In this document: positions 1-64,000 of the stretch, in pieces
Position numbering within the stretch: position 1 is the first letter of the stretch
Layout of the letters: each line of letters starts with the position of its first letter
DNA from: a virus
IMG/VR virus record: IMGVR_UViG_3300008120_000012
Span: 30,592 to 94,591 of that record
Direction: 5' to 3' (one strand)
DNA: 64,000 nt
The notes under the pieces: model-generated
The model's input: the letters and a program-made list of their open reading frames with translations, nothing else
Told to the model about the DNA's origin: nothing
Databases searched by the model: none
Made by a program: the position numbers and the translations under genes

Positions 1-414
1 CCATATCTAATAAATGAAGAGTGGTACTGTCTTGGTATAGCATTTACTGAACTTGTTGACTTTTCTGAGTACTCTGGATTTATTTCTTTGAATGGCCCAA
101 TGACATATAATAACGTATCCTTCTCTGTTGCAACAAACCTAGAGTTGGAGCAAAGAGTTACAAACAATTCATGGTCTGCTGTTAGTGCATCTGGAACATG
201 GGATTATTGGGAAAATTCATTTATTTGGGATAACGTATTTATTTTAGATGTGTCAAATGTTTACGATATTGACCCATCGGATATCTATGCTAGATATGTT
301 GGAACAAATAAGATTATTTTTGATGACTCTACAGAAGGTATTTTGGTAGATCCAGAGAAGTTTAAGATATTTGGCGACGTAGGTTGGTCAACTGCTGTCA
401 AAACTCCAGTATAA
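1..414 (+). CDS. Virion/tail-associated protein, C-terminal part (5' end outside window)
   Basis: The frame is open from the first base of the window to the TAA at 412-414, so this is the last 137 residues of a gene starting upstream. The segment is rich in aromatic and beta-forming residues and has no catalytic motif that I recognise. Such sequence is typical of beta-sandwich (LamG/concanavalin-like) domains in phage structural proteins. It sits just before the head genes, which fits a structural role, but the function is inferred only from composition and position. A TTG at 88 is an internal codon, not a credible start. Confidence 0.6.
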   Translation, partial: PYLINEEWYCLGIAFTELVDFSEYSGFISLNGPMTYNNVSFSVATNLELEQRVTNNSWSAVSASGTWDYWENSFIWDNVFILDVSNVYDIDPSDIYARYVGTNKIIFDDSTEGILVDPEKFKIFGDVGWSTAVKTPV

Positions 415-416
415 TC

Positions 417-425
417 TGATATACT
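417..425 (+). promoter_or_regulatory. Extended -10 promoter (TGATATACT) for a near-leaderless mRNA
   Basis: TGATATACT lies directly behind the previous stop. The ATG at 427 is only one base past the -10 box, but the in-frame ATG at 433 is exactly 7 bases past it, the usual position of a transcription start. No Shine-Dalgarno sequence is visible. This favours 433 as the start codon. Confidence 0.5.
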
Positions 426-432
426 TATGGTT

Positions 433-840
433 ATGGATATGGACAAAAACCCTTTAATCAACCCCAAAACTGGTAAGCCTATTGTAGGAAATGTTCGTCG
501 TCAGGTCATTGATAAGCATTATGACTGGGGTCTTTATGTATACAAAAAGGCTGATGGTAGATGGTTTACTGATGGAAATGGTTCTGTTTTGAATATTCCT
601 TCTAATAAAGGTGATGTTAATCAAATTAATAAATTAAAAGAAGCAGCCATGTATTATGGTGATCCTGGTGATGGTAAGGCTGTTTTTGTTCCTGGACTAA
701 ACAGGGTATCAGAAGAAGAGTATTCTGAGCAGGTAGAAAGATTGAGATCTGGTTTAATTCCATCAATGAACGACCTGGGAGCATGGAAAGCAGCACAAGA
801 TACAGTAGACAAATATGGAAAAGGTGTTTTAGATGAGTGA
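433..840 (+). CDS. Conserved hypothetical protein upstream of portal
   Basis: This is a 135-residue soluble protein with no domain that I recognise. The N-terminus is polar and Lys/Gly/Pro rich (INPKTGKPIVGN), followed by a Trp/Tyr-rich block and a charged helical C-terminus. It overlaps the portal gene by 8 bases, so the two are translationally coupled and it is probably a head-assembly accessory protein. The ATG at 433 is preferred over 427 because 427 is too close to the -10 box. Function unknown. Confidence 0.7.
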   Translation: MDMDKNPLINPKTGKPIVGNVRRQVIDKHYDWGLYVYKKADGRWFTDGNGSVLNIPSNKGDVNQINKLKEAAMYYGDPGDGKAVFVPGLNRVSEEEYSEQVERLRSGLIPSMNDLGAWKAAQDTVDKYGKGVLDE

Positions 841-2473
841 AGATTTTGAATATGAGTATGTTAGTGCATCACTAAACACTCAATCGGAAAAAGAAAATAT
901 TTTTAAAAAGAGTGACCCATTTAATCAAGATTGGGAAAGTTTAAAAAATCTTTTAAACATAGAACAAAATTTTAAAAGACGAACTGCTAGAAATGTAAGC
1001 AAGGCAGTTGAAACTTATAGTTCTGCAATTGTTACACAATCTCCAGCACCTACAGAATCTTATTTAGCATCTGCTAGAGCATCTCAAGTAGGAGATGGTG
1101 CTGGCTCAAAAACCATTAATCCAGGAACTGTTTATAGAAACGGTTATGGAATTTTTGATGTAATTACGCCTCCATATAATTTATATGAACTTGCTAACTT
1201 TTATGATACTTCTTTTGCTAACCATGCTGCTATTGATGCTAAGGTAGAAAATGTTGTAGGTCTTGGATATCGTTTTGAAATGAATTCAAAAACCATGATG
1301 AAGTTATCATCAGCAACTGATGAGGCTGCTGTAGAAAGAGCAAGAAAAAGAATTGAAAGACTTAAAATTGAAACAAAAGACTGGCTAGAAAGTTTAAACT
1401 CTGATGAGAGTTTTACTGACATTATGGAAAAGATATATACAGATGTTCAGGCAACTGGAAATGGCTACATGGAAATTGGACGTAAAGTTAATGGAGAAAT
1501 TGGTTACATAGGACATATACCATCAACAACTGTTCGTGTGCGTCGTCTTCGTGATGGATTTGTTCAGATCATAGGACCAAGTTTGGTTTACTTCCGTAAC
1601 TTTGGTGCAAAGAATAAGAATCCATTGACAGCAGATCCTAGACCAAACGAAATTATACATTTCAAGGAATACTCACCACTAAACACTTATTATGGTGTAC
1701 CAGATATTATTGCTGCTCTGCCTTCATTAATTGGAGATCAATTGGCTTCTCAATATAACATTGATTATTTTGAAAACAAAGCAGTTCCAAGATATATAAT
1801 TACTCTAAAAGGTGCAAAACTTTCTCCTGATGCAGAAGATAAGATGTTTAGATTTTTACAGACTGGACTTAAATCTCAGTCACACAGAACTCTTTATATT
1901 CCACTGCCTGGAGACACAGAGTCATCTAAAGTAGAATTTAATATGGAGCCAATTGAAAACGGTATTCAAGAAGGCTCTTTCAAAGAATATCGTAAGCAAA
2001 ACCGTGATGATATTTTGGTAGCACACCAAGTTCCAATATCTAAACTAGGTGGTCAGGATTCTGGAATTGCTTCAGCGCTTGCACAGGATAGAACTTTTAA
2101 AGAGCAAGTTGCAAGGCCAGAGCAACATAAAATAGAAAAAATGTTAGCAAAGGTAATTCAAGAATATACAGACATTATTGAGTTAAAGTTTAATGAACTC
2201 ACTTTGACTGATGAAATAGCACAATCACAAATTCTTGAAAGATATGTCAAAAATCAAATTATGCTTCCAAATGAGGCTCGTGAGATTTTAGATCTGCCAC
2301 AAGTGCCTCATGGAGATGAACCACTAGAATTAACTGCTAGAGCATCAGCAGACTCTAATGCCAATAATGCAAAAAATAGAGCAAGGGATGCAGAAAGAGT
2401 TAATAACTCTTCCGATTCACCAGCAACACTATCTGGTAGAAATCCAAAGGGAGAGGGAAGATCTTCTCAATAG
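833..2473 (+). CDS. Portal protein
   Basis: This 546-residue protein matches the siphovirus portal class in size and organisation. It has a disordered Ser/Ala-rich N-terminus, an alpha/beta wing region (NHAAIDAKVENVVGLGYRFE), a stem/crown region, and a long polar Glu/Asn/Ser-rich C-terminal tail. The portal forms the dodecameric ring at the capsid vertex through which DNA is packaged. Its position directly before the prohead protease and major capsid gene supports the call. It starts at an ATG overlapping the previous gene. The terminase genes are not adjacent as they usually are; they lie near 37.3-39.6 kb. Confidence 0.85.
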   Translation: MSEDFEYEYVSASLNTQSEKENIFKKSDPFNQDWESLKNLLNIEQNFKRRTARNVSKAVETYSSAIVTQSPAPTESYLASARASQVGDGAGSKTINPGTVYRNGYGIFDVITPPYNLYELANFYDTSFANHAAIDAKVENVVGLGYRFEMNSKTMMKLSSATDEAAVERARKRIERLKIETKDWLESLNSDESFTDIMEKIYTDVQATGNGYMEIGRKVNGEIGYIGHIPSTTVRVRRLRDGFVQIIGPSLVYFRNFGAKNKNPLTADPRPNEIIHFKEYSPLNTYYGVPDIIAALPSLIGDQLASQYNIDYFENKAVPRYIITLKGAKLSPDAEDKMFRFLQTGLKSQSHRTLYIPLPGDTESSKVEFNMEPIENGIQEGSFKEYRKQNRDDILVAHQVPISKLGGQDSGIASALAQDRTFKEQVARPEQHKIEKMLAKVIQEYTDIIELKFNELTLTDEIAQSQILERYVKNQIMLPNEAREILDLPQVPHGDEPLELTARASADSNANNAKNRARDAERVNNSSDSPATLSGRNPKGEGRSSQ

Positions 2474-2495
2474 TTGAGATGTTCAATAAAATGTT

Positions 2496-2504
2496 TGATA
2501 TAAT
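2496..2504 (+). promoter_or_regulatory. Extended -10 promoter (TGATATAAT)
   Basis: TGATATAAT ends 9 bases before the ATG at 2514. A possible -35 (TTGAGA, 2474-2479) is 19 bases upstream of the hexamer. There is no SD between it and the start, so the protease mRNA would be nearly leaderless. Confidence 0.55.
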
Positions 2505-2513
2505 AGGATTGCT

Positions 2514-3836
2514 ATGAATATACAAAAAGCACACTGGACGACCTCACAGGAAAACGTACGTATATCAATGCCTTTTAGCAAGGTTGATACTGAGCGTCGC
2601 ATAGTCTCTGGTTTTGCAACATTAGATAATGTTGATAAACAAAACGACATTGTTACTACAGAAGCAAGCGTTGCTGCATTTAAAAACTTTAGAGGTAATA
2701 TTCGTGAAATGCATCAGCCAACTGCAGTAGGAAAGATGGTATCTTTTAAAGAAGACCGTTACTTTGATCCTAGCAGCAAAAAGTTTTATTCTGGAGTTTT
2801 TGTTTCAGCATATATTTCAAAGGGTGCACAAGATGCATGGGAAAAAGTCCTTGATGGAACATATACTGGTTTTTCAATTGGTGGTAACATCAAGTCTTGG
2901 GACGATGCGTTTAATGAAGAGTTAAACAAGAGCATAAGAATTATTAAAGATTATGATTTATTTGAGTTGTCTTTAGTAGACAGCCCAGCAAATCAATTTG
3001 CAAGTATTGTTTCAATTGAAAAAGCCGATGGCCAAACTGTATTAAAAGGTTCTGCTACAGAAGTAGAATTAGAAAACGTTTTTTGGGATTCAGAATCTGG
3101 AATTGTTGTAGTTTCTGAACAAGAGTCAGCAGTAAGTCCAGCAACAGGAAAAGAAATGAAGAATATCGGCTTCGTTGAAAAAAGCGATAAAGAAAATACC
3201 GATATGTTAAAGTTCTTAGTTGATAGTGCTAAAGGCATTAAGACAATTAAGATGACAAAGGAGGTAATTCCAATGACAGAAGATACTAACGTAGAGGCAG
3301 TAGTAGAAGATACTCCTGTAGTTACTGAAGAATCAAACGTTGAGATTGCTCCAGAGGCTCCAGCAGATGCTCCAGCAGATGCTTCTGCAGAAGAAGCGGT
3401 TGTTGAAGAGTCTGAATCATCTGCAGAGGTTGTAGAAACAACTGAAGCAGAAAAGAGCATTGATACTGTAAATCCAGAAGAGGCTATCGTCAAAGCCGTT
3501 GCAGATATCAAAGACTCTCTTAATAATGCCTTTGGCGATCTAACAGCAACAATCAAATCAATTAATGATCAAGTTGCTGAACTAACAAAATCAATAGCAG
3601 GTGTAACTCAAGATGTAACATCTGTTAATTCAAAAGTTGTTTCTGTTGCAGATGAGGTTGCAACAATTAAGAATGACTTTAATGAGTTTGGAAAGCGAGT
3701 AGATAAGGTAGAATCCGATACTGCTTTCCGCAAGTCTGGCGATCTTGGCGAGATCGTGCAGGAATTGGCAGAACAGCCAGTTCAAAAATCCCTATGGGGC
3801 GGTCGTTTCCTCAAATCAACCGACCTATTTAATTAA
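2514..3836 (+). CDS. HK97-type prohead protease fused to scaffold domain
   Basis: Residues 1-170 form a phage prohead (S78-type) serine protease: GFATLDNVDKQNDIV near the N-terminus, a His in IREMHQP (about residue 67) and the catalytic Ser in LFELSLVDSPAN (about residue 152). These enzymes cleave scaffold and capsid N-arms during maturation. Residues 250-440 are acidic (Glu/Ala/Val-rich) followed by a long heptad-rich coiled coil, as in scaffold/delta domains. The whole protein is 440 residues. A perfect in-frame ribosome-binding site inside the gene (3257-3265, ATG 3273) suggests the scaffold part is also made separately. Protease and scaffold are often separate or nested genes in other phages. 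Confidence 0.85.
   Translation: MNIQKAHWTTSQENVRISMPFSKVDTERRIVSGFATLDNVDKQNDIVTTEASVAAFKNFRGNIREMHQPTAVGKMVSFKEDRYFDPSSKKFYSGVFVSAYISKGAQDAWEKVLDGTYTGFSIGGNIKSWDDAFNEELNKSIRIIKDYDLFELSLVDSPANQFASIVSIEKADGQTVLKGSATEVELENVFWDSESGIVVVSEQESAVSPATGKEMKNIGFVEKSDKENTDMLKFLVDSAKGIKTIKMTKEVIPMTEDTNVEAVVEDTPVVTEESNVEIAPEAPADAPADASAEEAVVEESESSAEVVETTEAEKSIDTVNPEEAIVKAVADIKDSLNNAFGDLTATIKSINDQVAELTKSIAGVTQDVTSVNSKVVSVADEVATIKNDFNEFGKRVDKVESDTAFRKSGDLGEIVQELAEQPVQKSLWGGRFLKSTDLFN
3257..3265 (+). promoter_or_regulatory. Internal Shine-Dalgarno for nested scaffold start
   Basis: AAAGGAGGT lies 7 bases before an ATG at 3273 that is in frame with the protease gene. It is a better RBS than that of the full-length gene, which has none. 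Confidence 0.6.
3273..3836 (+). CDS. Nested scaffold protein (internal in-frame start)
   Basis: Initiation at the internal ATG would give a 187-residue protein consisting only of the acidic linker and coiled-coil region of the protease-scaffold fusion. This is analogous to the lambda C/Nu3 arrangement, in which a scaffold is made from an internal start in the protease gene. The evidence is the optimally spaced strong SD and the domain boundary falling just there. The internal product itself is an inference. Confidence 0.5.
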   Translation: MTEDTNVEAVVEDTPVVTEESNVEIAPEAPADAPADASAEEAVVEESESSAEVVETTEAEKSIDTVNPEEAIVKAVADIKDSLNNAFGDLTATIKSINDQVAELTKSIAGVTQDVTSVNSKVVSVADEVATIKNDFNEFGKRVDKVESDTAFRKSGDLGEIVQELAEQPVQKSLWGGRFLKSTDLFN

Positions 3837-3861
3837 TAAAATCACTTAGGAGGTGAAATAT

Positions 3862-4989
3862 ATGTCGGAACAGAACAACACAGAGATTGTAAAGAACTAT
3901 CCAGGTTCAACTTCACCAGCAGGTCAATTGAACTCTGAAGGATCATTCGCTTCAGGCGGAATCGGTTCAGTTACAACTCCAGCAGGCGGTATCCTTGGAA
4001 ACACACCAACAGCAAACATGGGTGTTACCACAGGACCAAACGCAGTAAACCCAACTGGTACACTAGGAGGTATCCTATTGCCAGAGCAGGCTCGTCGTTT
4101 CATTGACTACGTGTGGGATGCAACAGTTCTCGCCCAGGATGGTCGTAAGGTTACTATGAGAGCCAATACGATTGAACTTGAGAAGGTCAACGTTGGTGAG
4201 CGTGTTATTCGTGCAGCAGCGCAAGGTTCAAATAACTACACAAACGCTGGTGCTACATTCACTAAGGTAGAACTAACAACCAAGAAGATTCGTCTTGATT
4301 GGGAAGTATCTACTGAAGCACTTGAAGACAATATTGAAGGAGGTGCTCTAGAAGATCACATCGTACGCTTGATGACCAATGCATTTGCTAATGACATTGA
4401 AGATCTAGCGATTAACGGTGATGGTACAACTGGAGATTTCCTTTCAATTATGAATGGTTTCGTAAACCGTGTAAAGACTGCTGGTTCAGGAGCACACGAG
4501 TCAATCGTGACTGTTACAAGCAACCAGTGGACAACTGATGTAATGCAGAACATTATCTTGGCAATGCCACGTAAGTATCGTGCACTTAAGAGCAATCTTA
4601 AGTTCTATGCAGGTACTGACGCATTCCAGGGAATTATCAAGCATAACGGTACACTTGCTGATGCAGTAGCAGAAGCATTTGCTTATCGTCCATCAGGCAC
4701 ACCAGCAAACCGTCAAGCATATCTTGATGGTTCAGGACAAACTTTCGGTGGAGCACGTACAACACGTGTTCTCGGAATTGATGTTCAGGAAGTTCCTTAC
4801 TATCCTGCAGGCTATGTAGATCTTACATTCCCTCAGAACCGTGTATGGGGTTTCCAGCGTGACATCACTGTAAACCGTGAGTACAAGCCAAAGAAGGACA
4901 CAATTGAATACACAGTATTCGTCCGATTCGGCGTACAATGGGAAGAACTTGATGCAGTTGCTTACGCAGATGCAGCAGCAGAATCCTAA
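3862..4989 (+). CDS. Major capsid protein (HK97 fold)
   Basis: A 375-residue major capsid protein of the HK97/phi C31 type. It has a Gly/Ser/Thr-rich N-arm (about residues 1-75, likely removed or ordered on maturation), then ILLPEQARRFIDYVWDATVLAQ, an E-loop region, and IRLDWEVSTEALEDNIEGG, a motif typical of this capsid family. The ATG at 3862 is preferred over the GTG at 3853, because the GTG lies inside the SD (GGAGGTGA) that serves the ATG. Codons are noticeably more G+C-rich than those of neighbouring genes, as expected for the most abundant virion protein. A strong hairpin follows the gene. Confidence 0.93.
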   Translation: MSEQNNTEIVKNYPGSTSPAGQLNSEGSFASGGIGSVTTPAGGILGNTPTANMGVTTGPNAVNPTGTLGGILLPEQARRFIDYVWDATVLAQDGRKVTMRANTIELEKVNVGERVIRAAAQGSNNYTNAGATFTKVELTTKKIRLDWEVSTEALEDNIEGGALEDHIVRLMTNAFANDIEDLAINGDGTTGDFLSIMNGFVNRVKTAGSGAHESIVTVTSNQWTTDVMQNIILAMPRKYRALKSNLKFYAGTDAFQGIIKHNGTLADAVAEAFAYRPSGTPANRQAYLDGSGQTFGGARTTRVLGIDVQEVPYYPAGYVDLTFPQNRVWGFQRDITVNREYKPKKDTIEYTVFVRFGVQWEELDAVAYADAAAES

Positions 4990-5011
4990 AAAATAGTTCT
5001 TAAATGAACCC

Positions 5012-5050
5012 TTGAGGGGGAGGTAGTGTAACAACTGCCTCCCCTTTCAA
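5012..5050 (+). terminator. Hairpin after capsid gene
   Basis: TTGAGGGGGAGGTAGT pairs with ACTGCCTCCCCTTTCAA (about 15 base pairs, one bulge). The U-run is weak (CUUUAUAAGG), so it may be an attenuator or 3'-end stabiliser giving excess capsid mRNA rather than a complete terminator. Confidence 0.65.
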
Positions 5051-5067
5051 CTTTATAAGGAGAATAA

Positions 5068-5313
5068 ATGTCATATTCAGATACAAACCCAAATGAAACA
5101 CTAAATGCACAAGGCGCAGTAGCAATAAATAGTGTTGGCGGTGTAATTATTATGGGACCAAGCGGATTGATCACTCAGCATAATGCGTTGGGTAATATTA
5201 ATGGAGATGTAATATTTGGAGATACAACAGGTCCTAACGCTGTAAATCCATCTGGTACTCCATCTGGTGGAAAAAATCCACAACAAAATAATTTTATAAG
5301 TTATATAAGATAA
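5068..5313 (+). CDS. Small capsid-associated protein with capsid N-arm-like motif
   Basis: An 81-residue Gly/Asn/Ser/Pro-rich protein with a good SD (AAGGAG) and no known domain. Its C-terminal half contains TTGPNAVNPSGT, almost identical to TTGPNAVNPTGT in the N-arm of the major capsid protein encoded just before it. The N-terminal part (TLNAQGAVAINSVGGVIIMG) is also reminiscent of the capsid arm in composition. It could be a decoration/auxiliary head protein or a duplicated capsid arm recognised by the same scaffold or protease. Function is inferred. Confidence 0.65.
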   Translation: MSYSDTNPNETLNAQGAVAINSVGGVIIMGPSGLITQHNALGNINGDVIFGDTTGPNAVNPSGTPSGGKNPQQNNFISYIR

Positions 5314-5319
5314 GCATTC

Positions 5320-5328
5320 TGGTATAAT
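5320..5328 (+). promoter_or_regulatory. Extended -10 promoter (TGGTATAAT)
   Basis: TGGTATAAT lies between the small capsid-associated gene and the connector cluster. An SD (AGGAGG, 5335-5340) follows before the ATG at 5348. Confidence 0.55.
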
Positions 5329-5347
5329 AAACGCAGGAGGATTTTTA

Positions 5348-5566
5348 ATGTCAAAGTCAAAAGTAGAAAAAACAACTAATAGCCCAGCAGCAGATGACAA
5401 GGTAGCACTTTATTCTCAAAAGAATTTATTTTGGAATGAAGTAGGAACTCTTAAAATTGGCTACAATATTGTCAATTCAGAAAATGCTGAAAAGTGGTTA
5501 AGGCATAAGGCTGTTAGAATTGCAACTCCAGACGAGGTGGCGAAGGCGTATAGCCAAAACAAATGA
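5348..5566 (+). CDS. Hypothetical head-module protein
   Basis: A 72-residue protein with a strong SD. It has a polar N-terminus, then a compact domain (FWNEVGTLKIGYNIVNSENAEKW) ending in a charged helix. Its position between the capsid and connector genes is where phages often encode a small head-tail joining or capsid-stabilising protein. No homology can be asserted from sequence alone. It overlaps the next gene by 4 bases. Confidence 0.65.
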   Translation: MSKSKVEKTTNSPAADDKVALYSQKNLFWNEVGTLKIGYNIVNSENAEKWLRHKAVRIATPDEVAKAYSQNK

Positions 5567-6522
5567 TAGTTAGAAGAGTGCCCCCATACCCAATTGATAT
5601 TACCTATACGGTCCCTGAGCCAAATACTGAATATTATTTTACAATTGAAAACTCTCCAAAAACCATTGAGGCAAATGAAACATTAACATCAGATGCCAAC
5701 TCTAAAATAACATATACATTAACTGGAGACTTTGTTAAGTATGATCAAGACTATGCAGTTTTAGTTTATGATAGCCCAGAGGACGATACTGGAGATGTCG
5801 TAGTACAGGATATATTAAATGTAATTAGACCGTATGTTGATGTTAGAGATCTTGTCTCTACCGCTTCAGAAATTGCAGAGTATGAGGAGTATGAACTTCT
5901 TGCTAGAACATTAATTAATAGCATTGTCGGACCAAAAGGATTTTTATTTGAAAAGAGTATATTAGAGGTTACTGGACAAGGAACTGACTATTTACCACTA
6001 TGGGATCTAGCCTATAAGATTTTACAAGTATATGAAAACTCAGAATTAGTATATGATTCAACTCAAGACCCACCATACCTTGGTGAGTATACATATGGAA
6101 TAACACAGGATAGAACTGCAATATATAAAGATGCTGGTGGAATATATGATCGTTCAGAAAAAAAGCCATTAAGGTTTAGACCAAGTGCTTCAGATTCTTT
6201 TAATGCCTATACATCTTTAGATACACCAGAGTTTAGTGCACCAAATAATACAGTTATGTTTCCAGAAGGATGGGACTATGTAATTATTTATGAAACAGGT
6301 CATCGTGTTATACCAAATGACATTCGTGACGCTACTATCAGATTAATGGATGACATTCGTTGTGGGAAATTAGAATATTTTAAGAGATCCATTGATTCAT
6401 ATCAAACAGATCAATTTAATATAAAGTGGGATCCAAGACATCTTGATGGAACTGGAAACCTTTTTGTTGACAAGGCATTAGAAAAATATACAACAACATT
6501 ACCTAAGCCATGGGTGATTTAA
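5563..6522 (+). CDS. Head-tail connector/adaptor-like structural protein
   Basis: A 319-residue protein. The N-terminal 75 residues look like an Ig-like beta domain (PPYPIDITYTVPEPNTEYYFT). The middle (DILNVIRPYVDVRDLVSTASEIAEYEEYELLARTLINS) is helical, resembling gp6-like connectors, and the C-terminus again reads as helices plus a Tyr-rich strand. It is the first gene of the usual connector-stopper-terminator series, and its start overlaps the previous stop (ATGATAG). The precise role as adaptor is inferred from order and helical content. Confidence 0.6.
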   Translation: MIVRRVPPYPIDITYTVPEPNTEYYFTIENSPKTIEANETLTSDANSKITYTLTGDFVKYDQDYAVLVYDSPEDDTGDVVVQDILNVIRPYVDVRDLVSTASEIAEYEEYELLARTLINSIVGPKGFLFEKSILEVTGQGTDYLPLWDLAYKILQVYENSELVYDSTQDPPYLGEYTYGITQDRTAIYKDAGGIYDRSEKKPLRFRPSASDSFNAYTSLDTPEFSAPNNTVMFPEGWDYVIIYETGHRVIPNDIRDATIRLMDDIRCGKLEYFKRSIDSYQTDQFNIKWDPRHLDGTGNLFVDKALEKYTTTLPKPWVI

Positions 6523-6987
6523 ATGAGCGCATACCTATCATCTGGTAACTGCAATGAAACTGATCTATATTTTCCAATGACAGCAGATTTATATTATCCA
6601 ATAATTTCTCAAGGTTCTTATGGTGAAGTAAAAAAAGACTGGGTTTTTGATAGAAAGATTGCTCTTAATGCTATGCCTTTTTCAAGAAAAGGTACTGGAG
6701 AAATAGCCCCCGCAGTATTTTTACAATATAAAGATATGTTAGTTGGCAGAACAAAAGGTGACATAAGAGTAACATCAAACAACAACACAGAGGCATTGAC
6801 AAATATTTTAATTACAAATATTTCAAGTGCTTCTGGTGAATTAATATATAAAGAAAGTGCTGGCCCTAGATCTGGTCGTGGAACTATATATGAAATTGCA
6901 TCTTATGATCCTCATTTTGCTCCTTATGGCGATATAGACTATTATTCTTTTACTATACGTAGATCTGAGAACCAGGCGGCTCAATAA
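6523..6987 (+). CDS. Head completion / stopper-like protein
   Basis: A 154-residue beta-rich protein (YLSSGNCNETDLYFPMTADLYYP). It has the size and place of head-tail stopper proteins between adaptor and tail completion genes. It starts immediately behind the previous stop and overlaps the next start by one base. There is no catalytic motif; the assignment rests on synteny. Confidence 0.5.
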   Translation: MSAYLSSGNCNETDLYFPMTADLYYPIISQGSYGEVKKDWVFDRKIALNAMPFSRKGTGEIAPAVFLQYKDMLVGRTKGDIRVTSNNNTEALTNILITNISSASGELIYKESAGPRSGRGTIYEIASYDPHFAPYGDIDYYSFTIRRSENQAAQ

Positions 6988-7664
6988 TGAGAGTAACGCT
7001 TGACTATAATAAGTTTAATGCTATGATGAATAATGTTATAGGATACTCTACTGGATTTTTAGATGGTATTAATCAAGGCAAGACAATTTTTTTAAAAAAC
7101 TTAGCAGATGGAACAATAGAGACATTACGAAGATATATTGATGCTAACGCTAGAATGAATCCAGATGCCTTGCATCACGTATATGAATGGTATCGTGTAG
7201 GAAATGCAGATGCAAGACTTTTTAATATTAACTCTGTAGTACGTGGAACTGGCATATCTATTAATTCAACATTTAGGCAGTCTTCATCAATTTCTAGAGA
7301 TTCAAAAGAACCTTTTTATAACAAGGCAAGAATTATGGAGAAAGGTATTCCAATTACTATTAAGCCAAAAGAAAGTAGCGTTTTGGTTTTTGAAGAAAGT
7401 GGAGAAACAGTATTTACTAAAAATGAAATTGTAATTAATAATCCTGGAGGAAATAAAGTTAGAGGATCCTTTGAAAAAGTTATTGATCAATTTTTTACAA
7501 TTTATTTTTCACAAGCATTTTTAAAGTCTTGCGGTATTATGGACTATTTAGAAAACCCTAGGGCATATAAAGATAACTTCGCAGTTGGAGCAAAGACTGG
7601 AAGCAGTGCTGGCAAATCAACTGGGTATAAATGGATTATTAATGCAAAAGTTGAGGTAGAATAA
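6987..7664 (+). CDS. Tail completion / neck protein (HK97-gp10-like position)
   Basis: A 225-residue protein. A helical N-terminus (LDGINQGKTIFLKNLADGTIETLRRYIDANARM) resembles the first helices of HK97 gp10-type neck proteins, followed by a beta-rich body. It sits between the stopper and tail terminator genes, exactly where such proteins are encoded. The one-base TAATGAG overlap with the previous gene implies coupled translation. Confidence 0.55.
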   Translation: MRVTLDYNKFNAMMNNVIGYSTGFLDGINQGKTIFLKNLADGTIETLRRYIDANARMNPDALHHVYEWYRVGNADARLFNINSVVRGTGISINSTFRQSSSISRDSKEPFYNKARIMEKGIPITIKPKESSVLVFEESGETVFTKNEIVINNPGGNKVRGSFEKVIDQFFTIYFSQAFLKSCGIMDYLENPRAYKDNFAVGAKTGSSAGKSTGYKWIINAKVEVE

Positions 7665-7668
7665 GAAC

Positions 7669-8208
7669 ATGGCTACAGTAACAGATCTTCCATATCCACC
7701 AAAGTGGGTGAATAAGTTTATTTTTCAAGAGTTAGCAAAATATGATGATATTGGAGTTAGTGCTATATCTCAACTAGTTCCTATATTTGCAACTAGCCCA
7801 ATTAATACAGAAGAAATATATAAAAATGTTATACAGGCAACTAATATCTCTGAGCCATTAGTAATCATATATGACAGACTTATCACATTTAGACCCAGTG
7901 TATTTTATCCCCATAAACGAGAGCAATTAATATATTATTTATATAGTACTAGTTTGGCCAACGTCAATAATGCTAATATTGTTATTTCTCAATTATTAGA
8001 CAGAGAAGATGCATCTGCTCAGGACATGAATACTTGGTGCACCCTTAATAAAGGCTCTGAAAATTATAATGTATATTTTCATAATACTAAAGTTTATCAG
8101 GCTCAAGAGGCAAGGGATGTCCTTGACCTTGCTTCTGCTAGAACCATATTCGTAAATAAACTCATAATAGAGTACGACTACCACACAAATTCCACCTCAT
8201 ATTTGTAA
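7669..8208 (+). CDS. Tail terminator-like protein
   Basis: A 179-residue alpha/beta protein (YPPKWVNKFIFQELAKYDDIG, then PLVIIYDRLITFRPSVFYPHKREQLIYYLYS). It is the last gene before the promoter and the major tail protein gene, where siphoviruses place the tail terminator that caps tail polymerisation. It has an SD (GAGGT) upstream. Assignment by position and size. Confidence 0.55.
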   Translation: MATVTDLPYPPKWVNKFIFQELAKYDDIGVSAISQLVPIFATSPINTEEIYKNVIQATNISEPLVIIYDRLITFRPSVFYPHKREQLIYYLYSTSLANVNNANIVISQLLDREDASAQDMNTWCTLNKGSENYNVYFHNTKVYQAQEARDVLDLASARTIFVNKLIIEYDYHTNSTSYL

Positions 8209-8217
8209 TAAAAAGGC

Positions 8218-8226
8218 TGTTATAAT
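8218..8226 (+). promoter_or_regulatory. Extended -10 promoter (TGTTATAAT) of the major tail gene
   Basis: TGTTATAAT is followed by an A-rich leader of about 55 bases and an SD (AGAGGTGA) before the ATG at 8289. Confidence 0.55.
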
Positions 8227-8288
8227 TGTCTTGAGGAAACACAAACGCCGTACAACTTAATAAAAAACTAAAAAGAAGAGGTGATATT

Positions 8289-8936
8289 ATGCCATATACT
8301 CGTGGTAATAATCAAAATATTATCGTCGGTGCAGCAGCGTTCTTTATTGCTGACACAACACTGACTCCAGGCACACTTCCATCGTTGTCAGCAGGTTCTG
8401 CAGCAACACAGTCTTTCCGTGAGACTTTGACAGCAAATGCATCGTATGACAACGTAGGTTACACAATGAATGGTCTTGAGTTACAGTTCCAACCAAATTT
8501 TGGTGAGGTTCAGGTAGATCAGGTTCTTGACGTTGCTAAACTTTACAAGCAAGGTATGACAGTTAGCCTAAGAACTGCTTTTGCAGAGGCTACTCTAGAA
8601 AATCTTTTGATTGCTTTGGCTTATGGAAGTTCTAAACTAACAGGTACCAAGAACAGCGCAGCAGGTCAAGCACTTGATCTTTCTGCAGGAGATCTTGGAG
8701 AATGTCCAGTTGAGCGTGGAATCATTGCAGTAGGTCCAGGAACTGGAGATTGCGATGACTCAAATCGTATTGAGCGTGTTTACGCTGCATACCGTGCACT
8801 TTCAATTGAAAATGTAACTGTATCAGCAAAACGTGATGCCCCATCTATGTTTGAGGTATCATTCCGCTTGCTACCTGAAGATACTTCAGGTTCATATGGA
8901 AAGATAATTGACCGTACTTGGACAATTACTTCCTGA
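8289..8936 (+). CDS. Major tail (tube) protein
   Basis: A 215-residue protein, Ala/Thr/Ser/Gly-rich with alternating beta strands. It contains LELQFQPNFGEVQVDQVLDVAKLYKQG and a C-terminal SAKRDAPSMFEVSFRLLPED, typical of phage tube proteins with the tail-tube/Hcp fold. It has its own promoter, a long leader with SD, G+C-enriched codons and a terminator hairpin, all consistent with a monocistronic, highly expressed structural gene. It lies directly before the tail chaperones and tape measure gene. Confidence 0.85.
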   Translation: MPYTRGNNQNIIVGAAAFFIADTTLTPGTLPSLSAGSAATQSFRETLTANASYDNVGYTMNGLELQFQPNFGEVQVDQVLDVAKLYKQGMTVSLRTAFAEATLENLLIALAYGSSKLTGTKNSAAGQALDLSAGDLGECPVERGIIAVGPGTGDCDDSNRIERVYAAYRALSIENVTVSAKRDAPSMFEVSFRLLPEDTSGSYGKIIDRTWTITS

Positions 8937-8956
8937 TAATTTAATACAATAAGAAA

Positions 8957-8989
8957 CAACAGGCCCGTCTTTTTAGACGGGTCTTGTTG
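8957..8989 (+). terminator. Terminator hairpin after major tail gene
   Basis: CAACAGGCCCGTCT pairs with AGACGGGTCTTGTTG (14 base pairs, one bulge) around a TTTT loop. The next promoter follows at once. Confidence 0.75.
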
Positions 8990-8994
8990 CTTTA

Positions 8995-9003
8995 TGATAG
9001 AAT
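8995..9003 (+). promoter_or_regulatory. Extended -10 promoter (TGATAGAAT), leaderless
   Basis: TGATAGAAT ends exactly 7 bases before the ATG at 9011 and no SD is present. Transcription is predicted to start at or one base before the start codon. Confidence 0.6.
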
Positions 9004-9010
9004 ATAAAAT

Positions 9011-9715
9011 ATGGCAACTGAAATTTATAAAATAGAAAATGTACAAACTATTGATGGTTTGAATATTGAAATACATCCATTAAAAATAAAATATATGAGA
9101 CAGTTTATGGATCGTTTTTATGACATAGGAGACAACATGTCAGAAGAACAAATGATAGATATTTTATGTGACTGTGTAAGAATTTCAATGAAACAGTATG
9201 CTCCTCAATTTTCTAAAAGCATAGAAGATGTTCAAGATAATTTTGATATAAAAACTGTATATGATATTTTAGATTTTGCTGCAGGTATAAAAATAAATAG
9301 AGAAAAGAAAAAAGAAGAGGTTCAAAGTAACTCTAACTCAGAGAGTTTGTCATGGAAAGATCTTGATTTGGTTAAATTAGAAACAGAAATTTTTCTATTA
9401 GGTATATGGAAAAGTTACGATGAACTAGAAACATCTATTTCAATACAAGAACTATTTGCCACAATCTCCTCCAGCAGAGAATTAGACTATGAAGAAAAAA
9501 GATTTTTGGCTGCAATTCAAGGAGTTAAATTAGACGGGGACCCACAGGATGAAGGCAGAAAGAAGTGGGAAGACATGAAGGCAAGAGTCTTTAGTGGTGG
9601 CGCAACAAATGACAGCAAAGATATTTTGGCTTTACAAGGATACAATGCTCAAAAACTAGGTTTTGGTATTGGGATGGGCATAGATTACGAAGACCTAAGA
9701 ACTCCTTCTAGTTAA
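9011..9715 (+). CDS. Tail assembly chaperone, long form (two-domain)
   Basis: A 234-residue protein. Residues 1-95 (VQTIDGLNIEIHPLKIKYMRQF ... YDILDFAAGI) match the following gene product in layout and sequence. A charged linker (about residues 96-115) joins them to a second helical domain (LSWKDLDLVKLETEIFLLG ... KRFLAAIQG). This is the domain pair that most long-tailed phages make by a -1 frameshift (G and G-T), here encoded in one continuous frame. Such proteins coat the tape measure protein before tube assembly. Position directly before the tape measure gene supports the role. Confidence 0.75.
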   Translation: MATEIYKIENVQTIDGLNIEIHPLKIKYMRQFMDRFYDIGDNMSEEQMIDILCDCVRISMKQYAPQFSKSIEDVQDNFDIKTVYDILDFAAGIKINREKKKEEVQSNSNSESLSWKDLDLVKLETEIFLLGIWKSYDELETSISIQELFATISSSRELDYEEKRFLAAIQGVKLDGDPQDEGRKKWEDMKARVFSGGATNDSKDILALQGYNAQKLGFGIGMGIDYEDLRTPSS

Positions 9716-9731
9716 TAAAAATATCTTATTA

Positions 9732-9740
9732 TGCTATAAT
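9732..9740 (+). promoter_or_regulatory. Extended -10 promoter (TGCTATAAT)
   Basis: TGCTATAAT lies between the two chaperone genes, followed by an SD (TAGGAGGAA) and the ATG at 9767. It gives the short chaperone and the tape measure gene their own transcript. Confidence 0.55.
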
Positions 9741-9766
9741 TGACTTAACCTAATTAGGAGGAAATA

Positions 9767-10081
9767 ATGTCAACAACCACATACGAAGCACAAACGCTTA
9801 CGCTTATGGACGGTACAGAGGTTACTGTAAGACCTCTAAAGATATCACTACTTCGCCAATTTACCAAAAAGTTTGAGGGTATTGGTGATGTTCAAGAAGA
9901 TAATGATAAGTCTATGGATCTTCTTCTTGAGTGTGTAGCAATCGCTATGCAACAATACAAGCCAGAATTGGCAGATGTAAAGAAACTGGAAGAGATTATA
10001 GATCTTCCAACGGTCTATAAAGTAATTGAGGCTGCCTCTGGTGTTCCAATTACTGACTTGGGCCAACCAAAAATTGCATAA
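9767..10081 (+). CDS. Tail assembly chaperone, short form (paralog of preceding N-domain)
   Basis: A 104-residue protein that aligns over its whole length with the N-terminal domain of the preceding gene product: QTLTLMDGTEVTVRPLKIS and LLRQFTKKFEGIGD against its IHPLKIKYMRQFMDRFYDIGD, then LLLECVAIAMQQYKPE against ILCDCVRISMKQYAPQ, and TVYKVIEAASGV against TVYDILDFAAGI. It has a strong SD and its own promoter, so the short form is probably made in excess of the long form, as in phages that use frameshifting. It directly precedes the tape measure gene. Confidence 0.75.
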   Translation: MSTTTYEAQTLTLMDGTEVTVRPLKISLLRQFTKKFEGIGDVQEDNDKSMDLLLECVAIAMQQYKPELADVKKLEEIIDLPTVYKVIEAASGVPITDLGQPKIA

Positions 10082-10097
10082 GTAAAGAGGTGAATAG

Positions 10098-13000
10098 ATG
10101 GCTGACGTAAATGCTAATATTGGCGTAAATATAGATACGTCCAATGCGTTGGCTCAGATTAAAAATCTTCAGAGACAGTTATCTGAATTCTATACCTCAA
10201 TATCAAGATCAAGCGCAACTGCTGCATTAGCACAGCGTGATCTGCAGAGAAATCTTGTCAATAGTATAAACTCTCTTGGCGGTTTCTCTGCAGAGTTGCG
10301 TACGATTAAAACTACAGCAGAATCTTTTACTAACTCATTAGAAAAAAATAAGTTCTCAATGCGGGAATATTTCCGCTATGCAGCAGCATCTACAAAAACA
10401 TTCAGCAGAGTTTTTTCTTCAGAATTTGACACAATAAATAAAGTTGCAGAAGATAATGTAAAGAGACTACAGACACAATATATTAAACTTGGTCGTGATG
10501 CCAATGGAGCAATGAAGGCAATTGCTGTTATCCCTACCGAACTTAATATGAAGGACTTTTCTGTACAGACTCAAATGGCATCACAAAGACAGGCTATATT
10601 TAATCAATTAATTAAACAAGGCTCTACAAACCTTCTAAACTTTGGTAAGAATACTCAGTGGGCTGGTCGTCAGTTGATGGTTGGTTTTACTATCCCATTA
10701 ACATTATTGGGTAATGTTGCAGCAAAAACATTTATGGAAATGGAAACTGCTGCTATTAAATTTAAAAAAGTGTATGGAGATATGTTTACTCCAGCAGCAG
10801 AAACACAAGCAGCATTAGATAATGTAAAGGAACTAGGTGTTGCATTTACAAGATATGGAATTGCTGTTAAGGATACTGTTTCTCTTGCTGCAGATGCAGC
10901 AGCAGCAGGTTTCCAAGGCTTAGATCTACAGAGACAGGTTACAGAAGCAACAAGGCTACAGGTACTTGGTCAGATTGATCAACAGAAGGCTCTTGAAACT
11001 ACAATATCATTACAAAATGCTTTCCAGATGTCTTCAGAAGACTTGTCTGATTCTATTAACTTTTTAAACGCAGTTGAAAACCAGACAGTCGTTTCTCTTG
11101 ACGATATTACAACCGCTATTCCAAAGGCAGCGCCAGTTGTTAAGCAATTAGGTGGTAGCGTTAAAGACTTAGCATTCTTTATGGCTGCTATGAAAGAAGG
11201 CGGTATTAATGCATCAGAGGGTGCTAACGCATTAAAGTCTGGTCTTGCATCTCTTATTAATCCAACAGATAAAGCAAGAGAGATGATGGCAGGATTTGGC
11301 ATTGATATTGATGCGATAGTAAATAAAAATGCTGGCAATGTAAAACAAACAGTTATAGAGTTTGCTATGGCATTAGATAATCTTTCTGATCTAAATCGTC
11401 AAAGAGCAATTGAACAACTATTTGGTAAGTTCCAGTTAGCACGTCTATCTACATTATTTGAAAACGTTACAAGGTCTGGAAATCAAGCATCACGTGTTCT
11501 TGATTTAGCAACAGCGTCTACTGGTGATCTTGCAGCAATGGCTGATAAAGAATTAGGAATGACAGCCGAATCGGCAATGAATAAATTCCGTGCATCTGTT
11601 GAGCAACTAAAACTAGCACTTGTTCCAGTAGGAGAAGTATTTTTACAAACAGTTACACCAATTGTTGATGTTGTTTCTAATGTTTTAGATGCTTTTAATG
11701 ATTTGTCTCCAGGAGTTAAAAAAGCAATAACTGTAATGACAGTAGCAATTGGTGGTATTGGACCAGTTGCACTTATGACATTTGGTTTGCTAAATAACGG
11801 CATTGCCAATGCTATTAAATTATTTACAACTCTTCGTAATGGATACTTAAGACTTACAGGCCAATCTCAAATTTTAGGTGAACAGACTCAACTATTAACA
11901 ACAGAGCAACAGAATGCTGCAGCAGTAGCACACTCTTTAGATCAATCTCATGCTAGATTAACGCAAACATTTAATGTTGAAAAAGCAGCGCTTGATGGAT
12001 TAGTAGGTGCTTATGCTAGAGCAACTACTGCTGCTCAAAATTTCATAATTCAAAATCCAGGCATGATGCTTCCTGGAAGAATGCCTAAGAGATATGCAAA
12101 GGGTGTTTCATTAGTTCCAGGATCAGGTAGTGGCGATACAGTACCAGCAATGCTTGAACCAGGCGAGGCAGTCATTCCAAAGGCAATGGCAAAGAAATAT
12201 GCACCACTAATTAATGCAATGGTTGCTGGAAACATTCCAGGATATAGAAAAGGACTGGGTACTGGAACCGCAGTTGATATTCCAGGAGGATATGCAGCAG
12301 CACACTTTGGTGGAAGTTCATACAGAAGTGGTTCTGAACTTTTACAGATGGTGGAAGGACTTGATACGGCTTTTGCAAGACAAATTCGTACAATGGTTGC
12401 AGAAGTAGAAAATGGATTAGACAGAGTATTTACTGTATTTAGTAATGAAGTTGTCTCTATGTCTACAGAATTAAACAGAGCAGTTGGAAAAACGGGAAGT
12501 GGAAAGAGGGCTTCTGTAGACTTAGCAAGAACAGAATTAACAACTGGGGCATATGCACAAACTAGAGATATTGAACTACAAAGACAGTTAGAAGCAGCAG
12601 GAGTTTCTATTGAAGATATTAGACAAATTAATAAAAAAATCACTGAAGAAATAACAACTGGATTTGGTAGATTAGGAGATATTACAGAAGTAACAGCAGA
12701 AGACCTTGATAAGTTGATCGGTGATGCATATAAGGCAGTAGCAAAAACAGATGCAAGAGTTGATCAAGCATATAAGAATATGCAAAATATTACTACAGTA
12801 ACCAATCCGCTAAATGATTCTAGAATTGCCGTTACAAATGATCCATATACCAAGGCAAGAAAATCAGGAAAATATTATGGCGGAATGACTAGAATGGTCG
12901 GAGAAGGTAATGTTCCATATCAAGCAAATGCTAGATTTAAAATCAGTAATGCAATGGCGGGTTCTTTGGGGCTTTCATCACAAGATGCTGCTGCTATTTA

Positions 13001-16000
13001 TAATAAATTCTCTAATGAAGTTAAAGTTAGATTAGCATCACTAAGAAAAGATATAACTGCATTTACTGTAGAATTTGAAAAGCAAGCAGAACTAGCAGGA
13101 ATAAAAACTGGAAATGCTTACAAGGTTGGATTAGATAAAAACTTAAGAGATGTCTATGTAGAGTCTCGTCAACGTCAAAGTCCACACCCAATGGCATCAA
13201 AAGATGGAACTGATGATGGTAATGCATACGAAACAGCAAGACAAAACGCTATCAAACAAAGACGAGTAGCAACATCACCTGGAGGAACAGTTGGTCCAGG
13301 GGGAGTTATTATTCCACCAATGCCACCAGTAATTCCTGGCGGAGCAGAAGGCCCTATGTATGGACCAAGAAAGCCAACTTTTGTAGATAAAACTTTTGGT
13401 AGATTTAGAGGAAGATTTGGCGGAATGGCCTCTAATCCAGCAGTAGGAATGGCTGCGTCTACTGCATTCTTCGCAGCATCAATGATGCCAGGTAAGGTTG
13501 GAGAAGTTGCACAGAAGGCAATGCCAGCAGTATTTGGACTACAAGCATTGCAGATGGCGCTAAAACTTCCAATTCCGCATATCAAGGCATTTGCTGCAGT
13601 AGCACTTGCTGGTGTGGGTATATTTAAGTTAGTAAATTCTCAACTAGAAAAAAGTAGGTTGGCAATTGAAGGCTTAGGTGATGCTGCTACATTAACATCA
13701 GATAAAGCAAAAACACTTGGTAATTTCTTTGGAGTAGCACCACAAAGCACAAGACTAGAGCGTAGTGCGCTAGGTTCTGGCAGATCTGTAATGGTAGACT
13801 CACAAACAAGAACACAACTTGATGCATTACGTGCAGACGAAGGGTTTAAAAAAGATTTTGCAAAAGACATTCAATCGTTAAAAAATGCAAGTTCAAAGCA
13901 AGCAGAATTAGTTTTAAATAGTTTAGCAATACAACTAAAAGGAAAAGGTTTTGCTAAAGAGCAAATAGATTTAATTATTAAAGCATTACAAGAAGAATCT
14001 GGTAAGACAAATCTAAAAATATCTTTTGCTGATATAGATTTATCAACAGCAGAAGGTCAGGCAAAACTAAAGCAAAGCGTAACTGCTCTAACGAGGAGTT
14101 TTGGTAAAGAGTTCAAAAAAGGTTATGAATCAGAAACAAAAACAGCAGTTAGTGGTGCTACTGGAGAGATAGTAACTTGGACTGAAGAGAAACTATCAAA
14201 GGGTTTAAAGAAGAGTGTTTCAACTGCCTCTAAGGCTATTGCTGGTATGTTTAATGGATTGTCTGGACAATTGGAAAATGGATCTATTAGTTTAGATCAA
14301 TTTAATCAAGGTTTTGACTCTATTATTCAGTCAATCCAAAGCATGCCACAACCTCAAAGTGCATTATTAATGCAAAACATATTTAAAAATATGCCTGGAG
14401 ATATTGCTAAGGCTGCAGGAGAAATAAAGAATTTTTCAACTCAAGCATTACTTGCCAAAGCAGCATTACTTGGTGTTGAAACTATTACAAAAACAATGAT
14501 AAATGCATTAAAAACTGCAGAAACAAGTTCTGATGGAGGAGCGCAAAGAGCAGCAACTCGTGTTAAAGCAAAGATCAAAAAAGACACTGATGCTGTTGCA
14601 GCAGGCATGAAAGCAATGGCTGAAGCAGCAAAGAAGGCTTTTGGAGATCTTGGTGGCGCAGGTACTGGAGAAGATAGTCCATTTGTAAAACTAAAGAAAC
14701 AATTACAAGAAGCAATAACCAATGCTCAAAATTCTTCTAGAGCATTTAATCTAATGCGTCAAAATGGTGTGGGCATTGCAGAAGCACTTGAACTATCTAA
14801 AGATCCATTATTAGCAATGGTATTAGCAACTACTAAATCTAAAAAAGAATTTAATACAATATTAAAACTAATTAGAGAAATGAACAAGGAGACAGAAAAG
14901 GGTGCATTGAAGAATTTCTTGCAAGGTCTAAAAGCAAAAAATAATTTAACAGAAGAATTTACAAAGGTTATGCCATTGCTACAAAAAATGGGATTAAAGT
15001 CTGAAGAGATAATGGATATTCTTAATAATGCTGATGTAGCAAGAGGACTTATAAATGGTCTTAACCAAGCAAAAGATAAGGCAGCATTCTTAAAAAATTA
15101 TATTGATGAAATTGTTAGGGAAAGAACTTTAAGAATCAATATAGAAATGAATACTGTTGAAGGTAAGGTCAATAAAGTAACTTCAATTGCTGGTGCTCAA
15201 ATTAGATCTCTTGATGCTAGAGCAGCAGTAATACGCCGTGCAGCGCAAACTGGAAGTTATGGTGGAGATTTTTCTAAATTAAGTGGACTAAATGCAGAAC
15301 AGATGGCAAAACTAAGCAAGATTAATCTTGGAGCATCTCAGGCAGCAGTAACTGCTGCTAGAAATCAAGTTACACAACAACAGAGTATTATTGCTGGCAT
15401 ACAAAGTCAAATAAATGCAAAACAACATCTTATTTCTTTAAATAATGCCTTGATAGACAAGCAACAGCAAGAGATTGATAAGATTGATAAGTTAATAGAT
15501 AAAGAACAAGAAAGATTAAAGGCAGCAGAAGAATATGTTAAGTTAAACTTTGATGAACCATTGCAAAAACTAAATGATGAATCAAATGTTCTATCAAATA
15601 GGCTTTCTCAGATTGAGCGTCAAGAAAAAGCAATTAATGAACAGTATGATAAACAGCAAAAAGCAATGGAGGAAATGAATAAACTCAATGAAGAGGCTAT
15701 TCAACAAGGTAAAACAAGAATTAGTATTGCTGATGCTTTAAGTCAGGGAGATATTTCTGCAGCAGCACAGGGTGTTCAAGATTTAAGATCTCAGCAAGCA
15801 GAGTCTCAGTCTGGTGCTATGCAGGCTGCCATGGATGCTGCTCGTCAGCAGGCACTTGGATCAATTGCTGTTGACGGAATGACAAGGGCACAGATTGAAG
15901 AAAGACAATATCAGATACAGCAAGAGTCATTTAAACTTGAGCAGGCTAAGGCAGAATATATTCGTAACACAGTTCTTCCAATTCAAAAAGAAATTGAAAG

Positions 16001-17066
16001 ATTGGAAGCATCTAAGATTCCATTCCAAAATGAAATTAATAGATTAACTGAGGCTAATGCTGCAATTCAAAGAGAGATAGAAGATATACAAAATAATCAA
16101 CTATATGCTGCAGAACAAACACTTGATAAGTTAGAAGGTCAATTAGATGCAGCAGAAGACAAACTTGCAGCAGATGAAGCAATTGTTGAAGAGATTATTA
16201 AGCAACTAGAAGAGTCTGGCAAAACAAAAGAAGAATGGGAAAAGATTGTTGAAGAAGCAGAGGCAGCATTGGCTAAGTTTAATGCAATCCAGGCATCACT
16301 AGAAGCAGGAGAGAATGCTGCAGCAGGAATAAAGGCTATCTTAGACTCTATTAATGGAATGGTTTATACAGTAACCATTGTACAAAATGTAGTTACAGTA
16401 GGCGGAACTGTGGGCTCAACTGGTTCAAGTGGTTCAACTAGTTCAAGTGGTTCAACTGTTACAGGAACAACAACTGTTGATGGAAGAACTGTTGTAACTG
16501 GTACAAGCACTACAGAAGATGCTCACCTATCGGCACTTGCTGGAGCATCAACAGTTAATGGAACAAAGGTAGTTGATGGTCGTACAGTAATTACTGGTAC
16601 AAGTTCTAGTGGTTCAGACATATATCCAAGTTATAGTGTATATGGTGCATTTAGCGCTAAAAAATACGGTGGAAAAATTTTAAAGAGAGCAATTGGCGGT
16701 ATTGTTCCAGGTATTGGATTATCTGACAAAGTTCCAACATTATTAACTCCAGGAGAATTTGTAATAAATAAAGCATCTGCTCAGGCCTTTGGCCCAATGC
16801 TTGAATCTATTAATCAAATGCAATATCCACAAATGGCTACTAATAGAGGTTTAAGAACTGCAACACAAAAGGCTGCAGACATTGCTTTACAGAATTCAGT
16901 TGCATTATCTAAGGGAGGATACAGCGACAATAGTTCTGAGGTGTATAATTATAAGGTAGATGTTAATGTTATGGGTTCTAGCAGTAATCCAGATGAAATA
17001 GCAAATGCTGTTATGAACAAAATTAGGCAGTTAGAATCTACAACATTAAGAGGTAGGAGAGTATAA
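10098..17066 (+). CDS. Tape measure protein
   Basis: At 2322 residues this is by far the longest gene, as usual for the tape measure that sets tail length; about 1.5 Angstrom per residue predicts a tail near 350 nm. It is helix-rich, with a coiled-coil N-terminus (NALAQIKNLQRQLSEFY) and hydrophobic segments near residues 550 and 1150. A long Gln/Glu/Lys coiled coil spans about residues 1740-2080, and a Ser/Gly/Thr repeat follows. Two copies of a motif typical of these proteins occur: DTVPAMLEPGEAVIPK (about residue 680) and DKVPTLLTPGEFVINK (about residue 2210). SD AGAGGTGA precedes the ATG, and the gene overlaps the next by one base. Confidence 0.95.
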   Translation: MADVNANIGVNIDTSNALAQIKNLQRQLSEFYTSISRSSATAALAQRDLQRNLVNSINSLGGFSAELRTIKTTAESFTNSLEKNKFSMREYFRYAAASTKTFSRVFSSEFDTINKVAEDNVKRLQTQYIKLGRDANGAMKAIAVIPTELNMKDFSVQTQMASQRQAIFNQLIKQGSTNLLNFGKNTQWAGRQLMVGFTIPLTLLGNVAAKTFMEMETAAIKFKKVYGDMFTPAAETQAALDNVKELGVAFTRYGIAVKDTVSLAADAAAAGFQGLDLQRQVTEATRLQVLGQIDQQKALETTISLQNAFQMSSEDLSDSINFLNAVENQTVVSLDDITTAIPKAAPVVKQLGGSVKDLAFFMAAMKEGGINASEGANALKSGLASLINPTDKAREMMAGFGIDIDAIVNKNAGNVKQTVIEFAMALDNLSDLNRQRAIEQLFGKFQLARLSTLFENVTRSGNQASRVLDLATASTGDLAAMADKELGMTAESAMNKFRASVEQLKLALVPVGEVFLQTVTPIVDVVSNVLDAFNDLSPGVKKAITVMTVAIGGIGPVALMTFGLLNNGIANAIKLFTTLRNGYLRLTGQSQILGEQTQLLTTEQQNAAAVAHSLDQSHARLTQTFNVEKAALDGLVGAYARATTAAQNFIIQNPGMMLPGRMPKRYAKGVSLVPGSGSGDTVPAMLEPGEAVIPKAMAKKYAPLINAMVAGNIPGYRKGLGTGTAVDIPGGYAAAHFGGSSYRSGSELLQMVEGLDTAFARQIRTMVAEVENGLDRVFTVFSNEVVSMSTELNRAVGKTGSGKRASVDLARTELTTGAYAQTRDIELQRQLEAAGVSIEDIRQINKKITEEITTGFGRLGDITEVTAEDLDKLIGDAYKAVAKTDARVDQAYKNMQNITTVTNPLNDSRIAVTNDPYTKARKSGKYYGGMTRMVGEGNVPYQANARFKISNAMAGSLGLSSQDAAAIYNKFSNEVKVRLASLRKDITAFTVEFEKQAELAGIKTGNAYKVGLDKNLRDVYVESRQRQSPHPMASKDGTDDGNAYETARQNAIKQRRVATSPGGTVGPGGVIIPPMPPVIPGGAEGPMYGPRKPTFVDKTFGRFRGRFGGMASNPAVGMAASTAFFAASMMPGKVGEVAQKAMPAVFGLQALQMALKLPIPHIKAFAAVALAGVGIFKLVNSQLEKSRLAIEGLGDAATLTSDKAKTLGNFFGVAPQSTRLERSALGSGRSVMVDSQTRTQLDALRADEGFKKDFAKDIQSLKNASSKQAELVLNSLAIQLKGKGFAKEQIDLIIKALQEESGKTNLKISFADIDLSTAEGQAKLKQSVTALTRSFGKEFKKGYESETKTAVSGATGEIVTWTEEKLSKGLKKSVSTASKAIAGMFNGLSGQLENGSISLDQFNQGFDSIIQSIQSMPQPQSALLMQNIFKNMPGDIAKAAGEIKNFSTQALLAKAALLGVETITKTMINALKTAETSSDGGAQRAATRVKAKIKKDTDAVAAGMKAMAEAAKKAFGDLGGAGTGEDSPFVKLKKQLQEAITNAQNSSRAFNLMRQNGVGIAEALELSKDPLLAMVLATTKSKKEFNTILKLIREMNKETEKGALKNFLQGLKAKNNLTEEFTKVMPLLQKMGLKSEEIMDILNNADVARGLINGLNQAKDKAAFLKNYIDEIVRERTLRINIEMNTVEGKVNKVTSIAGAQIRSLDARAAVIRRAAQTGSYGGDFSKLSGLNAEQMAKLSKINLGASQAAVTAARNQVTQQQSIIAGIQSQINAKQHLISLNNALIDKQQQEIDKIDKLIDKEQERLKAAEEYVKLNFDEPLQKLNDESNVLSNRLSQIERQEKAINEQYDKQQKAMEEMNKLNEEAIQQGKTRISIADALSQGDISAAAQGVQDLRSQQAESQSGAMQAAMDAARQQALGSIAVDGMTRAQIEERQYQIQQESFKLEQAKAEYIRNTVLPIQKEIERLEASKIPFQNEINRLTEANAAIQREIEDIQNNQLYAAEQTLDKLEGQLDAAEDKLAADEAIVEEIIKQLEESGKTKEEWEKIVEEAEAALAKFNAIQASLEAGENAAAGIKAILDSINGMVYTVTIVQNVVTVGGTVGSTGSSGSTSSSGSTVTGTTTVDGRTVVTGTSTTEDAHLSALAGASTVNGTKVVDGRTVITGTSSSGSDIYPSYSVYGAFSAKKYGGKILKRAIGGIVPGIGLSDKVPTLLTPGEFVINKASAQAFGPMLESINQMQYPQMATNRGLRTATQKAADIALQNSVALSKGGYSDNSSEVYNYKVDVNVMGSSSNPDEIANAVMNKIRQLESTTLRGRRV
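16409..16620 (+). repeat. Ser/Gly/Thr repeats inside tape measure gene
   Basis: This stretch encodes tandem STGSSGSTSSSGS-like units and two copies of a longer unit, TVDGRTVVTGTS and VVDGRTVITGTS. At DNA level the (GGTTCAA)-type units recur. It looks like a slippage-expanded linker between the coiled coil and the C-terminal domain. Confidence 0.7.
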
Positions 17067-17716
17067 TGGCTTCATCGGCATATATGACTGGCAGAAAAAG
17101 GTATGCTAGACCACAAGCAATGCTTTGGTCTGATACGCCTGGAACTATATCAAATGGCATATATGTTCCATCAGGATATGAAAAAGGTTCTGATTTAACT
17201 AGCATTACCACAGAAGATTATTTTATAGTGTTGTCTGATCACAACCGTTCTCCTATTAATATATCAACACAAAGATTAGAACAAAGACGAAGAATGATCA
17301 ATGGAACAATGCGTTCTTATCATATAGCAGATAAAATAGCAATATCAACTGACTGGAATAATTTACCATCAAGATCGTACAAACTAAATCCATCTTTTAA
17401 TCAAATTACTGGAAAGTCTGCATATGACCATGGCTATGGTTCTTTTACTGGATCAGAATCAGAATATACTGCTGATGGAGGTGCAGGCGGAGTAGAACTA
17501 CTTGATTGGTATGAAAATCATAAAGATCCGTTCTGGGTATTTTTATCATATGATAAATATAATAATTTTGGAGATGACAATCCCGCTAGATTACATTTAG
17601 CAGAATACAGCCAGGTAGTACAAATGTACATTGCTGGATTTAACTATAGCGTTGTAAAGCGTGGCGGGAATAATATGGATTTGTGGAACATAAGTGTTTC
17701 ACTAGAAGAGGTTTAA
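17066..17716 (+). CDS. Distal tail protein-like / minor tail protein
   Basis: A 216-residue protein encoded immediately after the tape measure gene, the usual position of the distal tail (Dit) protein. It has a Tyr/Trp-rich beta pattern and ends in a strand typical of tail-hub proteins (AGFNYSVVKRGGNNMDLWNISVSLEEV). It overlaps the tape measure stop by one base. It probably forms or attaches to the ring at the tail tip; the assignment rests on position and size. Confidence 0.55.
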   Translation: MASSAYMTGRKRYARPQAMLWSDTPGTISNGIYVPSGYEKGSDLTSITTEDYFIVLSDHNRSPINISTQRLEQRRRMINGTMRSYHIADKIAISTDWNNLPSRSYKLNPSFNQITGKSAYDHGYGSFTGSESEYTADGGAGGVELLDWYENHKDPFWVFLSYDKYNNFGDDNPARLHLAEYSQVVQMYIAGFNYSVVKRGGNNMDLWNISVSLEEV

Positions 17717-17717
17717 T

Positions 17718-20700
17718 GTGTGGCAAAATGATGAATTAAAAAATCATTTAGAAACATCTTTTACTGTTCAGTCTCAAACTGCAGTAGTTGCTGAATGGAA
17801 TATGAACGTTCCTGGTAATATTTTTAAAATGGGTAATTATAGATATCGTAAAAATGATTCTACTTCTGATTATTTTAAAATTCCAAACTTTTTTGATCCA
17901 CTTGATGAAAGTAATCATTATACCAATGCAACTGATTCAGATGTTGTTATAGAAAGTGGATTAGAAACAGATACAGTAACTCCATTATTGTTTACGTATA
18001 CTAAAGAGTTAGAAAAATTATACTATTCCCTAGAAGATTGTTTTAAACCATACAGGCCAAGATCAGGAATTAACAAGGCATCATTTTTTAATAATAAATA
18101 TTTTTCTCATCCAAATCAAGATATGTATTTAAGACCAAGATATTATATGCCACACCGAGATGACCAATTTAAGTATTGGAGATCTTACAGAACCGAAAGT
18201 TTAGCATTAGAAGATGGATACGTAACTATACAAAGTAATAGTATCCCAATCCCATTGACTAGCGATAATAGCAACAAAGAGTACGGTATATCAAAATATG
18301 ATAACGCTAATGGTATATATTCAATTGACGATGCTTGTCCTTTCGTTGTTTATAAAGAGTCAGTTCCAGCAAATAGAATTATATGCAAAGTACAAACTAA
18401 CATTGGAGATATAAATCTTGGACCGTTTAAAAAAGATGGAGAAATTTTAAATGATCCATTTTATGGTCAAGAAAATGCAACAACTCCTGTAAGATTTACT
18501 ATTCAATATTTAAGTGAATATAATGAGTGGATAGATGCCTATTCATTTAATGAAGATTCGCTAAGGGATGATAATACTGATATTTTTAATAGTGACGGGT
18601 ATCTAAGTTTACAGTATGGGCTAGAAGTTCCAGATGCTTTTAAAGATAACTTTATTCTTGTAGGAACATCTACATCTGCTTCATCACTACCAACAAACAA
18701 TGTAAAGGGATATGCCTATTTAGTTAAAAGTACATCTTCTAGTCTTGGTATTTTGTATATTTGGAATGGCTCTGGATATTCTCAATTTACTCCAAAGTAC
18801 AGTTGGAAAATTGGAACTGACGGTGTATATGAAAATACACAATTTGTTACTGATTTTACAAATCCAGATTATTTTATAGATAGCAATGTTTTTGGTAAAA
18901 TATTTAGAGAGTTTGTTTTTATTAAAGGTCTTAGAGTTGTTGTAGAAACAATGAATGTTCCAAATGTACCATTTGAATTAATTGAACTATCTCCTAGACT
19001 AGTAGCAGATATGACTAATAAAACTATTAGTTTTTCAACTAGTAAAGTTTTATCTGATTTGGGAAATTCGTCTATACCCGTAGGAAATTTGCTGGCATCT
19101 ACTGGGTCCATATCTATTTTTGACAATGATAGTTCTTTCAATGAAAATAATATTTGGGATGGAAATGAAGGAAGTATAATAGCAAAATATTTTGATAAAA
19201 CAATTAAGTTCAATATATACGAGGTTATCAGAGAAGTAAATGATGTTAACTATTACATTCCAATAAAAACTTTGTACACTGAGGGAATGCCACAAACAAA
19301 CGCTATAGATGGCAACATAAGTTTTGCATTACGAGATTTTTATTTTTATTTTGAATCAGTTAAGGCTCCAGAAATATTAATAACAGAAGCATCTTTAAGT
19401 CAGGCAGTGGCTATTCTTTTAGACCATATTGGTTTTTCTAATTACATTTTTAAAAGACTTTCTAATGAAAAAGATCCTATAATTCCATACTTTTTTGTTG
19501 CTCCAGAACAAAACGTTGCAGAAGTTTTAAGACAACTTGCAATATCTACACAATCAGCAATGTATTTTGATGAATACAATAATTTTGTAGTTGTTAGTAA
19601 AAATTATTTATTAGATGAAACTGACGAAAGGCCAGTAGACATTGTGTTATATGGATCTAATAATTCATCAGAAGTTGGTATAAACAAAAACGTATACCCA
19701 AACAAACTTTCTAATATTATAGGAATATCTTCTCAAAACAAAAAAATATATAATGATGGTAATATTACATATACTGAAAGATATATTCAAAGATCTTATG
19801 GAAGTATTAAACAATCTCAAATGGTTGACCAAGATAAAACTTTTATATATAAACCAGTTTTGTTATGGGAAGTTTCTGGATCTGCTAAAACAAAAACGGC
19901 AAATAATGAAATGCAGTCAACATATGTATTGAGCGCATTACCATTAAACTCTGATCTTGATAATAATCCACCAAGTGTAGTTAATAATATTTTGATTAAT
20001 AATACTATTGATTTTGGAGAAAATGTATATTGGCTTGGAAGATATCAAGGATACTTCTATGCTGCTGGAGAAATAATTAGATTTGATGCAGTTCAATATA
20101 ATATACCAGGGGTGGGCAATGAATGGATAACCAGTGGTTTAGAGTATCAAAAATATTTTTCACAACTGCCATTTAATGGAAAGATGTATCCTACTGGATT
20201 AGTAAGAATATACGCAGAGCCATATTATGAAACAATTAATGGCAATACTGTGTTAAAAAACGGCGAGGTAGCACAACACGGCAGAGAACAATTTGGAACT
20301 ACTATACAATATCATAATGCTGGATTAGATAGTTATTGGTCAAGCAATGATTATGTTCAGGGTTGCGATATGCAATCAGAGTTACTGTATACAACAAAAA
20401 TTGACCCTACACTTCCTGCAGTTACCAATGGTGTTGCTGGTCTAAATAAAAGTAAAGCAGAAAAATCAAAAAGAAATGGTATTATTAAAAACTTATTTGC
20501 AACTTCATATGCAACTGAAACAGATGTACCATTATTAAAAACTACTCAAACTGGAACAATACAATCTTCCGCTCTTGTTTTTAATGGACCTATATTTGAA
20601 GCCACAGAAAAATCAAGGGACTTTGTTTCATATGTTTGGAAAGAGTTAGACAGGCCTTTTAAATGTTTTGGAACAAGAATGAGAATTATTGGAAGAATTG

Positions 20701-22121
20701 AATCTAACGGAGAATCAAATCAAACACCAGTAGGATCAACTACATATTTTAATATAACTGGCATAGATCCAACAAAAACAGTTACGCTGGGTGGAGGCTC
20801 TGGAGGTATTTGTCTTGTTAATCCAACAACAAATCAGGGTTATTACTTTGAAATTGCAGCCCTGACATCTTCTAATTTAAATAAATATTTAAATACAAAC
20901 TCAAGTGGTGAGGCAACTAACAATCTAGACAACATTTTATTTTATAAGGTGCAAAGAAATTCTAGCACTGGAAGGGCAGTACCAGTAAAACTATGGGGCG
21001 GTATAGGAAATATACTAGTTGACAGTGGTGAGTTTACTGGACAGTATAGAGTAGTTAATGAAAAAAATCCTACAGTATATGATTTAACAATAGAGTATAT
21101 GGATATAAATTCTAACAGAAGAGTGTTTTATTTATATATTAATAATAAATTAGTTCAAGTTGTTACTGACACATCTCCTATACCAATTACTGGAAATCAG
21201 GTTGGACTCTTTGTGCGTGGCTCAACAAAAATTATGTTTGAAAATATTTATGCACTTGGACAAAATTACTCTCAAAATTCTTCATTCCCAACTGGAATTC
21301 CAATCTCTAAAGTTTTTGGTGATGATGATGGAGAGATTAATGCAAATGAGTCTTTGAGTAAATATGCTATGAGTGGTATTATACAAAAAACATACATGAA
21401 AGGCATTATGCCGATGTGTATGCCAGTATATGATATTTTTTATGATGAATTTGGTACTATTATGAGAGAGGCATCTTATTTTAAAGTTAAATATGATAAA
21501 GCATATCCAGCATTATATGCAAAAATAGCAGCAACTTTTAATAGGTTAAAGGGCTATGTTATCTCTGGTTTTATGGCAGAATCATACGGTGCAGAATTTT
21601 TAGTATTTAACGCTACAGATACTACAATTAGTTTAGATGAAACAAGTGGCAACTATTTAAGAATTCAAGGCATAACATTTACGCAAGATACCACTCATAC
21701 TTTAACAGTAGATGAGTATTATAAAAAACGAGGTAACTTGTCTGACCCTGAATTAAAGGGAAATGTATTGGTAACATCACCACAAAGATTTATTGATGAA
21801 TATGATTCTATTCGTGTTAGCAGAATACAATATGGAAGAAATGAATTTACATTACAAGGTGTATATATTCAAGATCAAGACACGGCAGAGGATATACTAG
21901 GTTGGGTTATTGGCAAAACATCTAAGCCTAAAAAAACTATCGGTATGGAAATATTCTCTATACCAACGCTTCAATTAGGAGATATAATTAATATTGATTA
22001 TAAGACAGCAGATGGTGTTGATGTTATTTCTGACTCCAGCACAAGGTATGTTGTATATCAAATTGATTATGGTAAAAGTGTTGATGGCCCAATAATGTCT
22101 TTATATGCGGTGGAGGTGTAA
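17718..22121 (+). CDS. Large minor tail protein (tail hub/tip)
   Basis: A 1467-residue virion protein. It starts at GTG, since the overlapping ATG at 17716 hits a stop after seven codons. The N-terminal two thirds are beta-rich without recognised catalytic residues. A LamG/concanavalin-like block (MRIIGRIESNGES ... VFYLYINNKLVQVVTDTS ... VGLFVRGSTKIMFENIYALG) lies at about residues 990-1190. The C-terminus (FSIPTLQLGDIINIDYKTADG) resembles tail-hub domains. A LamG block could bind host glycans. It probably corresponds to the tail-associated tip protein. Confidence 0.7.
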   Translation: MWQNDELKNHLETSFTVQSQTAVVAEWNMNVPGNIFKMGNYRYRKNDSTSDYFKIPNFFDPLDESNHYTNATDSDVVIESGLETDTVTPLLFTYTKELEKLYYSLEDCFKPYRPRSGINKASFFNNKYFSHPNQDMYLRPRYYMPHRDDQFKYWRSYRTESLALEDGYVTIQSNSIPIPLTSDNSNKEYGISKYDNANGIYSIDDACPFVVYKESVPANRIICKVQTNIGDINLGPFKKDGEILNDPFYGQENATTPVRFTIQYLSEYNEWIDAYSFNEDSLRDDNTDIFNSDGYLSLQYGLEVPDAFKDNFILVGTSTSASSLPTNNVKGYAYLVKSTSSSLGILYIWNGSGYSQFTPKYSWKIGTDGVYENTQFVTDFTNPDYFIDSNVFGKIFREFVFIKGLRVVVETMNVPNVPFELIELSPRLVADMTNKTISFSTSKVLSDLGNSSIPVGNLLASTGSISIFDNDSSFNENNIWDGNEGSIIAKYFDKTIKFNIYEVIREVNDVNYYIPIKTLYTEGMPQTNAIDGNISFALRDFYFYFESVKAPEILITEASLSQAVAILLDHIGFSNYIFKRLSNEKDPIIPYFFVAPEQNVAEVLRQLAISTQSAMYFDEYNNFVVVSKNYLLDETDERPVDIVLYGSNNSSEVGINKNVYPNKLSNIIGISSQNKKIYNDGNITYTERYIQRSYGSIKQSQMVDQDKTFIYKPVLLWEVSGSAKTKTANNEMQSTYVLSALPLNSDLDNNPPSVVNNILINNTIDFGENVYWLGRYQGYFYAAGEIIRFDAVQYNIPGVGNEWITSGLEYQKYFSQLPFNGKMYPTGLVRIYAEPYYETINGNTVLKNGEVAQHGREQFGTTIQYHNAGLDSYWSSNDYVQGCDMQSELLYTTKIDPTLPAVTNGVAGLNKSKAEKSKRNGIIKNLFATSYATETDVPLLKTTQTGTIQSSALVFNGPIFEATEKSRDFVSYVWKELDRPFKCFGTRMRIIGRIESNGESNQTPVGSTTYFNITGIDPTKTVTLGGGSGGICLVNPTTNQGYYFEIAALTSSNLNKYLNTNSSGEATNNLDNILFYKVQRNSSTGRAVPVKLWGGIGNILVDSGEFTGQYRVVNEKNPTVYDLTIEYMDINSNRRVFYLYINNKLVQVVTDTSPIPITGNQVGLFVRGSTKIMFENIYALGQNYSQNSSFPTGIPISKVFGDDDGEINANESLSKYAMSGIIQKTYMKGIMPMCMPVYDIFYDEFGTIMREASYFKVKYDKAYPALYAKIAATFNRLKGYVISGFMAESYGAEFLVFNATDTTISLDETSGNYLRIQGITFTQDTTHTLTVDEYYKKRGNLSDPELKGNVLVTSPQRFIDEYDSIRVSRIQYGRNEFTLQGVYIQDQDTAEDILGWVIGKTSKPKKTIGMEIFSIPTLQLGDIINIDYKTADGVDVISDSSTRYVVYQIDYGKSVDGPIMSLYAVEV

Positions 22122-22125
22122 AACT

Positions 22126-22941
22126 ATGGCAATGAGTGCATCAGAATGGGATGACTTAAATAGTATGCTCCCTGCAGAAGACCAAATGTCTTATCAAGAT
22201 TATTTGGCTTCAGTTACTCCAGCATCAGATCCAAACGCAGATACTTTTAGTCCATCATTCACTGACTACTGGTCTAATTCTGGAGACTATTGGATGGCCA
22301 TGGGTGATAAATATGCTGCAGAGGCTGCTGCTGCTACGCCATACATTGCACCGCCATACTTTTCATTTATTTGGGGTGGCGCTCCAAGAGAAACGCCTCC
22401 TGCTGAGCCGTACGTTCCTCCATACGTTCCGCCATACGTTGCTCCATATGTCCCTCCATATGTTCCTCCATATTTCCCCTCAACTCCTCCACCCCCTCCA
22501 CCCCCTCCACCGCCTCCACCACCTGTAAAAACGGCTACTCCTCAATATGTACTATTTGATGATGACGAAGTTCCTATTGATGCTATAGTAGATCTTTTAT
22601 TTGAAGATATTGGTGGACAAGAATTATTGTTAACAGGTAGATTTGATACTATTAATGGAATAGATGTTGCATATCAGCCAATCGCTAATCTTGGTATTAT
22701 TAATGAAGAATACAACCCAAACAATATTATTAGGTTACAAAATACATCTGATAAATTCTTTGCAAACTATACAATTAAATTATCAGAAAGAATACCAGTG
22801 GTAGGCAATGGTCCAAATGGCGATAATGTTTACTTAGATTCTAGTGGTAATCTTGTAATTGAATTTGTTAATCTTCAAAATGATGAGCAGGTTGAGGTTC
22901 AGGTTACATTAAATGGTACAATATATGAGATAGGAATATAA
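22126..22941 (+). CDS. Proline-rich minor tail protein
   Basis: A 271-residue protein. The ATG at 22126 is preferred over the ATG at 22105 because GGAGGTG (22112-22118) sits 7 bases before it. The N-terminus (SASEWDDLNSMLPAEDQ) is helical. About residues 95-135 are tandem PPYVPPYVAPYVPPYFP units followed by a run of 13 prolines, a stiff polyproline rod. The C-terminal 135 residues form a beta domain (GRFDTINGIDVAYQPIANLG, IKLSERIPVVGNGPNG). The rod probably spaces a receptor-binding or hub domain from the tail tip. Confidence 0.65.
   Translation: MAMSASEWDDLNSMLPAEDQMSYQDYLASVTPASDPNADTFSPSFTDYWSNSGDYWMAMGDKYAAEAAAATPYIAPPYFSFIWGGAPRETPPAEPYVPPYVPPYVAPYVPPYVPPYFPSTPPPPPPPPPPPPPVKTATPQYVLFDDDEVPIDAIVDLLFEDIGGQELLLTGRFDTINGIDVAYQPIANLGIINEEYNPNNIIRLQNTSDKFFANYTIKLSERIPVVGNGPNGDNVYLDSSGNLVIEFVNLQNDEQVEVQVTLNGTIYEIGI
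22408..22526 (+). repeat. Tandem PPYVP / polyproline-coding repeat
   Basis: Six near-identical (CCATAYGTTCCTC)-type units encode P-Y-V-P-P and run into CCACCCCCTCCAC repeats encoding 13 consecutive prolines. This is a low-complexity expansion within the minor tail gene. Confidence 0.75.
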
Positions 22942-24461
22942 TGATAACAGAAACTGGCAAAGAGATTATTGCAAAGTATTTGATGGGTTTAACCCCAGCA
23001 TATGCTTCGTATATTGCTATAGGCTGTGGGGCTAAACCAAGACCAAATGTAACTCAAATAACAGGAGTTTCTTCTTCTGGTACCACCATCACCTGTGCAT
23101 CTACAAGCGGCCTTTGGGTGGGTGCAATTTTGTCACAAGTTACTGTTGGGACTGGAGTTTTAGCAACCAATACTGCGGTAGTAACAATAATCAGTGGAAC
23201 ACAGTTTACAGTAGATCAAGCACCAACAACTCCACTATCTTCAGCAACAGTTTCAATAAAAACTGATAATAGAAAAACTGTTTTAGATTTTGAAACACTT
23301 CGTATTCCTATTTCATCAAGAGGGTATATCAATGATAATGGTATAAATAAAATTGTATTTACTGGCGAATTGCCAACAGAAGAAAGGTATGAGATTTCAG
23401 AAATAGCAATTTATTCAGCAGGGTCTAATCCTTCTGCAGCATCCTTTGATAGCAGAGCGTTATTTACATTCACTGACGCTGAAAACTGGCAATACAATGA
23501 TGGAACAACTCTTTCTGCTCCTACATCCATACTTAGTTCATTAACAGATGGATCAAACAATATAACATCAGTAGCAAATGCAATTCAGACTACAGCAAAT
23601 AACACAGCATTTTTAAATGCAACAAGAGCGGGAAGATATGAAAGATGTAGATATTTTAATAATGTTATTATGTTGCGTGGAAATACTTCACATCTAAGTT
23701 CAAACACTGGTGTATTTACTGTAGGATCTAATCCAAAACTGTTGCAACTAACTGGACAAACATTTAATTTTAGTCAAAACTCTCCATCAGATTTAATTAA
23801 GATTGCATTTTCTATTGTAAATGTTACTGGAGGATCTGGTTTAAGCCCAGACAAGGCAAGAGTGCTTATTGAATTTAGTAACACAGATGGAACTCAGTAT
23901 GCTCGTTTTAACGGAGAAGCACTAAATTCAACTTTTAATTTTAATACTAATAGATATATGGTTGTTAAAAAAAGATTAGATGAATTAACATACTCTGCAA
24001 CGTTTTCATGGCAGGCAATGTCAATAGTTAAAATTTATGTTAGTGCTTTATATAATTTAACAATTACAAACAAGGCTGCCGATACAACATATGTTACATT
24101 AACCACATCCTCAGCACATAACCTGAGTGCAGGAGATAATGTCCTTGTTGCTGGAATTGACTCAAGATGTAATGGCCAATTTGTAGTTTTTGATACACCA
24201 ACACCAACTACTTTTAGATATGCTAATGCTGGAACTACTCTTTCTTCAACTGCTGTTTCTCCCAACGTTGTAATTGAAGCATCTTTATCATCATATTTTA
24301 TTGCCTTAGATGCAATAAGATTTGATAATGTTGGAACCATTAATCCATTATATGGAATGACTGGTTATAGTATTGTACAAAATTCTGATGCAGCAACAGT
24401 TGTTAAATCTTCTAACTCAAACAACTATGTAGAGTTTAGAGTTGTAGTGGATGTGACCTGA
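22941..24461 (+). CDS. Tail tip/baseplate-like structural protein
   Basis: A 506-residue Thr/Ser/Asn-rich protein. The start (MITETGKEIIAKYLMGLTPAYASYIAIGCGAKP) is of a type common in phage tail-tip proteins. Two inserted modules rich in T-V-T-I-S (about residues 35-110 and 368-430, the latter with SSAHNLSAGDNVLVAGID) resemble small beta repeats found in viral tail proteins. It overlaps the previous stop by one base and ends one base into the next gene, in a run of tail genes. The specific role is unknown; receptor binding is possible. Confidence 0.6.
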   Translation: MITETGKEIIAKYLMGLTPAYASYIAIGCGAKPRPNVTQITGVSSSGTTITCASTSGLWVGAILSQVTVGTGVLATNTAVVTIISGTQFTVDQAPTTPLSSATVSIKTDNRKTVLDFETLRIPISSRGYINDNGINKIVFTGELPTEERYEISEIAIYSAGSNPSAASFDSRALFTFTDAENWQYNDGTTLSAPTSILSSLTDGSNNITSVANAIQTTANNTAFLNATRAGRYERCRYFNNVIMLRGNTSHLSSNTGVFTVGSNPKLLQLTGQTFNFSQNSPSDLIKIAFSIVNVTGGSGLSPDKARVLIEFSNTDGTQYARFNGEALNSTFNFNTNRYMVVKKRLDELTYSATFSWQAMSIVKIYVSALYNLTITNKAADTTYVTLTTSSAHNLSAGDNVLVAGIDSRCNGQFVVFDTPTPTTFRYANAGTTLSSTAVSPNVVIEASLSSYFIALDAIRFDNVGTINPLYGMTGYSIVQNSDAATVVKSSNSNNYVEFRVVVDVT

Positions 24462-24928
24462 TGGCTGATTCTAATATTAAAAAAGTTGTAATAAACAAAA
24501 TAGATTTACCACCTATTGATGCAAATAACTTTTCTTATAATATACGATATCGTTTAATATCAGAAGATAAAAACAGAACTTCTCATTGGTCTAGAATACA
24601 TAATATTGATGCTACAGATCAGGCACCAGGAACATTTTTTGATTATTCTTATTTTAAAGAAGTAGTGAGTACTGGAACAGGCACCACCACGGCAATAAGA
24701 TTAAACTGGATAGTTCCAACAACTTATGCTGGAAGTACATTTGATATTTTTGTTAAAAGAAATGCTGGGGCATACTCTTATTATGCAACATCATTTACAA
24801 ATAATTATGTTATTTTAAGAGAGTCCACAGAGACAAGTATTACTATTTTAGTTCAAATGCCCACATATCCCAAGGTACAGACAGCATCTGCTAAACTATT
24901 TGAAACAGTTGCAATAACTGTACCTTAA
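24461..24928 (+). CDS. Structural protein with fibronectin-like pattern
   Basis: A 155-residue protein with the strand pattern of a fibronectin type III/Ig-like domain (SYNIRYRLISEDKNRTSHWSR; AIRLNWIVPTTYAGSTFDIFV). Such domains decorate many phage tails. It shares a one-base overlap with the previous gene. No catalytic residues were seen. Confidence 0.55.
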   Translation: MADSNIKKVVINKIDLPPIDANNFSYNIRYRLISEDKNRTSHWSRIHNIDATDQAPGTFFDYSYFKEVVSTGTGTTTAIRLNWIVPTTYAGSTFDIFVKRNAGAYSYYATSFTNNYVILRESTETSITILVQMPTYPKVQTASAKLFETVAITVP

Positions 24929-24937
24929 TGATATAAT
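24929..24937 (+). promoter_or_regulatory. Extended -10 promoter (TGATATAAT)
   Basis: TGATATAAT overlaps the previous stop region; an SD (AGGAGGA) follows before the ATG at 24953. Confidence 0.5.
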
Positions 24938-24952
24938 ATAATAGGAGGAATA

Positions 24953-25396
24953 ATGGCAAAAGTACCGCTACCAGAAAGAGGGCAACCGCTAGATGTTGCA
25001 TATCTATATAAAATTACTAGTGCGATAAATCAATTATCAGACTCAGTTTCCTCTGCTACTTATAACTATACTACTATTGATACAGTATCATCAGGAAAAC
25101 AAAATATTAAAACATCAGAAGCCAGAGTAATTGGTGGCTTTATTACAGTTTCTATTGATAGTACCGTTACTGCATCTCAAACAAAATCTTTTACATATAC
25201 ATTTCCAAGTGATTTTAAGTATACCCCAATAGTTACTGCATCGCCAGTTAACAGTGGAAAGACCACAGCAGGAGAAAATGTTACAGTAGTTCTTACAGAC
25301 ATTACAAGGTCAAGTGTAACTGGTTTCGTTAGATATAACGCAAACGGTCAGGTATCAACTATTGTTAATTTAATTATCATTGGAATACCTAATTAA
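24953..25396 (+). CDS. Small tail-fibre-like structural protein
   Basis: A 147-residue protein. A short helical N-terminus (LPERGQPLDVAYLYKITSAINQLSDSVS) likely trimerises. It is followed by a beta domain (GGFITVSIDSTVTASQTKSF ... FVRYNANGQVSTIVNLIIIGIP) that resembles C-terminal fibre/knob domains. It is the last tail gene before replication genes. Strong SD. A minus-strand gene at 60476-60919 has a similar general layout. Confidence 0.55.
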   Translation: MAKVPLPERGQPLDVAYLYKITSAINQLSDSVSSATYNYTTIDTVSSGKQNIKTSEARVIGGFITVSIDSTVTASQTKSFTYTFPSDFKYTPIVTASPVNSGKTTAGENVTVVLTDITRSSVTGFVRYNANGQVSTIVNLIIIGIPN

Positions 25397-25587
25397 TGTT
25401 AAAGTGCAATAGATGCAATGGGAGGATGTTTGTTGACAGACAATATACAACAGTAGATCACGTTGAGATTTATTGTATTATATGTGGATCAAGAACTTTT
25501 TTTCATCCACCGTCTGAATCTCCAAAAGGATTATGGATACTGCAAAAGGAAAAATTCAGAGCCAAGCATATAATAATGCCCCTGTAG
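25396..25587 (+). CDS. Small zinc-ribbon protein
   Basis: A 63-residue protein with C-x2-C (CNRC, residues 4-7) and a second C-x2-C (CIIC, residues 27-30), a minimal zinc ribbon. The basic, hydrophobic C-terminus overlaps the start of the next gene by 55 bases. Such mini-ribbons often bind nucleic acid or act as adaptors in phages, but no function can be given. Its ATG overlaps the previous stop (TTAATG). Confidence 0.6.
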   Translation: MLKCNRCNGRMFVDRQYTTVDHVEIYCIICGSRTFFHPPSESPKGLWILQKEKFRAKHIIMPL

Positions 25588-26075
25588 TTAAAGGAAATAA
25601 AAAAGTTTGGTTTCTTAATAATGATTTAGTTAGACCTCATCATTATAATCGGGCAAATGGTATAGTAACAGTTTATAATATAAATAAAGATAGATTAGAA
25701 ACTTGTTTGCTTTCTGATTTTAAAAAAAATAGAGAGAAGGCTTACACTGTTGGAGAAACTGCAGAACTAATTAATCGTCATAAAAAATATATACCAGATT
25801 TAATAAAGCGTGGTGTTATTCCCCCACCAGTAGGATCTTCAAAAGATGGCAAGCGGGGATTTCAAATAAGATGTTATTATTCAGAGTCGCAAGTTAAGCA
25901 GATTCGTGATATACTGGCAAGTATCCATATTGGACAGCCAAGAAAAGATGGGTTGGTAACAAATAATATGACACCAAGTCCACAAGAGTTGACAAGAAGA
26001 ATGGGTCAGGGTATACTTACATATACAAAAACTGAAGATGGTAGATTTATTCCAGTCTGGAATGAATCAATATAA
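25533..26075 (+). CDS. HTH (MerR/excisionase-like) DNA-binding protein
   Basis: A 180-residue basic protein. Residues 70-125 (AYTVGETAELINRHKKYIPDLIKRGVIPPP) have the layout of a winged HTH of the MerR/excisionase type. The region before it is Lys/Asn/Arg rich. It lies at the junction of virion and replication modules, so it may be a regulator. The ATG at 25533 lies inside the previous gene; no better start occurs close by. Confidence 0.6.
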   Translation: MDTAKGKIQSQAYNNAPVVKGNKKVWFLNNDLVRPHHYNRANGIVTVYNINKDRLETCLLSDFKKNREKAYTVGETAELINRHKKYIPDLIKRGVIPPPVGSSKDGKRGFQIRCYYSESQVKQIRDILASIHIGQPRKDGLVTNNMTPSPQELTRRMGQGILTYTKTEDGRFIPVWNESI

Positions 26076-26092
26076 TATAATTTGGAGGGGTA

Positions 26093-26302
26093 ATGGAATC
26101 AAACGATACAACAAAAGTATCTGTTACATTGGGATATACGCTTAATCTTGGAAACTTTCAGTCACTAAGATTAGATTTAGGCGTTGTAGATTCAAAGCGT
26201 GATGGAGAAAATACAGATCAGGCTTTTGAGCGTGTTTATAAATTTGTTGAAGACAAATTGTCATCAAAGATATCAGAAGCAAAAACTGAACTAGAAGAAT
26301 AA
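26093..26302 (+). CDS. Conserved hypothetical protein
   Basis: A 69-residue acidic protein. The N-terminal half is beta (VSVTLGYTLNLGNFQSLRLDLGVVD) and the C-terminal half an amphipathic helix (AFERVYKFVEDKLSSKISEA). Strong SD (TTGGAGGGG). It overlaps the next gene by one base and begins the replication operon. No enzyme motif. Confidence 0.6.
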   Translation: MESNDTTKVSVTLGYTLNLGNFQSLRLDLGVVDSKRDGENTDQAFERVYKFVEDKLSSKISEAKTELEE

Positions 26303-26610
26303 TGGCTGATCGTAAGGACCGCATGGCACTTCTTAGCCGATATAATAAATATCATTTGCAACGATATGAAAAAAAGGCTAATTTAAATCTTAATGTAGAG
26401 CAGTGGGCTGCTGATGCACTGGTTGAGTCATATGGCTTGCCTATTTGTTATGATATTTTAGAATACTACTTTAAGGTAAGTCAGACACCATCGTGGAACT
26501 TTTTTGCTTACAATGCAGAAAAAATATTACAGGCTAAAGAAGACAGAGAGCAAGACAATAAAGAGAGGGCAGAAAGAAGAGAGATGGCTAGGAAGTGGTT
26601 AAGTGAATAA
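26302..26610 (+). CDS. Hypothetical protein next to helicase (possible loader)
   Basis: A 102-residue helical, highly charged protein with a basic start and a Glu/Arg-rich C-terminal helix. It includes WAADALVESYGLPICYDILEYYF. Its 8-base overlap with the DnaB-type helicase gene suggests tight coupling. Small helical proteins at this place are sometimes helicase loaders, but nothing in the sequence proves this. Confidence 0.5.
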   Translation: MADRKDRMALLSRYNKYHLQRYEKKANLNLNVEQWAADALVESYGLPICYDILEYYFKVSQTPSWNFFAYNAEKILQAKEDREQDNKERAERREMARKWLSE

Positions 26611-27829
26611 TGTAGAGTCAAAGGTTATTTCAGCCCTATTAAAAGATAAGCAGATTCATGTTTTGCTACAAGCCAACATAGATGGTATCTTACGAACACA
26701 CAGTGATATCTGGAATTTTATAAAAAGATATTTTGAAACTAATAGTACCGTTCCTCCAGTATCTTTGGTAATAGAAAAATTCAGAGACTTTCAACCAGCA
26801 GAAGAGGTTGGCTCAACCAAACACCATTTAGAAGAGTTGCAAGCAGAATACCTAAATGATAGTTTGAAAGATATATTAAGAAGTGCTGCAACAGAAATTC
26901 AAAGTGGTCAAAGTGTTGTTGCATTAGATCAACTAATTACAAAGACATCCGAATTAAAGAAAAATACATCTGTAATTCGTGATATTGATGTAACAGATCT
27001 TGAATCTGCTGTTGCGTATTTTGAGCAAGTTAAAAAACAACAAGAGGCTGGTATTGTTGGAATCAAGACTGGTCTACCAGGATTTGATAACTATCTTCCT
27101 GCAGGGATTATGCCAGGTCAACTTGGAGTGTTTCTAGCATATCCAGGTATTGGTAAATCATGGTTAGCACTTTACTTTGCTGTTCAAGCATGGAAGCAGG
27201 GCAAGAGTCCTATGGTTATTTCACTTGAAATGTCAGAGACAGAAGTGCGTAATCGTGTTTATACAATCATGGGGGAAGGCTTATGGTCACATCGTAAAAT
27301 ATCAAATGGTGATATTGAAATTGATATGCTTAAGAAGTGGCACAAAGATAGACTAGAGGGCAAGCCAGAATTTCATATTATTTCAAATGATAGCGGTGGA
27401 GAAATTAATCCATCAGTATTACGTGGAAAGATAGATCAATACAAGCCAGACTTTGTAATCGTTGACTACCTTCAGTTAATGGCTCCTAATCAGAAGTCAG
27501 ATAATGAAACGGTACGAATGAAGAACCTTTCACGAGAACTTAAACTTATGGCTATTGGTGAAGAAGTTCCTATTATTGCTATTTCATCTGCTACTCCAGA
27601 TGATGTTAATGATCTTAGTACAGTGCCAACTTTAGGACAAACTGCTTGGTCAAGACAGATTGCTTATGATGCTGACTGGGTAATGGCTTTGGGTCGTGCT
27701 ACAAATAGTGATATTATAGAATGTGCTTTTCGTAAAAACCGTAATGGTTTTATGGGAGAATTCTTGGTTCAAGTAGATTTTGATAGAGGCTACTATAAAT
27801 ATAAGGATTACGAAGATAAGCAGTTATAA
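26603..27829 (+). CDS. dnaB: Replicative DNA helicase, DnaB-type
   Basis: A 408-residue RecA-fold helicase that unwinds DNA at the phage fork. The N-terminal domain (residues 1-120) is helical as in DnaB. Walker A is YPGIGKSW (about residues 179-186), followed by SLEMSETEVRNRV typical of DnaB motif 1a. Walker B is FVIVDYLQLM (about residue 283), and motif H4-like RKNRNGF is near the C-terminus. It starts at GTG overlapping the preceding gene. Primase, SSB and polymerase genes follow. Confidence 0.9.
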   Translation: MNNVESKVISALLKDKQIHVLLQANIDGILRTHSDIWNFIKRYFETNSTVPPVSLVIEKFRDFQPAEEVGSTKHHLEELQAEYLNDSLKDILRSAATEIQSGQSVVALDQLITKTSELKKNTSVIRDIDVTDLESAVAYFEQVKKQQEAGIVGIKTGLPGFDNYLPAGIMPGQLGVFLAYPGIGKSWLALYFAVQAWKQGKSPMVISLEMSETEVRNRVYTIMGEGLWSHRKISNGDIEIDMLKKWHKDRLEGKPEFHIISNDSGGEINPSVLRGKIDQYKPDFVIVDYLQLMAPNQKSDNETVRMKNLSRELKLMAIGEEVPIIAISSATPDDVNDLSTVPTLGQTAWSRQIAYDADWVMALGRATNSDIIECAFRKNRNGFMGEFLVQVDFDRGYYKYKDYEDKQL

Positions 27830-27835
27830 TATGGT

Positions 27836-28162
27836 GTGGAAAAAATACATCATAGAGCCATAAAAAAATTTAATATAGATGGAATCATCCATGATGATAA
27901 ATTGTTGGTAAGACTAAAAAATGAATATGTAAGATTATTAACAACACAAATGAAACTTAAAGGATATGTGCCAAGGTATGACATTGACATGGATTTCACA
28001 TTAGACTATAATGAGAATAAGCAATATTTTGAATTTGAATTAACATTATATGGAGTATATGTAGGAAAGCGAAAGGCAGAATGGATACAAGGAATAGATG
28101 GTCAAAAGGTGATTTATACACCGACCAACAAGTTAAACGAGTCATCAACGGTTCAGGCGTAG
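27836..28162 (+). CDS. Hypothetical replication-module protein
   Basis: A 108-residue protein starting at GTG, 6 bases after the helicase stop. A TATAAT overlaps the helicase stop codon. It is basic and beta-rich in its middle (YDIDMDFTLDYNENKQYFEFELTL) and overlaps the primase start by 82 bases. It could be a small primase partner, but there is no recognised domain. Confidence 0.55.
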   Translation: MEKIHHRAIKKFNIDGIIHDDKLLVRLKNEYVRLLTTQMKLKGYVPRYDIDMDFTLDYNENKQYFEFELTLYGVYVGKRKAEWIQGIDGQKVIYTPTNKLNESSTVQA

Positions 28163-29025
28163 ATATAGAAAAAGAGGTTGACTCTGACTATATTATTTTT
28201 TGTCCATATCATAATAATCATCGCACCCCTGCTGGAGAAATATCAAAGACTTCTGGAATGTTCTTTTGTTTTTCCTGTCAAATATCAAAAACATTAGTAG
28301 AGTTTGTTATGGATGTTTCTAAAAGAACTTATTTTGAAGCAACAAGATTTATTAAAAGTAAAGAGCAGCAACAAAATATTGAAACTATAATTAATAAAGA
28401 ATTGCATGTGTTGCCAACCTATGTTGAATATGATGTAGAATTAATTAGTCGTTTAAATCAACAAGCCATTAATTCAGAAGTTGCTATTGAATATTTAAAG
28501 TCAAGGAAAATTAATAAAGAGTCTATTTCAGTATTTGCATTGGGCTATTCTGAAAAACAAAATATGATTACAATTCCTGTTCACAGTCCAGACGGAATAT
28601 GTGTAGGCTTTGTTGGTAGATCTATTGCTGGTAAAGATTTTAAGAATAGTGTTGGTTTACCAAAATCTAAAGTTTTATTTAATTTACATAGAGTTAAAAA
28701 TTCTAGTACAGTTTATGTGGTAGAGTCATCATTTGATGCAATAAGACTAACTCAGGCTGGACTTCCTTCAGTTGCAACCTTGGGTGCCAATGTATCAAAA
28801 ACACAAACAGATTTGCTTCAAAAATACTTTAACAGTATTGTTGTTATTCCAGATAACGATGAAGCAGGAATCAACATGAGAGAAAAAATAACTGATCGTC
28901 TAGGCTCACATGTTGATGTAATTAAACTAGATGATAAATATAAAGACGTAGGAGACATGAGTGATGATGAAATCAAAAATCTGGAATTTAGATTTGACAA
29001 GTCAATCATGTCTATGCTAAACTAA
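28081..29025 (+). CDS. dnaG: DNA primase (CHC2 zinc finger plus TOPRIM)
   Basis: A 314-residue primase. The zinc-binding domain shows CPYHNNH (about residues 41-47) and CFSC (about 62-65), the C-x2-H ... C-x2-C pattern of DnaG. A TOPRIM domain follows: VVESSFDAIR (about residue 213, catalytic Glu) and VIPDNDEAG (about residue 257, D-x-D). It is shorter than bacterial DnaG and lacks a helicase-binding domain. It makes RNA primers for the polymerase encoded two genes downstream. Confidence 0.87.
   Translation: MDTRNRWSKGDLYTDQQVKRVINGSGVDIEKEVDSDYIIFCPYHNNHRTPAGEISKTSGMFFCFSCQISKTLVEFVMDVSKRTYFEATRFIKSKEQQQNIETIINKELHVLPTYVEYDVELISRLNQQAINSEVAIEYLKSRKINKESISVFALGYSEKQNMITIPVHSPDGICVGFVGRSIAGKDFKNSVGLPKSKVLFNLHRVKNSSTVYVVESSFDAIRLTQAGLPSVATLGANVSKTQTDLLQKYFNSIVVIPDNDEAGINMREKITDRLGSHVDVIKLDDKYKDVGDMSDDEIKNLEFRFDKSIMSMLN
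28994..29023 (+). promoter_or_regulatory. Promoter TTGACA-N18-TAAACT with extended TG
   Basis: TTGACA (28994-28999) and TGC-TAAACT (29015-29023) lie at the end of the primase gene, directly before the SSB gene with its SD (AAGGAGAA). This would raise SSB and polymerase expression. Confidence 0.5.
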
Positions 29026-29045
29026 AGAAAACAAGGAGAAAAACA

Positions 29046-29699
29046 ATGAGCGTAGTAAAGGGATTAAAAAATATCAACGCCCTGCTTGATAAGCCAAAAT
29101 CAGAATCATCAGGCATCAAGGTCCGTTGGGTAAAACTAGCGGATGGTCAATCTGCAAAAATTCGTTTTATTGAAGAGTTAGATGTTGACTCTGCAAATTA
29201 TAATGAAGGTCGTGGATTGGCTGTAGTAATTTCTGAACATACAAATCCAAAAGACTATAAGCGTAAGGCTGCATGCACTATGGAGTCAATGGGAAGATGC
29301 TTTGGCTGCGAAATGGCTCGTAAGGAGCCTAAGAGTGGCTGGAGAGCACGTCTTCGTTTTTATTGCAATGTGCTAGTTGATGATGGACTTGAGTCTCCAT
29401 ATGTTGCAGTGTGGTCACAAGGTATTAGCAAGCAGTCTGCTTTTAATACTATTCGTGAATATGCACTTGAAACAGGAAGCATCTCAAATCTTGTTTGGAA
29501 ACTAAAGCGTAATGGACAAGGAACAGAGACAAACTATACTCTTATTCCAAGTGCACCAGATTCAGAACCATTTAAATGGGAAAATGTTGAATCATTCAAC
29601 CTAGAAAAGGTTGTTCGTGAAATACCATATCCAGAGCAAGAAGCATTCTACTTTGGATTTGATACACCTTCTGTTACATCAACGAATGTTGAATGGTAA
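29046..29699 (+). CDS. ssDNA-binding protein (gp32/zinc-containing type)
   Basis: A 217-residue protein with a Lys/Gly-rich start and an OB-like body. A Cys cluster (C-x7-C-x2-C, CTMESMGRCFGCEMA, about residues 78-91) resembles the zinc site of gp32-like SSBs in many phages. It lies between the primase and polymerase genes. A strong SD and a promoter immediately upstream suggest high expression. The acidic C-terminal peptide found in SSBs is not obvious. Confidence 0.75.
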   Translation: MSVVKGLKNINALLDKPKSESSGIKVRWVKLADGQSAKIRFIEELDVDSANYNEGRGLAVVISEHTNPKDYKRKAACTMESMGRCFGCEMARKEPKSGWRARLRFYCNVLVDDGLESPYVAVWSQGISKQSAFNTIREYALETGSISNLVWKLKRNGQGTETNYTLIPSAPDSEPFKWENVESFNLEKVVREIPYPEQEAFYFGFDTPSVTSTNVEW

Positions 29700-29702
29700 T
29701 AG

Positions 29703-32700
29703 ATGAATTACGTTGGCTTACATGTCCATACACACTATTCATTAATGGATGGTGTTGCTACTCCAGAAGAATACGTGAACCGTGCAGTTGATCTTGGTAT
29801 GCAAGCAATTGCTATCACAGATCATGGTACTTTATCTGGGCATAGGGAACTGCATCGTATTGCAAAAGCAAAGGGCATTAAGCCAATTCTTGGCGTAGAA
29901 GGCTATATGACAAGCAATCGCTTTGACAACAGGGCGAAGGCAGATAGAACAGATCCATTAGATCAAAACTATCATCATATAGTTCTTCTCGCTAAAAACA
30001 AAATAGGACTAGAAAATCTCAATAAGATTAATGAGATTGCTTGGACTGAAGGATTTTTTAGTAAGCCAAGGTTTGACTTTGAAACACTTGCTAAATACAA
30101 AGATGGCATTATCGTAACATCTGCATGTCTTAGTGGCTGGATTGCAAAGGCTGTAGAGTTAGATGAGTTAGCAACAGCAAAAAAGCATGTTTCATGGTTT
30201 AAAGAACAATTTGGTGACGATTATTATATTGAAGTGATGCCACACAATCCACCAGAAGTTAACAAGGGATTAATAGAACTTGCTAAAGCAATGGGTGTAA
30301 AAGTTGTTGTAACACCAGACTGCCATCATCTTGATGAATCACAAAAAGAAATACAAGAATTAATGTTAATTCTTAATACCCATGCTAAGTTACAAAAAGA
30401 TGTTAATTATGATAAGTCTTTAAAGCATAAAAATATGATGGATAGATTAGACTACCTTTATGGTGCAGATAGACAAATGTCTTTCCGTTCTTTTGATATT
30501 CACCTTCTTTCATATGAAGAAATGAAAGAGGCTATGGCAAAGCAGGGTATTGATAATGAAGAAATGTTTAATAGTACTAATGAGATTGCCAGTAAGGTAG
30601 AAGACTATGATGTTAAAGATGGTCTAAACCTTTTGCCTGTTCAGTATAAAGATCCAGACAAGCAGTTATACGAATTGGCCTATGAAGGACTAAAAACAAA
30701 AGGATTAGACACGAATCCAATTTATGTAGACAGACTTGAAGAAGAAATGCAAATTATTAGTGCTAAAAAGTTTAGCCCATACTTTCTTGTTGTTCGTAAC
30801 ATGATTAACTGGGCAAAGAAGGAAGGAATTATGGTTGGTCCAGGCCGTGGATCTTCTGCTGGTTCTTTGCTTTGCTACTCACTTGGAATTACTGATATTG
30901 ATCCAATTGAACATAATCTTCTATTCTTCCGATTTATTAATCCAGAGCGTAATGACTTTCCAGATATTGATACAGATATTCAGGACTCTCGTCGTGATGA
31001 GGTAAAGGATTATCTAGTTAGACAATATCGCCATGTTGCTTCTATTGCTACGTTTTTAGAGTTTAAAGACAAAGGTGTAGTAAGAGATGTTGCTCGTGCA
31101 CTAAACATCCCATTAATGGATGTAAATAAGGTATTAAAACTAGTAGATACTTGGGATGAATTCTGTACATCAAAAACTACAGAATGGTTTAGAGATAAGT
31201 ATCCAGAATTAGTTAGATATGGAGAACAATTACGTGGTCGCATTAGAGGTACTGGTATACACGCTGCTGGCGTTGTCACTAGTAAAGATCCTATTTTTAG
31301 GTACGCACCGATGGAAACACGCTCTGCTCCAGGTAGCGATGATCGTATTCCTGTTGTGGCAGTTGACATGGAAGAGGCTGAAAAGATTGGTCTCATTAAG
31401 ATAGATGCTCTTGGATTAAAGACTTTAAGTGTTATCAAAGATACGCTTGATATTATTAAAGAACGATATGACAAAAATATAAATCTATTAGAAATAGACA
31501 TGGAAGACAAAAATGTATATCAAATGTTATCTGAGGGATATACAAAGGGTGTGTTCCAATGTGAAGCAACTCCATATACAAACCTACTGGTTAAAATGGG
31601 AGTAAAAAATTTAGACGAGTTGGCTGCATCAAATGCACTAGTTCGTCCAGGTGCCATGAATACTATTGGAAAAGATTATATTGCTCGTAAGCATGGTAAA
31701 GAAAATGTTAATTATTTGCATCAAATCATGAAACCAATAACACAAGATACATATGGGTGTATCCTATACCAAGAGCAGGTTATGCAGGCTTGCGTACAAC
31801 TCGGCGGTATGACAATGGCAGAGGCTGATAAGGTGCGTAAAATTATTGGTAAGAAGAAGGATGCAAAAGAGTTTAATGCGTTTCAAGATCAGTTTGTCAA
31901 GGGTGCTTCTGTATACATTAGTCCTAATGCTGCGCTTGATTTATGGCATGACTTTGAAGCGCATGCGGGTTATTCGTTTAACAAGTCGCATGCCGTTGCT
32001 TACAGTACTCTCTCGTATTGGACGGCGTGGCTAAAATATCATTACCCACTAGAGTTTATGTACTCACTATTGAAAAATGAAAAGGATAAAGATGCACGAA
32101 CTGAATATCTTATTGAAGCGAAAAGAATGGGGATTAGCATTAAACTACCTCACATTAACGATTCGGATATTGATTTTAAAATTGAGGGTAAGGGTATTCG
32201 GTTCGGACTCTCCGCAATCAAATTTATCTCTGATAAGATTGCAGAACGATATATATCGGCACGACCTTTTAACTCTTATGCAGAAGTTGAAGAGTTCACA
32301 TTCACTAAAGGAAATGGTGTAAATAGTCGTGCACTGCAATCAATGAATGCGGTTGGCGCACTAGTGTTTCACGATAACCCAAGGAACGATGAAAAGATTC
32401 GTGAAAATTTGTATGAATATTTAAATCTTCCAGAGTTTAATTTAACAGTTCCTTCTCATTATCATGCATTTATTACAGATACCTGTGACTTTGAAGAAAA
32501 GGGTTCTTACATTTTGATGGGAATGGCTAAATCAATTAAAAGATCCAAGGGTTGGTCAAGAGTAGAGATACTTGATAAGACAGGTAGTGTTGGTATCTTT
32601 GATGAAGAGCAAACTACTATTGAAACAGGTACAACATATATTATTTTAGCAAATGATAACAGGATAGTTTCTGCAGTACCACTTGATCAAATTAATAATT

Positions 32701-32975
32701 CAGGTAATGCACTTATTAAATTTTTAAACTATCGTATGCTACCATATACAGAAGATGAAATGTTTGTTGTATCATTTAAGCCAAGAATTACTAAGGCTGG
32801 TAAAAAGATGGCATCGCTTACACTAGCAGATACATCAAGAGAGTTACATTCTATTACAGTATTTCCAACTCAGTTTGCAAAGGCTTATATGAAAATAGAA
32901 GAGGGTAGCGCATATAAATTTAGTTTTGGAAAAACCAAAGATGGAACAGTTATATTGGAGGATATACATGTTTGA
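29703..32975 (+). CDS. dnaE: DNA polymerase III alpha subunit (DnaE-type)
   Basis: A 1090-residue C-family polymerase. The N-terminal PHP domain shows HVHTHYSLMDG and ITDHGTLSG with metal-ligand His/Asp residues, so a PHP nuclease or proofreading function is possible. The palm motif GPGRGSSAGSLLCYSLGI precedes the catalytic PDIDTD (about residue 419). The C-terminal region has HhH and OB segments (VEILDKTGSVGIF). It replicates the phage genome. DnaE-type polymerases are common in actinophages. It follows the SSB stop by 3 bases. Confidence 0.95.
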   Translation: MNYVGLHVHTHYSLMDGVATPEEYVNRAVDLGMQAIAITDHGTLSGHRELHRIAKAKGIKPILGVEGYMTSNRFDNRAKADRTDPLDQNYHHIVLLAKNKIGLENLNKINEIAWTEGFFSKPRFDFETLAKYKDGIIVTSACLSGWIAKAVELDELATAKKHVSWFKEQFGDDYYIEVMPHNPPEVNKGLIELAKAMGVKVVVTPDCHHLDESQKEIQELMLILNTHAKLQKDVNYDKSLKHKNMMDRLDYLYGADRQMSFRSFDIHLLSYEEMKEAMAKQGIDNEEMFNSTNEIASKVEDYDVKDGLNLLPVQYKDPDKQLYELAYEGLKTKGLDTNPIYVDRLEEEMQIISAKKFSPYFLVVRNMINWAKKEGIMVGPGRGSSAGSLLCYSLGITDIDPIEHNLLFFRFINPERNDFPDIDTDIQDSRRDEVKDYLVRQYRHVASIATFLEFKDKGVVRDVARALNIPLMDVNKVLKLVDTWDEFCTSKTTEWFRDKYPELVRYGEQLRGRIRGTGIHAAGVVTSKDPIFRYAPMETRSAPGSDDRIPVVAVDMEEAEKIGLIKIDALGLKTLSVIKDTLDIIKERYDKNINLLEIDMEDKNVYQMLSEGYTKGVFQCEATPYTNLLVKMGVKNLDELAASNALVRPGAMNTIGKDYIARKHGKENVNYLHQIMKPITQDTYGCILYQEQVMQACVQLGGMTMAEADKVRKIIGKKKDAKEFNAFQDQFVKGASVYISPNAALDLWHDFEAHAGYSFNKSHAVAYSTLSYWTAWLKYHYPLEFMYSLLKNEKDKDARTEYLIEAKRMGISIKLPHINDSDIDFKIEGKGIRFGLSAIKFISDKIAERYISARPFNSYAEVEEFTFTKGNGVNSRALQSMNAVGALVFHDNPRNDEKIRENLYEYLNLPEFNLTVPSHYHAFITDTCDFEEKGSYILMGMAKSIKRSKGWSRVEILDKTGSVGIFDEEQTTIETGTTYIILANDNRIVSAVPLDQINNSGNALIKFLNYRMLPYTEDEMFVVSFKPRITKAGKKMASLTLADTSRELHSITVFPTQFAKAYMKIEEGSAYKFSFGKTKDGTVILEDIHV

Positions 32976-33285
32976 TGATTTAGCAGAACAAATACACAAG
33001 AATGCAGTTGATAAAGGATTTTGGGATAGAACCGTAGACCCAATTTTTGTTGCAAAGCAAATGATGATGATTGTTTCTGAAGTTGTGGAGGCGATGGAGT
33101 CTCTTCGTAAAGAAATGGATCCAGATCAAATGTCAGATGAATTTGCAGATATTATTATTCGCACTCTTGATCTTTATGCAGGGATGGTTGAGGCAGGGTA
33201 TATGACAAAATCTCTTGACTATGCTATTAAAGAAAAGATGGAGCGTAATACACACAGACCAAAGAAGCATGGGGTAAGATTCTAA
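32968..33285 (+). CDS. mazG: MazG-like NTP pyrophosphohydrolase
   Basis: A 105-residue all-alpha NTP pyrophosphatase. The motif EVVEAMESLR followed by DEFADIIIRTLDLY supplies the metal-binding E-x2-E and E-x2-D residues. The ATG at 32968 is chosen over an upstream GTG because TTGGAGGA sits at 32955-32962. It overlaps the polymerase end and abuts the recA start. Phage MazG proteins are thought to clear or alter nucleotide pools or ppGpp during infection. Confidence 0.82.
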   Translation: MFDDLAEQIHKNAVDKGFWDRTVDPIFVAKQMMMIVSEVVEAMESLRKEMDPDQMSDEFADIIIRTLDLYAGMVEAGYMTKSLDYAIKEKMERNTHRPKKHGVRF

Positions 33286-34298
33286 TGACAGTAACAATAG
33301 AAGATGTATTAGCACAGTTAAATCCTAAACTAAGAAAAAGTATTTTAGTTGGAGACGAGGTGCCAAAGACTGAGTATGCAAAAACTCCTAGTCATGGCCT
33401 TAATCGTGCCCTTAACGGTGGCTTGCCGTACGGTAGACAGGTTTTAATTTGGGGCAGTAAGTCAAGTGCTAAGTCTTCCTTATGTCTTCAGACAATAGCC
33501 TTAGCACAAAAGGAAGGCAAGGTCTGTGCTTGGATAGATGCAGAAATGTCATATGACAAAGATTGGGCAGAAAAACTTGGCGTAGATACTTCAAAGTTGA
33601 TTGTTTCCCAAGCAAGAACTATTAATGAAATGGTTGATGTAGGTGTAAATTTGATTGAGGCTGGCGTTGATCTTATTGTTGTAGATTCAATAACATCATT
33701 ACTTCCTGCAATTTATTTTGAAAAGGATTCTACAGAATTAAAGCAACTAGAAAATACAAAACAAATTGGTGCAGAATCTCGTGACTTTAGTAATGCGTGG
33801 AAGATGCTTAATTATGCAAACAATAAAGTAAAACCAACGTTATTGATTCTTATTTCTCAATCTAGAAATAATATCAATGCCATGTATACAAGCCAACAAC
33901 CTACTGGTGGTCAGGCTACTAAATTTTACTCATCTACAGTTATTAAACTATTTTCATCAGAATCAGATAATCAAGCATTGAAAGGAAAAGTATATGTTGG
34001 TGACAAGGCTATTGAAGAAAAGATTGGTAGAAAGGTTAGATGGGAATTGCAGTTTAGCAAAACCAGTCCTGCTTTTCAGTCTGGTGAATATGATTTCTAT
34101 TTTAGAGGCGATACTCTGGGCATTGATGGGGTCGCTGATCTTGTTGACACTGCTGAGTTGATGGGCATCGTTGAACGCACAGGTGCTTGGTATCTACTAC
34201 CTGATGGTACAAAAGTTCAGGGTAGGGATGGATTTGTCAATAGGGTAAGAGAAGATCTTGATTTACAGGATATGATTAGGTCAAAAACTAGTGGGTAA
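33285..34298 (+). CDS. recA: RecA-like recombinase
   Basis: A 337-residue strand-exchange ATPase. Walker A is GSKSSAKSS (about residues 57-65), with Ala in place of the usual final Gly before Lys. Walker B is DLIVVDSITSLLP (about residue 128-140), and the L2-like region is TGGQATKFYSSTVIKLF. The protein is about the size of bacterial RecA and has the conserved C-terminal domain. It is coupled by one base to mazG and by 8 bases to the next small gene. It likely promotes recombination-dependent replication or repair. Confidence 0.87.
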   Translation: MTVTIEDVLAQLNPKLRKSILVGDEVPKTEYAKTPSHGLNRALNGGLPYGRQVLIWGSKSSAKSSLCLQTIALAQKEGKVCAWIDAEMSYDKDWAEKLGVDTSKLIVSQARTINEMVDVGVNLIEAGVDLIVVDSITSLLPAIYFEKDSTELKQLENTKQIGAESRDFSNAWKMLNYANNKVKPTLLILISQSRNNINAMYTSQQPTGGQATKFYSSTVIKLFSSESDNQALKGKVYVGDKAIEEKIGRKVRWELQFSKTSPAFQSGEYDFYFRGDTLGIDGVADLVDTAELMGIVERTGAWYLLPDGTKVQGRDGFVNRVREDLDLQDMIRSKTSG

Positions 34299-34467
34299 GT
34301 ATACAATTTTTCAGGGCAAGTTTCCTTGTAAGACTTGTAAAGAAGAAGTAAAGACAATGAGAGTCTATATGGAAACTGGATTATCTTCATGGATGTGTTC
34401 TAAAAAACATTTATCAGAAGTTCAGTTATTTAAAGTTGGATATAAAAAGGTTAAAAGATATGAGTGA
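34291..34467 (+). CDS. Mini zinc-finger protein overlapping recA and resolvase genes
   Basis: A 58-residue protein starting at GTG inside the end of recA (8-base overlap) and ending 8 bases inside the next gene. Cys13, Cys16, Cys36 and His40 give C-x2-C-x19-C-x3-H, a treble-clef/zinc-ribbon candidate. The C-terminus is very basic. The overlaps at both ends and the intact zinc ligands argue that it is a real gene. A nucleic-acid-binding role is likely but unproven. Confidence 0.6.
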   Translation: MGKYTIFQGKFPCKTCKEEVKTMRVYMETGLSSWMCSKKHLSEVQLFKVGYKKVKRYE

Positions 34468-34768
34468 GAAAAATGAAAGTAAAAGAATAGGTGCTAAGCA
34501 GCACAAAAATTCTGGTAGAAATACTCAGAAGGGAGATGCTACTTGGAGAAACTTTGTTGTTGACTTTAAGGAGTCATCAAAATCTTTTACTATTAATCAG
34601 GATGTATGGGCTAAGGCTGTAACTGACTCAATTAAGGCTGGTAAGGACAAGTCGCCAGCAATTGTTGTTATATTGGGTGAGGGTAACAAAAAAACTAGGC
34701 TTGCCATTATAGAATTTGATTTACTTGATCAACTAACATGGGAGGCTAATAATGGAGATGCAAAATAA
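34460..34768 (+). CDS. PDDEXK Holliday-junction resolvase-like protein
   Basis: A 102-residue protein. Its start (KRIGAKQHKNSGRNTQKGDATW) and the following VVDFKESSKSFTIN carry the GD ... D-x-K core of PDDEXK nucleases such as archaeal Hjc. The motif PAIVVILGEGNKKTRLAIIEF also fits that fold. It probably resolves recombination intermediates with RecA. The ATG at 34460 is preferred over the far-upstream TTG because it overlaps the preceding stop (ATGAGTGA). A second resolvase (RuvC-type) lies 1.7 kb downstream. Confidence 0.65.
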   Translation: MSEKNESKRIGAKQHKNSGRNTQKGDATWRNFVVDFKESSKSFTINQDVWAKAVTDSIKAGKDKSPAIVVILGEGNKKTRLAIIEFDLLDQLTWEANNGDAK

Positions 34769-35063
34769 TCAAACAACAATTGATATGGTTAATGGATTGT
34801 CAGAAATAGCAGAGTTTATGCAGGATGAAGAACTAACAACTGCTCTTACATTTATTGCTAAACTAATAGTTAAGCCAGATATTCCAATGAATGTAGCCAC
34901 AGTAGAAATAGTAAGGCTACAGGCTATTGCAGCCAAAATGGCATTTAGGGCTACCTGGATGGCCAATGTAGACAAAAGTGACAGGGGAAAGAAAAACATT
35001 TATTACACAGCAGCAGAATCAATCAATAATCTTGTCTCTGCTCTTAAGTACATAACTAGGTAA
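34752..35063 (+). CDS. Conserved hypothetical helical protein
   Basis: A 103-residue all-helical protein (NGLSEIAEFMQDEELTTALTFIAKLIVKP ... TWMANVDKSDRGKKNIYYTAAESINNLVSALKY). It overlaps the resolvase gene by 17 bases and ends just before a promoter. No motif for an enzyme. It may be a small recombination partner. Confidence 0.6.
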   Translation: MEMQNNQTTIDMVNGLSEIAEFMQDEELTTALTFIAKLIVKPDIPMNVATVEIVRLQAIAAKMAFRATWMANVDKSDRGKKNIYYTAAESINNLVSALKYITR

Positions 35064-35072
35064 TGGTATAAT
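35064..35072 (+). promoter_or_regulatory. Extended -10 promoter (TGGTATAAT)
   Basis: TGGTATAAT lies immediately after the previous stop, 22 bases before the ATG at 35095. The leader is A-rich with a weak SD (AAAAGAG). Confidence 0.5.
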
Positions 35073-35094
35073 TAATTAAAAGAAAAGAGCAAAA

Positions 35095-35907
35095 ATGACA
35101 AAAAACTTGTTAAAGAGTGTAATGCAAAAGCCTGTTGAAAAAAAGAAAATGTTGGATACAGAAGAACTAATCAAGAAAATTGAAAGTGGATATACAGTAA
35201 ATCGTATACCAAAGCATACCAAGAAGAAAACATTCGCCCCATCAACATTAGTATATGGTCATGGTGAATGCCCAAGATATTGGTATCTTGCTTTTGAAGG
35301 CAACATTTTTACTGATAGTGCTACACCATATAGTGTTGCAAATATGACATCTGGTACTCTGTCCCATGGTCGTATTCAAAAGGCTATGATGGATTCTGGT
35401 GTAGCAAGAATTTATAAAGATGATGAAGGTCAAGATACAACAGAATTTAAAATCACACATTCAGATCCTCCAATTTTCGGCTATGGGGATGGAATTATTG
35501 ATTGGGCTGGAGAAGAAATAGTTGCAGAAATAAAAACAATGCCACATGAGCCATTTGAATATTTCAAGACAAAAGGCTCTGGCAAAAAGGGACACCTAAT
35601 GCAATTACTAATCTATATGAAAATTTTAGGTAAAGCAAAGGGTGTACTAATCTATGAAAATAAAAATACTCATGAACTATTGGTATTTCCAGTTGAAGTA
35701 AATAAAACCTATATTGAGTGGATTGATTATGTTTTTGGATGGTTGCGTGAAGTAAGAAAAGCATGGGAAGATAAAACTATTCCTAAAAAGAATTATAGAT
35801 CCAATTCTAAAGTATGCAAAGAATGCCCAGTAAAAGAAGCATGCAACGCAGCAGATGTTGGAGAGATTAAGATAGCATCTCTGGAGGAATTGAGTGAAAC
35901 CGTGTAG
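35095..35907 (+). CDS. Cas4/RecB-type PDDEXK exonuclease
   Basis: A 270-residue protein with the Cas4-like arrangement. A first Cys (HGECPRYW, about residue 58) and three Cys near the end (VCKECPVKEAC, about 240-251) could form an Fe-S cluster. The nuclease core has HGRIQ (about 91), GDGIID (about 131), EIK (about 144-146) and a following Gln (HLMQLL). Viral Cas4-like proteins act as ssDNA exonucleases in recombination. No Cas1/Cas2 or CRISPR array is present, so this is not an adaptation module. Confidence 0.82.
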   Translation: MTKNLLKSVMQKPVEKKKMLDTEELIKKIESGYTVNRIPKHTKKKTFAPSTLVYGHGECPRYWYLAFEGNIFTDSATPYSVANMTSGTLSHGRIQKAMMDSGVARIYKDDEGQDTTEFKITHSDPPIFGYGDGIIDWAGEEIVAEIKTMPHEPFEYFKTKGSGKKGHLMQLLIYMKILGKAKGVLIYENKNTHELLVFPVEVNKTYIEWIDYVFGWLREVRKAWEDKTIPKKNYRSNSKVCKECPVKEACNAADVGEIKIASLEELSETV

Positions 35908-36190
35908 TTGGTGTGATAATAAATTTAAGCCCAGTGTTTCTTATCAGATATACTGCTCTCCTGAATGTCGTGATTCTGCAACAAAAGAAAAAATTGTAGA
36001 AAGACAAAAAATTTTACGTAATAAAAAACGTAAAAATAGAGTAAGGAAATGTAAAAACTGTAAAGAAACATTGTCAATTTATCATGATGGCCCCCTATGC
36101 AGTTTCTGCAATATTGACCCAACAATGGTTAGCAAGGCTTTAAGAGATCTTAAAAAACTAGGAGTTATAGATTATGAACAGCATTCCTAA
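35894..36190 (+). CDS. Zinc-finger protein with two CxxC clusters
   Basis: A 98-residue protein beginning at GTG and overlapping the previous gene by 14 bases. CSWC (residues 4-7) and CSPEC (about 21-25) form one cluster, CKNC (about 53-56) and CSFC (about 69-72) a second, separated by a very basic helix (KIVERQKILRNKKRKNRVRK). The C-terminus (MVSKALRDLKKLGVIDYE) looks like a short wHTH. It is probably a nucleic acid-binding protein. Confidence 0.65.
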   Translation: MKPCSWCDNKFKPSVSYQIYCSPECRDSATKEKIVERQKILRNKKRKNRVRKCKNCKETLSIYHDGPLCSFCNIDPTMVSKALRDLKKLGVIDYEQHS

Positions 36191-36731
36191 TAAAATTTTT
36201 GCTATTGATGCTAGTACTAACAGCCTTGCTTTTGCATTTTATTCTTATAAAACATTACAGTCATATGGAAAAATTAATTTTGAAGGCAATGATATTTATG
36301 AAAAAGTAGGGGATGCTTGTAGAAAAACAAAAGCATTTCTTGAACAAAATAACTTAATTGAAGCGATAGTTATTGAGCATACAGTATTTATGAATAGTCC
36401 TAAAACTGCTGCAGATCTTGCATTGGTTCAGGGTGCTATCTTGGGTGCAGCCCATATCAATGGTATTCGTCAAATAGGCAAAGTATCACCTATGACTTGG
36501 CAAAACTATATTGGAAATAAAAAGATAACAAAAGAAGAACAACTGCTTATACGAAAAAATAATCCTGGTAAATCAGTTTCATGGTATAAAACCTATGAGC
36601 GCAATATCCGCAAACAAAGAACAATAAAGTTTATTGAGATTAACTATGATAAAAAAATAGATGATAACGATGTTGCAGATGCTTGTGGAATAGGTCATTG
36701 GGCCATTAATAATTGGGAGAAGGCAATCTAA
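36174..36731 (+). CDS. RuvC-like Holliday-junction resolvase
   Basis: A 185-residue RNase H-fold nuclease with the four acidic residues of RuvC: Asp12 in IFAIDAS, Glu in VIEHTVF (about 67), and DDNDVADA near the C-terminus (about 162-167). It is similar in length to bacterial RuvC. It would cut Holliday junctions before packaging. It overlaps the zinc-finger gene by 17 bases. The phage therefore has two potential resolvases. Confidence 0.8.
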   Translation: MNSIPNKIFAIDASTNSLAFAFYSYKTLQSYGKINFEGNDIYEKVGDACRKTKAFLEQNNLIEAIVIEHTVFMNSPKTAADLALVQGAILGAAHINGIRQIGKVSPMTWQNYIGNKKITKEEQLLIRKNNPGKSVSWYKTYERNIRKQRTIKFIEINYDKKIDDNDVADACGIGHWAINNWEKAI

Positions 36732-36732
36732 A

Positions 36733-36909
36733 ATGTCAGATCGTAATAGTTTTATTTTTAAAGAAGAGCCAGAAGATGTAGTCTTAACAGTTAGAACATT
36801 AAGTCCAACCAAATGGTTACTGATAGATCGTGAAACTGGACAAGTTTATCAGGGTAGTCCAAAAGGGCATTGGGATAAAGTAAGTCCAATAGTAAAGGTT
36901 GACAAATAA
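36733..36909 (+). CDS. Small hypothetical protein
   Basis: A 58-residue protein starting at an ATG two bases after the RuvC-like stop. The pattern (DVVLTVRTLSPTKWLLIDRE, then TGQVYQGSPKGHWDKVSP) looks like a small beta-barrel (SH3-like) fold. It is too short for most gene finders. Codon use and the tight spacing on both sides support it. Function unknown. Confidence 0.6.
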   Translation: MSDRNSFIFKEEPEDVVLTVRTLSPTKWLLIDRETGQVYQGSPKGHWDKVSPIVKVDK

Positions 36910-36913
36910 TAAC

Positions 36914-37069
36914 ATGGCTGCTAAACTATATACAAATGAAACCTGGCTACGTAAAAGATATACAATGGATAAGCGTACCCCAGAAGAAATTGCAAAGGAG
37001 TGTGGATGTAGCGTGGAAACAGTATATGTCTACCTTGCTAAATTTGGATTAAGGAAATCAAGGCGATGA
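36914..37069 (+). CDS. Mini HTH DNA-binding protein
   Basis: A 51-residue basic protein. RTPEEIAKECGCSVETVYVYLAKFG is a clear helix-turn-helix resembling homeodomain-like/sigma-70 region 4-type HTHs. Flanking Lys/Arg residues could hold DNA. Its stop overlaps the next start (ATGA). It could be a regulator or a packaging-site binding protein, given the small terminase gene two genes downstream. Confidence 0.65.
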   Translation: MAAKLYTNETWLRKRYTMDKRTPEEIAKECGCSVETVYVYLAKFGLRKSRR

Positions 37070-37305
37070 GCGAAAAGTTTAATATTACAGTAGATCAGGT
37101 AAATCACCCTATTCACTACACAACAGATCCATCTGGAGTAGAGTGCATTCAAATAACACGTCATCGTAATTTTAATATTGGAAATGCCTTTAAGTATTTG
37201 TGGAGGGCTGGAATTAAAAATGAAAATACCCAAATAGAAGATTTAAAAAAGGCTATTTTCTATATTCAAGATGAAATTAAAAGACTAGAAGGTACCTATG
37301 AGTAA
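37066..37305 (+). CDS. DUF3310 family protein
   Basis: A 79-residue protein with the hallmark pattern VNHPIHYTTDPSGVECIQI ... NFNIGNAFKYLWRAGIK ... EDLKKAIFYIQDEI. DUF3310 proteins occur widely in phages, sometimes fused to nucleotide kinases, but their function is not established. It overlaps both neighbours by a few bases within the operon. Confidence 0.85.
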   Translation: MSEKFNITVDQVNHPIHYTTDPSGVECIQITRHRNFNIGNAFKYLWRAGIKNENTQIEDLKKAIFYIQDEIKRLEGTYE

Positions 37306-37837
37306 TACTGAAATTGAATTAGTACAACATCTTGATGAGGTTAATAGGGTTGTTGAAGAGTACCTAAAAGGTAATGACCCTACGAAAATTTCTAAAACAT
37401 TATCTTTACCACGTACTCGTGTAGTAGCACACCTTAATGAGTGGAAGGCTATGGCTTCTGCAAATGATGCCATTCGTGCTCGTGCCAAAGATGCTTTGGT
37501 TAGTGCAGATGCACATTATACAAAATTGATTAAGCAGGCTTATGAAGTTATTGATGATGCAACCACTACGGCAAATCTTAATGCAAAAACTGCAGCAATT
37601 AAACTTGTAATGGATATTGAAGCACGAAGAATTGATATGTTGCAAAAGGCTGGACTATTAGAAAATAAAGAATTAGCAGAAGAAATGTTAGAGATAGAGC
37701 GCAGACAGGAAGTATTGGTTGGCATCCTTCGTGATATTGCTTCTACGCATCCAGAAGTTCGTGATCTTATTATGCAAAAGTTGTCTGCAATTGCAAAAGA
37801 AGGCGAAGTGATTACAATTGTCCACGATGTTCAATGA
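37298..37837 (+). CDS. Small terminase subunit (putative)
   Basis: A 179-residue helical protein encoded directly before, and overlapping, the large terminase. The N-terminus contains an HTH-like segment (DPTKISKTLSLPRTRVVAHLNEWKA), followed by long coiled-coil helices suitable for ring formation. Small terminases recognise the packaging site. The call rests on position and architecture. Confidence 0.7.
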   Translation: MSNTEIELVQHLDEVNRVVEEYLKGNDPTKISKTLSLPRTRVVAHLNEWKAMASANDAIRARAKDALVSADAHYTKLIKQAYEVIDDATTTANLNAKTAAIKLVMDIEARRIDMLQKAGLLENKELAEEMLEIERRQEVLVGILRDIASTHPEVRDLIMQKLSAIAKEGEVITIVHDVQ

Positions 37838-39614
37838 TTTTTTAGAAGCACTTAAAGATAATCATTTTGAAGAAAATCCAGTAGATGTAAAAACATTTGT
37901 TGAATCTCCAGATTATTTAGGACAGCCACCACTTTCAGATATTCAATATGATGTTGTTGAGGCCATGAGCCAAATTTATCGTAAAGAAGATTTACAACAT
38001 TTATTAGGAACAGAAGAGGGGGCAAGGCACTATGCAAAATATACAAAAAACGAAATCATTCTTCAATTGGGTAAGGGTAGTGGTAAAGACTTTGTTTCTA
38101 CTGTGGCTTGTGCTTACGTTGTTTATAAGTTACTATGTCTTAAAGACCCTGCCAGATATTTCGGAAAGCCAAGTGGAGATGCAATAGATATTATTAACGT
38201 TGCTATTAACGCTGAGCAGGCTAAGAATGTTTTCTTTAAAGGTTTTAAAACAAAGATTGAGAAGTCTCCATGGTTTGCTGGAAAGTATGATCCGAAAGTA
38301 AACTCTATTGGTTTTAATAAATCTATTACAGTTTATTCAGGACACTCTGAGCGTGAATCTCATGAGGGTCTTAACTTGTTTATGGCTGTGCTTGATGAAA
38401 TCTCTGGTTTTGCTACAGAAGTAGGAACAGGAAATGATCAGGGTAAGACTGCTGACAATATATATAAAGCATTTCGTGGTACTGTAGATTCTCGTTTCCC
38501 AGATCTTGGCAAGGTAGTTCTTCTCTCATTCCCTCGTTATAATGGCGACTTTATTTCAAAGCGGTATGAAGAAGTAATTATGGAAAAAGATGTAGTAGAA
38601 CGTAGACATAAGTTTATTATTAATGAAGAGTTGCCAGAAGGTCCAGACAATGAGTTTGAGATTACGTGGGAAGAAGATCATATAAAGTCATACAAATATC
38701 CAAGGATGTTTGCATTAAAAAGACCTACATGGGAAGTTAATCCTACTCGTAAGATTGATGATTTTAAGATTGCATTTTTAACAGATCCAGGAGATGCAAT
38801 GATGCGTTTTCTTTGTACACCAACATATTCTTCAGATGCATTCTTTAAACAACGTGAAAAATTAGAAAAGTGTATGACATTAAGAAATCCAATTGACTCT
38901 ACAAAAAGGCTAGATGCATTTGCCCCTGATCCAGAAAAAATTTATTTTGTACATGCAGATCTTGCACAAAGACATGACAAGTGTGCAGTTGCAATAGCAC
39001 ATGTTGAAAAATGGGTTAATGTTCAAATTGTTAAGGACTATCAGCAAGTAGCCCCTATCGTTGTAGTAGATGCAGTAGCATGGTGGGAGCCAAAGATAGA
39101 AGGTCCAGTAGATCTGTCAGATGTAAAAAACTGGATAATTAATCTACGTAGACTTGGGTTTAATCTTGGTATGGTTACCTTTGACCGTTGGCAGTCATTT
39201 GATATTCAGCAAGAGTTAAAAACGGTAGGAATTAAAACAGATACCGTTTCTGTTGCAAAAAAACATTATGAAGACCTTGCTATGCTTGTATACGAAGAAA
39301 GAGTTGCTATGCCTAGCATCCCATTATTACTAGAAGAAATGTCAGAGTTAAAAATAACAGACAACGGAAAGCGGGTTGACCACCCACGTAAAAAATCTAA
39401 AGACTTGGCAGATGCTGTTTGTGGAGCGGTATTTGGAGCAATAAGCCATACCCCTAAAGACAATATGACAGAGGTAGATGTCCATACATGGTCATCTCCA
39501 AGAAAAAATACAGAAATCTTTGTTGACAGCAAAGGTGACAATGTGATAGAATATAACCGTAAAGAAATGCCTGATGATATCAAGTCATATCTTGACAGGC
39601 TCAATTTACTATAG
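37827..39614 (+). CDS. terL: Large terminase subunit
   Basis: A 595-residue packaging motor. ATPase: Walker A LGKGSGKD (about residue 81) and Walker B FMAVLDEIS (about 186). Nuclease: VHADLAQRHDKCAVAIAH (about 373), DRWQSFD (about 452) and a late Asp in KDLADAVCG (about 528), as in the RNase H-like terminase nuclease. The ATG at 37827 is preferred to the TTG at 37818. It overlaps the small subunit gene by 11 bases. It is far from the portal gene and follows the recombination genes. Confidence 0.92.
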   Translation: MFNDFLEALKDNHFEENPVDVKTFVESPDYLGQPPLSDIQYDVVEAMSQIYRKEDLQHLLGTEEGARHYAKYTKNEIILQLGKGSGKDFVSTVACAYVVYKLLCLKDPARYFGKPSGDAIDIINVAINAEQAKNVFFKGFKTKIEKSPWFAGKYDPKVNSIGFNKSITVYSGHSERESHEGLNLFMAVLDEISGFATEVGTGNDQGKTADNIYKAFRGTVDSRFPDLGKVVLLSFPRYNGDFISKRYEEVIMEKDVVERRHKFIINEELPEGPDNEFEITWEEDHIKSYKYPRMFALKRPTWEVNPTRKIDDFKIAFLTDPGDAMMRFLCTPTYSSDAFFKQREKLEKCMTLRNPIDSTKRLDAFAPDPEKIYFVHADLAQRHDKCAVAIAHVEKWVNVQIVKDYQQVAPIVVVDAVAWWEPKIEGPVDLSDVKNWIINLRRLGFNLGMVTFDRWQSFDIQQELKTVGIKTDTVSVAKKHYEDLAMLVYEERVAMPSIPLLLEEMSELKITDNGKRVDHPRKKSKDLADAVCGAVFGAISHTPKDNMTEVDVHTWSSPRKNTEIFVDSKGDNVIEYNRKEMPDDIKSYLDRLNLL

Positions 39615-39620
39615 TAAAAT
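39592..39620 (+). promoter_or_regulatory. Near-consensus promoter TTGACA-N17-TAAAAT
   Basis: TTGACA (39592-39597) and TAAAAT (39615-39620) overlap the end of terL. The leader of about 43 bases carries an SD (CAAGGAGA). This is among the best plus-strand promoters of the window. Confidence 0.75.
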
Positions 39621-39669
39621 ATAGATATAACCAAAAGGTTATAAAAACAAAACAAGGAGAATAAATTAA

Positions 39670-40806
39670 ATGAAGTCATTTAAGAAAATCGCTCTCGCCA
39701 TGGTTGCAGCCATGACACTGGGCACAATTTCTGTAGCACCTGCAAGTGCTGCTGCCATGACACTAGCCGTAACGCTGAATGGTGCAGATAAGTCATCTGC
39801 AACTTCTGCTGCTGCAGCAGTGGCATTGCCAGTACCAGCAGACAACACTATTGGGGCACTAGAGGCTCTTAAGTTTGTCGCTACAGTAGACACAGGAACT
39901 TCTGTTTCTGTAACTGCAACAAACGCAACAATCGTAACCGCACTACATGATGCTGCTGCACCAGTAACTGCATCGTCTGGCTCTTCAAGCCTTACAATTG
40001 CAACTGGCACAGGAATCAACGCAACGTTCTATGTATATACTAAAACGACTGCTGTTGGTACTGTTGTAGTATCAAACCAAGGAACAACCTTTACATATTA
40101 TGTACAAGGAACTGCTGGTGGTATTCATACCCTAGCAGCATCAGCACCTTCTTCTGCACCAGCAGGAACTGTTCAGGATATTCTTGTAACAGCAACTGAT
40201 GTGTTCGGTAACAAGGTTGCTGGCAAGGTAATTGCTGGTCGTGTATTTGCTGCACAAGGAACACTTGCTGCTCCTGGTACTGCAACAACTGGATCAACAC
40301 TTGCTGACTTTGGTGTTGCAAAGTTTAACTTGACACTTCCAACAACTGGACGTGCTCTTGTTGAGTTTTCACTAAATAATGCTGCTGATGGAGCAACTGC
40401 TGTAGTTGGTCTACCAGCGCTATCTTTGACACCTGCTGTTGAGATCGTAACTCGTGATCTTGCTGCAGAACTAAAGGCTGCACAGGATGCACTTGCTGCT
40501 GAGAAGGCTGCTTCTGCAAAGGCTCTAGCAGATGCTAAGGCTGCTGCGGATGCTGCTGCTCTAAAGGCTGCTGCTGATTTGGTAACTGCTAATGCAGAAG
40601 TTGCTAAGTTGAAGGCTGAGGCTGTAACTGCTAAGGCTGCTGCTGACAAGGCACTTGCTGATGCAACTGCTGCACATGCTGCTACACTTGCGAAGGTAAA
40701 TGCAGATAATGCTGCTGCGATGGCTGCTATTAAGAAGGCATTTAATTCACTTGCTGTAAAGTGGAATAAGAAGAATCCTTCTGCAAAGGTTGCTTTGATT
40801 AAGTAA
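39670..40806 (+). CDS. Secreted Ala-rich surface protein with coiled coil
   Basis: A 378-residue protein. A clear Sec signal peptide (MKSFKKIALAMVAAMTLGTI, cleavage after APASA near residue 27) is followed by two beta (Ig/invasin-like) domains (VQDILVTATDVFGNKVAGKV). Residues 260-355 form an Ala/Lys/Asp coiled coil of repeated KAAADAA-type heptads. The basic C-terminus is WNKKNPSAKVALIK. It is monocistronic, with its own strong promoter and perfect terminator. It is markedly more G+C-rich and repetitive than its neighbours, so it may be host-derived. It is likely exported to the host envelope during infection; the role is unknown. Confidence 0.75.
   Translation: MKSFKKIALAMVAAMTLGTISVAPASAAAMTLAVTLNGADKSSATSAAAAVALPVPADNTIGALEALKFVATVDTGTSVSVTATNATIVTALHDAAAPVTASSGSSSLTIATGTGINATFYVYTKTTAVGTVVVSNQGTTFTYYVQGTAGGIHTLAASAPSSAPAGTVQDILVTATDVFGNKVAGKVIAGRVFAAQGTLAAPGTATTGSTLADFGVAKFNLTLPTTGRALVEFSLNNAADGATAVVGLPALSLTPAVEIVTRDLAAELKAAQDALAAEKAASAKALADAKAAADAAALKAAADLVTANAEVAKLKAEAVTAKAAADKALADATAAHAATLAKVNADNAAAMAAIKKAFNSLAVKWNKKNPSAKVALIK
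40453..40740 (+). repeat. Ala-rich coiled-coil coding repeats
   Basis: Tandem GCTGCT(G/A)ATGCT and AAGGCTGCT units encode Ala-Ala-Asp/Lys heptads. Low-complexity structure with stronger third-position G/C/T bias than flanking genes. Confidence 0.7.
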
Positions 40807-40821
40807 TCTAAACTTAAAGAG

Positions 40822-40856
40822 AAGGCGTAGATTAATTTCTACGCCTTTTTCTTTTT
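40822..40856 (+). terminator. Rho-independent terminator
   Basis: AAGGCGTAGA and TCTACGCCTT form a perfect 10-bp stem around TTAATTT, followed by TTTTTCTTTTT. It ends the transcript of the secreted Ala-rich protein. Confidence 0.9.
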
Positions 40857-40863
40857 AATAAAA

Positions 40864-40872
40864 TGGTATAAT
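40864..40872 (+). promoter_or_regulatory. Extended -10 promoter (TGGTATAAT)
   Basis: TGGTATAAT follows the terminator. Predicted transcription start is near 40879, giving a leader that contains GAGGTGA (40890-40896) 7 bases before an ATT codon at 40904. Confidence 0.6.
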
Positions 40873-40903
40873 AGTTTTATTCTTATTATGAGGTGAAAGG
40901 AAA

Positions 40904-42868
40904 ATTAGAAAAACATTTAGAATATTAATAGCATTTTTTCTAGCCCTTGGCTGGACCTTAATTGTTCCAGAAAACGCTAATTCAAATGATCCTTTAGTAA
41001 TAGCACAACAAGAAATAAACAAACTTGAAGAAGATGTAAATAATCTAATAGATAAAACAAAAACATTAGAATTAATTGACATAGCAAAAACAAAATATAC
41101 AACTGCTGTAGAGGCAAAAAATGTATTTCAGATATCGCAAGGTATTTATAATGACGCTGTAGATACGTATGATAGCGCAATATTAGTTAAACAAGAAGCA
41201 CAATTAGCCGTAGATACACAGCAGCCAATAAGAGATTCTGCGTATGCTACTTTACAAAATAAACAAAATGCTTTGGATGTAGCCAATATAAACTTAGCCA
41301 TAGCCCAGTCTAACGGACAGCCAGCCACAAATAGCCTTAGTGCCTTCTTATACAACTGTTGGGATCCTTATAATACATATAACAATATGCCACCTCTAGG
41401 CTGCGGAACAGAGCCTATATCAATGGGTCCATGGTCAAACATTAACTTTAACTTTGGATCTGGCGGTCCTGCTGGGCTATATGATGATTATCAGATTAGG
41501 TGGTCTGGCTATATAAAGTCTACTCAGCATTGGACTCCACAATTTAGAACTTGTGGAGATGATGGAATGATATTAATTATTAACGGCAATATAGTTAGAA
41601 ATGACTGGTTTGATCGTGGTGGTGGCTGTGCTGGATCAACTGGTTATTATATGGAATCTAATGGATGGCTTCCCATAGAGGTATGGTGGTATGAAAATGG
41701 CGGGGGAGCCAATGGACAATTACAATGGGATATAGGCAATGGTTTTACTGCTATACCAAGTACTGTTTTTTCAATGTCTATACCGCTTGAAGACCCTAGC
41801 CTACCAGCAGCAATAGAGGCTCAAAATATAGCACAACAAGAATATAATCAGGCACTTGAAGCATATAATATTGAAAATAATAAATTGATTCAGTATAATC
41901 AAACCTTACAAACCTCACAAGAAAACCTCACACTTGCATCTGAAAACCTCACAACAGAAACACAAAACCTCACAATTGCACAAGGTAATTATGAAATTGC
42001 TATATCAGAAATGCAAATTGCAATTATTAATGCTCAAACAGAATACAACAATCAATTAGATTTTGAAAACAAGCAAAGGATTGCTGCTGCAATAGCACAG
42101 GCTTTAGCGAATCAACAAGCCTCTAATCCTACTCCAGAACCTACGCCATCTCCAGATCTTACAGAAGCACCAGAGTCCGAACCTTCTCCTACACCTACAA
42201 TAGATGAACCTACTCCATCTCAAGAGCCAACTCCAGAACCTACTTCTTCACCTGATATTGATCCAACACCTGAGACAACTCCAACGCCCGAACCCTCTCC
42301 TTCAAAGGACGAAGCATCACCTTCACCAGAACCCAATCCAGAGCCAAGCCCATCCCAAGACCAAACAGAAACCACAAAACCTGAGACATTACCAGAACCA
42401 TCTCCTTCCGAAAACAATACGACAAACAATGATACCACAAGTGATTTACTTAGAAAGTTATCTGATTTAACAAGCAAAGATACATTAACAAAATTAACAG
42501 ATGAGCAAAAAGAGGCTGTTGCTGGAACGCTGGGTATTAAGACAGAAGAGATAGCATTAGTGGCAGAGTTAGCAAAAGAAGATCCAGTTATAGCAGAAGC
42601 ATTAGAATCATTTGCAGAGAAGGCAGCAGAAAATAAAGATGCTCCAATGCCTTATACAATTGCAGACGCTATCACTGAAGCACAAGCAGATGAATTTTTA
42701 TCAAATCCAATAGGTGCATTAACAGATATAGATTTTGAAAAAGTTCTTAGTCCATCAGAATGGGGTAAAGATATGACGGATGACCAAAGAGAAAAGGTGC
42801 AAGAAATAGTAGTTTCTGCAATTATTGCAGGAAATATAGTTTCAGCATCAATGACAAGGAGGAAATAA
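40904..42868 (+). CDS. Large secreted PA14-domain protein (AUU start predicted)
   Basis: The frame is open from a TGA at 40889 to the TAA at 42866-42868. It begins with KIRKTFRILIAFFLALGWTL ... PENANS, a textbook signal peptide, yet no ATG, GTG or TTG precedes it in frame. The only codon at correct distance from the SD GAGGTGA is ATT at 40904, giving 654 residues. A coiled-coil N-region is followed by a PA14-like domain (FRTCGDDGMILIINGNIV, GGANGQLQWDIG, about residues 145-290), known to bind carbohydrate. Then come a second coiled coil, a Pro/Glu/Ser/Thr wall-spanning-like stretch (about 408-506) and a C-terminal helical domain. Probably secreted or surface-bound. Confidence 0.72.
   Translation: MRKTFRILIAFFLALGWTLIVPENANSNDPLVIAQQEINKLEEDVNNLIDKTKTLELIDIAKTKYTTAVEAKNVFQISQGIYNDAVDTYDSAILVKQEAQLAVDTQQPIRDSAYATLQNKQNALDVANINLAIAQSNGQPATNSLSAFLYNCWDPYNTYNNMPPLGCGTEPISMGPWSNINFNFGSGGPAGLYDDYQIRWSGYIKSTQHWTPQFRTCGDDGMILIINGNIVRNDWFDRGGGCAGSTGYYMESNGWLPIEVWWYENGGGANGQLQWDIGNGFTAIPSTVFSMSIPLEDPSLPAAIEAQNIAQQEYNQALEAYNIENNKLIQYNQTLQTSQENLTLASENLTTETQNLTIAQGNYEIAISEMQIAIINAQTEYNNQLDFENKQRIAAAIAQALANQQASNPTPEPTPSPDLTEAPESEPSPTPTIDEPTPSQEPTPEPTSSPDIDPTPETTPTPEPSPSKDEASPSPEPNPEPSPSQDQTETTKPETLPEPSPSENNTTNNDTTSDLLRKLSDLTSKDTLTKLTDEQKEAVAGTLGIKTEEIALVAELAKEDPVIAEALESFAEKAAENKDAPMPYTIADAITEAQADEFLSNPIGALTDIDFEKVLSPSEWGKDMTDDQREKVQEIVVSAIIAGNIVSASMTRRK
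42124..42420 (+). repeat. Pro/Thr/Ser/Glu low-complexity coding repeat
   Basis: About 100 codons of PTPEPTPSP-like units within the PA14-domain gene, similar in composition to wall-spanning linkers of Gram-positive surface proteins. Confidence 0.75.
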
Positions 42869-43062
42869 TGAAGATACTTAAAGGCATACTAAACTATGCA
42901 TGGGAAGTAGTAAAGGAAAGCATTGCTCAAATATTTACCCTGCTTGGATTTTTTATAGCATGGCTAACCCTTACAGGCACTGCTCAGCAGGTAGTTGGAG
43001 TGGCTACTTTGGTTGCCACTGTTATTTGGCTTGCTACCATCCCGCTTAGAAAAGAAGATTAA
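42868..43062 (+). CDS. Small membrane protein (holin candidate)
   Basis: A 64-residue protein with two hydrophobic helices (IAQIFTLLGFFIAWLTLTG and QQVVGVATLVATVIWLATIP) and a charged C-terminus (RKED), the layout of a class II holin. Its start overlaps the PA14 gene stop by one base and its SD AAGGAGG lies within that gene. It sits upstream of the endolysin. Confidence 0.6.
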   Translation: MKILKGILNYAWEVVKESIAQIFTLLGFFIAWLTLTGTAQQVVGVATLVATVIWLATIPLRKED

Positions 43063-43066
43063 TAAC

Positions 43067-43075
43067 TGGTATAAT
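43067..43075 (+). promoter_or_regulatory. Extended -10 promoter (TGGTATAAT), leaderless
   Basis: TGGTATAAT overlaps a potential ATG at 43074 and ends exactly 7 bases before the in-frame ATG at 43083. The latter is therefore the likely start. Confidence 0.62.
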
Positions 43076-43082
43076 GAGCAAT

Positions 43083-43397
43083 ATGATAAGACTAGTATTA
43101 GTTTCCCTACTTGGATTAATGTTAACTGGTTGTGGCTACGACGGCCACTATCGTTATCCCTGCCAAGATCCAGTAAACTGGGAAGCCAAAGAGTGCAACC
43201 CACCACTATGTGAGGCCACAGGAACCTGTACAAAAGACCTGATTGGCTATGATCCAAATGAGGGTAAGGTAGAAGTAACAGAGGAAGCCCCAGAGGAAAC
43301 AAACTCTGATATAATTGAAGAGTCTAATGAAGCACCAGCGCCAGAAAACGTAGACAACATCAACAACATGGTTGATGATATTTCGGAAGGAAACTAA
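43083..43397 (+). CDS. Small lipoprotein (spanin-like candidate)
   Basis: A 104-residue lipoprotein: MIRLVLVSLLGLMLTGCGY is a signal peptide with lipobox LTGC (Cys17). The mature part has six further Cys, then an acidic Glu/Asn-rich tail. The ATG at 43074 is rejected because it lies inside the -10 box. It sits between holin-like genes and the endolysin; an envelope role in lysis or superinfection exclusion is possible. No homology is claimed. Confidence 0.65.
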   Translation: MIRLVLVSLLGLMLTGCGYDGHYRYPCQDPVNWEAKECNPPLCEATGTCTKDLIGYDPNEGKVEVTEEAPEETNSDIIEESNEAPAPENVDNINNMVDDISEGN

Positions 43398-43403
43398 AAT
43401 AAG

Positions 43404-43775
43404 ATGGCTAAAACAAAATATACACCAGCAGAACTTGATGCACGATTAAAGTTTACATTGGGTATTATACTTGGATCTATTCTATTCTTTACTGCTATGG
43501 GAATTCTGTATGCACTTATTTTTGTTACCCAGCCAGTTGGTGGACAATCTGAAAATGATAAAATGTTTTTCAATGTTCTTGGATCAGTTGCTACGTTTAT
43601 TACAGGAACATTAGCAGGATTACTTATTGGTAAGAGTGGTTCAGATGCTATTGCAGAAACCATACAAACATCAGAGCCTGAAGAAGTTGTTCAAGAAGAA
43701 CCTGTTCAAGAAGGCAAGCCAGAAGGACAAATGCCTGATGAGCAAGATATAGATGAAGAATGGGATAAGGATTAA
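43404..43775 (+). CDS. Two-helix membrane protein (holin candidate)
   Basis: A 123-residue protein. Two transmembrane helices (LKFTLGIILGSILFFTAMGI and FFNVLGSVATFITGTLAGLL) are followed by GKSGSD and a very acidic cytoplasmic tail (EPEEVVQEEPVQEGK). It lies 2 bases upstream of the endolysin gene, which makes it the best holin candidate. Start by ATG after AAAATAAG; no good SD. Confidence 0.65.
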   Translation: MAKTKYTPAELDARLKFTLGIILGSILFFTAMGILYALIFVTQPVGGQSENDKMFFNVLGSVATFITGTLAGLLIGKSGSDAIAETIQTSEPEEVVQEEPVQEGKPEGQMPDEQDIDEEWDKD

Positions 43776-43777
43776 TC

Positions 43778-44350
43778 ATGGCAGAATTAGGAACAGCAGC
43801 AAAACTTATTGAGATTGCTAAGGGTGAAATTGGTACTATTGAAGGTCCAAAAGATAATGAAACAAAGTATGGCAAGTTTATGAAAGCAAACTTTCAGCCA
43901 TGGTGTGGATCTTTTGTTAACTGGTGTGCTGATCAAGCGGGGGTAAAAGTTCCTAATACTGTCTATACTCCATCAGGAGCAGCAGCATTTAAGAAGGCTG
44001 GTCGCTGGTATGATGCACAGATTTGTGACCCAGAGCCAGGAGACATTGCATATTTTGATTTCCCAGCAGACGGTGTAGATCGTATCTCACATGTTGGTAT
44101 TGTTATTAAAGATAATGAAGATGGAACTGTATGGTGCATTGAAGGAAATACCACTAACAAAAAAGGTGGAAGCCAAAGAAATGGTGGCGAAGTATGTAAG
44201 CAACTTCGTGCTTATAAGAAAAACAGCAAAGGCGTACAAGTTTCTATTGTAGGATTTGGTCGTCCTAAATTTAAAGGTGCTGCAGAAAAAACAGCCCCCG
44301 CTACAGCACAAGTGAAAAAATGTAGTAAATGCGGTCAAGAAATAAAATAA
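43778..44350 (+). CDS. CHAP-domain endolysin
   Basis: A 190-residue peptidoglycan hydrolase. The CHAP catalytic Cys is in QPWCGSFVNWC (about residue 43), the His in RISHVGIV (about 104) and the polar third residue in EGNTTN (about 121). The C-terminus ends in a short zinc-ribbon-like CSKCGQEIK, perhaps a wall-binding element. CHAP domains are amidases or endopeptidases. Without a signal peptide it needs a holin, and candidates precede it. Confidence 0.87.
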   Translation: MAELGTAAKLIEIAKGEIGTIEGPKDNETKYGKFMKANFQPWCGSFVNWCADQAGVKVPNTVYTPSGAAAFKKAGRWYDAQICDPEPGDIAYFDFPADGVDRISHVGIVIKDNEDGTVWCIEGNTTNKKGGSQRNGGEVCKQLRAYKKNSKGVQVSIVGFGRPKFKGAAEKTAPATAQVKKCSKCGQEIK

Positions 44351-44357
44351 TCTATCT

Positions 44358-44385
44358 TTGATATACCCCAAAATTCTGGTATACT
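44358..44385 (+). promoter_or_regulatory. Promoter TTGATA-N16-TATACT with extended TG
   Basis: TTGATA (44358-44363) and TGG-TATACT (44377-44385) lie right after the endolysin stop. An SD (AGGGAG) follows before the ATG at 44410. Confidence 0.6.
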
Positions 44386-44409
44386 TTTATAGAAGATATA
44401 GGGAGTGGC

Positions 44410-44928
44410 ATGACTTGTATTGCGGGTATAATGAAAGAAGGCAAGGTTTATCTTGCTGGTGAACGAGGGGCTTCAGAAGGTAATTATATAGTCCCAATAG
44501 ACAGACCAAAGATATGGAAAAACGGTCCATATATTTTTGGCTACGCAGGAACATTTGACAGCCAATTAATTCAATATAACTTTAATCCTCCTGCCCCAGA
44601 AGGAAATGTTGATAAATTTATGCATACTAAATTTTTAAAAGCATTAAAATCATTTTATACAGAATGGGATATTGGTGGAAAAGATTCAGAAGTATCTTTA
44701 CTTATTGGCATTAAAGGTAGATTATATGAACATGATGCCGTTGATCTTACATTGATTTCCTATGACAGAGACTATATTGCCATAGGATCAGGGGCAGACT
44801 ACGCTATGGGTTCTTTACATGCCACCCAAAACCATAAAGATCCAAAGCGTAGGCTTGCTCTTGCTTTAGATGCTGCATGTTATCTAAGCACGTCATGTAT
44901 TGGCCCAATTGACTTTTTGAATGGTTAG
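44410..44928 (+). CDS. Proteasome/HslV-like Ntn hydrolase
   Basis: A 172-residue protein starting MTCIAGIMKEGKVYLAGERG. Removal of Met1 would expose Thr2, the nucleophile of proteasome beta/HslV proteins, whose usual start is MTT(I/V)xA ... G-D. The usual Asp17-equivalent region reads AGERGAS here. Later motifs also fit: FGYAGTFDSQLIQ, LLIGIKGRLYEHD, YIAIGSGADYAMGSLHA and RLALALDAAC. Length is like HslV, without an HslU-type ATPase nearby. Self-processing peptidase or a capsid-associated role are both possible. Confidence 0.72.
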   Translation: MTCIAGIMKEGKVYLAGERGASEGNYIVPIDRPKIWKNGPYIFGYAGTFDSQLIQYNFNPPAPEGNVDKFMHTKFLKALKSFYTEWDIGGKDSEVSLLIGIKGRLYEHDAVDLTLISYDRDYIAIGSGADYAMGSLHATQNHKDPKRRLALALDAACYLSTSCIGPIDFLNG

Positions 44929-44937
44929 GTATACAAT
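44909..44937 (+). promoter_or_regulatory. Promoter TTGACT-N17-TACAAT, leaderless
   Basis: TTGACT (44909-44914) and TACAAT (44932-44937) overlap the end of the Ntn-hydrolase gene. The hexamer ends 6 bases before the ATG at 44944, with no SD. Confidence 0.55.
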
Positions 44938-44943
44938 ATATAT

Positions 44944-45147
44944 ATGAACCACATGAGTGAAGATTATTTATCTCCAGAAGAACAAGAATTTGGAATTTGG
45001 TTAACCAACGGCATTGAAAGAGGATGGATAAGCGGTCCGTACTGCCATACTCATGATGGTGGAACTCAATATATGAGTGAAGAAGAAATACAAGAATGGG
45101 AAGATGGCGGAGACCCATGTGAGCATGTTGTTAGAATTTTTATATAA
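44944..45147 (+). CDS. Small conserved hypothetical protein
   Basis: A 67-residue acidic protein. CHTHDGGTQYMSEEEIQEWEDGGDPC includes two Cys and two His and could bind a metal. It starts at an ATG 6 bases behind a promoter. A second in-frame ATG at 44953 is possible. Function unknown. Confidence 0.6.
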   Translation: MNHMSEDYLSPEEQEFGIWLTNGIERGWISGPYCHTHDGGTQYMSEEEIQEWEDGGDPCEHVVRIFI

Positions 45148-45164
45148 TAAAAGAATATTGGATA

Positions 45165-46109
45165 ATGAAAAAAAGTCGTAAAGTTCCAGATGGTAGTAGG
45201 GGAAAATTTAGAATAGTAAAAGATGGCTTATGTCATCATGCCCCATGGGATCAAGAAAAAACACATGACGAGAGTTATAAGTGTGACAAGCATTATGAAA
45301 ACTCAATTGGTATTTACACAAGGTCACTATTTTTTTTAAGACCATTAAAAGATATTTTAAAACTAGATAAACCAGTTGCAGATTTTCCAGGAGATAAAAC
45401 GCTTTGGCCAAATTATTTTGCAGATAGAAATACAGAAATTTTACAAGAAGAACTCAATAGCCATGGTTATAGATCAAATAGTTTTATAAATAAACATGAT
45501 GGAAAGCATGTATTGTTTTTAGGATGTTCTTATACTTGGGGTTCTGGATTATTTATAGAAGAAACTTGGCCTAAAATTGTATACAATAACATAAGTAACA
45601 ATGAAAAACTATCTGGATATTTCAATATGGCTTATCCTGGCGACTCTGTATTTTCTCAAGTATCAAATGCTTTTAAGTATTTTAAAAATTTTGGTAATCC
45701 GCAGGTTATTTTTTTCAATGTACCAGATTTAAATAGGTTTTATGGTTATTCAAAAACATCCAAGAGCATAGTAAAAATATTAACTGAGCAGAATGATAAC
45801 GGATTGATATCATTTTTAGCAGGACAATATTATTATATGTTAGAGCAATACTGTAATGCAAATAATATACAGTTGTTTTCTTTTAGTTGGTCATATGAAA
45901 ATAAAGAAATAAAGAATGCAGGAATTGAAGATTCTAAAACTTTTTATAAAATTAATATAAAAGACCTTTTTCATTTTACAAAACAATATAAAAAGGATCA
46001 TCATGGAGAAGACGCTTTAGAGTTAGCCAGAGATAATGCACATCTTGGAAGATCTGATCACGCATATTGGGCAAAGTTTATCACTGAGAAATATAGAGAA
46101 TCTCAATAA
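45165..46109 (+). CDS. SGNH/GDSL-type hydrolase
   Basis: A 314-residue protein with SGNH blocks: nucleophile Ser in LFLGCSYTWGSGL (block I), Gly in NMAYPGDSVFSQ (II), Asn in FFNVPDLNRF (III), and D-x-x-H in DNAHLGRSDHAYW (V). These enzymes cleave or transfer acyl/ester groups, often on glycans. It overlaps the carbamoyltransferase gene by one base. A second member with the same motifs is encoded at 62117-63073 on the other strand. Confidence 0.75.
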   Translation: MKKSRKVPDGSRGKFRIVKDGLCHHAPWDQEKTHDESYKCDKHYENSIGIYTRSLFFLRPLKDILKLDKPVADFPGDKTLWPNYFADRNTEILQEELNSHGYRSNSFINKHDGKHVLFLGCSYTWGSGLFIEETWPKIVYNNISNNEKLSGYFNMAYPGDSVFSQVSNAFKYFKNFGNPQVIFFNVPDLNRFYGYSKTSKSIVKILTEQNDNGLISFLAGQYYYMLEQYCNANNIQLFSFSWSYENKEIKNAGIEDSKTFYKINIKDLFHFTKQYKKDHHGEDALELARDNAHLGRSDHAYWAKFITEKYRESQ

Positions 46110-47536
46110 TGTATATATTGGGTATTAATGAAACATCTCATGATGCATCCGTATCTTTAATTAAAGACGGAGAAATACTTTTTGCAGGACATGCAGAAAG
46201 ATATAGTAAAAATAAAAATGACTGGTATGTTAATGATGAATTAATAAATGATGCTTTACAATATGGAAAACCTGATGCAATAGCCTATTATGAAAAGCCA
46301 TTGTTAAAGGCTTCTCGCTTATTCTTAAAAGGTGGTTTAGGAGATTGGAAACCTAAATATAATTTTGACAATATGATGCCAATATACAAATTTAAGCACC
46401 ACTATTCTCACGCAGCAGCAGGGTATTACACAAGTAAGTTTAATGATGCTGTAGTAGTAGTATTAGATGCAATAGGCGAGTATAACACTTCAACAATATG
46501 GGTTGGAGAAGGAAGCAATATAAAGTTAAAATACAAACAAAATTATCCAGTTAGTTTTGGTTTGTTTTATTCAGCATTTACCCAACTTATTGGCCTTATG
46601 CCAAACCAGGAAGAGTATATTATGATGGGTATGGCTGCATATGGGGACTGGCGCAGATATTATAAAGAAGTTGATGAATACTTCCCAAGATATGATAAAC
46701 AAAAATACAACCTACATACAGGAATATCTGATTGGGGAATGCAGATTACAGAACAAGATAGATTTGATATTGCTGCTGCAGTTCAAGTTGTATACGAGCA
46801 AAGATTAAACGAATTTATGCATATGGCAAAGAGCATAACTAATAAAAATAATTTAGTTTTTATGGGAGGATGTGCTCTTAATTCATCTGCTAACACACTA
46901 CTTTGGAATATTTTTGATGACGTTTGGATAATGCCAAATCCTGGAGATGCTGGCAGTTCTCTTGGAGCAGCAACAGCATTGTACGGCAAGCATGTAAATT
47001 GGAAAACACCATATTTAGGTTATGATTTAGGTGGAAAATATCCAGTTACTAAAATTATTACCAGTTTGATAAAGGATAAAGTCGCTGCAGTTGCGACAGG
47101 TAGAGCAGAATATGGCCCAAGAGCATTGGGTAATAGAAGTATTCTTGCAGACCCAAGAGATCCTAACATAAAGGATAAAGTTAATTTAATTAAACAAAGG
47201 GAATTATTTAGACCATTTGCTCCAGTAGTTATGGCAGAATATGCTAATAAATGGTTTGACATGGATTACGAAAGTCCATATATGCAATACACTGTAAAAT
47301 GTTTACAGCCAAATAAGATACCTGCAGTAGTGCATCAAGATGGCACTTCAAGAGTACAAACAGTCACAAGAGAGCAACATCCAGGACTATACGAAGTTCT
47401 TTCAAATTGGTATGTAATGACAGGTGTTCCAGTTTTATTAAATACTAGCCTAAATATTAAAAGTCAGCCATTAATCAATGATGAAAATGATATTATAAAT
47501 TGGGAAAAATCTTACAACTTTACAATATGTAGGTAA
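46109..47536 (+). CDS. Carbamoyltransferase (NodU/TobZ family)
   Basis: A 475-residue enzyme that transfers a carbamoyl group from carbamoyl phosphate, via ATP, to hydroxyls of sugars or other small molecules. The N-terminal ASKHA-like start is ILGINETSHDASVSLIKDGE, and HHYSHAAAGYY (about residues 96-106) supplies metal ligands. GGCALNSSANT and the YrdC-like region AEYGPRALGNRSILADPR are diagnostic. Encoded one base from the SGNH hydrolase, it may modify virion or host surface glycans; nucleotide modification is another known use of phage carbamoyltransferases. Confidence 0.88.
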   Translation: MYILGINETSHDASVSLIKDGEILFAGHAERYSKNKNDWYVNDELINDALQYGKPDAIAYYEKPLLKASRLFLKGGLGDWKPKYNFDNMMPIYKFKHHYSHAAAGYYTSKFNDAVVVVLDAIGEYNTSTIWVGEGSNIKLKYKQNYPVSFGLFYSAFTQLIGLMPNQEEYIMMGMAAYGDWRRYYKEVDEYFPRYDKQKYNLHTGISDWGMQITEQDRFDIAAAVQVVYEQRLNEFMHMAKSITNKNNLVFMGGCALNSSANTLLWNIFDDVWIMPNPGDAGSSLGAATALYGKHVNWKTPYLGYDLGGKYPVTKIITSLIKDKVAAVATGRAEYGPRALGNRSILADPRDPNIKDKVNLIKQRELFRPFAPVVMAEYANKWFDMDYESPYMQYTVKCLQPNKIPAVVHQDGTSRVQTVTREQHPGLYEVLSNWYVMTGVPVLLNTSLNIKSQPLINDENDIINWEKSYNFTICR

Positions 47537-47538
47537 TA

Positions 47539-47547
47539 TGTTATAAT
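47539..47547 (+). promoter_or_regulatory. Extended -10 promoter (TGTTATAAT) of hsp20
   Basis: TGTTATAAT, predicted start about 47554, so the mRNA would begin within the adjacent inverted repeat. Confidence 0.55.
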
Positions 47548-47551
47548 ATAT

Positions 47552-47577
47552 GTATACCTGCCCTAGTGGGGGTATAC
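47552..47577 (+). promoter_or_regulatory. Inverted repeat in hsp20 leader (operator or hairpin)
   Basis: GTATACC and GGTATAC are perfect 7-bp arms separated by 12 bases that contain a further CCC/GGG pairing. It covers the predicted transcription start of the hsp20 gene. As DNA it could be an operator; as RNA it is a 5'-terminal hairpin. Confidence 0.6.
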
Positions 47578-47604
47578 AAAATAACTCGCTGAAAAGGAGA
47601 AAAA

Positions 47605-48024
47605 ATGGTTACAACATATGCATGGGACCTTTTCAAGGATCCCTTTTTTATTGGCTTCAATCGTGAGATGGAGCGTCTAAGTAATGTACAGTTGGCATCT
47701 CGCCAAACTTCATACCCACCATACGATCTAGTAAAGGTTGATGATGATACTTATAAATTGTCATTAGCGGTTGCTGGATTTGCTAAGGATGATATTGAGG
47801 TATCTGTTGACAATGGAACTCTGATTGTACAGGGTGAAGGCACAGATACTGAAGATGTTGAAGTAGTTCACAAAGGAATTGCTGGTCGTAAGTTTACACG
47901 TACCTTTGCCCTTGGTGAATATATGGAAGTTACTGGTGCTACCGTTAAGGATGGTTTGCTTAATATTGATATTGAGCGTATTATTCCTGAAGAGAAAAAG
48001 CCAAAAGTAATTAAAATCAAGTAG
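47605..48024 (+). CDS. Small heat-shock protein (Hsp20/alpha-crystallin)
   Basis: A 139-residue chaperone. The N-terminus (WDLFKDPFFIGFNREMERL) resembles IbpA. The alpha-crystallin domain follows (YPPYDLVKVDDDTYKLSLAV, AGFAKDDIEVSVDNGTLIV), with FTRTFALGEYMEVTGATVKDGLLNIDI containing the conserved A-x-x-x-(D/N)-G-(I/L)-L signature. The C-terminal I-x-I-like KVIKIK completes it. It is ATP-independent and holds unfolded proteins. Strong SD (AAAAGGAG). Confidence 0.92.
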   Translation: MVTTYAWDLFKDPFFIGFNREMERLSNVQLASRQTSYPPYDLVKVDDDTYKLSLAVAGFAKDDIEVSVDNGTLIVQGEGTDTEDVEVVHKGIAGRKFTRTFALGEYMEVTGATVKDGLLNIDIERIIPEEKKPKVIKIK

Positions 48025-48030
48025 TATAAT
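48022..48030 (+). promoter_or_regulatory. -10 box (TAGTATAAT) of structured RNA
   Basis: TATAAT at 48025-48030 overlaps the hsp20 stop; predicted RNA start 48036-48038 is the first base of a long stem. Confidence 0.5.
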
Positions 48031-48035
48031 ATAAT

Positions 48036-48122
48036 AAGTCCCCACACAGGACCTTAGAGATGGATTAGTTACCCATTTATATAACCTGGCCATCGTGCCT
48101 GAATTACCTGTGTGGGGCTTTT
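48036..48122 (+). ncRNA. Structured small RNA closed by an 11-bp terminator stem
   Basis: CCCCACACAGG (48040-48050) pairs perfectly with CCTGTGTGGGG (48107-48117), followed by CTTTTAATT. The flanking AAG/CTT extends the stem. The 56 bases inside can form further helices, for example AGATGG with CCATTT and GGC with GCC, or alternatively GATGG with CCATC and GTTA with TAAC. No ORF with a start occurs inside. A promoter precedes it and hsp20 lies upstream. It resembles a compact sRNA or ligand-type RNA rather than a plain terminator; the family is unknown. Confidence 0.6.
48107..48122 (+). terminator. 3' arm and U-run of the structured RNA
   Basis: The last arm CCTGTGTGGGG plus CTTTT acts as an intrinsic terminator for the RNA and for read-through from hsp20. 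Confidence 0.65.
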
Positions 48123-48128
48123 AATTAC

Positions 48129-48137
48129 TGATATAAT
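48129..48137 (+). promoter_or_regulatory. Extended -10 promoter (TGATATAAT), near leaderless
   Basis: The hexamer ends 9 bases before the ATG at 48147; no SD. Confidence 0.55.
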
Positions 48138-48146
48138 TATCTTGCT

Positions 48147-48422
48147 ATGACTGAAAAAGAATTAGCAACATATAATAAGCAGCAATATAAAAAAAGATTG
48201 ACTGAGATTAAGCAGTCAAGTGGATGTGTTGACTGCGGAGAAAAGAATCCAATAGTTCTTGATTTTGATCATATAAAAGATAAAAAATATAATGTATCAA
48301 GAATGATTCATGATGGATTTTCTTGGGCAGCCATAAAAAAGGAAATAGCAAAATGCGAAGTTGTTTGTGCTAATTGTCATAGAATTAGAACTCATAGTAG
48401 ATTGACTGAAAAAGCAGTTTGA
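48147..48422 (+). CDS. HNH endonuclease
   Basis: A 91-residue HNH protein. Zinc ligands are in CVDCGEKNP (about residues 27-30) and CEVVCANCH (about 71-79). The catalytic region is VLDFDHIKDKK, where D-H provides the general base, followed by ANCHRIRTH. Small free-standing HNHs act in homing, packaging or host DNA degradation. It has its own leaderless promoter. Confidence 0.87.
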   Translation: MTEKELATYNKQQYKKRLTEIKQSSGCVDCGEKNPIVLDFDHIKDKKYNVSRMIHDGFSWAAIKKEIAKCEVVCANCHRIRTHSRLTEKAV

Positions 48423-48431
48423 TGGTATAAT
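48423..48431 (+). promoter_or_regulatory. Extended -10 promoter (TGGTATAAT), leaderless
   Basis: The hexamer ends 6 bases before the ATG at 48438; no SD. Confidence 0.6.
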
Positions 48432-48437
48432 ATTAAT

Positions 48438-48638
48438 ATGGAATCAAACAAAAGAACACTTTTAAAAACAGCAAGTTGGGAAACCTTTCACCTAGTAGGT
48501 GTTGCAGGAGTAATTTATTTATTTACTGGTGAATGGGAATATGCAAGTCTTGGTGCTTTAATGTATATCGCATGGGAAGCACTTGGCTATTATCTTCATG
48601 AAAGAGTCTGGGCAAGATTTGGAAAGAAGATTAAGTAA
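48438..48638 (+). CDS. DUF2061-like small membrane protein
   Basis: A 66-residue membrane protein. KRTLLKTASWETFHLVGVAG, a second hydrophobic segment and the C-terminal YYLHERVWARFG match the DUF2061 pattern (Lys-rich start, two helices, LHERVW). Function in host or phage is unknown. It overlaps the next start by one base. Confidence 0.72.
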   Translation: MESNKRTLLKTASWETFHLVGVAGVIYLFTGEWEYASLGALMYIAWEALGYYLHERVWARFGKKIK

Positions 48639-48802
48639 TGTCAAAAAGAAAATCATCTGGAAAATATAGATCTAAACACCCTTTTAATCCAATGCAGATT
48701 AAAAATGGAATGATTGTTCGTCTTCGTAAAGATGGAACAGTTAAAGCAGTACTTGGTAAATATGGTGAGTATGGAAGGGAAAATGGTAATGCCAGCGTAT
48801 GA
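48638..48802 (+). CDS. Small basic hypothetical protein
   Basis: A 54-residue Lys/Arg/Gly-rich protein starting at the ATG that overlaps the previous stop (TAATG). It contains MIVRLRKDGTVKAVLGKYGEY, a short beta-hairpin-like motif. Its stop lies 14 bases inside the next gene. It is too short to assign. Confidence 0.55.
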   Translation: MSKRKSSGKYRSKHPFNPMQIKNGMIVRLRKDGTVKAVLGKYGEYGRENGNASV

Positions 48803-48974
48803 ATATGACTGTATGCCGTGTGCTACCAGATATACAAAAGTTAGATCTATGTCAGAAGATGATCCAGGATATAAGTGCGAAATTTGCAATCAGCCTTTAG
48901 TTCGTGTATACTCTAGTGTAGGAATACAATTTAACGGAAAGGGCTTTTACAAAACAGATTATGCAAACAAGTGA
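48789..48974 (+). CDS. FmdB-type zinc-ribbon protein
   Basis: A 61-residue protein beginning MPAYEYDCMPCATRYTKVRS, with a second CEIC pair: the C-x2-C ... C-x2-C ribbon of FmdB-family regulators, ending GKGFYKTDYANK as in many actinobacterial homologues. The ATG at 48789 matches the family start (MPxYxYxC); an in-frame ATG at 48783 is possible. It probably binds nucleic acid. Confidence 0.82.
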   Translation: MPAYEYDCMPCATRYTKVRSMSEDDPGYKCEICNQPLVRVYSSVGIQFNGKGFYKTDYANK

Positions 48975-49224
48975 TGTACACCCAAGCGCTGTAAAAGAAA
49001 AACCAGAATGGATACTAACCGCACAAGATAGATGCGATAGATGTTCTGCTCAAGCCTATGTTAGAATTAAGGGCGGTACTGGAGATCTTATGTTCTGTGG
49101 TCACCACTATGATAAAATTATGAATGATCCAAATGCTTATACAAAGATGATGGCATTTATGCTAGAAGTACTTGATGAGCGTGAAAGATTAAATGAAAAT
49201 AGAGCAAAAGGAGATAGTTACTAA
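48961..49224 (+). CDS. Actinobacterial-type small zinc protein (DUF7455-like)
   Basis: An 87-residue protein. DRCDRCSAQAYVRIKGGTGDLMFCGHHYDKI matches the short zinc proteins found throughout Actinobacteria (C-x2-C ... C-x2-H). Its ATG lies inside the FmdB-like gene (14-base overlap). The family number is given from memory. It supports an actinobacterial host. Function unknown. Confidence 0.7.
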   Translation: MQTSDVHPSAVKEKPEWILTAQDRCDRCSAQAYVRIKGGTGDLMFCGHHYDKIMNDPNAYTKMMAFMLEVLDERERLNENRAKGDSY

Positions 49225-49631
49225 TGTATGAATATTTTGTAAAAGAGGTAAAGTCTGTTGTTGATGGAGATACCATTGACGTTGTATTAGACTTAGGATT
49301 TAATATTCTTTATGCACAACGAGTTCGTTTGGCTGGTATAGATACTCCAGAATCAAGAACTACAGATAAGGCTGAAAAGGCTCTTGGTCTAGAGGCTAAA
49401 GACTATCTTAAGAAAAAACTTGCTGGAGCAAAGACTGTTGTAATTAGAACAGAAAAGTTAGACAGTTCTGAAAAGTATGGCCGTATCCTTGGCTGGCTAT
49501 ATGTTGATGGTAGTGGAGAATCTATTAACAATCAAATGATTGAAGATGGGTACGCATGGGGATATCTTGGAGAGACTAAGGTAAAAGATTTTGATGCGCT
49601 TAAGATTCAAAGAATGAAATCAGGAAAATGA
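49224..49631 (+). CDS. Thermonuclease (SNase-like)
   Basis: A 135-residue nuclease. VKSVVDGDTIDVVLDLGF carries the Ca-binding Asp. RVRLAGIDTPESR holds catalytic Arg/Asp/Glu residues, and EKYGRILGWLYVDG the second Arg. OB-fold staphylococcal-type nuclease without signal peptide, so it acts inside the cell, maybe degrading host DNA. It overlaps both neighbours by 1-4 bases. Confidence 0.9.
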   Translation: MYEYFVKEVKSVVDGDTIDVVLDLGFNILYAQRVRLAGIDTPESRTTDKAEKALGLEAKDYLKKKLAGAKTVVIRTEKLDSSEKYGRILGWLYVDGSGESINNQMIEDGYAWGYLGETKVKDFDALKIQRMKSGK

Positions 49632-49960
49632 ATCCAGAAGATTTAACTATTGAACAATTAATACTTGATGGTGCTCTTGAGTTTGGTGGTATAGACGTTG
49701 AAACTGGAGAAGTGCTATATAATTTTACTGATAAATTAAAACAAGTAATGCCAGATTTATATAAGGAGCATTTAAATTTTGTCAATTCTGAGATAATGTA
49801 TTTATGGGAAAAGGGCTATCTAACATTAAATTATGACAAAAATGAAAGCCCTGTAGTAGGCGTTGCTCAAAAAGCATTTAATGACGCTGAAATTGCAAAA
49901 CTTTCTAAAGAAAAGCAAAGGTCTTTAAAAGAAATTATGAACATCTTAAAGGTGGTATAA
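49628..49960 (+). CDS. Conserved hypothetical protein
   Basis: A 110-residue acidic, helical protein (TIEQLILDGALEFGGIDVETGEVLY ... MYLWEKGYLTLNYD), with a C-terminal Lys-rich helix. It ends just inside the next promoter. No recognised motif. Confidence 0.6.
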   Translation: MNPEDLTIEQLILDGALEFGGIDVETGEVLYNFTDKLKQVMPDLYKEHLNFVNSEIMYLWEKGYLTLNYDKNESPVVGVAQKAFNDAEIAKLSKEKQRSLKEIMNILKVV

Positions 49961-49961
49961 T
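49953..49961 (+). promoter_or_regulatory. Extended -10 promoter (TGGTATAAT), leaderless
   Basis: The hexamer ends 6 bases before the ATG at 49968 and overlaps the previous stop (GTATAA); no SD. Confidence 0.6.
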
Positions 49962-49967
49962 AAACTC

Positions 49968-51029
49968 ATGCCATATCGTGTAGGTGCTAAAGGTTCATAC
50001 GGTTGCTCAGGCTACCCAGCCGTAAAAGAAGACGGTACAGTAATGGGTTGCCATAAAACAAAATCACAGGCTGCTGCTCAAATTTATGCTATAAATGTTT
50101 CAGAAGGAAAGATTGGAAAAGCCATGGTTAAAGAAGGCGATATGGTGATGGCACCACACGAAGAAGAGATGTATGTTGGGCGTGTTGTTCATGTAATGAC
50201 AGAGGGAATGTTGGGATCAGAAGGTTCAGAATACTCTATTATGGCAACACCAACAGATCCAGCAATATTAATTCAACTATATGAACTTGAAGAAGGCGGT
50301 CTAGAAGAAACAGAATACTTTGTTGGAGCGCTATCATCTGAGGTTATGGCATTGCCATCAATAGAATCAAATGTAGGAATGGATAAAGCATATGATGGAT
50401 GTGGATGTCCTACTTGTAAAGAAATGAATGTTAGTTGTGAAGATTGTCCAGTATGCAGTAAAGATATGGCAGAAAAAGGAATGTGCTGTCCAGAAAATAT
50501 GGAAAAGCAAGCACCATGTTGGGAAGGCTATGTACAACGTGGCATGAAAGAAAAGAATGGAAAGAAAGTTCCTAATTGTGTTCCAGCAGCAAAAGCAGAA
50601 GATCTTTGGGAAGATGACGATGATGTTGAATATGACGATGAAGATGAAATGAAAAAAGCAGAAGGATATGTTCCACCTGCAGGAGTGCGTTCAGCAGCAC
50701 GTAAGGCAATTAAATTTAAAGAACAGGGTAAGGCAAAAGGTGCTGGTACATCAGTTGGATGGACTCGTGCTGGTCAACTTGCTCGTGGCGAAAGGCTATC
50801 ATTGAGCACAGTTAAAAGAATGTATTCATACTTTTCACGACATGAAGTAGATAAAAAGGGCAAGGATTGGGGCAACCAAGCAAATCCTTCTAACGGATAC
50901 ATTATGTGGTTAGCATGGGGTGGCGATGCAGGCTTCGCATGGTCAAGATCTATTGTTAAAAGAGAAGCATCTAAATCAATCCTAGGAAATATTTTTGATC
51001 CATCAAATCTAAGACAACGTAATTTTTAA
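49968..51029 (+). CDS. Modular Cys-rich phage protein
   Basis: A 353-residue protein with distinct parts. The N-terminus is GSYGCSGYPAVKEDGTVMGC. An acidic beta region follows, then a Cys cluster of at least ten residues (CGCPTCKEMNVSCEDCPVC ... CCPENMEKQAPCW, about 140-190) that could hold two or three metals, and an Asp-rich linker. The C-terminal domain (GVRSAARKAIKFKEQGKA ... GWTRAGQLARGERLSLSTV ... GDAGFAWSRSIV) is a module I associate with other phage proteins, including structural or head-linked ones. It has its own leaderless promoter. Role unknown. Confidence 0.6.
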   Translation: MPYRVGAKGSYGCSGYPAVKEDGTVMGCHKTKSQAAAQIYAINVSEGKIGKAMVKEGDMVMAPHEEEMYVGRVVHVMTEGMLGSEGSEYSIMATPTDPAILIQLYELEEGGLEETEYFVGALSSEVMALPSIESNVGMDKAYDGCGCPTCKEMNVSCEDCPVCSKDMAEKGMCCPENMEKQAPCWEGYVQRGMKEKNGKKVPNCVPAAKAEDLWEDDDDVEYDDEDEMKKAEGYVPPAGVRSAARKAIKFKEQGKAKGAGTSVGWTRAGQLARGERLSLSTVKRMYSYFSRHEVDKKGKDWGNQANPSNGYIMWLAWGGDAGFAWSRSIVKREASKSILGNIFDPSNLRQRNF

Positions 51030-51037
51030 TTAATATT

Positions 51038-51454
51038 ATGTTAAATTATATAGCGGTCCTCTTGACATTGGTGAACGTTGTTGCTATACTTTATAGATGG
51101 CGAAACAAAAAAGTTTTGCTTAAGAGATATGTTTATAGGCAAACAACTCTTCATCAGATAGCCAAATTGGTTATACCAACTAATGAAGAATTGCTTCTTA
51201 AAAAACCTACTCAATATAAAAAACATATTACAGATAAAACTGTAAGGGTTATACAAACACCTGATAGAAAAGCCTATTGGGTAAAAGATAACAAGTTTTA
51301 TTGCGCTGATGTGTTAGATGGTGAGTTTAATCCTGATCTTGGAAAAGAGATTAAGACTGATTCGTTATCAAAAAAGGAAATGAATAAATTATTATTCATA
51401 TTGGACAGTTTGAACAAAGGAAAAGAAGATGATAGTAGGAGTTCAGGGAACTAA
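51038..51454 (+). CDS. Membrane-anchored hypothetical protein
   Basis: A 138-residue protein with an N-terminal hydrophobic anchor (LNYIAVLLTLVNVVAILYRW) followed by a basic, soluble domain of about 110 residues. It overlaps the next gene by 26 bases. There is no SD, and the promoter is unclear. Confidence 0.55.
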   Translation: MLNYIAVLLTLVNVVAILYRWRNKKVLLKRYVYRQTTLHQIAKLVIPTNEELLLKKPTQYKKHITDKTVRVIQTPDRKAYWVKDNKFYCADVLDGEFNPDLGKEIKTDSLSKKEMNKLLFILDSLNKGKEDDSRSSGN

Positions 51455-51779
51455 TTCTTTTGATGACTATAATGTTTTTTTAAGGGCAATGGGGGTAGCA
51501 ATATCCAACATGCAAGAAACAGATCATGAACTATTTATTTATTCAGCAGGTCCAAGAAACATAAACTCTTTTGCTTCAGAATTTACAAATGTATCTGAAA
51601 GAAGTTTTAAAGTGCGTGGTAAAAGAATTAAACTTTACAAGGTTCCGCCTTCTTGGTTGGAAGAAAACATAAAGTCTTTTAACTATATAGCATTTCTAAG
51701 CAAGCCAAAAGAGTCAGTATCAAAACTAGTTGCTTCTGCCGAATTAAACGGTATTGAAGTTGGAATATTCAGGTACTAG
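51429..51779 (+). CDS. Rossmann-like SLOG/YspA-type protein (tentative)
   Basis: A 116-residue alpha/beta protein. VGVQGTNSFDDYNVFLRAM and ELFIYSAGPRNINSFASEFTN have the early G-T-N/S-F and G-P-R loops of SLOG-type nucleotide-binding proteins such as YspA/DUF2493. FNYIAFLSKPKESVSKLVASA would be the later strand-loop. Such proteins bind nucleotide-derived ligands. The call is tentative. Confidence 0.45.
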   Translation: MIVGVQGTNSFDDYNVFLRAMGVAISNMQETDHELFIYSAGPRNINSFASEFTNVSERSFKVRGKRIKLYKVPPSWLEENIKSFNYIAFLSKPKESVSKLVASAELNGIEVGIFRY

Positions 51780-51783
51780 AAAG

Positions 51784-51999
51784 ATGAAAACAATGATTAA
51801 AGAACTAGAAACTATGGAAAAGATAGTTACTGAAAACAATGAACTGTCCTGGGATGGATGGAAAGTTGTTGAACTGAAACCCTCAAAAACTGCTATGTTC
51901 AAAGTTAATGGTGCATTCGTTAATGGACAATGGTACATAAGAAATATGTACGAATATGGCACAAATGGCTGGGAGATTCCGAAAAAATATGTGAGGTAA
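51784..51999 (+). CDS. Small hypothetical protein
   Basis: A 71-residue protein with Trp-rich SWDGWKVVELKPSKTAMFKV and a Tyr-rich C-terminus. It starts at an ATG 4 bases after the previous stop; the upstream TTG in frame is less likely. Unknown function. Confidence 0.55.
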   Translation: MKTMIKELETMEKIVTENNELSWDGWKVVELKPSKTAMFKVNGAFVNGQWYIRNMYEYGTNGWEIPKKYVR

Positions 52000-52002
52000 A
52001 TC

Positions 52003-52287
52003 ATGAAGCAACATCTATGGAAAGATAATGCTTCGTGTTTAGGTCTTGACACAAACTTATTTTTTGATAAATATGAAGAGAACGAATCATTAAGATCTGG
52101 CGTAGACAATATATGTCTTAATTGTCCAGTATTAAAAACATGTTTTGCCGTTGGTATATCTGGCAAAGAATGGGGAGTTTGGGGCGGAATTTATTTAGAA
52201 GGTGGAAAAATTTCTAAAGAATTTAACAGTCACAAAAATAAACAACAATGGGGTAAAGTTTGGATATCCCTAACAACGGAGGTGTAA
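52003..52287 (+). CDS. whiB: WhiB-family transcription regulator
   Basis: A 94-residue Fe-S protein with Cys12, Cys38, Cys41 and Cys47 (C-x25-C-x2-C-x5-C), the [4Fe-4S] ligands of Wbl proteins, and the downstream GVWGG turn (EWGVWGGIYLEGGK). Wbl proteins exist only in Actinobacteria and their phages and bind the housekeeping sigma factor. A phage copy may redirect host transcription or give superinfection exclusion, as known for mycobacteriophage WhiB. SD GAGGT. Confidence 0.9.
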   Translation: MKQHLWKDNASCLGLDTNLFFDKYEENESLRSGVDNICLNCPVLKTCFAVGISGKEWGVWGGIYLEGGKISKEFNSHKNKQQWGKVWISLTTEV

Positions 52288-52288
52288 A

Positions 52289-53056
52289 ATGATTATTCAA
52301 ATAATTGGTCTTCCTGGATCTGGAAAAACTACATTAGCAACAGCATTAAAGGAACGTATCAATGCTATTCATTTAAATGCTGATGAAGTTCGTGCAACAG
52401 TAAATAATGATTTAAGTTTTACTGTAGAAGATAGAATAGAGCAAGCAAGACGCATGGGTGAGATGGCTAGACTCATTGCAAGACAAAACGTTGCTCCAGT
52501 AATTGTTGATTTTGTTTGTCCAACTGAAGATACTAGAAATGCTTTTGGACATGCAGACGTAGTTGTATGGATGAACACTATTGGCTTTAGCAGATTTGAA
52601 GATACTAATAAAATGTGGGAGCCTCCTACATTTCATGATATAGAAATTGAGGGGCATATTGATTCTCAAAATCTTGAAAACAATGTAAAAAGAGTAATCT
52701 TAGAGGCTGGATTATTTGATTGGTCTGCACCAACTACCCTACAACTTGGTAGATATCAGCCATGGCATGAGGGGCACCAAGCACTTAAACAAGAAGCGCA
52801 CAAAAGAACATCGCAGGTGCTAGTTGGAGTTCGTAATACTTATGGAACTTCAGACAAGGACCCCTTGCCTTATAAGAAGGTTCAAGATTTAATTTACACA
52901 GATAATAATGATTACAATACTTTAATATTGCGACTACCAAACATTACCAATATTGTATATGGTCGTGATGTAGGATATAAGATTGAGCAGGTAGAACTAT
53001 CTCCTGATATTCAAGCAGTTTCAGCAACACAAAAAAGAAAAGAGATGGGTCTATGA
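52289..53056 (+). CDS. Kinase-nucleotidyltransferase fusion
   Basis: A 255-residue fusion. The N-terminal half has Walker A GLPGSGKTT (residues 7-15) and the layout of adenylylsulfate kinase (HLNADEVRATVNNDLSFTVE, RIEQARRMGEMARLIARQN, VDFVCP). The C-terminal half starts LQLGRYQPWHEGHQALKQEA, the (H/W)xGH motif of nucleotidylyltransferases, and ends in IVYGRDVGYKIEQVEL ... SATQKRKEM, resembling the ISxTxxR motif. Together they could phosphorylate and then activate a small molecule such as a cofactor or sugar. SD GGAGGTG. Confidence 0.75.
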   Translation: MIIQIIGLPGSGKTTLATALKERINAIHLNADEVRATVNNDLSFTVEDRIEQARRMGEMARLIARQNVAPVIVDFVCPTEDTRNAFGHADVVVWMNTIGFSRFEDTNKMWEPPTFHDIEIEGHIDSQNLENNVKRVILEAGLFDWSAPTTLQLGRYQPWHEGHQALKQEAHKRTSQVLVGVRNTYGTSDKDPLPYKKVQDLIYTDNNDYNTLILRLPNITNIVYGRDVGYKIEQVELSPDIQAVSATQKRKEMGL

Positions 53057-53352
53057 ATAAGATAAAATATATATGGACTATAGTAAAAGATAGATGGATA
53101 AAGCCATATGATGACATTATACTAAGATTTAATACAAAAGCAAAAAAGAATGATCCGTATGTTTGGAGAGTAATAGTTAATGGTCATGAAGATTTTGCTA
53201 CATCATTTGAAATACATGGATACGTCTACGATGTGCTCTCAGAAGAAAATGGAGTAACAAAATACAATGTTGGATGCAAGGGCAGAGTAAGATGGGATGG
53301 TAGTAAAGCCATTATTATAACAGCACCAAAGGCTCCAGAGGAAATGATATAG
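53053..53352 (+). CDS. Hypothetical protein
   Basis: A 99-residue basic beta-rich protein (PYVWRVIVNGHEDFATSFEIHGYVYDVLSEE). It overlaps the fusion gene by 4 bases and the next gene by one. No domain recognised. Confidence 0.6.
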   Translation: MNKIKYIWTIVKDRWIKPYDDIILRFNTKAKKNDPYVWRVIVNGHEDFATSFEIHGYVYDVLSEENGVTKYNVGCKGRVRWDGSKAIIITAPKAPEEMI

Positions 53353-53591
53353 TGTACACAGATGAAATGCGTAGGGCATTCCATTCGTTAGATGGGCTTG
53401 CTCCAAAAGGATTTAAGGTGGATCTAATAGATAATGACAACTTTTTAACTATTAGAATTGATGAAAAGTCTATCTTTAATTTATCACATGATGATAAGAT
53501 TGCTGCAGTTAGATACGTTGCAGTTTTAAAAGATGCCCTTGAACAAAATGGTGCAATTGTATTAGTTGTAAGAAAGCCATTAGAACAATGA
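53352..53591 (+). CDS. Hypothetical protein
   Basis: A 79-residue alpha/beta protein starting at GTG (RAFHSLDGLAPKGFKVDLID ... DDKIAAVRYVAVLKDALEQNGAIVLVVRKP). It overlaps the glycosyltransferase gene by 4 bases. No function assigned. Confidence 0.6.
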   Translation: MYTDEMRRAFHSLDGLAPKGFKVDLIDNDNFLTIRIDEKSIFNLSHDDKIAAVRYVAVLKDALEQNGAIVLVVRKPLEQ

Positions 53592-54499
53592 GCATTTTTA
53601 TTTCAGTAGCATCTTACAGAGATCCAGCATTAGAGGATACTTTAAAAAGTGCTGTTGAAAATGCTTCTGGTAAAGAGGCTATAAAATTTGGGATAGTGCA
53701 ACAGGATTTAGAAACAGTTGACCTATCTTTTATAAAACAATATTCATTAACTTTAATGCATCCAAGACATGCTAGAGGGGTTGGACTTGCAAGAAGTAAA
53801 GCAATGGATCTGTATACTGATGAAGACTATTATTTACAAGTAGACTCTCATACTATTTTTAGTAAAAACTGGGATTTAAAATGTATTGAACAGTTAACAT
53901 TATCACAACAAATTGCAAGAAATAAAAAAGTAATACTATCTTCTTTTCCTCCTCCATACTCTATAGAAAGAAATGGCTCACAGTTTATTCATTCTATTTC
54001 AACTGATGAATTGCCAGTTGAGCCAACCAAGCAAGTTCCTTGGTTAAGAGTAGACAATCAATGGGGAGCAAAAAGATTACCATTTGATGATTTATCATAT
54101 TCAAAACCAGAATTATCAACTACAGTTCTTGGCGGTTTTATATTTGCTACTGGCGATATAGTCAAAGAAGTACCATATGATGAAGAAATTAGTTTTTTTG
54201 GAGAAGAAATCTGTTTTGCAATGAGAGCATGGACAAGAGGCTGGGATATATATTCTCCGCCTATTCCAATTGTTTATCATTTTTATAAAAGAAACGGCTA
54301 TAAAAAAATATGGTCTGATGAGGTAAGAAGAGAAGTCAATTGGGATCAAATTCAAACAAAATCACAACAAAAACAAAAGAAAGTTTTATGTGGCATTGAA
54401 GATGGAATAATGGGTGCAGGAAATGTTAGATCTTTAGAAGAGTATCAGCAGTTAATAGGATATGATTTTAATAAAATATATAAAGATTTGACATTCTAG
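53588..54499 (+). CDS. Glycosyltransferase, GlcNAc-transferase-like (GT60 type)
   Basis: A 303-residue GT-A fold enzyme beginning FISVASYRDPALEDTLKSAV, the hallmark of UDP-GlcNAc polypeptide transferases. HARGVGLARSKAMDLYTDEDYYLQVDSHT contains the donor/metal-binding D-x-H replacement of D-x-D (about residues 86-90). It could glycosylate phage virion or host surface components and probably works with the SGNH and carbamoyltransferase genes. Confidence 0.8.
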   Translation: MSIFISVASYRDPALEDTLKSAVENASGKEAIKFGIVQQDLETVDLSFIKQYSLTLMHPRHARGVGLARSKAMDLYTDEDYYLQVDSHTIFSKNWDLKCIEQLTLSQQIARNKKVILSSFPPPYSIERNGSQFIHSISTDELPVEPTKQVPWLRVDNQWGAKRLPFDDLSYSKPELSTTVLGGFIFATGDIVKEVPYDEEISFFGEEICFAMRAWTRGWDIYSPPIPIVYHFYKRNGYKKIWSDEVRREVNWDQIQTKSQQKQKKVLCGIEDGIMGAGNVRSLEEYQQLIGYDFNKIYKDLTF

Positions 54500-54516
54500 T
54501 TTATCAATAGTACAAT
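54488..54516 (+). promoter_or_regulatory. Promoter TTGACA-N17-TACAAT
   Basis: TTGACA (54488-54493) and TACAAT (54511-54516), overlapping the glycosyltransferase stop. An SD (AGGAGGA) and an ATG at 54534 follow. Confidence 0.7.
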
Positions 54517-54533
54517 ATAAGTAGGAGGAATAA

Positions 54534-54905
54534 ATGGAAATTGCAATAGTGGTGCTATCTGTATTGTTGATTTTTTTTATGTACAGAACTTTTAAGTTAG
54601 CAAAACAGAATGTTGAAATGGCAGAGGCTGTTCTTTCTATTGCTGATCTAAATGATACTAATAATAATCTTATTAAAGAAGACTTTTTAAAATTTATTTC
54701 AGACTCACGAGATTGGGCTTTTGATTATATTGAGGAAGTTCAAAATGGATTAAGTAAATTTATTAAAGAAGTTGAGCCAGATATTGAGTATTATGATAAA
54801 TATGGAACGGCTGTTGAGGGAATGGTAAGTCCACATGATAAGGCTCTAAAAAAAATATCTGAAGAATTCAAAGAACTAAAGAAATTATTGCCGAAAGATA
54901 ACTAA
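54534..54905 (+). CDS. Membrane-anchored coiled-coil protein
   Basis: A 123-residue protein. An N-terminal transmembrane helix (IAIVVLSVLLIFFMYRTF) is followed by an acidic helical domain (SIADLNDTNNNLIKEDFLKF ... KISEEFKELKKLLPKD). It has its own strong promoter and SD. It could be an envelope or superinfection protein; unproven. Confidence 0.6.
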   Translation: MEIAIVVLSVLLIFFMYRTFKLAKQNVEMAEAVLSIADLNDTNNNLIKEDFLKFISDSRDWAFDYIEEVQNGLSKFIKEVEPDIEYYDKYGTAVEGMVSPHDKALKKISEEFKELKKLLPKDN

Positions 54906-54911
54906 AATAAT

Positions 54912-55922
54912 ATGAAATTTTATAATCAATCTCTATGCTTTGATGACATATTGTTAGTGCCTCAACATTCTAATGTTGTAAGCAGAAAACAGATAGACAT
55001 ATCAATGAGTGGTTTTGATTTTCCAATTGTTGCCTCCCCAATGGATACTGTTTGTGAAGCATACATGGCAGAATCAATAGCAAACGAGGGCGGTCTTGGA
55101 ATAATTCATCGCTATATGAACACATCTGAAAGACTAATATCATTTGAACATGCTGCTTCTAAAAATAGTGGCCGTGGCATTGGTATTGCACTTTCTTCCT
55201 TAGAATGTTTTGATACTGATTTTATTGATAGTGCTATTGAACTGGGCTGTTATTGGTTTTGTATAGATACAGCAAATGGACATAATGATGCAGCAATAAA
55301 AGCGGTGCAGCATCTTAGAATGTATTATCCAGGCATCCACATTATGGTTGGAAATGTATCAACTGTAGATGGATTTTCAATGTTGGCAGAAGTTGGAGCA
55401 GATGCCATTCGTGTGGGTATTGGTGGTGGTGCTACCTGTACTACAAGAATAGTTTCTGGACATGGCATGCCAACCCTGCAGTCTATTATTGATTGCTATG
55501 AGTATAAAAATAAAAATCATATGGACACACTAATAATTGCAGATGGTGGAATCAGAACTACTGGAGACATCGTAAAAGCCTTTGCAGCAGGTGCAGATAT
55601 GGTTATGCTGGGATCTATGCTGGCTGGCACAGACGAGGCTCCAGGAGCCGTTATTGAAGGATTTAAGGTATTCCGTGGCATGGCTAGTGAGGATGCTCAG
55701 GTAGATTGGAAAGGCCAATCTTCAGTAGTTGAGGGTATATCAACAAAAATAAAATATAAAGGGCCAGTTAAAAATATATTTGAAGAAATAAGAAATGGAA
55801 TTGGTAGTGGATGTTCTTATTCAGGAGTATCTAAACTATCAGAGTTGGCTGAGAATTCTGAATATACGATTGTATCAACATCGTCATTGCAAGAGTCTAA
55901 GCCACATGCTATACTAATATAG
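54912..55922 (+). CDS. IMP dehydrogenase / GMP reductase family enzyme
   Basis: A 336-residue TIM-barrel enzyme lacking CBS domains. [19 protein letters not shown] is the N-terminal family signature. [19 protein letters not shown] (about residues 169-187) contains the catalytic Cys, and [20 protein letters not shown] is the phosphate-binding loop. [17 protein letters not shown] is the C-terminal flap. The absence of CBS and the length around 340 residues resemble GMP reductase, but IMPDH is not excluded. It would shift purine nucleotide pools during infection. Confidence 0.85.
55887..55915 (+). promoter_or_regulatory. Promoter TTGCAA-N17-TATACT with extended TG
   Basis: TTGCAA (55887-55892) and TGC-TATACT (55907-55915) in the end of the purine gene. 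The leader contains SD AGGAGGA before the ATG at 55951. Confidence 0.6.
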
Positions 55923-55950
55923 TCAAATCTATCCTATAGGAGGAAACGAA

Positions 55951-56214
55951 ATGGACAAGAAACTAAAGGCACTACTAGCATCATATGGACGTTCAGTTCT
56001 AGGTGCAGGTCTTGCGCTATACATGTCAGGAGTTACTGATCTAGGTACCCTTGCATATTCATTGGTAGCAGCGATTGCACCAGTGGCACTAAGAGCAATT
56101 AATCCAAACGATAAGGCTTTTGGCCGTATGCCAGCAGCATCACTCGTTGAAGATGCTCTAAAGAATGTTGAAGTCAAGAAGGCTCCAGCAAAGAAGGCTG
56201 CCAAGAAGGCATAG
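55951..56214 (+). CDS. Small membrane protein with Lys/Ala tail
   Basis: An 87-residue protein. Hydrophobic segments (SVLGAGLALYMSGVTDLGTLA and YSLVAAIAPVALRAI) span the membrane, then a basic tail (KKAPAKKAAKKA). Codons are more G+C-rich than those of neighbours; it has its own promoter, strong SD and terminator, suggesting high expression. A holin or envelope role is plausible. The gene is last on the plus strand. Confidence 0.6.
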   Translation: MDKKLKALLASYGRSVLGAGLALYMSGVTDLGTLAYSLVAAIAPVALRAINPNDKAFGRMPAASLVEDALKNVEVKKAPAKKAAKKA

Positions 56215-56229
56215 TCTTAATATAAGAAG

Positions 56230-56257
56230 GCCAGCCTGAAATATGGCTGGCTTTTTT
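56230..56257. terminator. Bidirectional terminator between convergent genes
   Basis: GCCAGCC and GGCTGGC (7 bp, loop TGAAATAT) are followed on the plus strand by TTTTTT and on the minus strand by CTTCTTAT. It separates the plus and minus gene blocks; the T-run overlaps the last minus-strand stop. Confidence 0.87.
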
Positions 56258-57290
56258 ATTGTTCAAATAAGTCTAAATATTTTTGTTTTAAAATATCAGT
56301 AGAAAAATTATTAAATCCTATTTCAAATGCTTTTTGCTTTATGTCAGTCTTATCGTTTATGTCCATATATTCATCAATTTTATTTGCTAATTGAACTTCA
56401 TTTGCACCATAAACATCAATTTTAGTTCTAGTTTGTAGTTCGTCAATCTTGTTTGAATCTACTAGCCATTCTTTTGGAAGTATATTATTGTTGGGTGATA
56501 TATCAGTCATAAAGACTGGAATACCGCTCATCAAGGCTTCATTCATAGGTAGGCATAGCCCAGCATATCTGCGTGGAAGGATCAAAGCGTCAAATCCTGA
56601 ATATAAATCTTGATTGTTTATTACATTATTAATTTCAAGTTTAAGTCTACCAAAACCAAATTTAACTGGCAGTTCTGTTTGACTTTTTATAACTACTTGA
56701 TATTCTCCAATAGAATGTTTTAGCATATCTAGTACAGTATTGGTACCATTTCTATCTTTTACCGCAGCCTTTCCACCAATATGTAACACACGACGATGAT
56801 CTCTGCTTATATTTATTTGTTTTGCTTCTTCAAATAATTTAGGATCAGTTGGTGGAGGTAGATGAACTACTTTAGTTTTATCTCCAAACTTATTTAATAC
56901 TTCTTCAAAGTTCCAAAGGCTAGGTGCTAATAATACATCTGGAAGAGGCAAACTAGGATTGACTAAATGATCTAAAAATTCATAATTATATTGTAAAATA
57001 GTTTTAACTTTTTTACGTTTTGCTAAAGTAACAAAATTGGGATTATAAAATATCTCACAACTTATAACAACGTCAAGCCCGTCAAGAAATTTTACAACTT
57101 CTTCATTGCTTGCAAACCCTTCTGTTGTTATACACTCATAATCTTTATACCAGTCTGCGTTTTGTTTATTTCTATTAAAAAAATAAGAATTAATAAGCAA
57201 AATCTTTTTTGGATTAAGCATTTTAACAAGTTCTTTTGTTTGATTGCCTAACCCAGTATTATCTGATCTTGCTACTATTCCTATGTTCAA
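56256..57290 (-). CDS. Glycosyltransferase (GT4-like)
   Basis: A 344-residue GT-B fold protein. It starts L/M-NIGIVARSDNTGLGNQTKE, a nucleotide-sugar transferase N-terminus. TILQYNYEFLDHL and LLAPSLWNFEEVLNKFG follow, and the donor domain contains VVHLPPPTD, VLHIGGKAAVKDRNG and DALILPRRYAGLCLPMNEALMSGIP (E-x7-E-like). The start is taken as TTG at 57290, overlapping the previous stop (TTGA); an in-frame GTG 9 bases upstream (57299) is less likely. It is part of a three-gene surface-sugar cluster. Confidence 0.75.
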   Translation of the reverse strand: MNIGIVARSDNTGLGNQTKELVKMLNPKKILLINSYFFNRNKQNADWYKDYECITTEGFASNEEVVKFLDGLDVVISCEIFYNPNFVTLAKRKKVKTILQYNYEFLDHLVNPSLPLPDVLLAPSLWNFEEVLNKFGDKTKVVHLPPPTDPKLFEEAKQINISRDHRRVLHIGGKAAVKDRNGTNTVLDMLKHSIGEYQVVIKSQTELPVKFGFGRLKLEINNVINNQDLYSGFDALILPRRYAGLCLPMNEALMSGIPVFMTDISPNNNILPKEWLVDSNKIDELQTRTKIDVYGANEVQLANKIDEYMDINDKTDIKQKAFEIGFNNFSTDILKQKYLDLFEQ

Positions 57291-57940
57291 TACAACCACG
57301 CCCAAACCATACCACCACGTTCCCAACTACCCATAGTTCTAACGTGATGTGTTTCAGAAAGTTTTTGTACAACATCTCCTAATTGATTTCCAGACCGAAT
57401 GTCAAACTCCATAGTAATATATGCACACTTATTTAAATTATCTTTTGATGCAGCAAGAATAATATCTGCCTCACTTCCTTCAACATCAATCTTTAAAACA
57501 TTTACCTTTTCAATGTGATATAAATCAAATAGATTGTCCAATGTCATAACTTCAATTTCAGAACCAAATGTTCCATCATCTTTAATGCTTGATCCACCAC
57601 CACTATCATGGATAACGGCGGTACCTTTAAAATTACTAATGCCATATGGAATTGAAGTAATAAGGTTATCCAATCCACTCAATGTAATATTTTTTTTCAT
57701 TGCTTCTAAATTGTGTGGCTCTGGCTCTACTGCATATACTTTAGATCCATGATTGGCTGCTAATAAGGTAAATGCTCCTATATTTGCTCCAATATCCACT
57801 GTTACTCCATCAACTGCAAATCTTCCAGCATTAACTTCATAAACATTTTCTTCAAAAATTTCTTTAACAACAATCTCATCAGTTGGATAGTTTTCTCTTA
57901 AATCAAACTTTATCTCTGTGCCTTCAATTTCTTTAATCAT
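57287..57940 (-). CDS. FkbM-type methyltransferase
   Basis: A 217-residue SAM-dependent methyltransferase. TVDIGANIGAFTLLAANHGS is motif I, VYAVEPEPHNLEAMKKNI motif II, VLKIDVEGSEADII the FkbM signature. FkbM enzymes O-methylate sugars or other small molecules. The ATG at 57940 overlaps the previous stop (ATGA), so it is preferred to the more upstream ATG. It is encoded between two glycosyltransferases, indicating glycan methylation. Confidence 0.85.
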   Translation of the reverse strand: MIKEIEGTEIKFDLRENYPTDEIVVKEIFEENVYEVNAGRFAVDGVTVDIGANIGAFTLLAANHGSKVYAVEPEPHNLEAMKKNITLSGLDNLITSIPYGISNFKGTAVIHDSGGGSSIKDDGTFGSEIEVMTLDNLFDLYHIEKVNVLKIDVEGSEADIILAASKDNLNKCAYITMEFDIRSGNQLGDVVQKLSETHHVRTMGSWERGGMVWAWLY

Positions 57941-58878
57941 ATGCCTAACTCCTTCAATATTTGCTGCCATCTATGTTTATATGTATAGTTATTCTTCACT
58001 AACTCATGACCAGCAATCCTTATTTTTTCTCTTTCATCTTCATGTTCTAAGTAATAATTAATTAATTCTTTTAATTGATCAAAATTACCGTACTCATAAA
58101 AGACTAAATGTTTTTTATCTTCAAACTCTTCTTCCATACCTTTTACATAAGGGTGAATGATAAAGCCACCACGACCCATTGTTTCATAAACTCTATCTGA
58201 CCAATAATATGGGTATTTATAGTCAATACAAAGCGTATCACCAACAACTACCTTTGTGTTCCAATATAACCTATTTAATTCTTTACCTCTAATATTTTTA
58301 ATACCACCCTGACCATAATGCTCAAACCAGTTTCCGTAAGTTCTTTCAAGCCAGGATATCAACTGCTCCCTATACTTCCATTCTGGATGATACTTTCTGC
58401 TTCCAACAAATACTACATTTTTTTGAGGTTTAGACACACGATATTGACAGTCAGCATCATAAACTCCTGCTGGAATATAATGACCTTTTACATTAGTTTC
58501 TTTATTAAACCATTCTGCCATTTGTTTATCAACGGTAAAAAAATGTTCAATATCTTTATATACTGGAACGGACTCAAGATCTTTTTGTCTTTGTAAACCA
58601 AACCAAAGATCTAAATGGTATGTCATTGTAGGGATTTTGTTTTCTTTTAATTGTTTTAAAACTTGTGACATGGTAACTCTTCCAGGTGTTTTCCAACTAT
58701 GTGTATGTACCCAAACAAACAAATCGCTTCTTGAAGCCTTCTCGTATATGTCTTCTGATCTTGCTTCTGTTTCCTGTAAACGAATTACTGTATGCCCAAG
58801 GGATTCTAAAGACAGGGCATGATGCGTCTCAGTTGTATAGTCAACACGAAAGTTGCCTAAAAATACTATTTTTGCCAT
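57937..58878 (-). CDS. Glycosyltransferase (CgeB-like GT4)
   Basis: A 313-residue protein starting AKIVFLGNFRVDYTTETHH. The middle YIPAGVYDADCQYRVSKPQKN and VVFVGSRKYHPEWKYREQL separate the two Rossmann domains. The C-terminal WSDRVYETMGRGGFIIHP is the donor-binding signature of CgeB/GT4 proteins. It is the first gene of the convergent sugar cluster. It is transcribed from a leaderless promoter between itself and the tRNA. Confidence 0.75.
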   Translation of the reverse strand: MAKIVFLGNFRVDYTTETHHALSLESLGHTVIRLQETEARSEDIYEKASRSDLFVWVHTHSWKTPGRVTMSQVLKQLKENKIPTMTYHLDLWFGLQRQKDLESVPVYKDIEHFFTVDKQMAEWFNKETNVKGHYIPAGVYDADCQYRVSKPQKNVVFVGSRKYHPEWKYREQLISWLERTYGNWFEHYGQGGIKNIRGKELNRLYWNTKVVVGDTLCIDYKYPYYWSDRVYETMGRGGFIIHPYVKGMEEEFEDKKHLVFYEYGNFDQLKELINYYLEHEDEREKIRIAGHELVKNNYTYKHRWQQILKELGI

Positions 58879-58885
58879 TTTAATT

Positions 58886-58894
58886 AGTATATCA
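58886..58894 (-). promoter_or_regulatory. Extended -10 promoter (TGATATACT), leaderless
   Basis: On the minus strand TGATATACT ends exactly 7 bases before the ATG at 58878, with no SD. Confidence 0.6.
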
Positions 58895-58898
58895 TACG

Positions 58899-58972
58899 TG
58901 CAACAGGTAGGACTTGAACCTACGATAACCGAATTATGAGTTCGGGGCCTTAACCGACTTGGCTACTGTTGC
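58899..58972 (-). tRNA. tRNA with CAU anticodon (Met or Ile2)
   Basis: The minus strand folds as a complete tRNA of 74 bases: acceptor GCAACAG/CTGTTGC, D arm GCC/GGC, anticodon arm CCGAA-CTCATAA-TTCGG with anticodon CAT, short variable loop TTATC, T arm GTAGG/CCTAC with TTCAAGT loop. All stems pair perfectly. CCA is not encoded. It could be elongator Met or lysidine-modified Ile. Its 5' end overlaps the stop of the upstream cupin gene by 10 bases. Confidence 0.93.
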
Positions 58973-59487
58973 TTGTTAAACATTATAGAAATACCTGCTC
59001 TAGGTGTGATAGATTTAACTTCATGGGTAGTATTTGCAGGTACAAAAATAATATCTCCGTTTTCTAATCTAAATACCTGCTCTTCCATACCAACCTGAAC
59101 ATGCCAATCAACTGCCCCTTCGCACTGTAAATAAAATACTTCATAACTATCTTCATGTCTTCCAACAGTAGGTTCCATCGTAGTAAAACTTATCATGCCA
59201 AAAGCAGTTTTAAACTCAGAATCTAAAAATGATCCTAAGATTGTTAATACATCTTTTAAACCTTTATGATGTAAATGAGCATTGTCTAACATTATTGTGT
59301 ATGGACTCCAAAAATGTGCTTGTCCAACAGTTTTATGTAAATTATCTCTTACCGCAGCATCATCTTGATGCATAGCAAAATCTAAATGATTGATAAAATT
59401 AGACCAGTTAGAAGTGTTTGGAAAAATACCTTTAAACAAAATTGGAGTTTTGTTTATTTTTGCTAACTGTATTGTCTCACGATTCAT
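58963..59487 (-). CDS. Cupin/JmjC-like protein
   Basis: A 174-residue double-stranded beta-helix protein. VGRHEDSYEVFYLQCEGAVDW contains H-x-D/E-type metal ligands and LENGDIIFVPANTTHEV the distal His, as in JmjC-like cupins and 2-oxoglutarate oxygenases. The ATG at 59487 is chosen because it lies 6 bases behind the -10 box; the ATG at 59493 would abut it. Its last bases form part of the tRNA acceptor stem. Substrate unknown. Confidence 0.7.
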   Translation of the reverse strand: MNRETIQLAKINKTPILFKGIFPNTSNWSNFINHLDFAMHQDDAAVRDNLHKTVGQAHFWSPYTIMLDNAHLHHKGLKDVLTILGSFLDSEFKTAFGMISFTTMEPTVGRHEDSYEVFYLQCEGAVDWHVQVGMEEQVFRLENGDIIFVPANTTHEVKSITPRAGISIMFNKQQ

Positions 59488-59493
59488 ATTCAT

Positions 59494-59502
59494 ATTGTAC
59501 TA
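59494..59502 (-). promoter_or_regulatory. -10 box (TAGTACAAT), leaderless
   Basis: TACAAT ends 6 bases before the second ATG (59487). No convincing -35 or SD. Confidence 0.45.
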
Positions 59503-59766
59503 TGATTTTGTTTTAGGTTTAGGCATTCTTTCTTTTATTAATACCTCAACAAAATCCACCCCTTCAATATAAGCCAACGCATCATCTTTAGCCCATAAAA
59601 GATTACCCTCTTTATCAAAAGAACTGCCCCTATATTCAAGATATTCTTTTTTGTGGTCATTGATTAATTGTAGCAATTGTTTTCTTTCAAAAGCAACTGC
59701 CTTTGCACATCCAGCGCATGGACATGCCCAATCCCCACGACTAGGTGTTTGATTTGGATCAGCCAT
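59500..59766 (-). CDS. Small zinc-binding hypothetical protein
   Basis: An 88-residue protein. WACPCAGCAKAVAFERKQLLQLINDHKKEY has three close Cys followed by a helix with His, which may coordinate zinc. The C-terminus is acidic then basic. It overlaps the next upstream gene's stop by 8 bases (ATGGCTGA). Function unknown. Confidence 0.6.
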   Translation of the reverse strand: MADPNQTPSRGDWACPCAGCAKAVAFERKQLLQLINDHKKEYLEYRGSSFDKEGNLLWAKDDALAYIEGVDFVEVLIKERMPKPKTKS

Positions 59767-59872
59767 TGTGCTCTTTCATGTGTCTATTTAATGTGTCATG
59801 ACCAAAAATACCCCAACGCAATTCTATCTCTTTTTGACATACATCGCAAATAACTACACGATTACTCGCCAC
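59759..59872 (-). CDS. C2H2-type zinc-finger micro-protein
   Basis: A 37-residue protein starting at GTG. CDVC followed by HDTLNRHMKEH gives a C-x2-C ... H-x3-H zinc finger. It overlaps the neighbouring small genes at both ends (stop inside the next ATG; start inside the upstream micro-gene). Such overlap and the intact ligands support it despite its length. Probably nucleic acid binding. Confidence 0.55.
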   Translation of the reverse strand: MASNRVVICDVCQKEIELRWGIFGHDTLNRHMKEHNG

Positions 59873-59957
59873 TTTGATCAACCCCATACGTCATTTGAAT
59901 ATAGCATACAAACCAACCGCAAATAAAAGCGGGGATAAGCCATAAAGCATGAATCAT
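59862..59957 (-). CDS. Single-pass membrane micro-protein
   Basis: A 31-residue protein, mostly one hydrophobic helix (IHALWLIPAFICGWFVCYIQM). It has an SD (AAGGGAG) and its ATG overlaps the previous stop (ATGA), so expression is likely. Function unknown. Confidence 0.5.
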   Translation of the reverse strand: MIHALWLIPAFICGWFVCYIQMTYGVDQSGE

Positions 59958-60439
59958 TTTGTTCTCCCTTCATGAGTTACCCAATAATATTTACATGTAG
60001 AGCAACATGGTTGGTTATATATACTATGTTTTGCATAACCAAAATGTGCATAATATATTGGATCTTTGTCAAATAAACTTGCTTTATGTGTTGTTACTAC
60101 ACGCATTAATTTTGTTTTATCATACCAAAATGATGGTGCATTATTACCCCAATCATCCCAGCATTGATCTTTTAGTCTATTAAGATTTGCTTCATTGTTT
60201 TCTGTACGAATGCCACGTTTACGAGCCTCATGAATCATGGCTTGCACATAACTCCACAAACCACGCTCAAAACCTTTCCACATAAGCACAGCAGGATGAT
60301 TACGCCATCCACCAGTAGGCGACTTACCAGATAAAACATTAAGGATTTGATAGCATTCAAGTATCTGCTTATTTAATCTTTTGCTGTCAAGCATACTAGC
60401 AGTAACCACAGCATTTGATGATGGTAAAAAAGTTTGCAT
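59954..60439 (-). CDS. Pyrimidine-dimer DNA glycosylase-like protein
   Basis: A 161-residue protein beginning MQTFLPSSNAVVTASMLDSK, with RLNKQILECYQIL and GGWRNHPAVLMWKGFERGLW, the signature of the endonuclease V-like pyrimidine-dimer glycosylase family found in actinobacteria. It probably excises UV-induced dimers or binds damaged DNA, useful for a surface-water phage. A C-terminal CCSTCKYYW is an added Cys group. Confidence 0.78.
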   Translation of the reverse strand: MQTFLPSSNAVVTASMLDSKRLNKQILECYQILNVLSGKSPTGGWRNHPAVLMWKGFERGLWSYVQAMIHEARKRGIRTENNEANLNRLKDQCWDDWGNNAPSFWYDKTKLMRVVTTHKASLFDKDPIYYAHFGYAKHSIYNQPCCSTCKYYWVTHEGRTK

Positions 60440-60475
60440 ATAACCAGTATATCAATGCATGATTAAGATGTCAAG

Positions 60476-60919
60476 TTATTCGCAAATATAAGAAAATGAC
60501 ATGTGGAATTTATCTTCAGCACCTGGAGAAAATGGAGTATTAAAATCCATTGGCTCATCATTTCCAGATCCAGCATGTTGCCATAATGTCATAGTTGTAC
60601 TAGAAGGAACTAAGTGTCCTTTTAAACTGTAATGACGCAATGTTGGTAAAGTATCATGCGCTGAACCGCCATAAACATCTGTGTGATATTTAGATGCAAA
60701 TGGTAAAGTTAAAGAGTATTGTCCTGTGCCAAAGTTAGTAACAGTAGTATACAAAACATCAATTTGTACTATAACTAAATTACCAATCTTAATATAAGAT
60801 CCAGTTGCTGGTGTTCCAGTAAATGCAAGACCAGTTCCAGCCCAAGTAGGTGAGTATGTTTTAATTTCTGTTGTTAAGCCATCAGTATCGCCAAATGCTG
60901 GATGAGTAAAACGTGCCAT
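60476..60919 (-). CDS. Small structural protein (fibre/tail-like)
   Basis: A 147-residue Thr/Ser/Gly-rich beta protein (WAGTGLAFTGTPATGSYIKIG, VIVQIDVLYTTVTNFGTGQYSLTLPF). The repeat pattern is typical of phage-tail or host-recognition domains. It overlaps the upstream gene by one base. It is encoded away from the tail genes, on the opposite strand. Role inferred from composition only. Confidence 0.55.
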   Translation of the reverse strand: MARFTHPAFGDTDGLTTEIKTYSPTWAGTGLAFTGTPATGSYIKIGNLVIVQIDVLYTTVTNFGTGQYSLTLPFASKYHTDVYGGSAHDTLPTLRHYSLKGHLVPSSTTMTLWQHAGSGNDEPMDFNTPFSPGAEDKFHMSFSYICE

Positions 60920-61203
60920 TATATTGCAGTCTCCAAACCAATTTGAATTACTGCTACTGACATTCCAGTTGTAGATGCAATAGCATAAAGTGCATCAGAG
61001 CCAGGAAGTTCAAAGGAAATAGAATGATTTGGCAAAATTCTAAAACCATAATTGGTTGAAGAAACAGTTTCATCTCCACCAAGATAAATATATCCAGATG
61101 CATTTACGTTTTGAACAGTAAAATCTAATCCAGAATGTGAGCCAAACGGAGTTAATCGTAAAGGCGTTGTATTGCTAACTGCGGTTAATGAATGCTGTGT
61201 CAT
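60919..61203 (-). CDS. Small structural-like protein
   Basis: A 94-residue beta-rich protein (SLTAVSNTTPLRLTPFGSHS ... LDFTVQNVNASGYIYLGG ... SISFELPGSDALYAI). The ILPNHSISFELPGSDALYAI part resembles small virion decoration or fibre-associated proteins. It overlaps both neighbours. Possibly a head or tail decoration protein. Confidence 0.55.
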   Translation of the reverse strand: MTQHSLTAVSNTTPLRLTPFGSHSGLDFTVQNVNASGYIYLGGDETVSSTNYGFRILPNHSISFELPGSDALYAIASTTGMSVAVIQIGLETAI

Positions 61204-61451
61204 GTTGTAATTATATCATTCTTTTCATTTTGTCCACGAGCAATGGCAGCGCATATTTTAAAGGCTTTTTCAGTTCGGCGGGATTTAAGAAGGCCCATTC
61301 TTTTCCATAAAGGAACAGTAGCCTCTATATCCTGTGCAATCTGCTCTCTGATTTCTTTAACAGTCAAGATAACTAATTGCATCACATCAGCCTTTTGATC
61401 ATCAGTTAAATCATCAAAGGTACTTTTAGAAACAACGTTATCTTCAGACAT
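61200..61451 (-). CDS. Hypothetical protein
   Basis: An 83-residue helical protein (DDLTDDQKADVMQLVILTVKEIREQI) with a basic middle (KRMGLLKSRRTEKAFKIC). It overlaps both neighbours by 4-8 bases. No assigned function. Confidence 0.6.
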   Translation of the reverse strand: MSEDNVVSKSTFDDLTDDQKADVMQLVILTVKEIREQIAQDIEATVPLWKRMGLLKSRRTEKAFKICAAIARGQNEKNDIITT

Positions 61452-61605
61452 ATGTTTCTTTTAGCATTGTAAGAATATCATCATATACACCCTTAACCCA
61501 AAGGTATCTTGGATCTGAAGGATCGTTGAGTGCATTAGTTTCCAATACAGTTTTACATCTTTCTTCAATAAGATAAATAATCTTATCTTTTGTATCTTCT
61601 GCCAT
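61444..61605 (-). CDS. Small hypothetical protein
   Basis: A 53-residue acidic helical protein (DTKDKIIYLIEERCKTVLETN) with SD AGGGGG. Its stop overlaps the next gene by 8 bases. Function unknown. Confidence 0.6.
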   Translation of the reverse strand: MAEDTKDKIIYLIEERCKTVLETNALNDPSDPRYLWVKGVYDDILTMLKETYV

Positions 61606-61613
61606 TTTTCCCC

Positions 61614-61859
61614 CTATAGTTCTTCTATGTTTTCATCAAATTCTTCTGCAAAAGAATTTATTTCATAAAAAGTTCCCCATTTTTGATAAATGGGATATGT
61701 AACCTTATAGATATATGAATACACTTTATACTTTAATCCAAAATTATTATCCTCATCCAGCATAGCAATTTTCCAAATCGCTGTTCCATTGATTTCACCA
61801 ACAAAATTGGCAAACCAGCGCAAAGGTGGTTTTGAATTGTGTATAACAGTTGTCTTCAT
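61614..61859 (-). CDS. Small hypothetical protein
   Basis: An 81-residue protein rich in Trp/Tyr/Phe (RWFANFVGEINGTAIWKIAML, YKVYSYIYKVTYP) with an acidic tail. It starts at an ATG 6 bases behind a consensus promoter, without SD. Function unknown. Confidence 0.6.
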   Translation of the reverse strand: MKTTVIHNSKPPLRWFANFVGEINGTAIWKIAMLDEDNNFGLKYKVYSYIYKVTYPIYQKWGTFYEINSFAEEFDENIEEL

Positions 61860-61865
61860 GATTCT

Positions 61866-61894
61866 ATTATTCCATAAAAGTTTTCATATGTCAA
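61866..61894 (-). promoter_or_regulatory. Promoter TTGACA-N17-AATAAT, leaderless
   Basis: On the minus strand TTGACA (61889-61894) and TGG-AATAAT (61866-61874). The hexamer ends 6 bases before the ATG at 61859. Confidence 0.68.
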
Positions 61895-61986
61895 GACTTA
61901 GGAACGAGTCTTTCCCAACCGCATCTTTGGCAGTAGTATAAAATCTTATCTCCCATGTCTAATTCTTGATATCTGTGTAGGTGCAT
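61891..61986 (-). CDS. Zinc-ribbon micro-protein
   Basis: A 31-residue protein: HLHRYQELDMGDKILYYCQRC then GWERLVPKS. Two His at the start and CQRC could bind zinc. It sits 6 bases behind a leaderless promoter and its last bases overlap the -35 element of the next gene. Expression is plausible; function unknown. Confidence 0.5.
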   Translation of the reverse strand: MHLHRYQELDMGDKILYYCQRCGWERLVPKS

Positions 61987-61992
61987 TTTAAT

Positions 61993-62001
61993 ATTATAAC
62001 A
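61993..62001 (-). promoter_or_regulatory. Extended -10 promoter (TGTTATAAT), leaderless
   Basis: Ends 6 bases before the ATG at 61986 on the minus strand. Its TG overlaps the end of the upstream sRNA locus. Confidence 0.6.
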
Positions 62002-62080
62002 GAAAGGGGGCTGCTAGTTGTAATCAGAAAGGGAATTTTACTAGCAGCCCCTCTGCTCCACAGAAAGGGAAAGGAGCAGT
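61998..62080 (-). ncRNA. Double-hairpin sRNA with anti-Shine-Dalgarno-like loops
   Basis: The predicted transcript starts at A62080, 7 bases past TATACT. Hairpin 1: CTGCTCC/GGAGCAG (62079-62073 with 62059-62053), loop TTTCCCTTTCTGT. Hairpin 2: GGGGCTGCTAGT/ACTAGCAGCCCC, 12 perfect pairs (62051-62040 with 62018-62007), 21-base loop containing CCCTTTCTG. A U-rich tail (CTTTCTGTT) with a third CCCTTTCTG follows. No start codon or ORF lies inside. CCUUUCU equals the 3' end of 16S rRNA, so the loops could pair with ribosome-binding sites. Nothing known was matched. Confidence 0.65.
62000..62069 (-). repeat. Three copies of CCCTTTCTG
   Basis: On the minus strand the 9-mer occurs at 62069-62061, 62033-62025 and 62008-62000: once in each hairpin loop and once spanning the end of the terminator stem and its tail. 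Confidence 0.85.
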
Positions 62081-62086
62081 ACTATA

Positions 62087-62115
62087 AGTATAGCAAGGGT
62101 AGATCGTGATGTCAA
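62087..62115 (-). promoter_or_regulatory. Very strong promoter TTGACA-N14-TGC-TATACT
   Basis: On the minus strand TTGACA (62110-62115), a 17-base spacer ending TGC, and TATACT (62087-62092). It is nearly consensus at every element and stands directly behind the SGNH gene stop. It drives the double-hairpin RNA. Confidence 0.8.
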
Positions 62116-62116
62116 A

Positions 62117-63073
62117 TTAGGGGTTAAGGTCGTCTTTTATTAGATCAAAAAATTTTTCAGCAATATGTATTTGAGAGTGACTTCCAAAGTGTTGATTATC
62201 TGCTGCTATATTATAAGTTTTATTGTCTTTTTGTTGCAAATTTTGATGACATGAAAAATTTACAATTTTATTTTTTTTGGATATTTTTGAATATATATTT
62301 GCTTCATCTAAATCATTAATATAGTACCTAAAATAGGTAGGGTCTGACATAGATTTTATTTTATTAAAAAATGCTGTAGAAAGGGTGCTCCATGTTCCCC
62401 AATATAGTTTAATTCCACTTACAAAACAATATTGTTCTAATAAATGTATTTGTTGTATTGTATAAAAATGAACAAATTCAATAGGCAAAACATCACTAAC
62501 ACTGTGGGGCAATTTAGAATATTGTGGCTGCCAACTTTCTGAATCATTACTTATAAAATTTGCATAGCAGATGTCTGTTAGAAATGGTTTTACTTCTTTG
62601 TTTGTGTAACAATAAAAATCGCTGTATGGTATGCCAAGATCTTCAAATCTTCCTGGAATAAGTGGTAAATAAACTCTATTTATATCTGGCCAAAGACATA
62701 AAATAATCTCTGGATTGCCAAACTTTCTTATGTAAGCAAAAATTCTATAAATTAACCCTATTATAGACCCCCCATTTACACTTAAATTTGCACATTCTTT
62801 ATTAGACCATTTTTTTATATAATTAGGCCAAATATATTTTTCTTCTAATCCTTGCCCAAATGTCATTGAACAACCCACCATAAGTATATCTGCTAGTTTT
62901 GTAAAATCATCATCTCTATATCCATAATTATTTATTCTTCCTTTATCTATTGTTATTGTCTCAGGATCATATTGGTTTAACTTTATGTTGTCAGATAGTC
63001 TTAAGTTATTTAAAAAAATTTTTTTTAAACTATCATCGGTCCAGGTTTGTTTTTTACCCATAAAATAATTCAT
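62117..63073 (-). CDS. SGNH/GDSL-type hydrolase, second copy
   Basis: A 318-residue paralog of the plus-strand SGNH gene (45165-46109). LMVGCSMTFGQGLEEKYIWP is block I with the Ser, NLSVNGGSIIGLIYRIFAYI block II, LWPDINRVY block III and DNQHFGSHSQIH block V (D-x-x-H). KFGNPEIILCLWPD aligns with NFGNPQVIFFNVPD of the paralog. Likely glycan acyl hydrolase or transferase. No good SD. Confidence 0.72.
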   Translation of the reverse strand: MNYFMGKKQTWTDDSLKKIFLNNLRLSDNIKLNQYDPETITIDKGRINNYGYRDDDFTKLADILMVGCSMTFGQGLEEKYIWPNYIKKWSNKECANLSVNGGSIIGLIYRIFAYIRKFGNPEIILCLWPDINRVYLPLIPGRFEDLGIPYSDFYCYTNKEVKPFLTDICYANFISNDSESWQPQYSKLPHSVSDVLPIEFVHFYTIQQIHLLEQYCFVSGIKLYWGTWSTLSTAFFNKIKSMSDPTYFRYYINDLDEANIYSKISKKNKIVNFSCHQNLQQKDNKTYNIAADNQHFGSHSQIHIAEKFFDLIKDDLNP

Positions 63074-63184
63074 TTAATAAATAAACCAACCCTTTTTACT
63101 ATTTTTGTTTCTAATAATTTTGTTTTTTATTAATGAATATTTAAAATATAAAAATAAAATTTTATTAATTATTTGCTTTTTCAT
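63074..63184 (-). CDS. Lys/Ile-rich micro-protein
   Basis: A 36-residue basic, hydrophobic peptide (KKQIINKILFLYFKYSLIKN) whose stop abuts the SGNH start. It sits 6 bases behind an extended -10 promoter. It may be a leader or toxin-like peptide, or only the leader of the SGNH message. Very A+T-rich, so chance is possible. Confidence 0.4.
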   Translation of the reverse strand: MKKQIINKILFLYFKYSLIKNKIIRNKNSKKGWFIY

Positions 63185-63190
63185 ATACAA

Positions 63191-63199
63191 ATTATATCA
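63191..63199 (-). promoter_or_regulatory. Extended -10 promoter (TGATATAAT), leaderless
   Basis: Ends 6 bases before the ATG at 63184. It probably also drives the SGNH hydrolase. Confidence 0.58.
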
Positions 63200-63388
63200 T
63201 TTGTTGTCTGGATGATCTAATGGAGTAGGGGCAGTAATTAAACACTTACAAGACATACATTCAGCATCATCTAATAAATACATTTGTATTTCATATGTAT
63301 TGGGGTCAAATTCAGCAGTGATTCTAAGCAGAGTAGACCCACAACATGGACATACTGGAGTTGGGATACCTCTTACATCTAATGTCAT
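63197..63388 (-). CDS. Zinc-ribbon small protein
   Basis: A 63-residue protein with CPCCG and CMSCKC forming a four-Cys ribbon around a beta middle (LLRITAEFDPNTYEIQMYLL). The ATG at 63388 overlaps the previous stop (ATGA); it is preferred to the longer ATG form. Its stop overlaps the -10 of the next gene. Function unknown. Confidence 0.6.
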   Translation of the reverse strand: MTLDVRGIPTPVCPCCGSTLLRITAEFDPNTYEIQMYLLDDAECMSCKCLITAPTPLDHPDNK

Positions 63389-63573
63389 ATATCCCACCAA
63401 ACCCTTATAGTTCCGCCACAATGATCACATTTATATTTAATATGTTTACCCTCATCATAATGCTGTTTATATAGTTTTGCCTGTAGTTTCATGTCAGGTT
63501 CGTGCGTATCTTTTCCACAATATGGGCATATTTCCGCACCAACATACTCGTATACATGTTTACAAAATGTCAT
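63385..63573 (-). CDS. Zinc-ribbon small protein
   Basis: A 62-residue protein with CPYCGKDTHEPD and CDHCGGTIRVWW, a classical C-x2-C ... C-x2-C ribbon on a Lys-rich helix. Coupled to both neighbours by ATGA overlaps. Function unknown. Confidence 0.65.
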   Translation of the reverse strand: MTFCKHVYEYVGAEICPYCGKDTHEPDMKLQAKLYKQHYDEGKHIKYKCDHCGGTIRVWWDI

Positions 63574-63665
63574 ACTAGTGCTGCAAACACAATCGCTACT
63601 AATACTAAAACACTTATTAATGAAACAAATGCTTTAAAATTTTTATCTGCCTTTTCTTTATTCAT
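63570..63665 (-). CDS. Single-pass membrane micro-protein
   Basis: A 31-residue protein with a Lys-rich N-terminus and one transmembrane helix (FVSLISVLVLVAIVFAALV). ATGA overlap with the downstream gene and an SD-like GGGGTGA upstream support expression. Function unknown. Confidence 0.55.
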   Translation of the reverse strand: MNKEKADKNFKAFVSLISVLVLVAIVFAALV

Positions 63666-63667
63666 AA

Positions 63668-63793
63668 TCACCCCATAAATCTAAAACTAAAATGTTTTGG
63701 GCATACGTTAATTATCTGACCTGTATCTTTCTCAGGCTGCGTATATTCTGCCTTGCTGCTGCAGTAGTAACATAACTCTTTTGTGGCTATCAT
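63668..63793 (-). CDS. Zinc-binding micro-protein
   Basis: A 41-residue protein with CYYC and CPKHF (C-x2-C ... C-x2-H), like the small actinobacterial zinc protein encoded at 48961. It lies 9 bases behind an extended -10 box. Function unknown. Confidence 0.55.
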   Translation of the reverse strand: MIATKELCYYCSSKAEYTQPEKDTGQIINVCPKHFSFRFMG

Positions 63794-63802
63794 TGTCTTT
63801 AT

Positions 63803-63811
63803 ATTCTATCA
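63803..63811 (-). promoter_or_regulatory. Extended -10 promoter (TGATAGAAT)
   Basis: Same sequence as the chaperone promoter at 8995. It ends 9 bases before the ATG at 63793 and overlaps the stop of the next gene. Confidence 0.5.
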
Positions 63812-64000
63812 TAAATCGTAAGATGGTGCTGGGTGATCTTCTTTAAATTTTTTATCAGGGTACAGATGATTCCTAGGATTAACCAGATGGGCATCGCTTT
63901 TATCATGCCCAAATGTTATTAGAATATGTCTATTGGGGCCAGCCTCTAAGGGTCTTACTCCATGATCATATTTTTTATGAACTCCAGGAAACATTATTAA
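63809..64000 (-). CDS. 2-oxoglutarate/Fe(II) oxygenase-like protein, C-terminal part
   Basis: The frame is open through the window edge, so the 5' end is missing. FPGVHKKYDHGVRPLEAGPN and RHILITFGHD have the distal H-x10-R-like ligands of prolyl-4-hydroxylase-type oxygenases (HGVRP ... G-x-R). Such enzymes hydroxylate proteins or other substrates. The N-terminal H-x-D would be outside the window, so the call is tentative. Confidence 0.5.
   Translation of the reverse strand, partial: LIMFPGVHKKYDHGVRPLEAGPNRHILITFGHDKSDAHLVNPRNHLYPDKKFKEDHPAPSYDL

Follow-up and report, generated by a model that had tools for sequence, protein, structure and literature searches.

A conserved small RNA with a predicted three-way junction, apparently undescribed so far, carried as an accessory element by large phages probably infecting freshwater Actinobacteria

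Results

The locus downstream of hsp20

The window, a stretch of 64,000 nucleotides of viral DNA, holds an hsp20 gene (47605-48024, + strand; Pfam HSP20, E 8e-19) followed by an HNH endonuclease gene (48147-48422, + strand; PHROG HNH, E 1e-24), both considered as context only. The intergenic gap between them, from the hsp20 stop at 48024 to the HNH ATG at 48147, measures 122 bases. It opens with a promoter -10 box composed of two overlapping TATAAT hexamers (48025-48030 and 48030-48035, + strand), without a conserved -35, and continues with a perfect 11-bp inverted repeat, hereafter P1, whose 5' arm (CCCCACACAGG, 48040-48050) and 3' arm (CCTGTGTGGGG, 48107-48117) enclose an interior of 56 bases (48051-48106). 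A C and then TTTT (48118-48122) follow P1 as a terminator-like tail, and a further TATAAT at 48132-48137, distinct from the box of the RNA, serves as the -10 box of the HNH gene; all these features lie on the + strand. The -10 box, the 11-bp stem, the 56 enclosed bases, the T-tract and the 122-base gap had all been listed in the initial annotation, and direct reading of the sequence confirmed each of them.

The predicted sRNA gene proper occupies 48040-48117 (+ strand), with a transcript that would extend from about 48037 to 48122. The covariance model matched the window at 48039-48118 on the + strand with 91.3 bits (E 7e-24), compared with 23 bits on the - strand, and the folding energy of the window RNA was -30.8 kcal/mol against -19.5 +/- 3.1 kcal/mol in dinucleotide shuffles (z -3.6).

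Two further observations concern the neighbouring genes. An inverted repeat, GTATACC..GGGTATAC (47550-47578), lies between the hsp20 -10 box and start codon as a candidate leader structure. The TATAAT boxes of the HNH and DUF2061 genes (48132-48147 and 48426-48438) end only about 6-10 bases ahead of the start codons, which suggests that both mRNAs are near-leaderless.

Conserved fold and covariation

A structural alignment of 73 sequences was used to compare the fold across the family. In the comparison for compensatory changes called for in the initial annotation, all 11 pairs of P1 covaried while pairing was kept, with 98.6% of cells paired. When the pairing partner was slid by 1-3 columns, the share of paired cells in the whole structure fell from 96% to 43-62%, and its covariation score did not exceed 0.090, compared with 0.318 in register. 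The RNA strand is the + strand, because P1 contains G-U pairs there (58 cells, read as A-C on the opposite strand) and because of the 91 versus 23 bits of the covariance model.

Within the interior, the 5' strand of P2 (AGATGG, 48058-48063, + strand) pairs with its 3' strand (CCATTT, 48073-48078, + strand); its pairs were 94.7-100% paired, two of them with double changes, and at one position five kinds of standard pair occurred. The P2 loop (48064-48072, + strand; ATTAGTTAC in the window) is the best-conserved part of the RNA, with nine nearly invariant bases, NUUAGUUAC. The P3 hairpin (CTGGC-CATCGT-GCCTG, 48086-48101, + strand) is formed by 48086-48090 with 48097-48101 and includes one U.U mismatch; its three core pairs were 88.6% paired, its loop ends in GU, and it is rebuilt with other complementary sequence in two variant groups (ACC-G-UGGC-GCAA-GUCA-GGU and ACC-G-UGCG-UCU-CGCA-GGU). 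Taken by itself, the interior had a covariation of 0.247, whereas shuffles gave 0.183 and slid pairings no more than 0.106; this modest value is attributable to an interior that hardly varies.

The best-supported fold predicted from the alignment is a three-way junction in which P1 closes P2 and P3, with covariation that supports P1 strongly, P2 moderately and P3 weakly. Energy folds of four other family members (L003, L206, L290, L082) yielded the same junction, and the mean pairing probability of P2 in single-sequence folds was only 0.43. The minimum-energy interior of the window differs from the conserved one: its long-range helix of GAUGG with CCAUC is not conserved in the family, whose conserved interior consists of the two hairpins P2 and P3.

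Family size and database searches

Scans of IMG/VR showed that the RNA element is carried by at least 171 loci that differ in their flanks; 97 different RNA sequences were counted across the collected loci. A scan with the outer arms only matched at least about 120 contigs, and interior-only scans brought additional contigs bearing other arms; the loci selected by P1 and those selected by the interior were checked apart to handle selection bias. Conservation of the outer stem alone, the pattern named in the initial annotation as contrary to its proposal, was not what the comparison returned: the interior core was present in all 118 loci chosen on P1 alone, among the matches listed. Likewise, TAGTTACC was found in 47/47 distinct interiors not chosen by the interior, and 41 distinct P1 arm pairs occurred among 112 loci not chosen by P1. 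The many contigs of the arm scan and the 91-bit model score indicate that the element is not a product of chance.

The Rfam search suggested at the outset assigned the RNA to no Rfam 15 family, the window giving only a tRNA at the gathering threshold and chance matches only (best E 0.2) at a relaxed threshold. A tRNA or tRNA-like identity was rejected, as neither ARAGORN nor Rfam gave a tRNA match for the RNA. Among 50,697 phage records (INPHARED) there was no real match; the similarity to Limnohabitans phage DC31 (E 3) is due to chance, spans 22 bases of the P3 region only, lacks P1 and was missed by the model. A fixed-pattern search of bacterial and archaeal genomes returned 10 matches, all due to chance and scoring at most 14.9 bits by covariance model. 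No paper describing the RNA was found in the literature, the comparison being made outside the catalogue of Fremin and colleagues, reportedly an extensive published listing of viral RNA candidates drawn from IMG/VR. The element represents a real, conserved family of phage small RNAs, apparently undescribed so far.

Selection on the interior

Selection was examined on loci fetched solely by hsp20 protein similarity. In 99% of the 210 pairs compared, the interior was more alike than hsp20 was at its fourfold-degenerate sites; where protein identity averaged 68%, the interior reached 0.74 and the fourfold sites 0.45. This contrast is the cleanest evidence of function. A simple intrinsic terminator was rejected on the same grounds, the 56-nt interior being conserved beyond neutral sites and the U-tract, though present, being short. 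The initial preference for a compact structured RNA over a plain terminator is strongly supported by the conserved interior together with the covarying P1, and we hold with high confidence that the element is a functional structured RNA.

Transcription signals across the family

Upstream of P1, 89% of 152 distinct loci had a match of at least 5/6 to TATAAT, usually at a distance of 6-8 nt; in shuffles the figure was 16%. No TTGACA was seen at -35 across the family, where base composition tracks the hsp20 coding sequence. Across 130 loci, the first 8 nt after P1 showed an excess of T (3.9 versus 2.9 in shuffles), and a run of at least three T followed P1 in 58% versus 23% in shuffles; in 108 of the 130, an exact TATAAT stood no more than 45 nt beyond the RNA, giving the next gene a box of its own. 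As the U-tract is short, and absent in some loci (e.g. L248), termination may be inefficient or achieved by other means. In L046, L214 and their kin, the RNA sits behind another conserved module and not at the promoter. At the sequence level, the -10 box at a fixed distance and the varied gene contexts point, with good confidence, to an independently transcribed RNA.

Gene neighbourhoods

The gene upstream of the RNA is hsp20 in 139/171 loci and the gene downstream is HNH in 128/171, other downstream genes encoding an MPYxVG protein, a Dps-like protein, a zinc ribbon and others. The upstream gene is divergent in L249, L268, L271 and L280, some loci place the RNA between a divergent gene and a Dps-like gene, and the downstream gene is convergent in L250, L255, L258 and L290. 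Four contigs that carry the RNA (G012, G018, G022 and G023) gave no hsp20 match.

Other RNA-like modules nearby

The gap adjacent to hsp20 also houses several further undescribed RNA-like modules. An H-type-pseudoknot-like element recurs in the gap after hsp20 in L008-L080 (e.g. L016, L028, L032) and also stands upstream of the three-way-junction RNA in L337, L343 and L356. In one example, GACCTGAGCATGTCCATAAACTGCTC, a short variable hairpin bears a loop complementary to a downstream stretch; the loops comprise GAGCA, GGACA, GGGTA, GGGCA and others, and 60 distinct instances contain 9 different exact helix-2 pairs, with no Rfam match in the tested loci. Six loci (L012, L033, L046, L050, L206, L214) present a conserved module, GTCGGGGGAGACAGCGAC...AAATA(A)CTGG, directly after the -10 box downstream of hsp20, followed by either the pseudoknot-like element or the three-way-junction RNA. 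In six others (L032, L049, L057, L067, L077, L078), hairpins TCTGCACCCCGTCACTGGGGAGTCGCAGA and CGGGTCGCTACCCG are chained ahead of the pseudoknot-like element in one leader.

Distribution and host

Each of 17 long contigs carries one copy of the RNA. Seven other hsp20-bearing contigs gave no RNA match, each single absence being soft as these contigs are possibly fragments. Among these seven are G001 (92 kb), with a TerL 79% identical to that of the window, and G002 (106 kb), with one 76% identical. G005, which shares the terminase (in the 76-79% range with G001 and G002), likewise gave no RNA match; all three contigs may be incomplete. Conversely, the RNA-bearing G022 gave no match to the terminase or portal of the window. 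This is the pattern of an accessory cassette that would move between phages. A packaging RNA was rejected as an identity, G001, G002 and G005 having the terminase without the RNA, with the same proviso that these contigs may be incomplete.

A WhiB-like regulator is encoded in the window (52003-52284), with 56-72% identity in five related genomes, and WhiB is a marker of actinophages (PMC6802176, PMC10202952). The portal of the window is closest to those of Streptomyces phages (~45% identity). Taken together, WhiB and the portal likeness suggest a freshwater actinobacterium as the probable host, and hosts of the family are probably freshwater Actinobacteria. The isolated Nanopelagicales phages have 39-kb genomes, in whose description hsp20 and noncoding RNA are unmentioned (PMC10202952).

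Discussion

The reading that we favour, with a probability of roughly three in four, is that the element constitutes an independent sRNA gene, some 80-88 nt long and acting in trans, which large phages, probably of freshwater Actinobacteria, carry as an accessory cassette. Transcription would start from its own -10 box, immediately ahead of P1, and end at the short U-tract after P1. P1 would join both ends of the RNA and protect them, may double as a terminator stem, and would hold the three-way junction so as to display the NUUAGUUAC loop on P2 together with the second hairpin. A constant loop displayed from a junction is usually a binding surface, and the rigid core may bind a protein or nucleic acid of the host or the phage, in a host-takeover, counter-defence or regulatory role. 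A scan for antisense pairing at phage translation starts, covering phage mRNAs in 64 ortholog groups from 6 genomes, revealed no conserved complementarity, and an antisense sRNA of phage mRNAs was rejected for want of a consistent site there.

Of the three options left by the initial annotation, the independent sRNA gains support from its own -10 box and from its occurrence as an apparently autonomous cassette in many settings, and the varied neighbours exclude the other two, a 3'UTR-derived RNA of hsp20 and a ligand RNA acting as a cis leader, as general explanations. A cis riboswitch or attenuator, in which a ligand-bound core stabilises the P1 terminator and shuts off the next gene, would account for a closed junction with an invariant core running into a T-tract, which resembles an aptamer-terminator fusion, and for the HNH gene lying next in three quarters of loci (128/171). 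It is nevertheless unlikely: the genes that follow have nothing in common (HNH, MPYxVG protein, Dps-like, zinc ribbon and others), most have a TATAAT of their own, the next gene is convergent in the L250/L255/L258/L290 lineage, and no alternative antiterminator pairing was seen. With such unrelated, separately promoted genes behind it, the element was not classed as a 5' leader of single-pathway genes. An hsp20 3'UTR element, either a terminator or stabiliser or the source of a 3'UTR-derived sRNA, is still less probable. The hsp20 gene does precede the RNA in 139/171 loci, its stop codon touching the -10 box, but that conserved box separates the stop codon from P1, and the RNA also occurs behind genes other than hsp20, in gaps flanked by divergent genes, and in contigs without detectable hsp20.

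We consider very improbable a DNA-level feature, whether an attC-like recombination site or mobile-element end folding as single-stranded DNA or a homing site for the neighbouring HNH enzyme. The inverted repeat, the accessory distribution, the presence in otherwise different phages (G022, which lacks a window-like terminase or portal) and the frequent adjacency of HNH would suit it. Yet the G-U pairs are confined to one strand, the promoter keeps a fixed distance, and the arms vary by compensation around a constant interior, which is the reverse of attC architecture; moreover, a close HNH member is dispensable, the best match in G020 and G021 being 40-42% identical and located elsewhere. The P2 helix and loop also contain a start, one codon and a stop in the form [A/G]UG-GNN-UAG (48060-48068 in the window), and the minigenes of the lambda bar loci, which trap tRNA, provide a precedent for reading it as translated. 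[AG]TGGNNTAG occurs in 85/86 distinct interiors, and first-base changes (A to G) still yield a start codon. On the other hand, the start codon falls within the P2 helix, whose pairing accounts for the same bases, a well-placed Shine-Dalgarno sequence is not found in all groups, and L062 breaks the frame and keeps the fold. A translated minigene is accordingly the most remote of these readings; its frame stays a lead, much of which P2 pairing explains.

For the favoured trans-acting sRNA, a more specific and rather doubtful possibility is that this three-way-junction RNA, both autonomous and mobile, would disable or divert a factor of its freshwater actinobacterial host, such as a defence nuclease, RNA polymerase, the ribosome or a tRNA, with the invariant UUAGUUAC loop as contact site. 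If true, this would add a functional class to those known for phage RNAs. Phage structured small RNAs with such compensatory evolution are few, and those combining autonomous signals with an accessory distribution are rarer still. As freshwater actinophages are abundant, the RNA is probably common in lakes, and its closing stem, constant loop and natural presence or absence among close relatives offer handles for target finding.

Several known systems invite comparison. The packaging RNA of phi29-type phages has paired ends and a three-way junction, features also predicted for the present phage RNA, which is about half its size and is missing from relatives that share the terminase. Purine-type riboswitches likewise consist of two hairpins and a conserved core in a three-way junction closed by P1, but the window RNA gave no Rfam match even at the relaxed threshold and does not form the leader of any regulated gene. 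GOLLD and ROOL are structured RNAs that occur in bacteria and in mobile elements, and GOLLD is known from lake samples (PMC12286853); they are several hundred nucleotides long and oligomeric (PMC12286853), unlike the window RNA, which has no Rfam match. Finally, cluster A mycobacteriophages (D29, L5, StarStuff) produce stable non-coding RNAs (PMC5712189), which resemble the present family in being small actinobacteriophage ncRNAs of unknown function, one of them an intergenic candidate (D29 63-64) (PMC5712189). Their main species are toxic and derive from a region of ~500 bp behind the early Pleft promoter (PMC5712189); no shared sequence or fold is known, and the window RNA, at ~80 nt, has a -10 box of its own.

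Follow-up and report, generated by a model that had tools for sequence, protein, structure and literature searches.

A candidate small RNA family with covarying hairpins in uncultured phages, and complementary ribosome-binding sites in an upstream gene block

The RNA locus and the phage that carries it

The window (i.e., the whole stretch of DNA analysed, 64,000 nucleotides of a 94.6-kb viral record) contains, on its minus strand, a predicted small RNA preceded by a promoter and followed by a leaderless gene and a conserved neighbour gene. The features of the locus are the following:

62110..62115, minus strand: -35 hexamer TTGACA of the RNA promoter (read directly; promoter scan)
62087..62095, minus strand: extended -10, TGC TATACT (read directly; promoter scan)
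61998..62080, minus strand: predicted small RNA, about 80 nt, ending in a U-rich tail (-10 position, fold z, covariance-model match)
62053..62079, minus strand: hairpin P1, 7-bp stem, 13-nt loop UUUCCCUUUCUGU (read directly; fold)
62007..62051, minus strand: hairpin P2, 12-bp stem, 21-nt loop (read directly; fold; inverted-repeat listing)
62061..62069, minus strand: loop copy 1 of CCCTTTCTG (motif scan)
62025..62033, minus strand: loop copy 2 of CCCTTTCTG (motif scan)
62000..62008, minus strand: copy 3 of CCCTTTCTG, located after P2 in the tail and probably serving as the terminator U-tract as well (motif scan)
61993..61998, minus strand: TATAAT, -10 of the following promoter, immediately adjoining the tail of the RNA (read directly)
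61891..61986, minus strand: small leaderless gene of 31 aa, MHLHRYQ..., ATG at 61986 (ORF list)
61614..61859, minus strand: SRPPLRW-type gene, a neighbour that related phages conserve near the RNA (35-45% identical to seven relatives)

The promoter reported by the first-pass annotation of this DNA is read directly as TTGACA (62115-62110), TGC (62095-62093) and TATACT (62092-62087). The spacer is 17 nt, 11 of 12 positions match sigma-70, the -10 is extended with TG, and the site is among the three best promoter-like sites in the 8.1 kb scanned. Its -10 places the predicted start of the RNA at A62080, as proposed before. Both perfect stems of that annotation are found, i.e., 7 bp for P1 (CTGCTCC 62079-62073 / GGAGCAG 62059-62053) and 12 bp for P2 (GGGGCTGCTAGT 62051-62040 / ACTAGCAGCCCC 62018-62007), with CCCTTTCTG in each loop. 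P2 is one of the two perfect 12-bp inverted repeats listed for the window with arms at most 60 nt apart. The third copy, announced for the tail, lies at 62008-62000; it begins within the 3' arm of P2 and doubles as the U-rich tail of this hairpin.

These are the sole three copies of CCCTTTCTG in the window and in the whole record. At least three copies were obtained in 1 of 100 whole-window shuffles, and three copies within 70 bases of one strand are far rarer than that. The RNA folds with -35.3 kcal/mol (z = -6.4, equalled by none of 200 shuffles) and both loops are open in the centroid. On the minus strand the RNA contains no ORF reaching 30 aa, as the first reading had it. A plus-strand ORF lying antisense over the RNA (61981-62109) was dismissed, since relatives differ freely in their stems and lengths. 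These sequence features support a non-coding, structured RNA that the phage encodes with a promoter of its own.

The ORFs upstream and downstream of the RNA vary among the members of the family described below; the SRPPLRW gene recurs nearby, and genes resembling MHLHRYQ... follow the RNA in L024/L032, L046 and L083. Near-consensus promoters TTGACA-17-(T/A)ATA(C/A)T, whose -10 ends 6 nt before an ATG and which thus serve leaderless genes, are located at 61894-61859 and 60474-60439 of the window (minus strand) and recur generally in the loci that have the RNA. In L348, L364, L367 and L374 an ordinary terminator GGGCTGGCGCAAGTCAGCCC is followed by TTTCTGATATAATG, a fused terminator/-10 junction like that of the RNA tail.

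Streptomyces phages of the Stanwilliamsviridae have a large terminase with 55% identity to that of the window, and the DnaB-like helicase shows 39% identity; the carrier is therefore an actinophage relative. Megablast of 25 kb of the window against cultured phages gave no match. A freshwater Nanopelagicales-type host is only a guess. Other genes of the window encode an IMP dehydrogenase/GMP reductase domain (54912-55922), a carbamoyltransferase (46109-47536), a pyrimidine-dimer glycosylase (59954-60439) and a tRNA-Met (58898-58972).

A covarying family with an invariant loop

A scan of IMG/VR for pairs of loop copies separated by 15-45 nt yields 94 stretches, many of which look like chance, while about 30 loci have both copies in hairpin loops on different stems. 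L009/L306 is near-identical to the window, and about 25 divergent relatives in other phage contigs retain promoter, stems and loops. The P1 stems of other members include CTCCCC/GGGGAG, CATCGC/GCGATG, ATCCGC/GCGGAT and CGCCCC/GGGGCG. When the stems of 16 relatives (window excluded) are aligned, 302 of 302 cells pair, and both sides have changed in 10 of 19 pairs, vs. 4.7 in shuffles and 0-3 in slid controls. In the covariance search that the first-pass annotation had suggested, the model of the 16 relatives, built without the window, matches the window at 62079-61994 with 20.9 bits (E = 1.8e-4 for 64 kb). Related phages keep both the loops and the paired stems, the loss of which had been named as the observation that would speak against the RNA. 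In a comparison of the window with L004 by eye, both sides have changed in 6 of the 12 pairs of P2.

Loci were also fetched independently through two neighbour protein families and then searched with the covariance model; they gave further divergent members with the altered loops TTCCTTTCTG, AACCTTTCTG, TACCTTTCTG and TCCCTTTCTA. Across 12 divergent P1 hairpins, CCTTTCT forms the sole invariant columns and the next G is nearly invariant. The relatives have TTG(A/C)nn 15-19 nt before TATAAT/TATACT, a listing that itself required a promoter-like sequence. Their tails consist of CUUUCUG or U runs, which look like terminators, and often abut the -10 of the next, often leaderless, gene.

The family is modular: (i) an optional 5' hairpin; (ii) one or two CCUUUCUG hairpins; (iii) an optional 3' pseudoknot before the tail. 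The RNA is longer than about 80 nt in members with extra 5' and 3' elements. The pseudoknot, CCUGRGCAUGA-N-UAAA, is found in most members; it is absent from the window, L004, L059/L063 and L096, where the 12-bp P2 replaces it. The window copy has the family features, i.e., a sigma-70 promoter right before the hairpins, CCUUUCU in an open loop and a covarying stem. An uncatalogued, covarying phage RNA family is thus very likely real. That the locus is a functionless chance assembly of repeats has a practically negligible probability: small size alone speaks for it, and it is opposed by compensatory covariation in two stems (16 sequences) and by the fold z of -6.4.

The junction with the next gene suggests another reading, in which the element would act in cis alone, as a promoter-proximal terminator/leader module between two transcription units, its loop sequence being relevant just to the terminator/promoter junction. 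The tail CUUUCUG directly abuts the TATAAT of the next gene in the window and many relatives, and an ordinary terminator in L364 and L367 has the same TTTCTG-ATATAAT junction. This reading is nevertheless very unlikely, since a strong promoter belonging to the RNA lies immediately before it, identical motifs are located in loops far from the junction, and the P1 hairpins and loops persist though downstream genes and spacers differ.

Distribution in databases

Rfam 15 at the gathering score contains no family for the RNA (tRNAs alone matched), and permissive Rfam searches gave no family either, 6C (RF01066) being without a match even at E up to 10. The earlier statement that no phage RNA of this form is described agrees with Rfam 15 and with a limited literature check. 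Blastn against cultured phages revealed no meaningful DNA similarity to the RNA, and the cultured Streptomyces phages with related terminases contain no member.

In one genome each of 84,980 prokaryote species, the exact two-copy pattern occurs in 62 stretches, none with both copies in hairpins. Genomes drawn by "phylum" around a Streptomyces genome gave no matches; one of them (G020) has a 16S that is not actinobacterial-looking, and these negative results were therefore treated as uninformative. The family appears confined to uncultured phages, with the reservation that the exact-pattern scan could miss diverged chromosomal forms.

The pseudoknot and a second conserved leader

The H-type pseudoknot NUCCUGRGCAUGAN'-N2-7-UAAACUGCYC is far more widespread than the double hairpin and is present in at least 120 stretches of phage contigs. 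It also follows the double hairpin in L005, L017-L019, L031, L035, L046 and L056. In 98% of 118 distinct sites (L160-L276, six of them in L229), the outer pair of its P1 is Watson-Crick, vs. an expectation of 49%, and nearly all sites have a loop purine that matches its partner; the element follows a stop codon at a median distance of 10 nt. Among cultured phages, those of Mycobacterium, Nostoc, Synechococcus, Arthrobacter, Paracoccus and Lactobacillus are among the best matches, and we take these hosts to be organisms with RNase J. No Rfam family corresponds to the pseudoknot, and no paper on it was found in the set of literature searched.

RNA-less relatives have a different conserved promoter-led leader or RNA, GCAGGGTAACCTGC...CCCATCCACAGAAA...TGGAAGCAGTC, with the same pseudoknot at its end, just before the start codon (L328:5305-5396, L355:5165-5210, L365:5282-5374, L375:587-679 and L385:5279-5371).

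In plant viruses, the 5'-3' exonuclease Xrn1 is blocked by an RNA motif called coremin (PMC10520033). Most double-hairpin relatives, though not the window copy, end in a pseudoknot NUC..GAN'-N-UAAACUGCUC, close to the coremin GUCCGAAGACGUUAAACUAC. The phage pseudoknot differs by an octaloop pairing with the 3' part, where coremin has a YGAD tetraloop and a second hairpin, and by its occurrence in DNA phages. That the phage pseudoknot may block RNase J is, by this analogy, a lead only.

Complementary ribosome-binding sites at gene starts

The 16S rRNA of many bacteria ends in CCUUUCU, and the loop core is identical to this terminal heptamer, in line with the anti-Shine-Dalgarno motifs noted before; the two genomes checked for their 16S 3' end carry GGATCACCTCCTTTCT. 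AGAAAGG is therefore an ordinary Shine-Dalgarno sequence, and complementarity alone proves little. For this reason, gene-start regions were compared between loci with the RNA (RNA+) and loci of the same neighbour-gene families without it (RNA-).

Of the 360 octamers compared at gene starts, the most enriched is CAGAAAGG, which is exactly complementary to CCUUUCUG, with 40 of 1229 in RNA+ loci vs. 18 of 2510 in RNA- loci (p = 1.8e-8, RNA masked); it also ranks first with the RNA unmasked. The excess becomes modest when gene clusters are counted (16/603 vs. 13/1246, p = 0.015), RNA+ and RNA- loci differing by descent. For single genes, CAGAAAGG is found at the MPNW gene in 7 of 11 RNA+ vs. 3 of 15 RNA- loci, at the SLEQD gene in 5 of 13 vs. 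0 of 19 and at the DLQEQ gene in 3 of 6 vs. 0 of 19. The MPNW gene of RNA- relatives often has CGAAAGGA instead. It must be noticed that CAGAAAGG is present on the same genes in RNA-less relatives too, e.g., in L355, L365 and L385.

Another comparison concerns the eighth base. At AGAAAGG sites, the position that faces the loop G but has no partner in mature 16S holds a C in 41 of 77 RNA+ sites vs. 18 of 55 RNA- sites (p = 0.02). This excess hints that the sites follow the RNA, and not the ribosome alone.

The same complementarity could be directed at the host. The loops, as copies of the last seven 16S bases, would compete for host messages with an AGAAAGG Shine-Dalgarno, or occupy a factor of the 16S 3' end, and shift translation to leaderless phage genes. 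The invariant core is indeed exactly CCUUUCU, and a -10 directly before the ATG, i.e., the leaderless layout, is commoner in RNA+ phages (8.9%) than in RNA- relatives (5.4%) and other phages (2.2%), internal ATGs taken as control giving 1.4-2.3%. We consider this mimicry of 16S towards the host rather unlikely: the conserved eighth base G lies outside the mature 16S match, and RNA+ phages own more, not fewer, complementary sites, beside the RNA gene.

An upstream block of complementary sites

The density of CAGAAAGG-N3-9-ATG is 8.7 per 100 kb in RNA+ contigs vs. 1.8 in nine RNA- contigs, and the backward-read control pattern is close to zero. Of the 42 such sites in eight distinct RNA+ contigs, 37 share the strand of the RNA and precede it by less than 10 kb (2.4-9.5 kb), whereas the control AAGGAG-N3-9-ATG has 10 of its 67 sites in this zone (p = 1.5e-14); the 10-kb limit was set after the positions had been seen, a concern that the control meets only in part, and shared descent inflates the counts. 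For contig G415 the RNA position was computed from L059 coordinates.

The sites lead runs of genes. Seven or eight CAGAAAGG-led genes are located within 6 kb upstream of the RNA in L031 and seven at 5-9.5 kb in L059, while the same genes are CAGAAAGG-led in smaller runs in L341, L046 and L418. Such a same-strand block is present upstream in seven distinct phages other than that of the window. The window's own record contains no CAGAAAGG outside the RNA, and its contig ends 2 kb upstream of the RNA, before the block. In the near-identical contig L306/G413, which extends 7.4 kb upstream, a single CAGAAAGG is found, before a 59-aa gene 5.3 kb away. The candidate regulon seen in relatives is thus only hinted at for the window's own phage.

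Two other sets of partners were rejected: (i) genes within the window, since the 94.6-kb record has no other CAGAAAGG and none of 82 starts has AGAAAGG; (ii) conserved rRNA, the two rRNA-bearing stretches examined being without AGAAAGGG. The first-pass annotation had supposed targets with GAAAGG-type Shine-Dalgarno sequences in host or phage messages. The type of site holds, since the loop-complementary sites are such sequences; the best-supported candidates are the phages' own upstream genes via CAGAAAGG, and not unspecified host messages. It must be added that AGAAAGG is a plain Shine-Dalgarno and that the upstream block may simply be using strong ribosome-binding sites.

The repeated motif could also serve a protein: the CCUUUCUG copies of loops and tail would titrate a C/U-binding protein, as CsrB does CsrA. 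An identical short motif repeated in loops on variable stems, with one to three copies per RNA, is what such a decoy would look like. It is distinctly unlikely here, as it does not predict the clustered complementary CAGAAAGG sites and has no candidate protein.

Proposed mode of action

The invariant loops on free stems, the several copies, the own promoter and the complementary block have as their simplest account a trans-acting RNA pairing over 8 bp. We thus lean towards a phage small RNA that would pair with ribosome-binding sites of its own phage's upstream gene block and lower their translation. In this scheme: (i) the sigma-70 promoter would drive the transcription of an RNA of about 80 nt; (ii) one or two hairpins would expose single-stranded CCUUUCUG in their loops, usually with another copy in the 3' tail; (iii) the loops would pair in vivo over 8 bases with CAGAAAGG, the extended Shine-Dalgarno of the same-strand gene run 2-10 kb upstream; (iv) the ribosome-binding sites so covered would see the translation of the block reduced in trans; (v) leaderless genes and genes with AGGAGG-type sites would be spared; (vi) the whole would most likely work, in the course of infection, as a timed switch. 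Whether the regulation is positive or negative does not follow from pairing alone. An occupied ribosome-binding site normally lowers translation, so repression, and not activation, is the default expectation, and the upstream block is probably turned down.

More broadly, it is plausible, though we put it forward tentatively, that one small RNA carrying copies of the 16S tail plus one base in its loops controls an operon-sized block of its own phage through a shared octamer site, that RNA and sites have co-evolved, and that the block is interspersed with an undescribed covarying pseudoknot maybe shaping RNA decay. To our knowledge, few trans-acting small RNAs with a defined regulon come from lytic phages. 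In the present case, sequence alone yields the RNA together with its structure and a candidate regulon, in uncultured actinophage relatives, a group whose gene regulation has been little described. Combined with a CAGAAAGG reporter (leader ACAGAAAGGACC-ATG), the RNA would constitute a direct test of whether a phage times its own genes via mimicry of the 16S tail.

Comparison with known RNA systems

The best sub-threshold Rfam match, the Vibrio sRNA MicX (RF01808), shares a stem-loop with UUCCUU in the loop; at 17.2 bits vs. a gathering score of 75 it is a chance-level match. The 6C RNA of Actinobacteria (B11, RF01066) likewise has two hairpins with pyrimidine-rich loops in an actinobacterial setting, but its loops have six or more C whereas those of the phage RNA have CCUUUCUG. 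The protein sponges CsrB and RsmY also repeat an identical motif in hairpin loops; this motif is GGA instead of CCUUUCUG, and no CsrA-like partner is known for the phage RNA.

The closest likeness in design is with LhrC1-5 and RsaE/RoxS of Firmicutes, which have, as the phage RNA does, several C/U-rich single-stranded motifs in loops and tail complementary to ribosome-binding sites. The phage RNA differs in being phage-encoded and in its core, CCUUUCUG vs. UCCC/CUCCC, with no sequence or Rfam match between them. The exact 8-nt complement of its loop is enriched and clustered at candidate target starts, as a feature of the LhrC/RsaE type, and these candidate targets, in contrast to those of LhrC and RsaE, have a single octamer in common and form one block next to the RNA gene.
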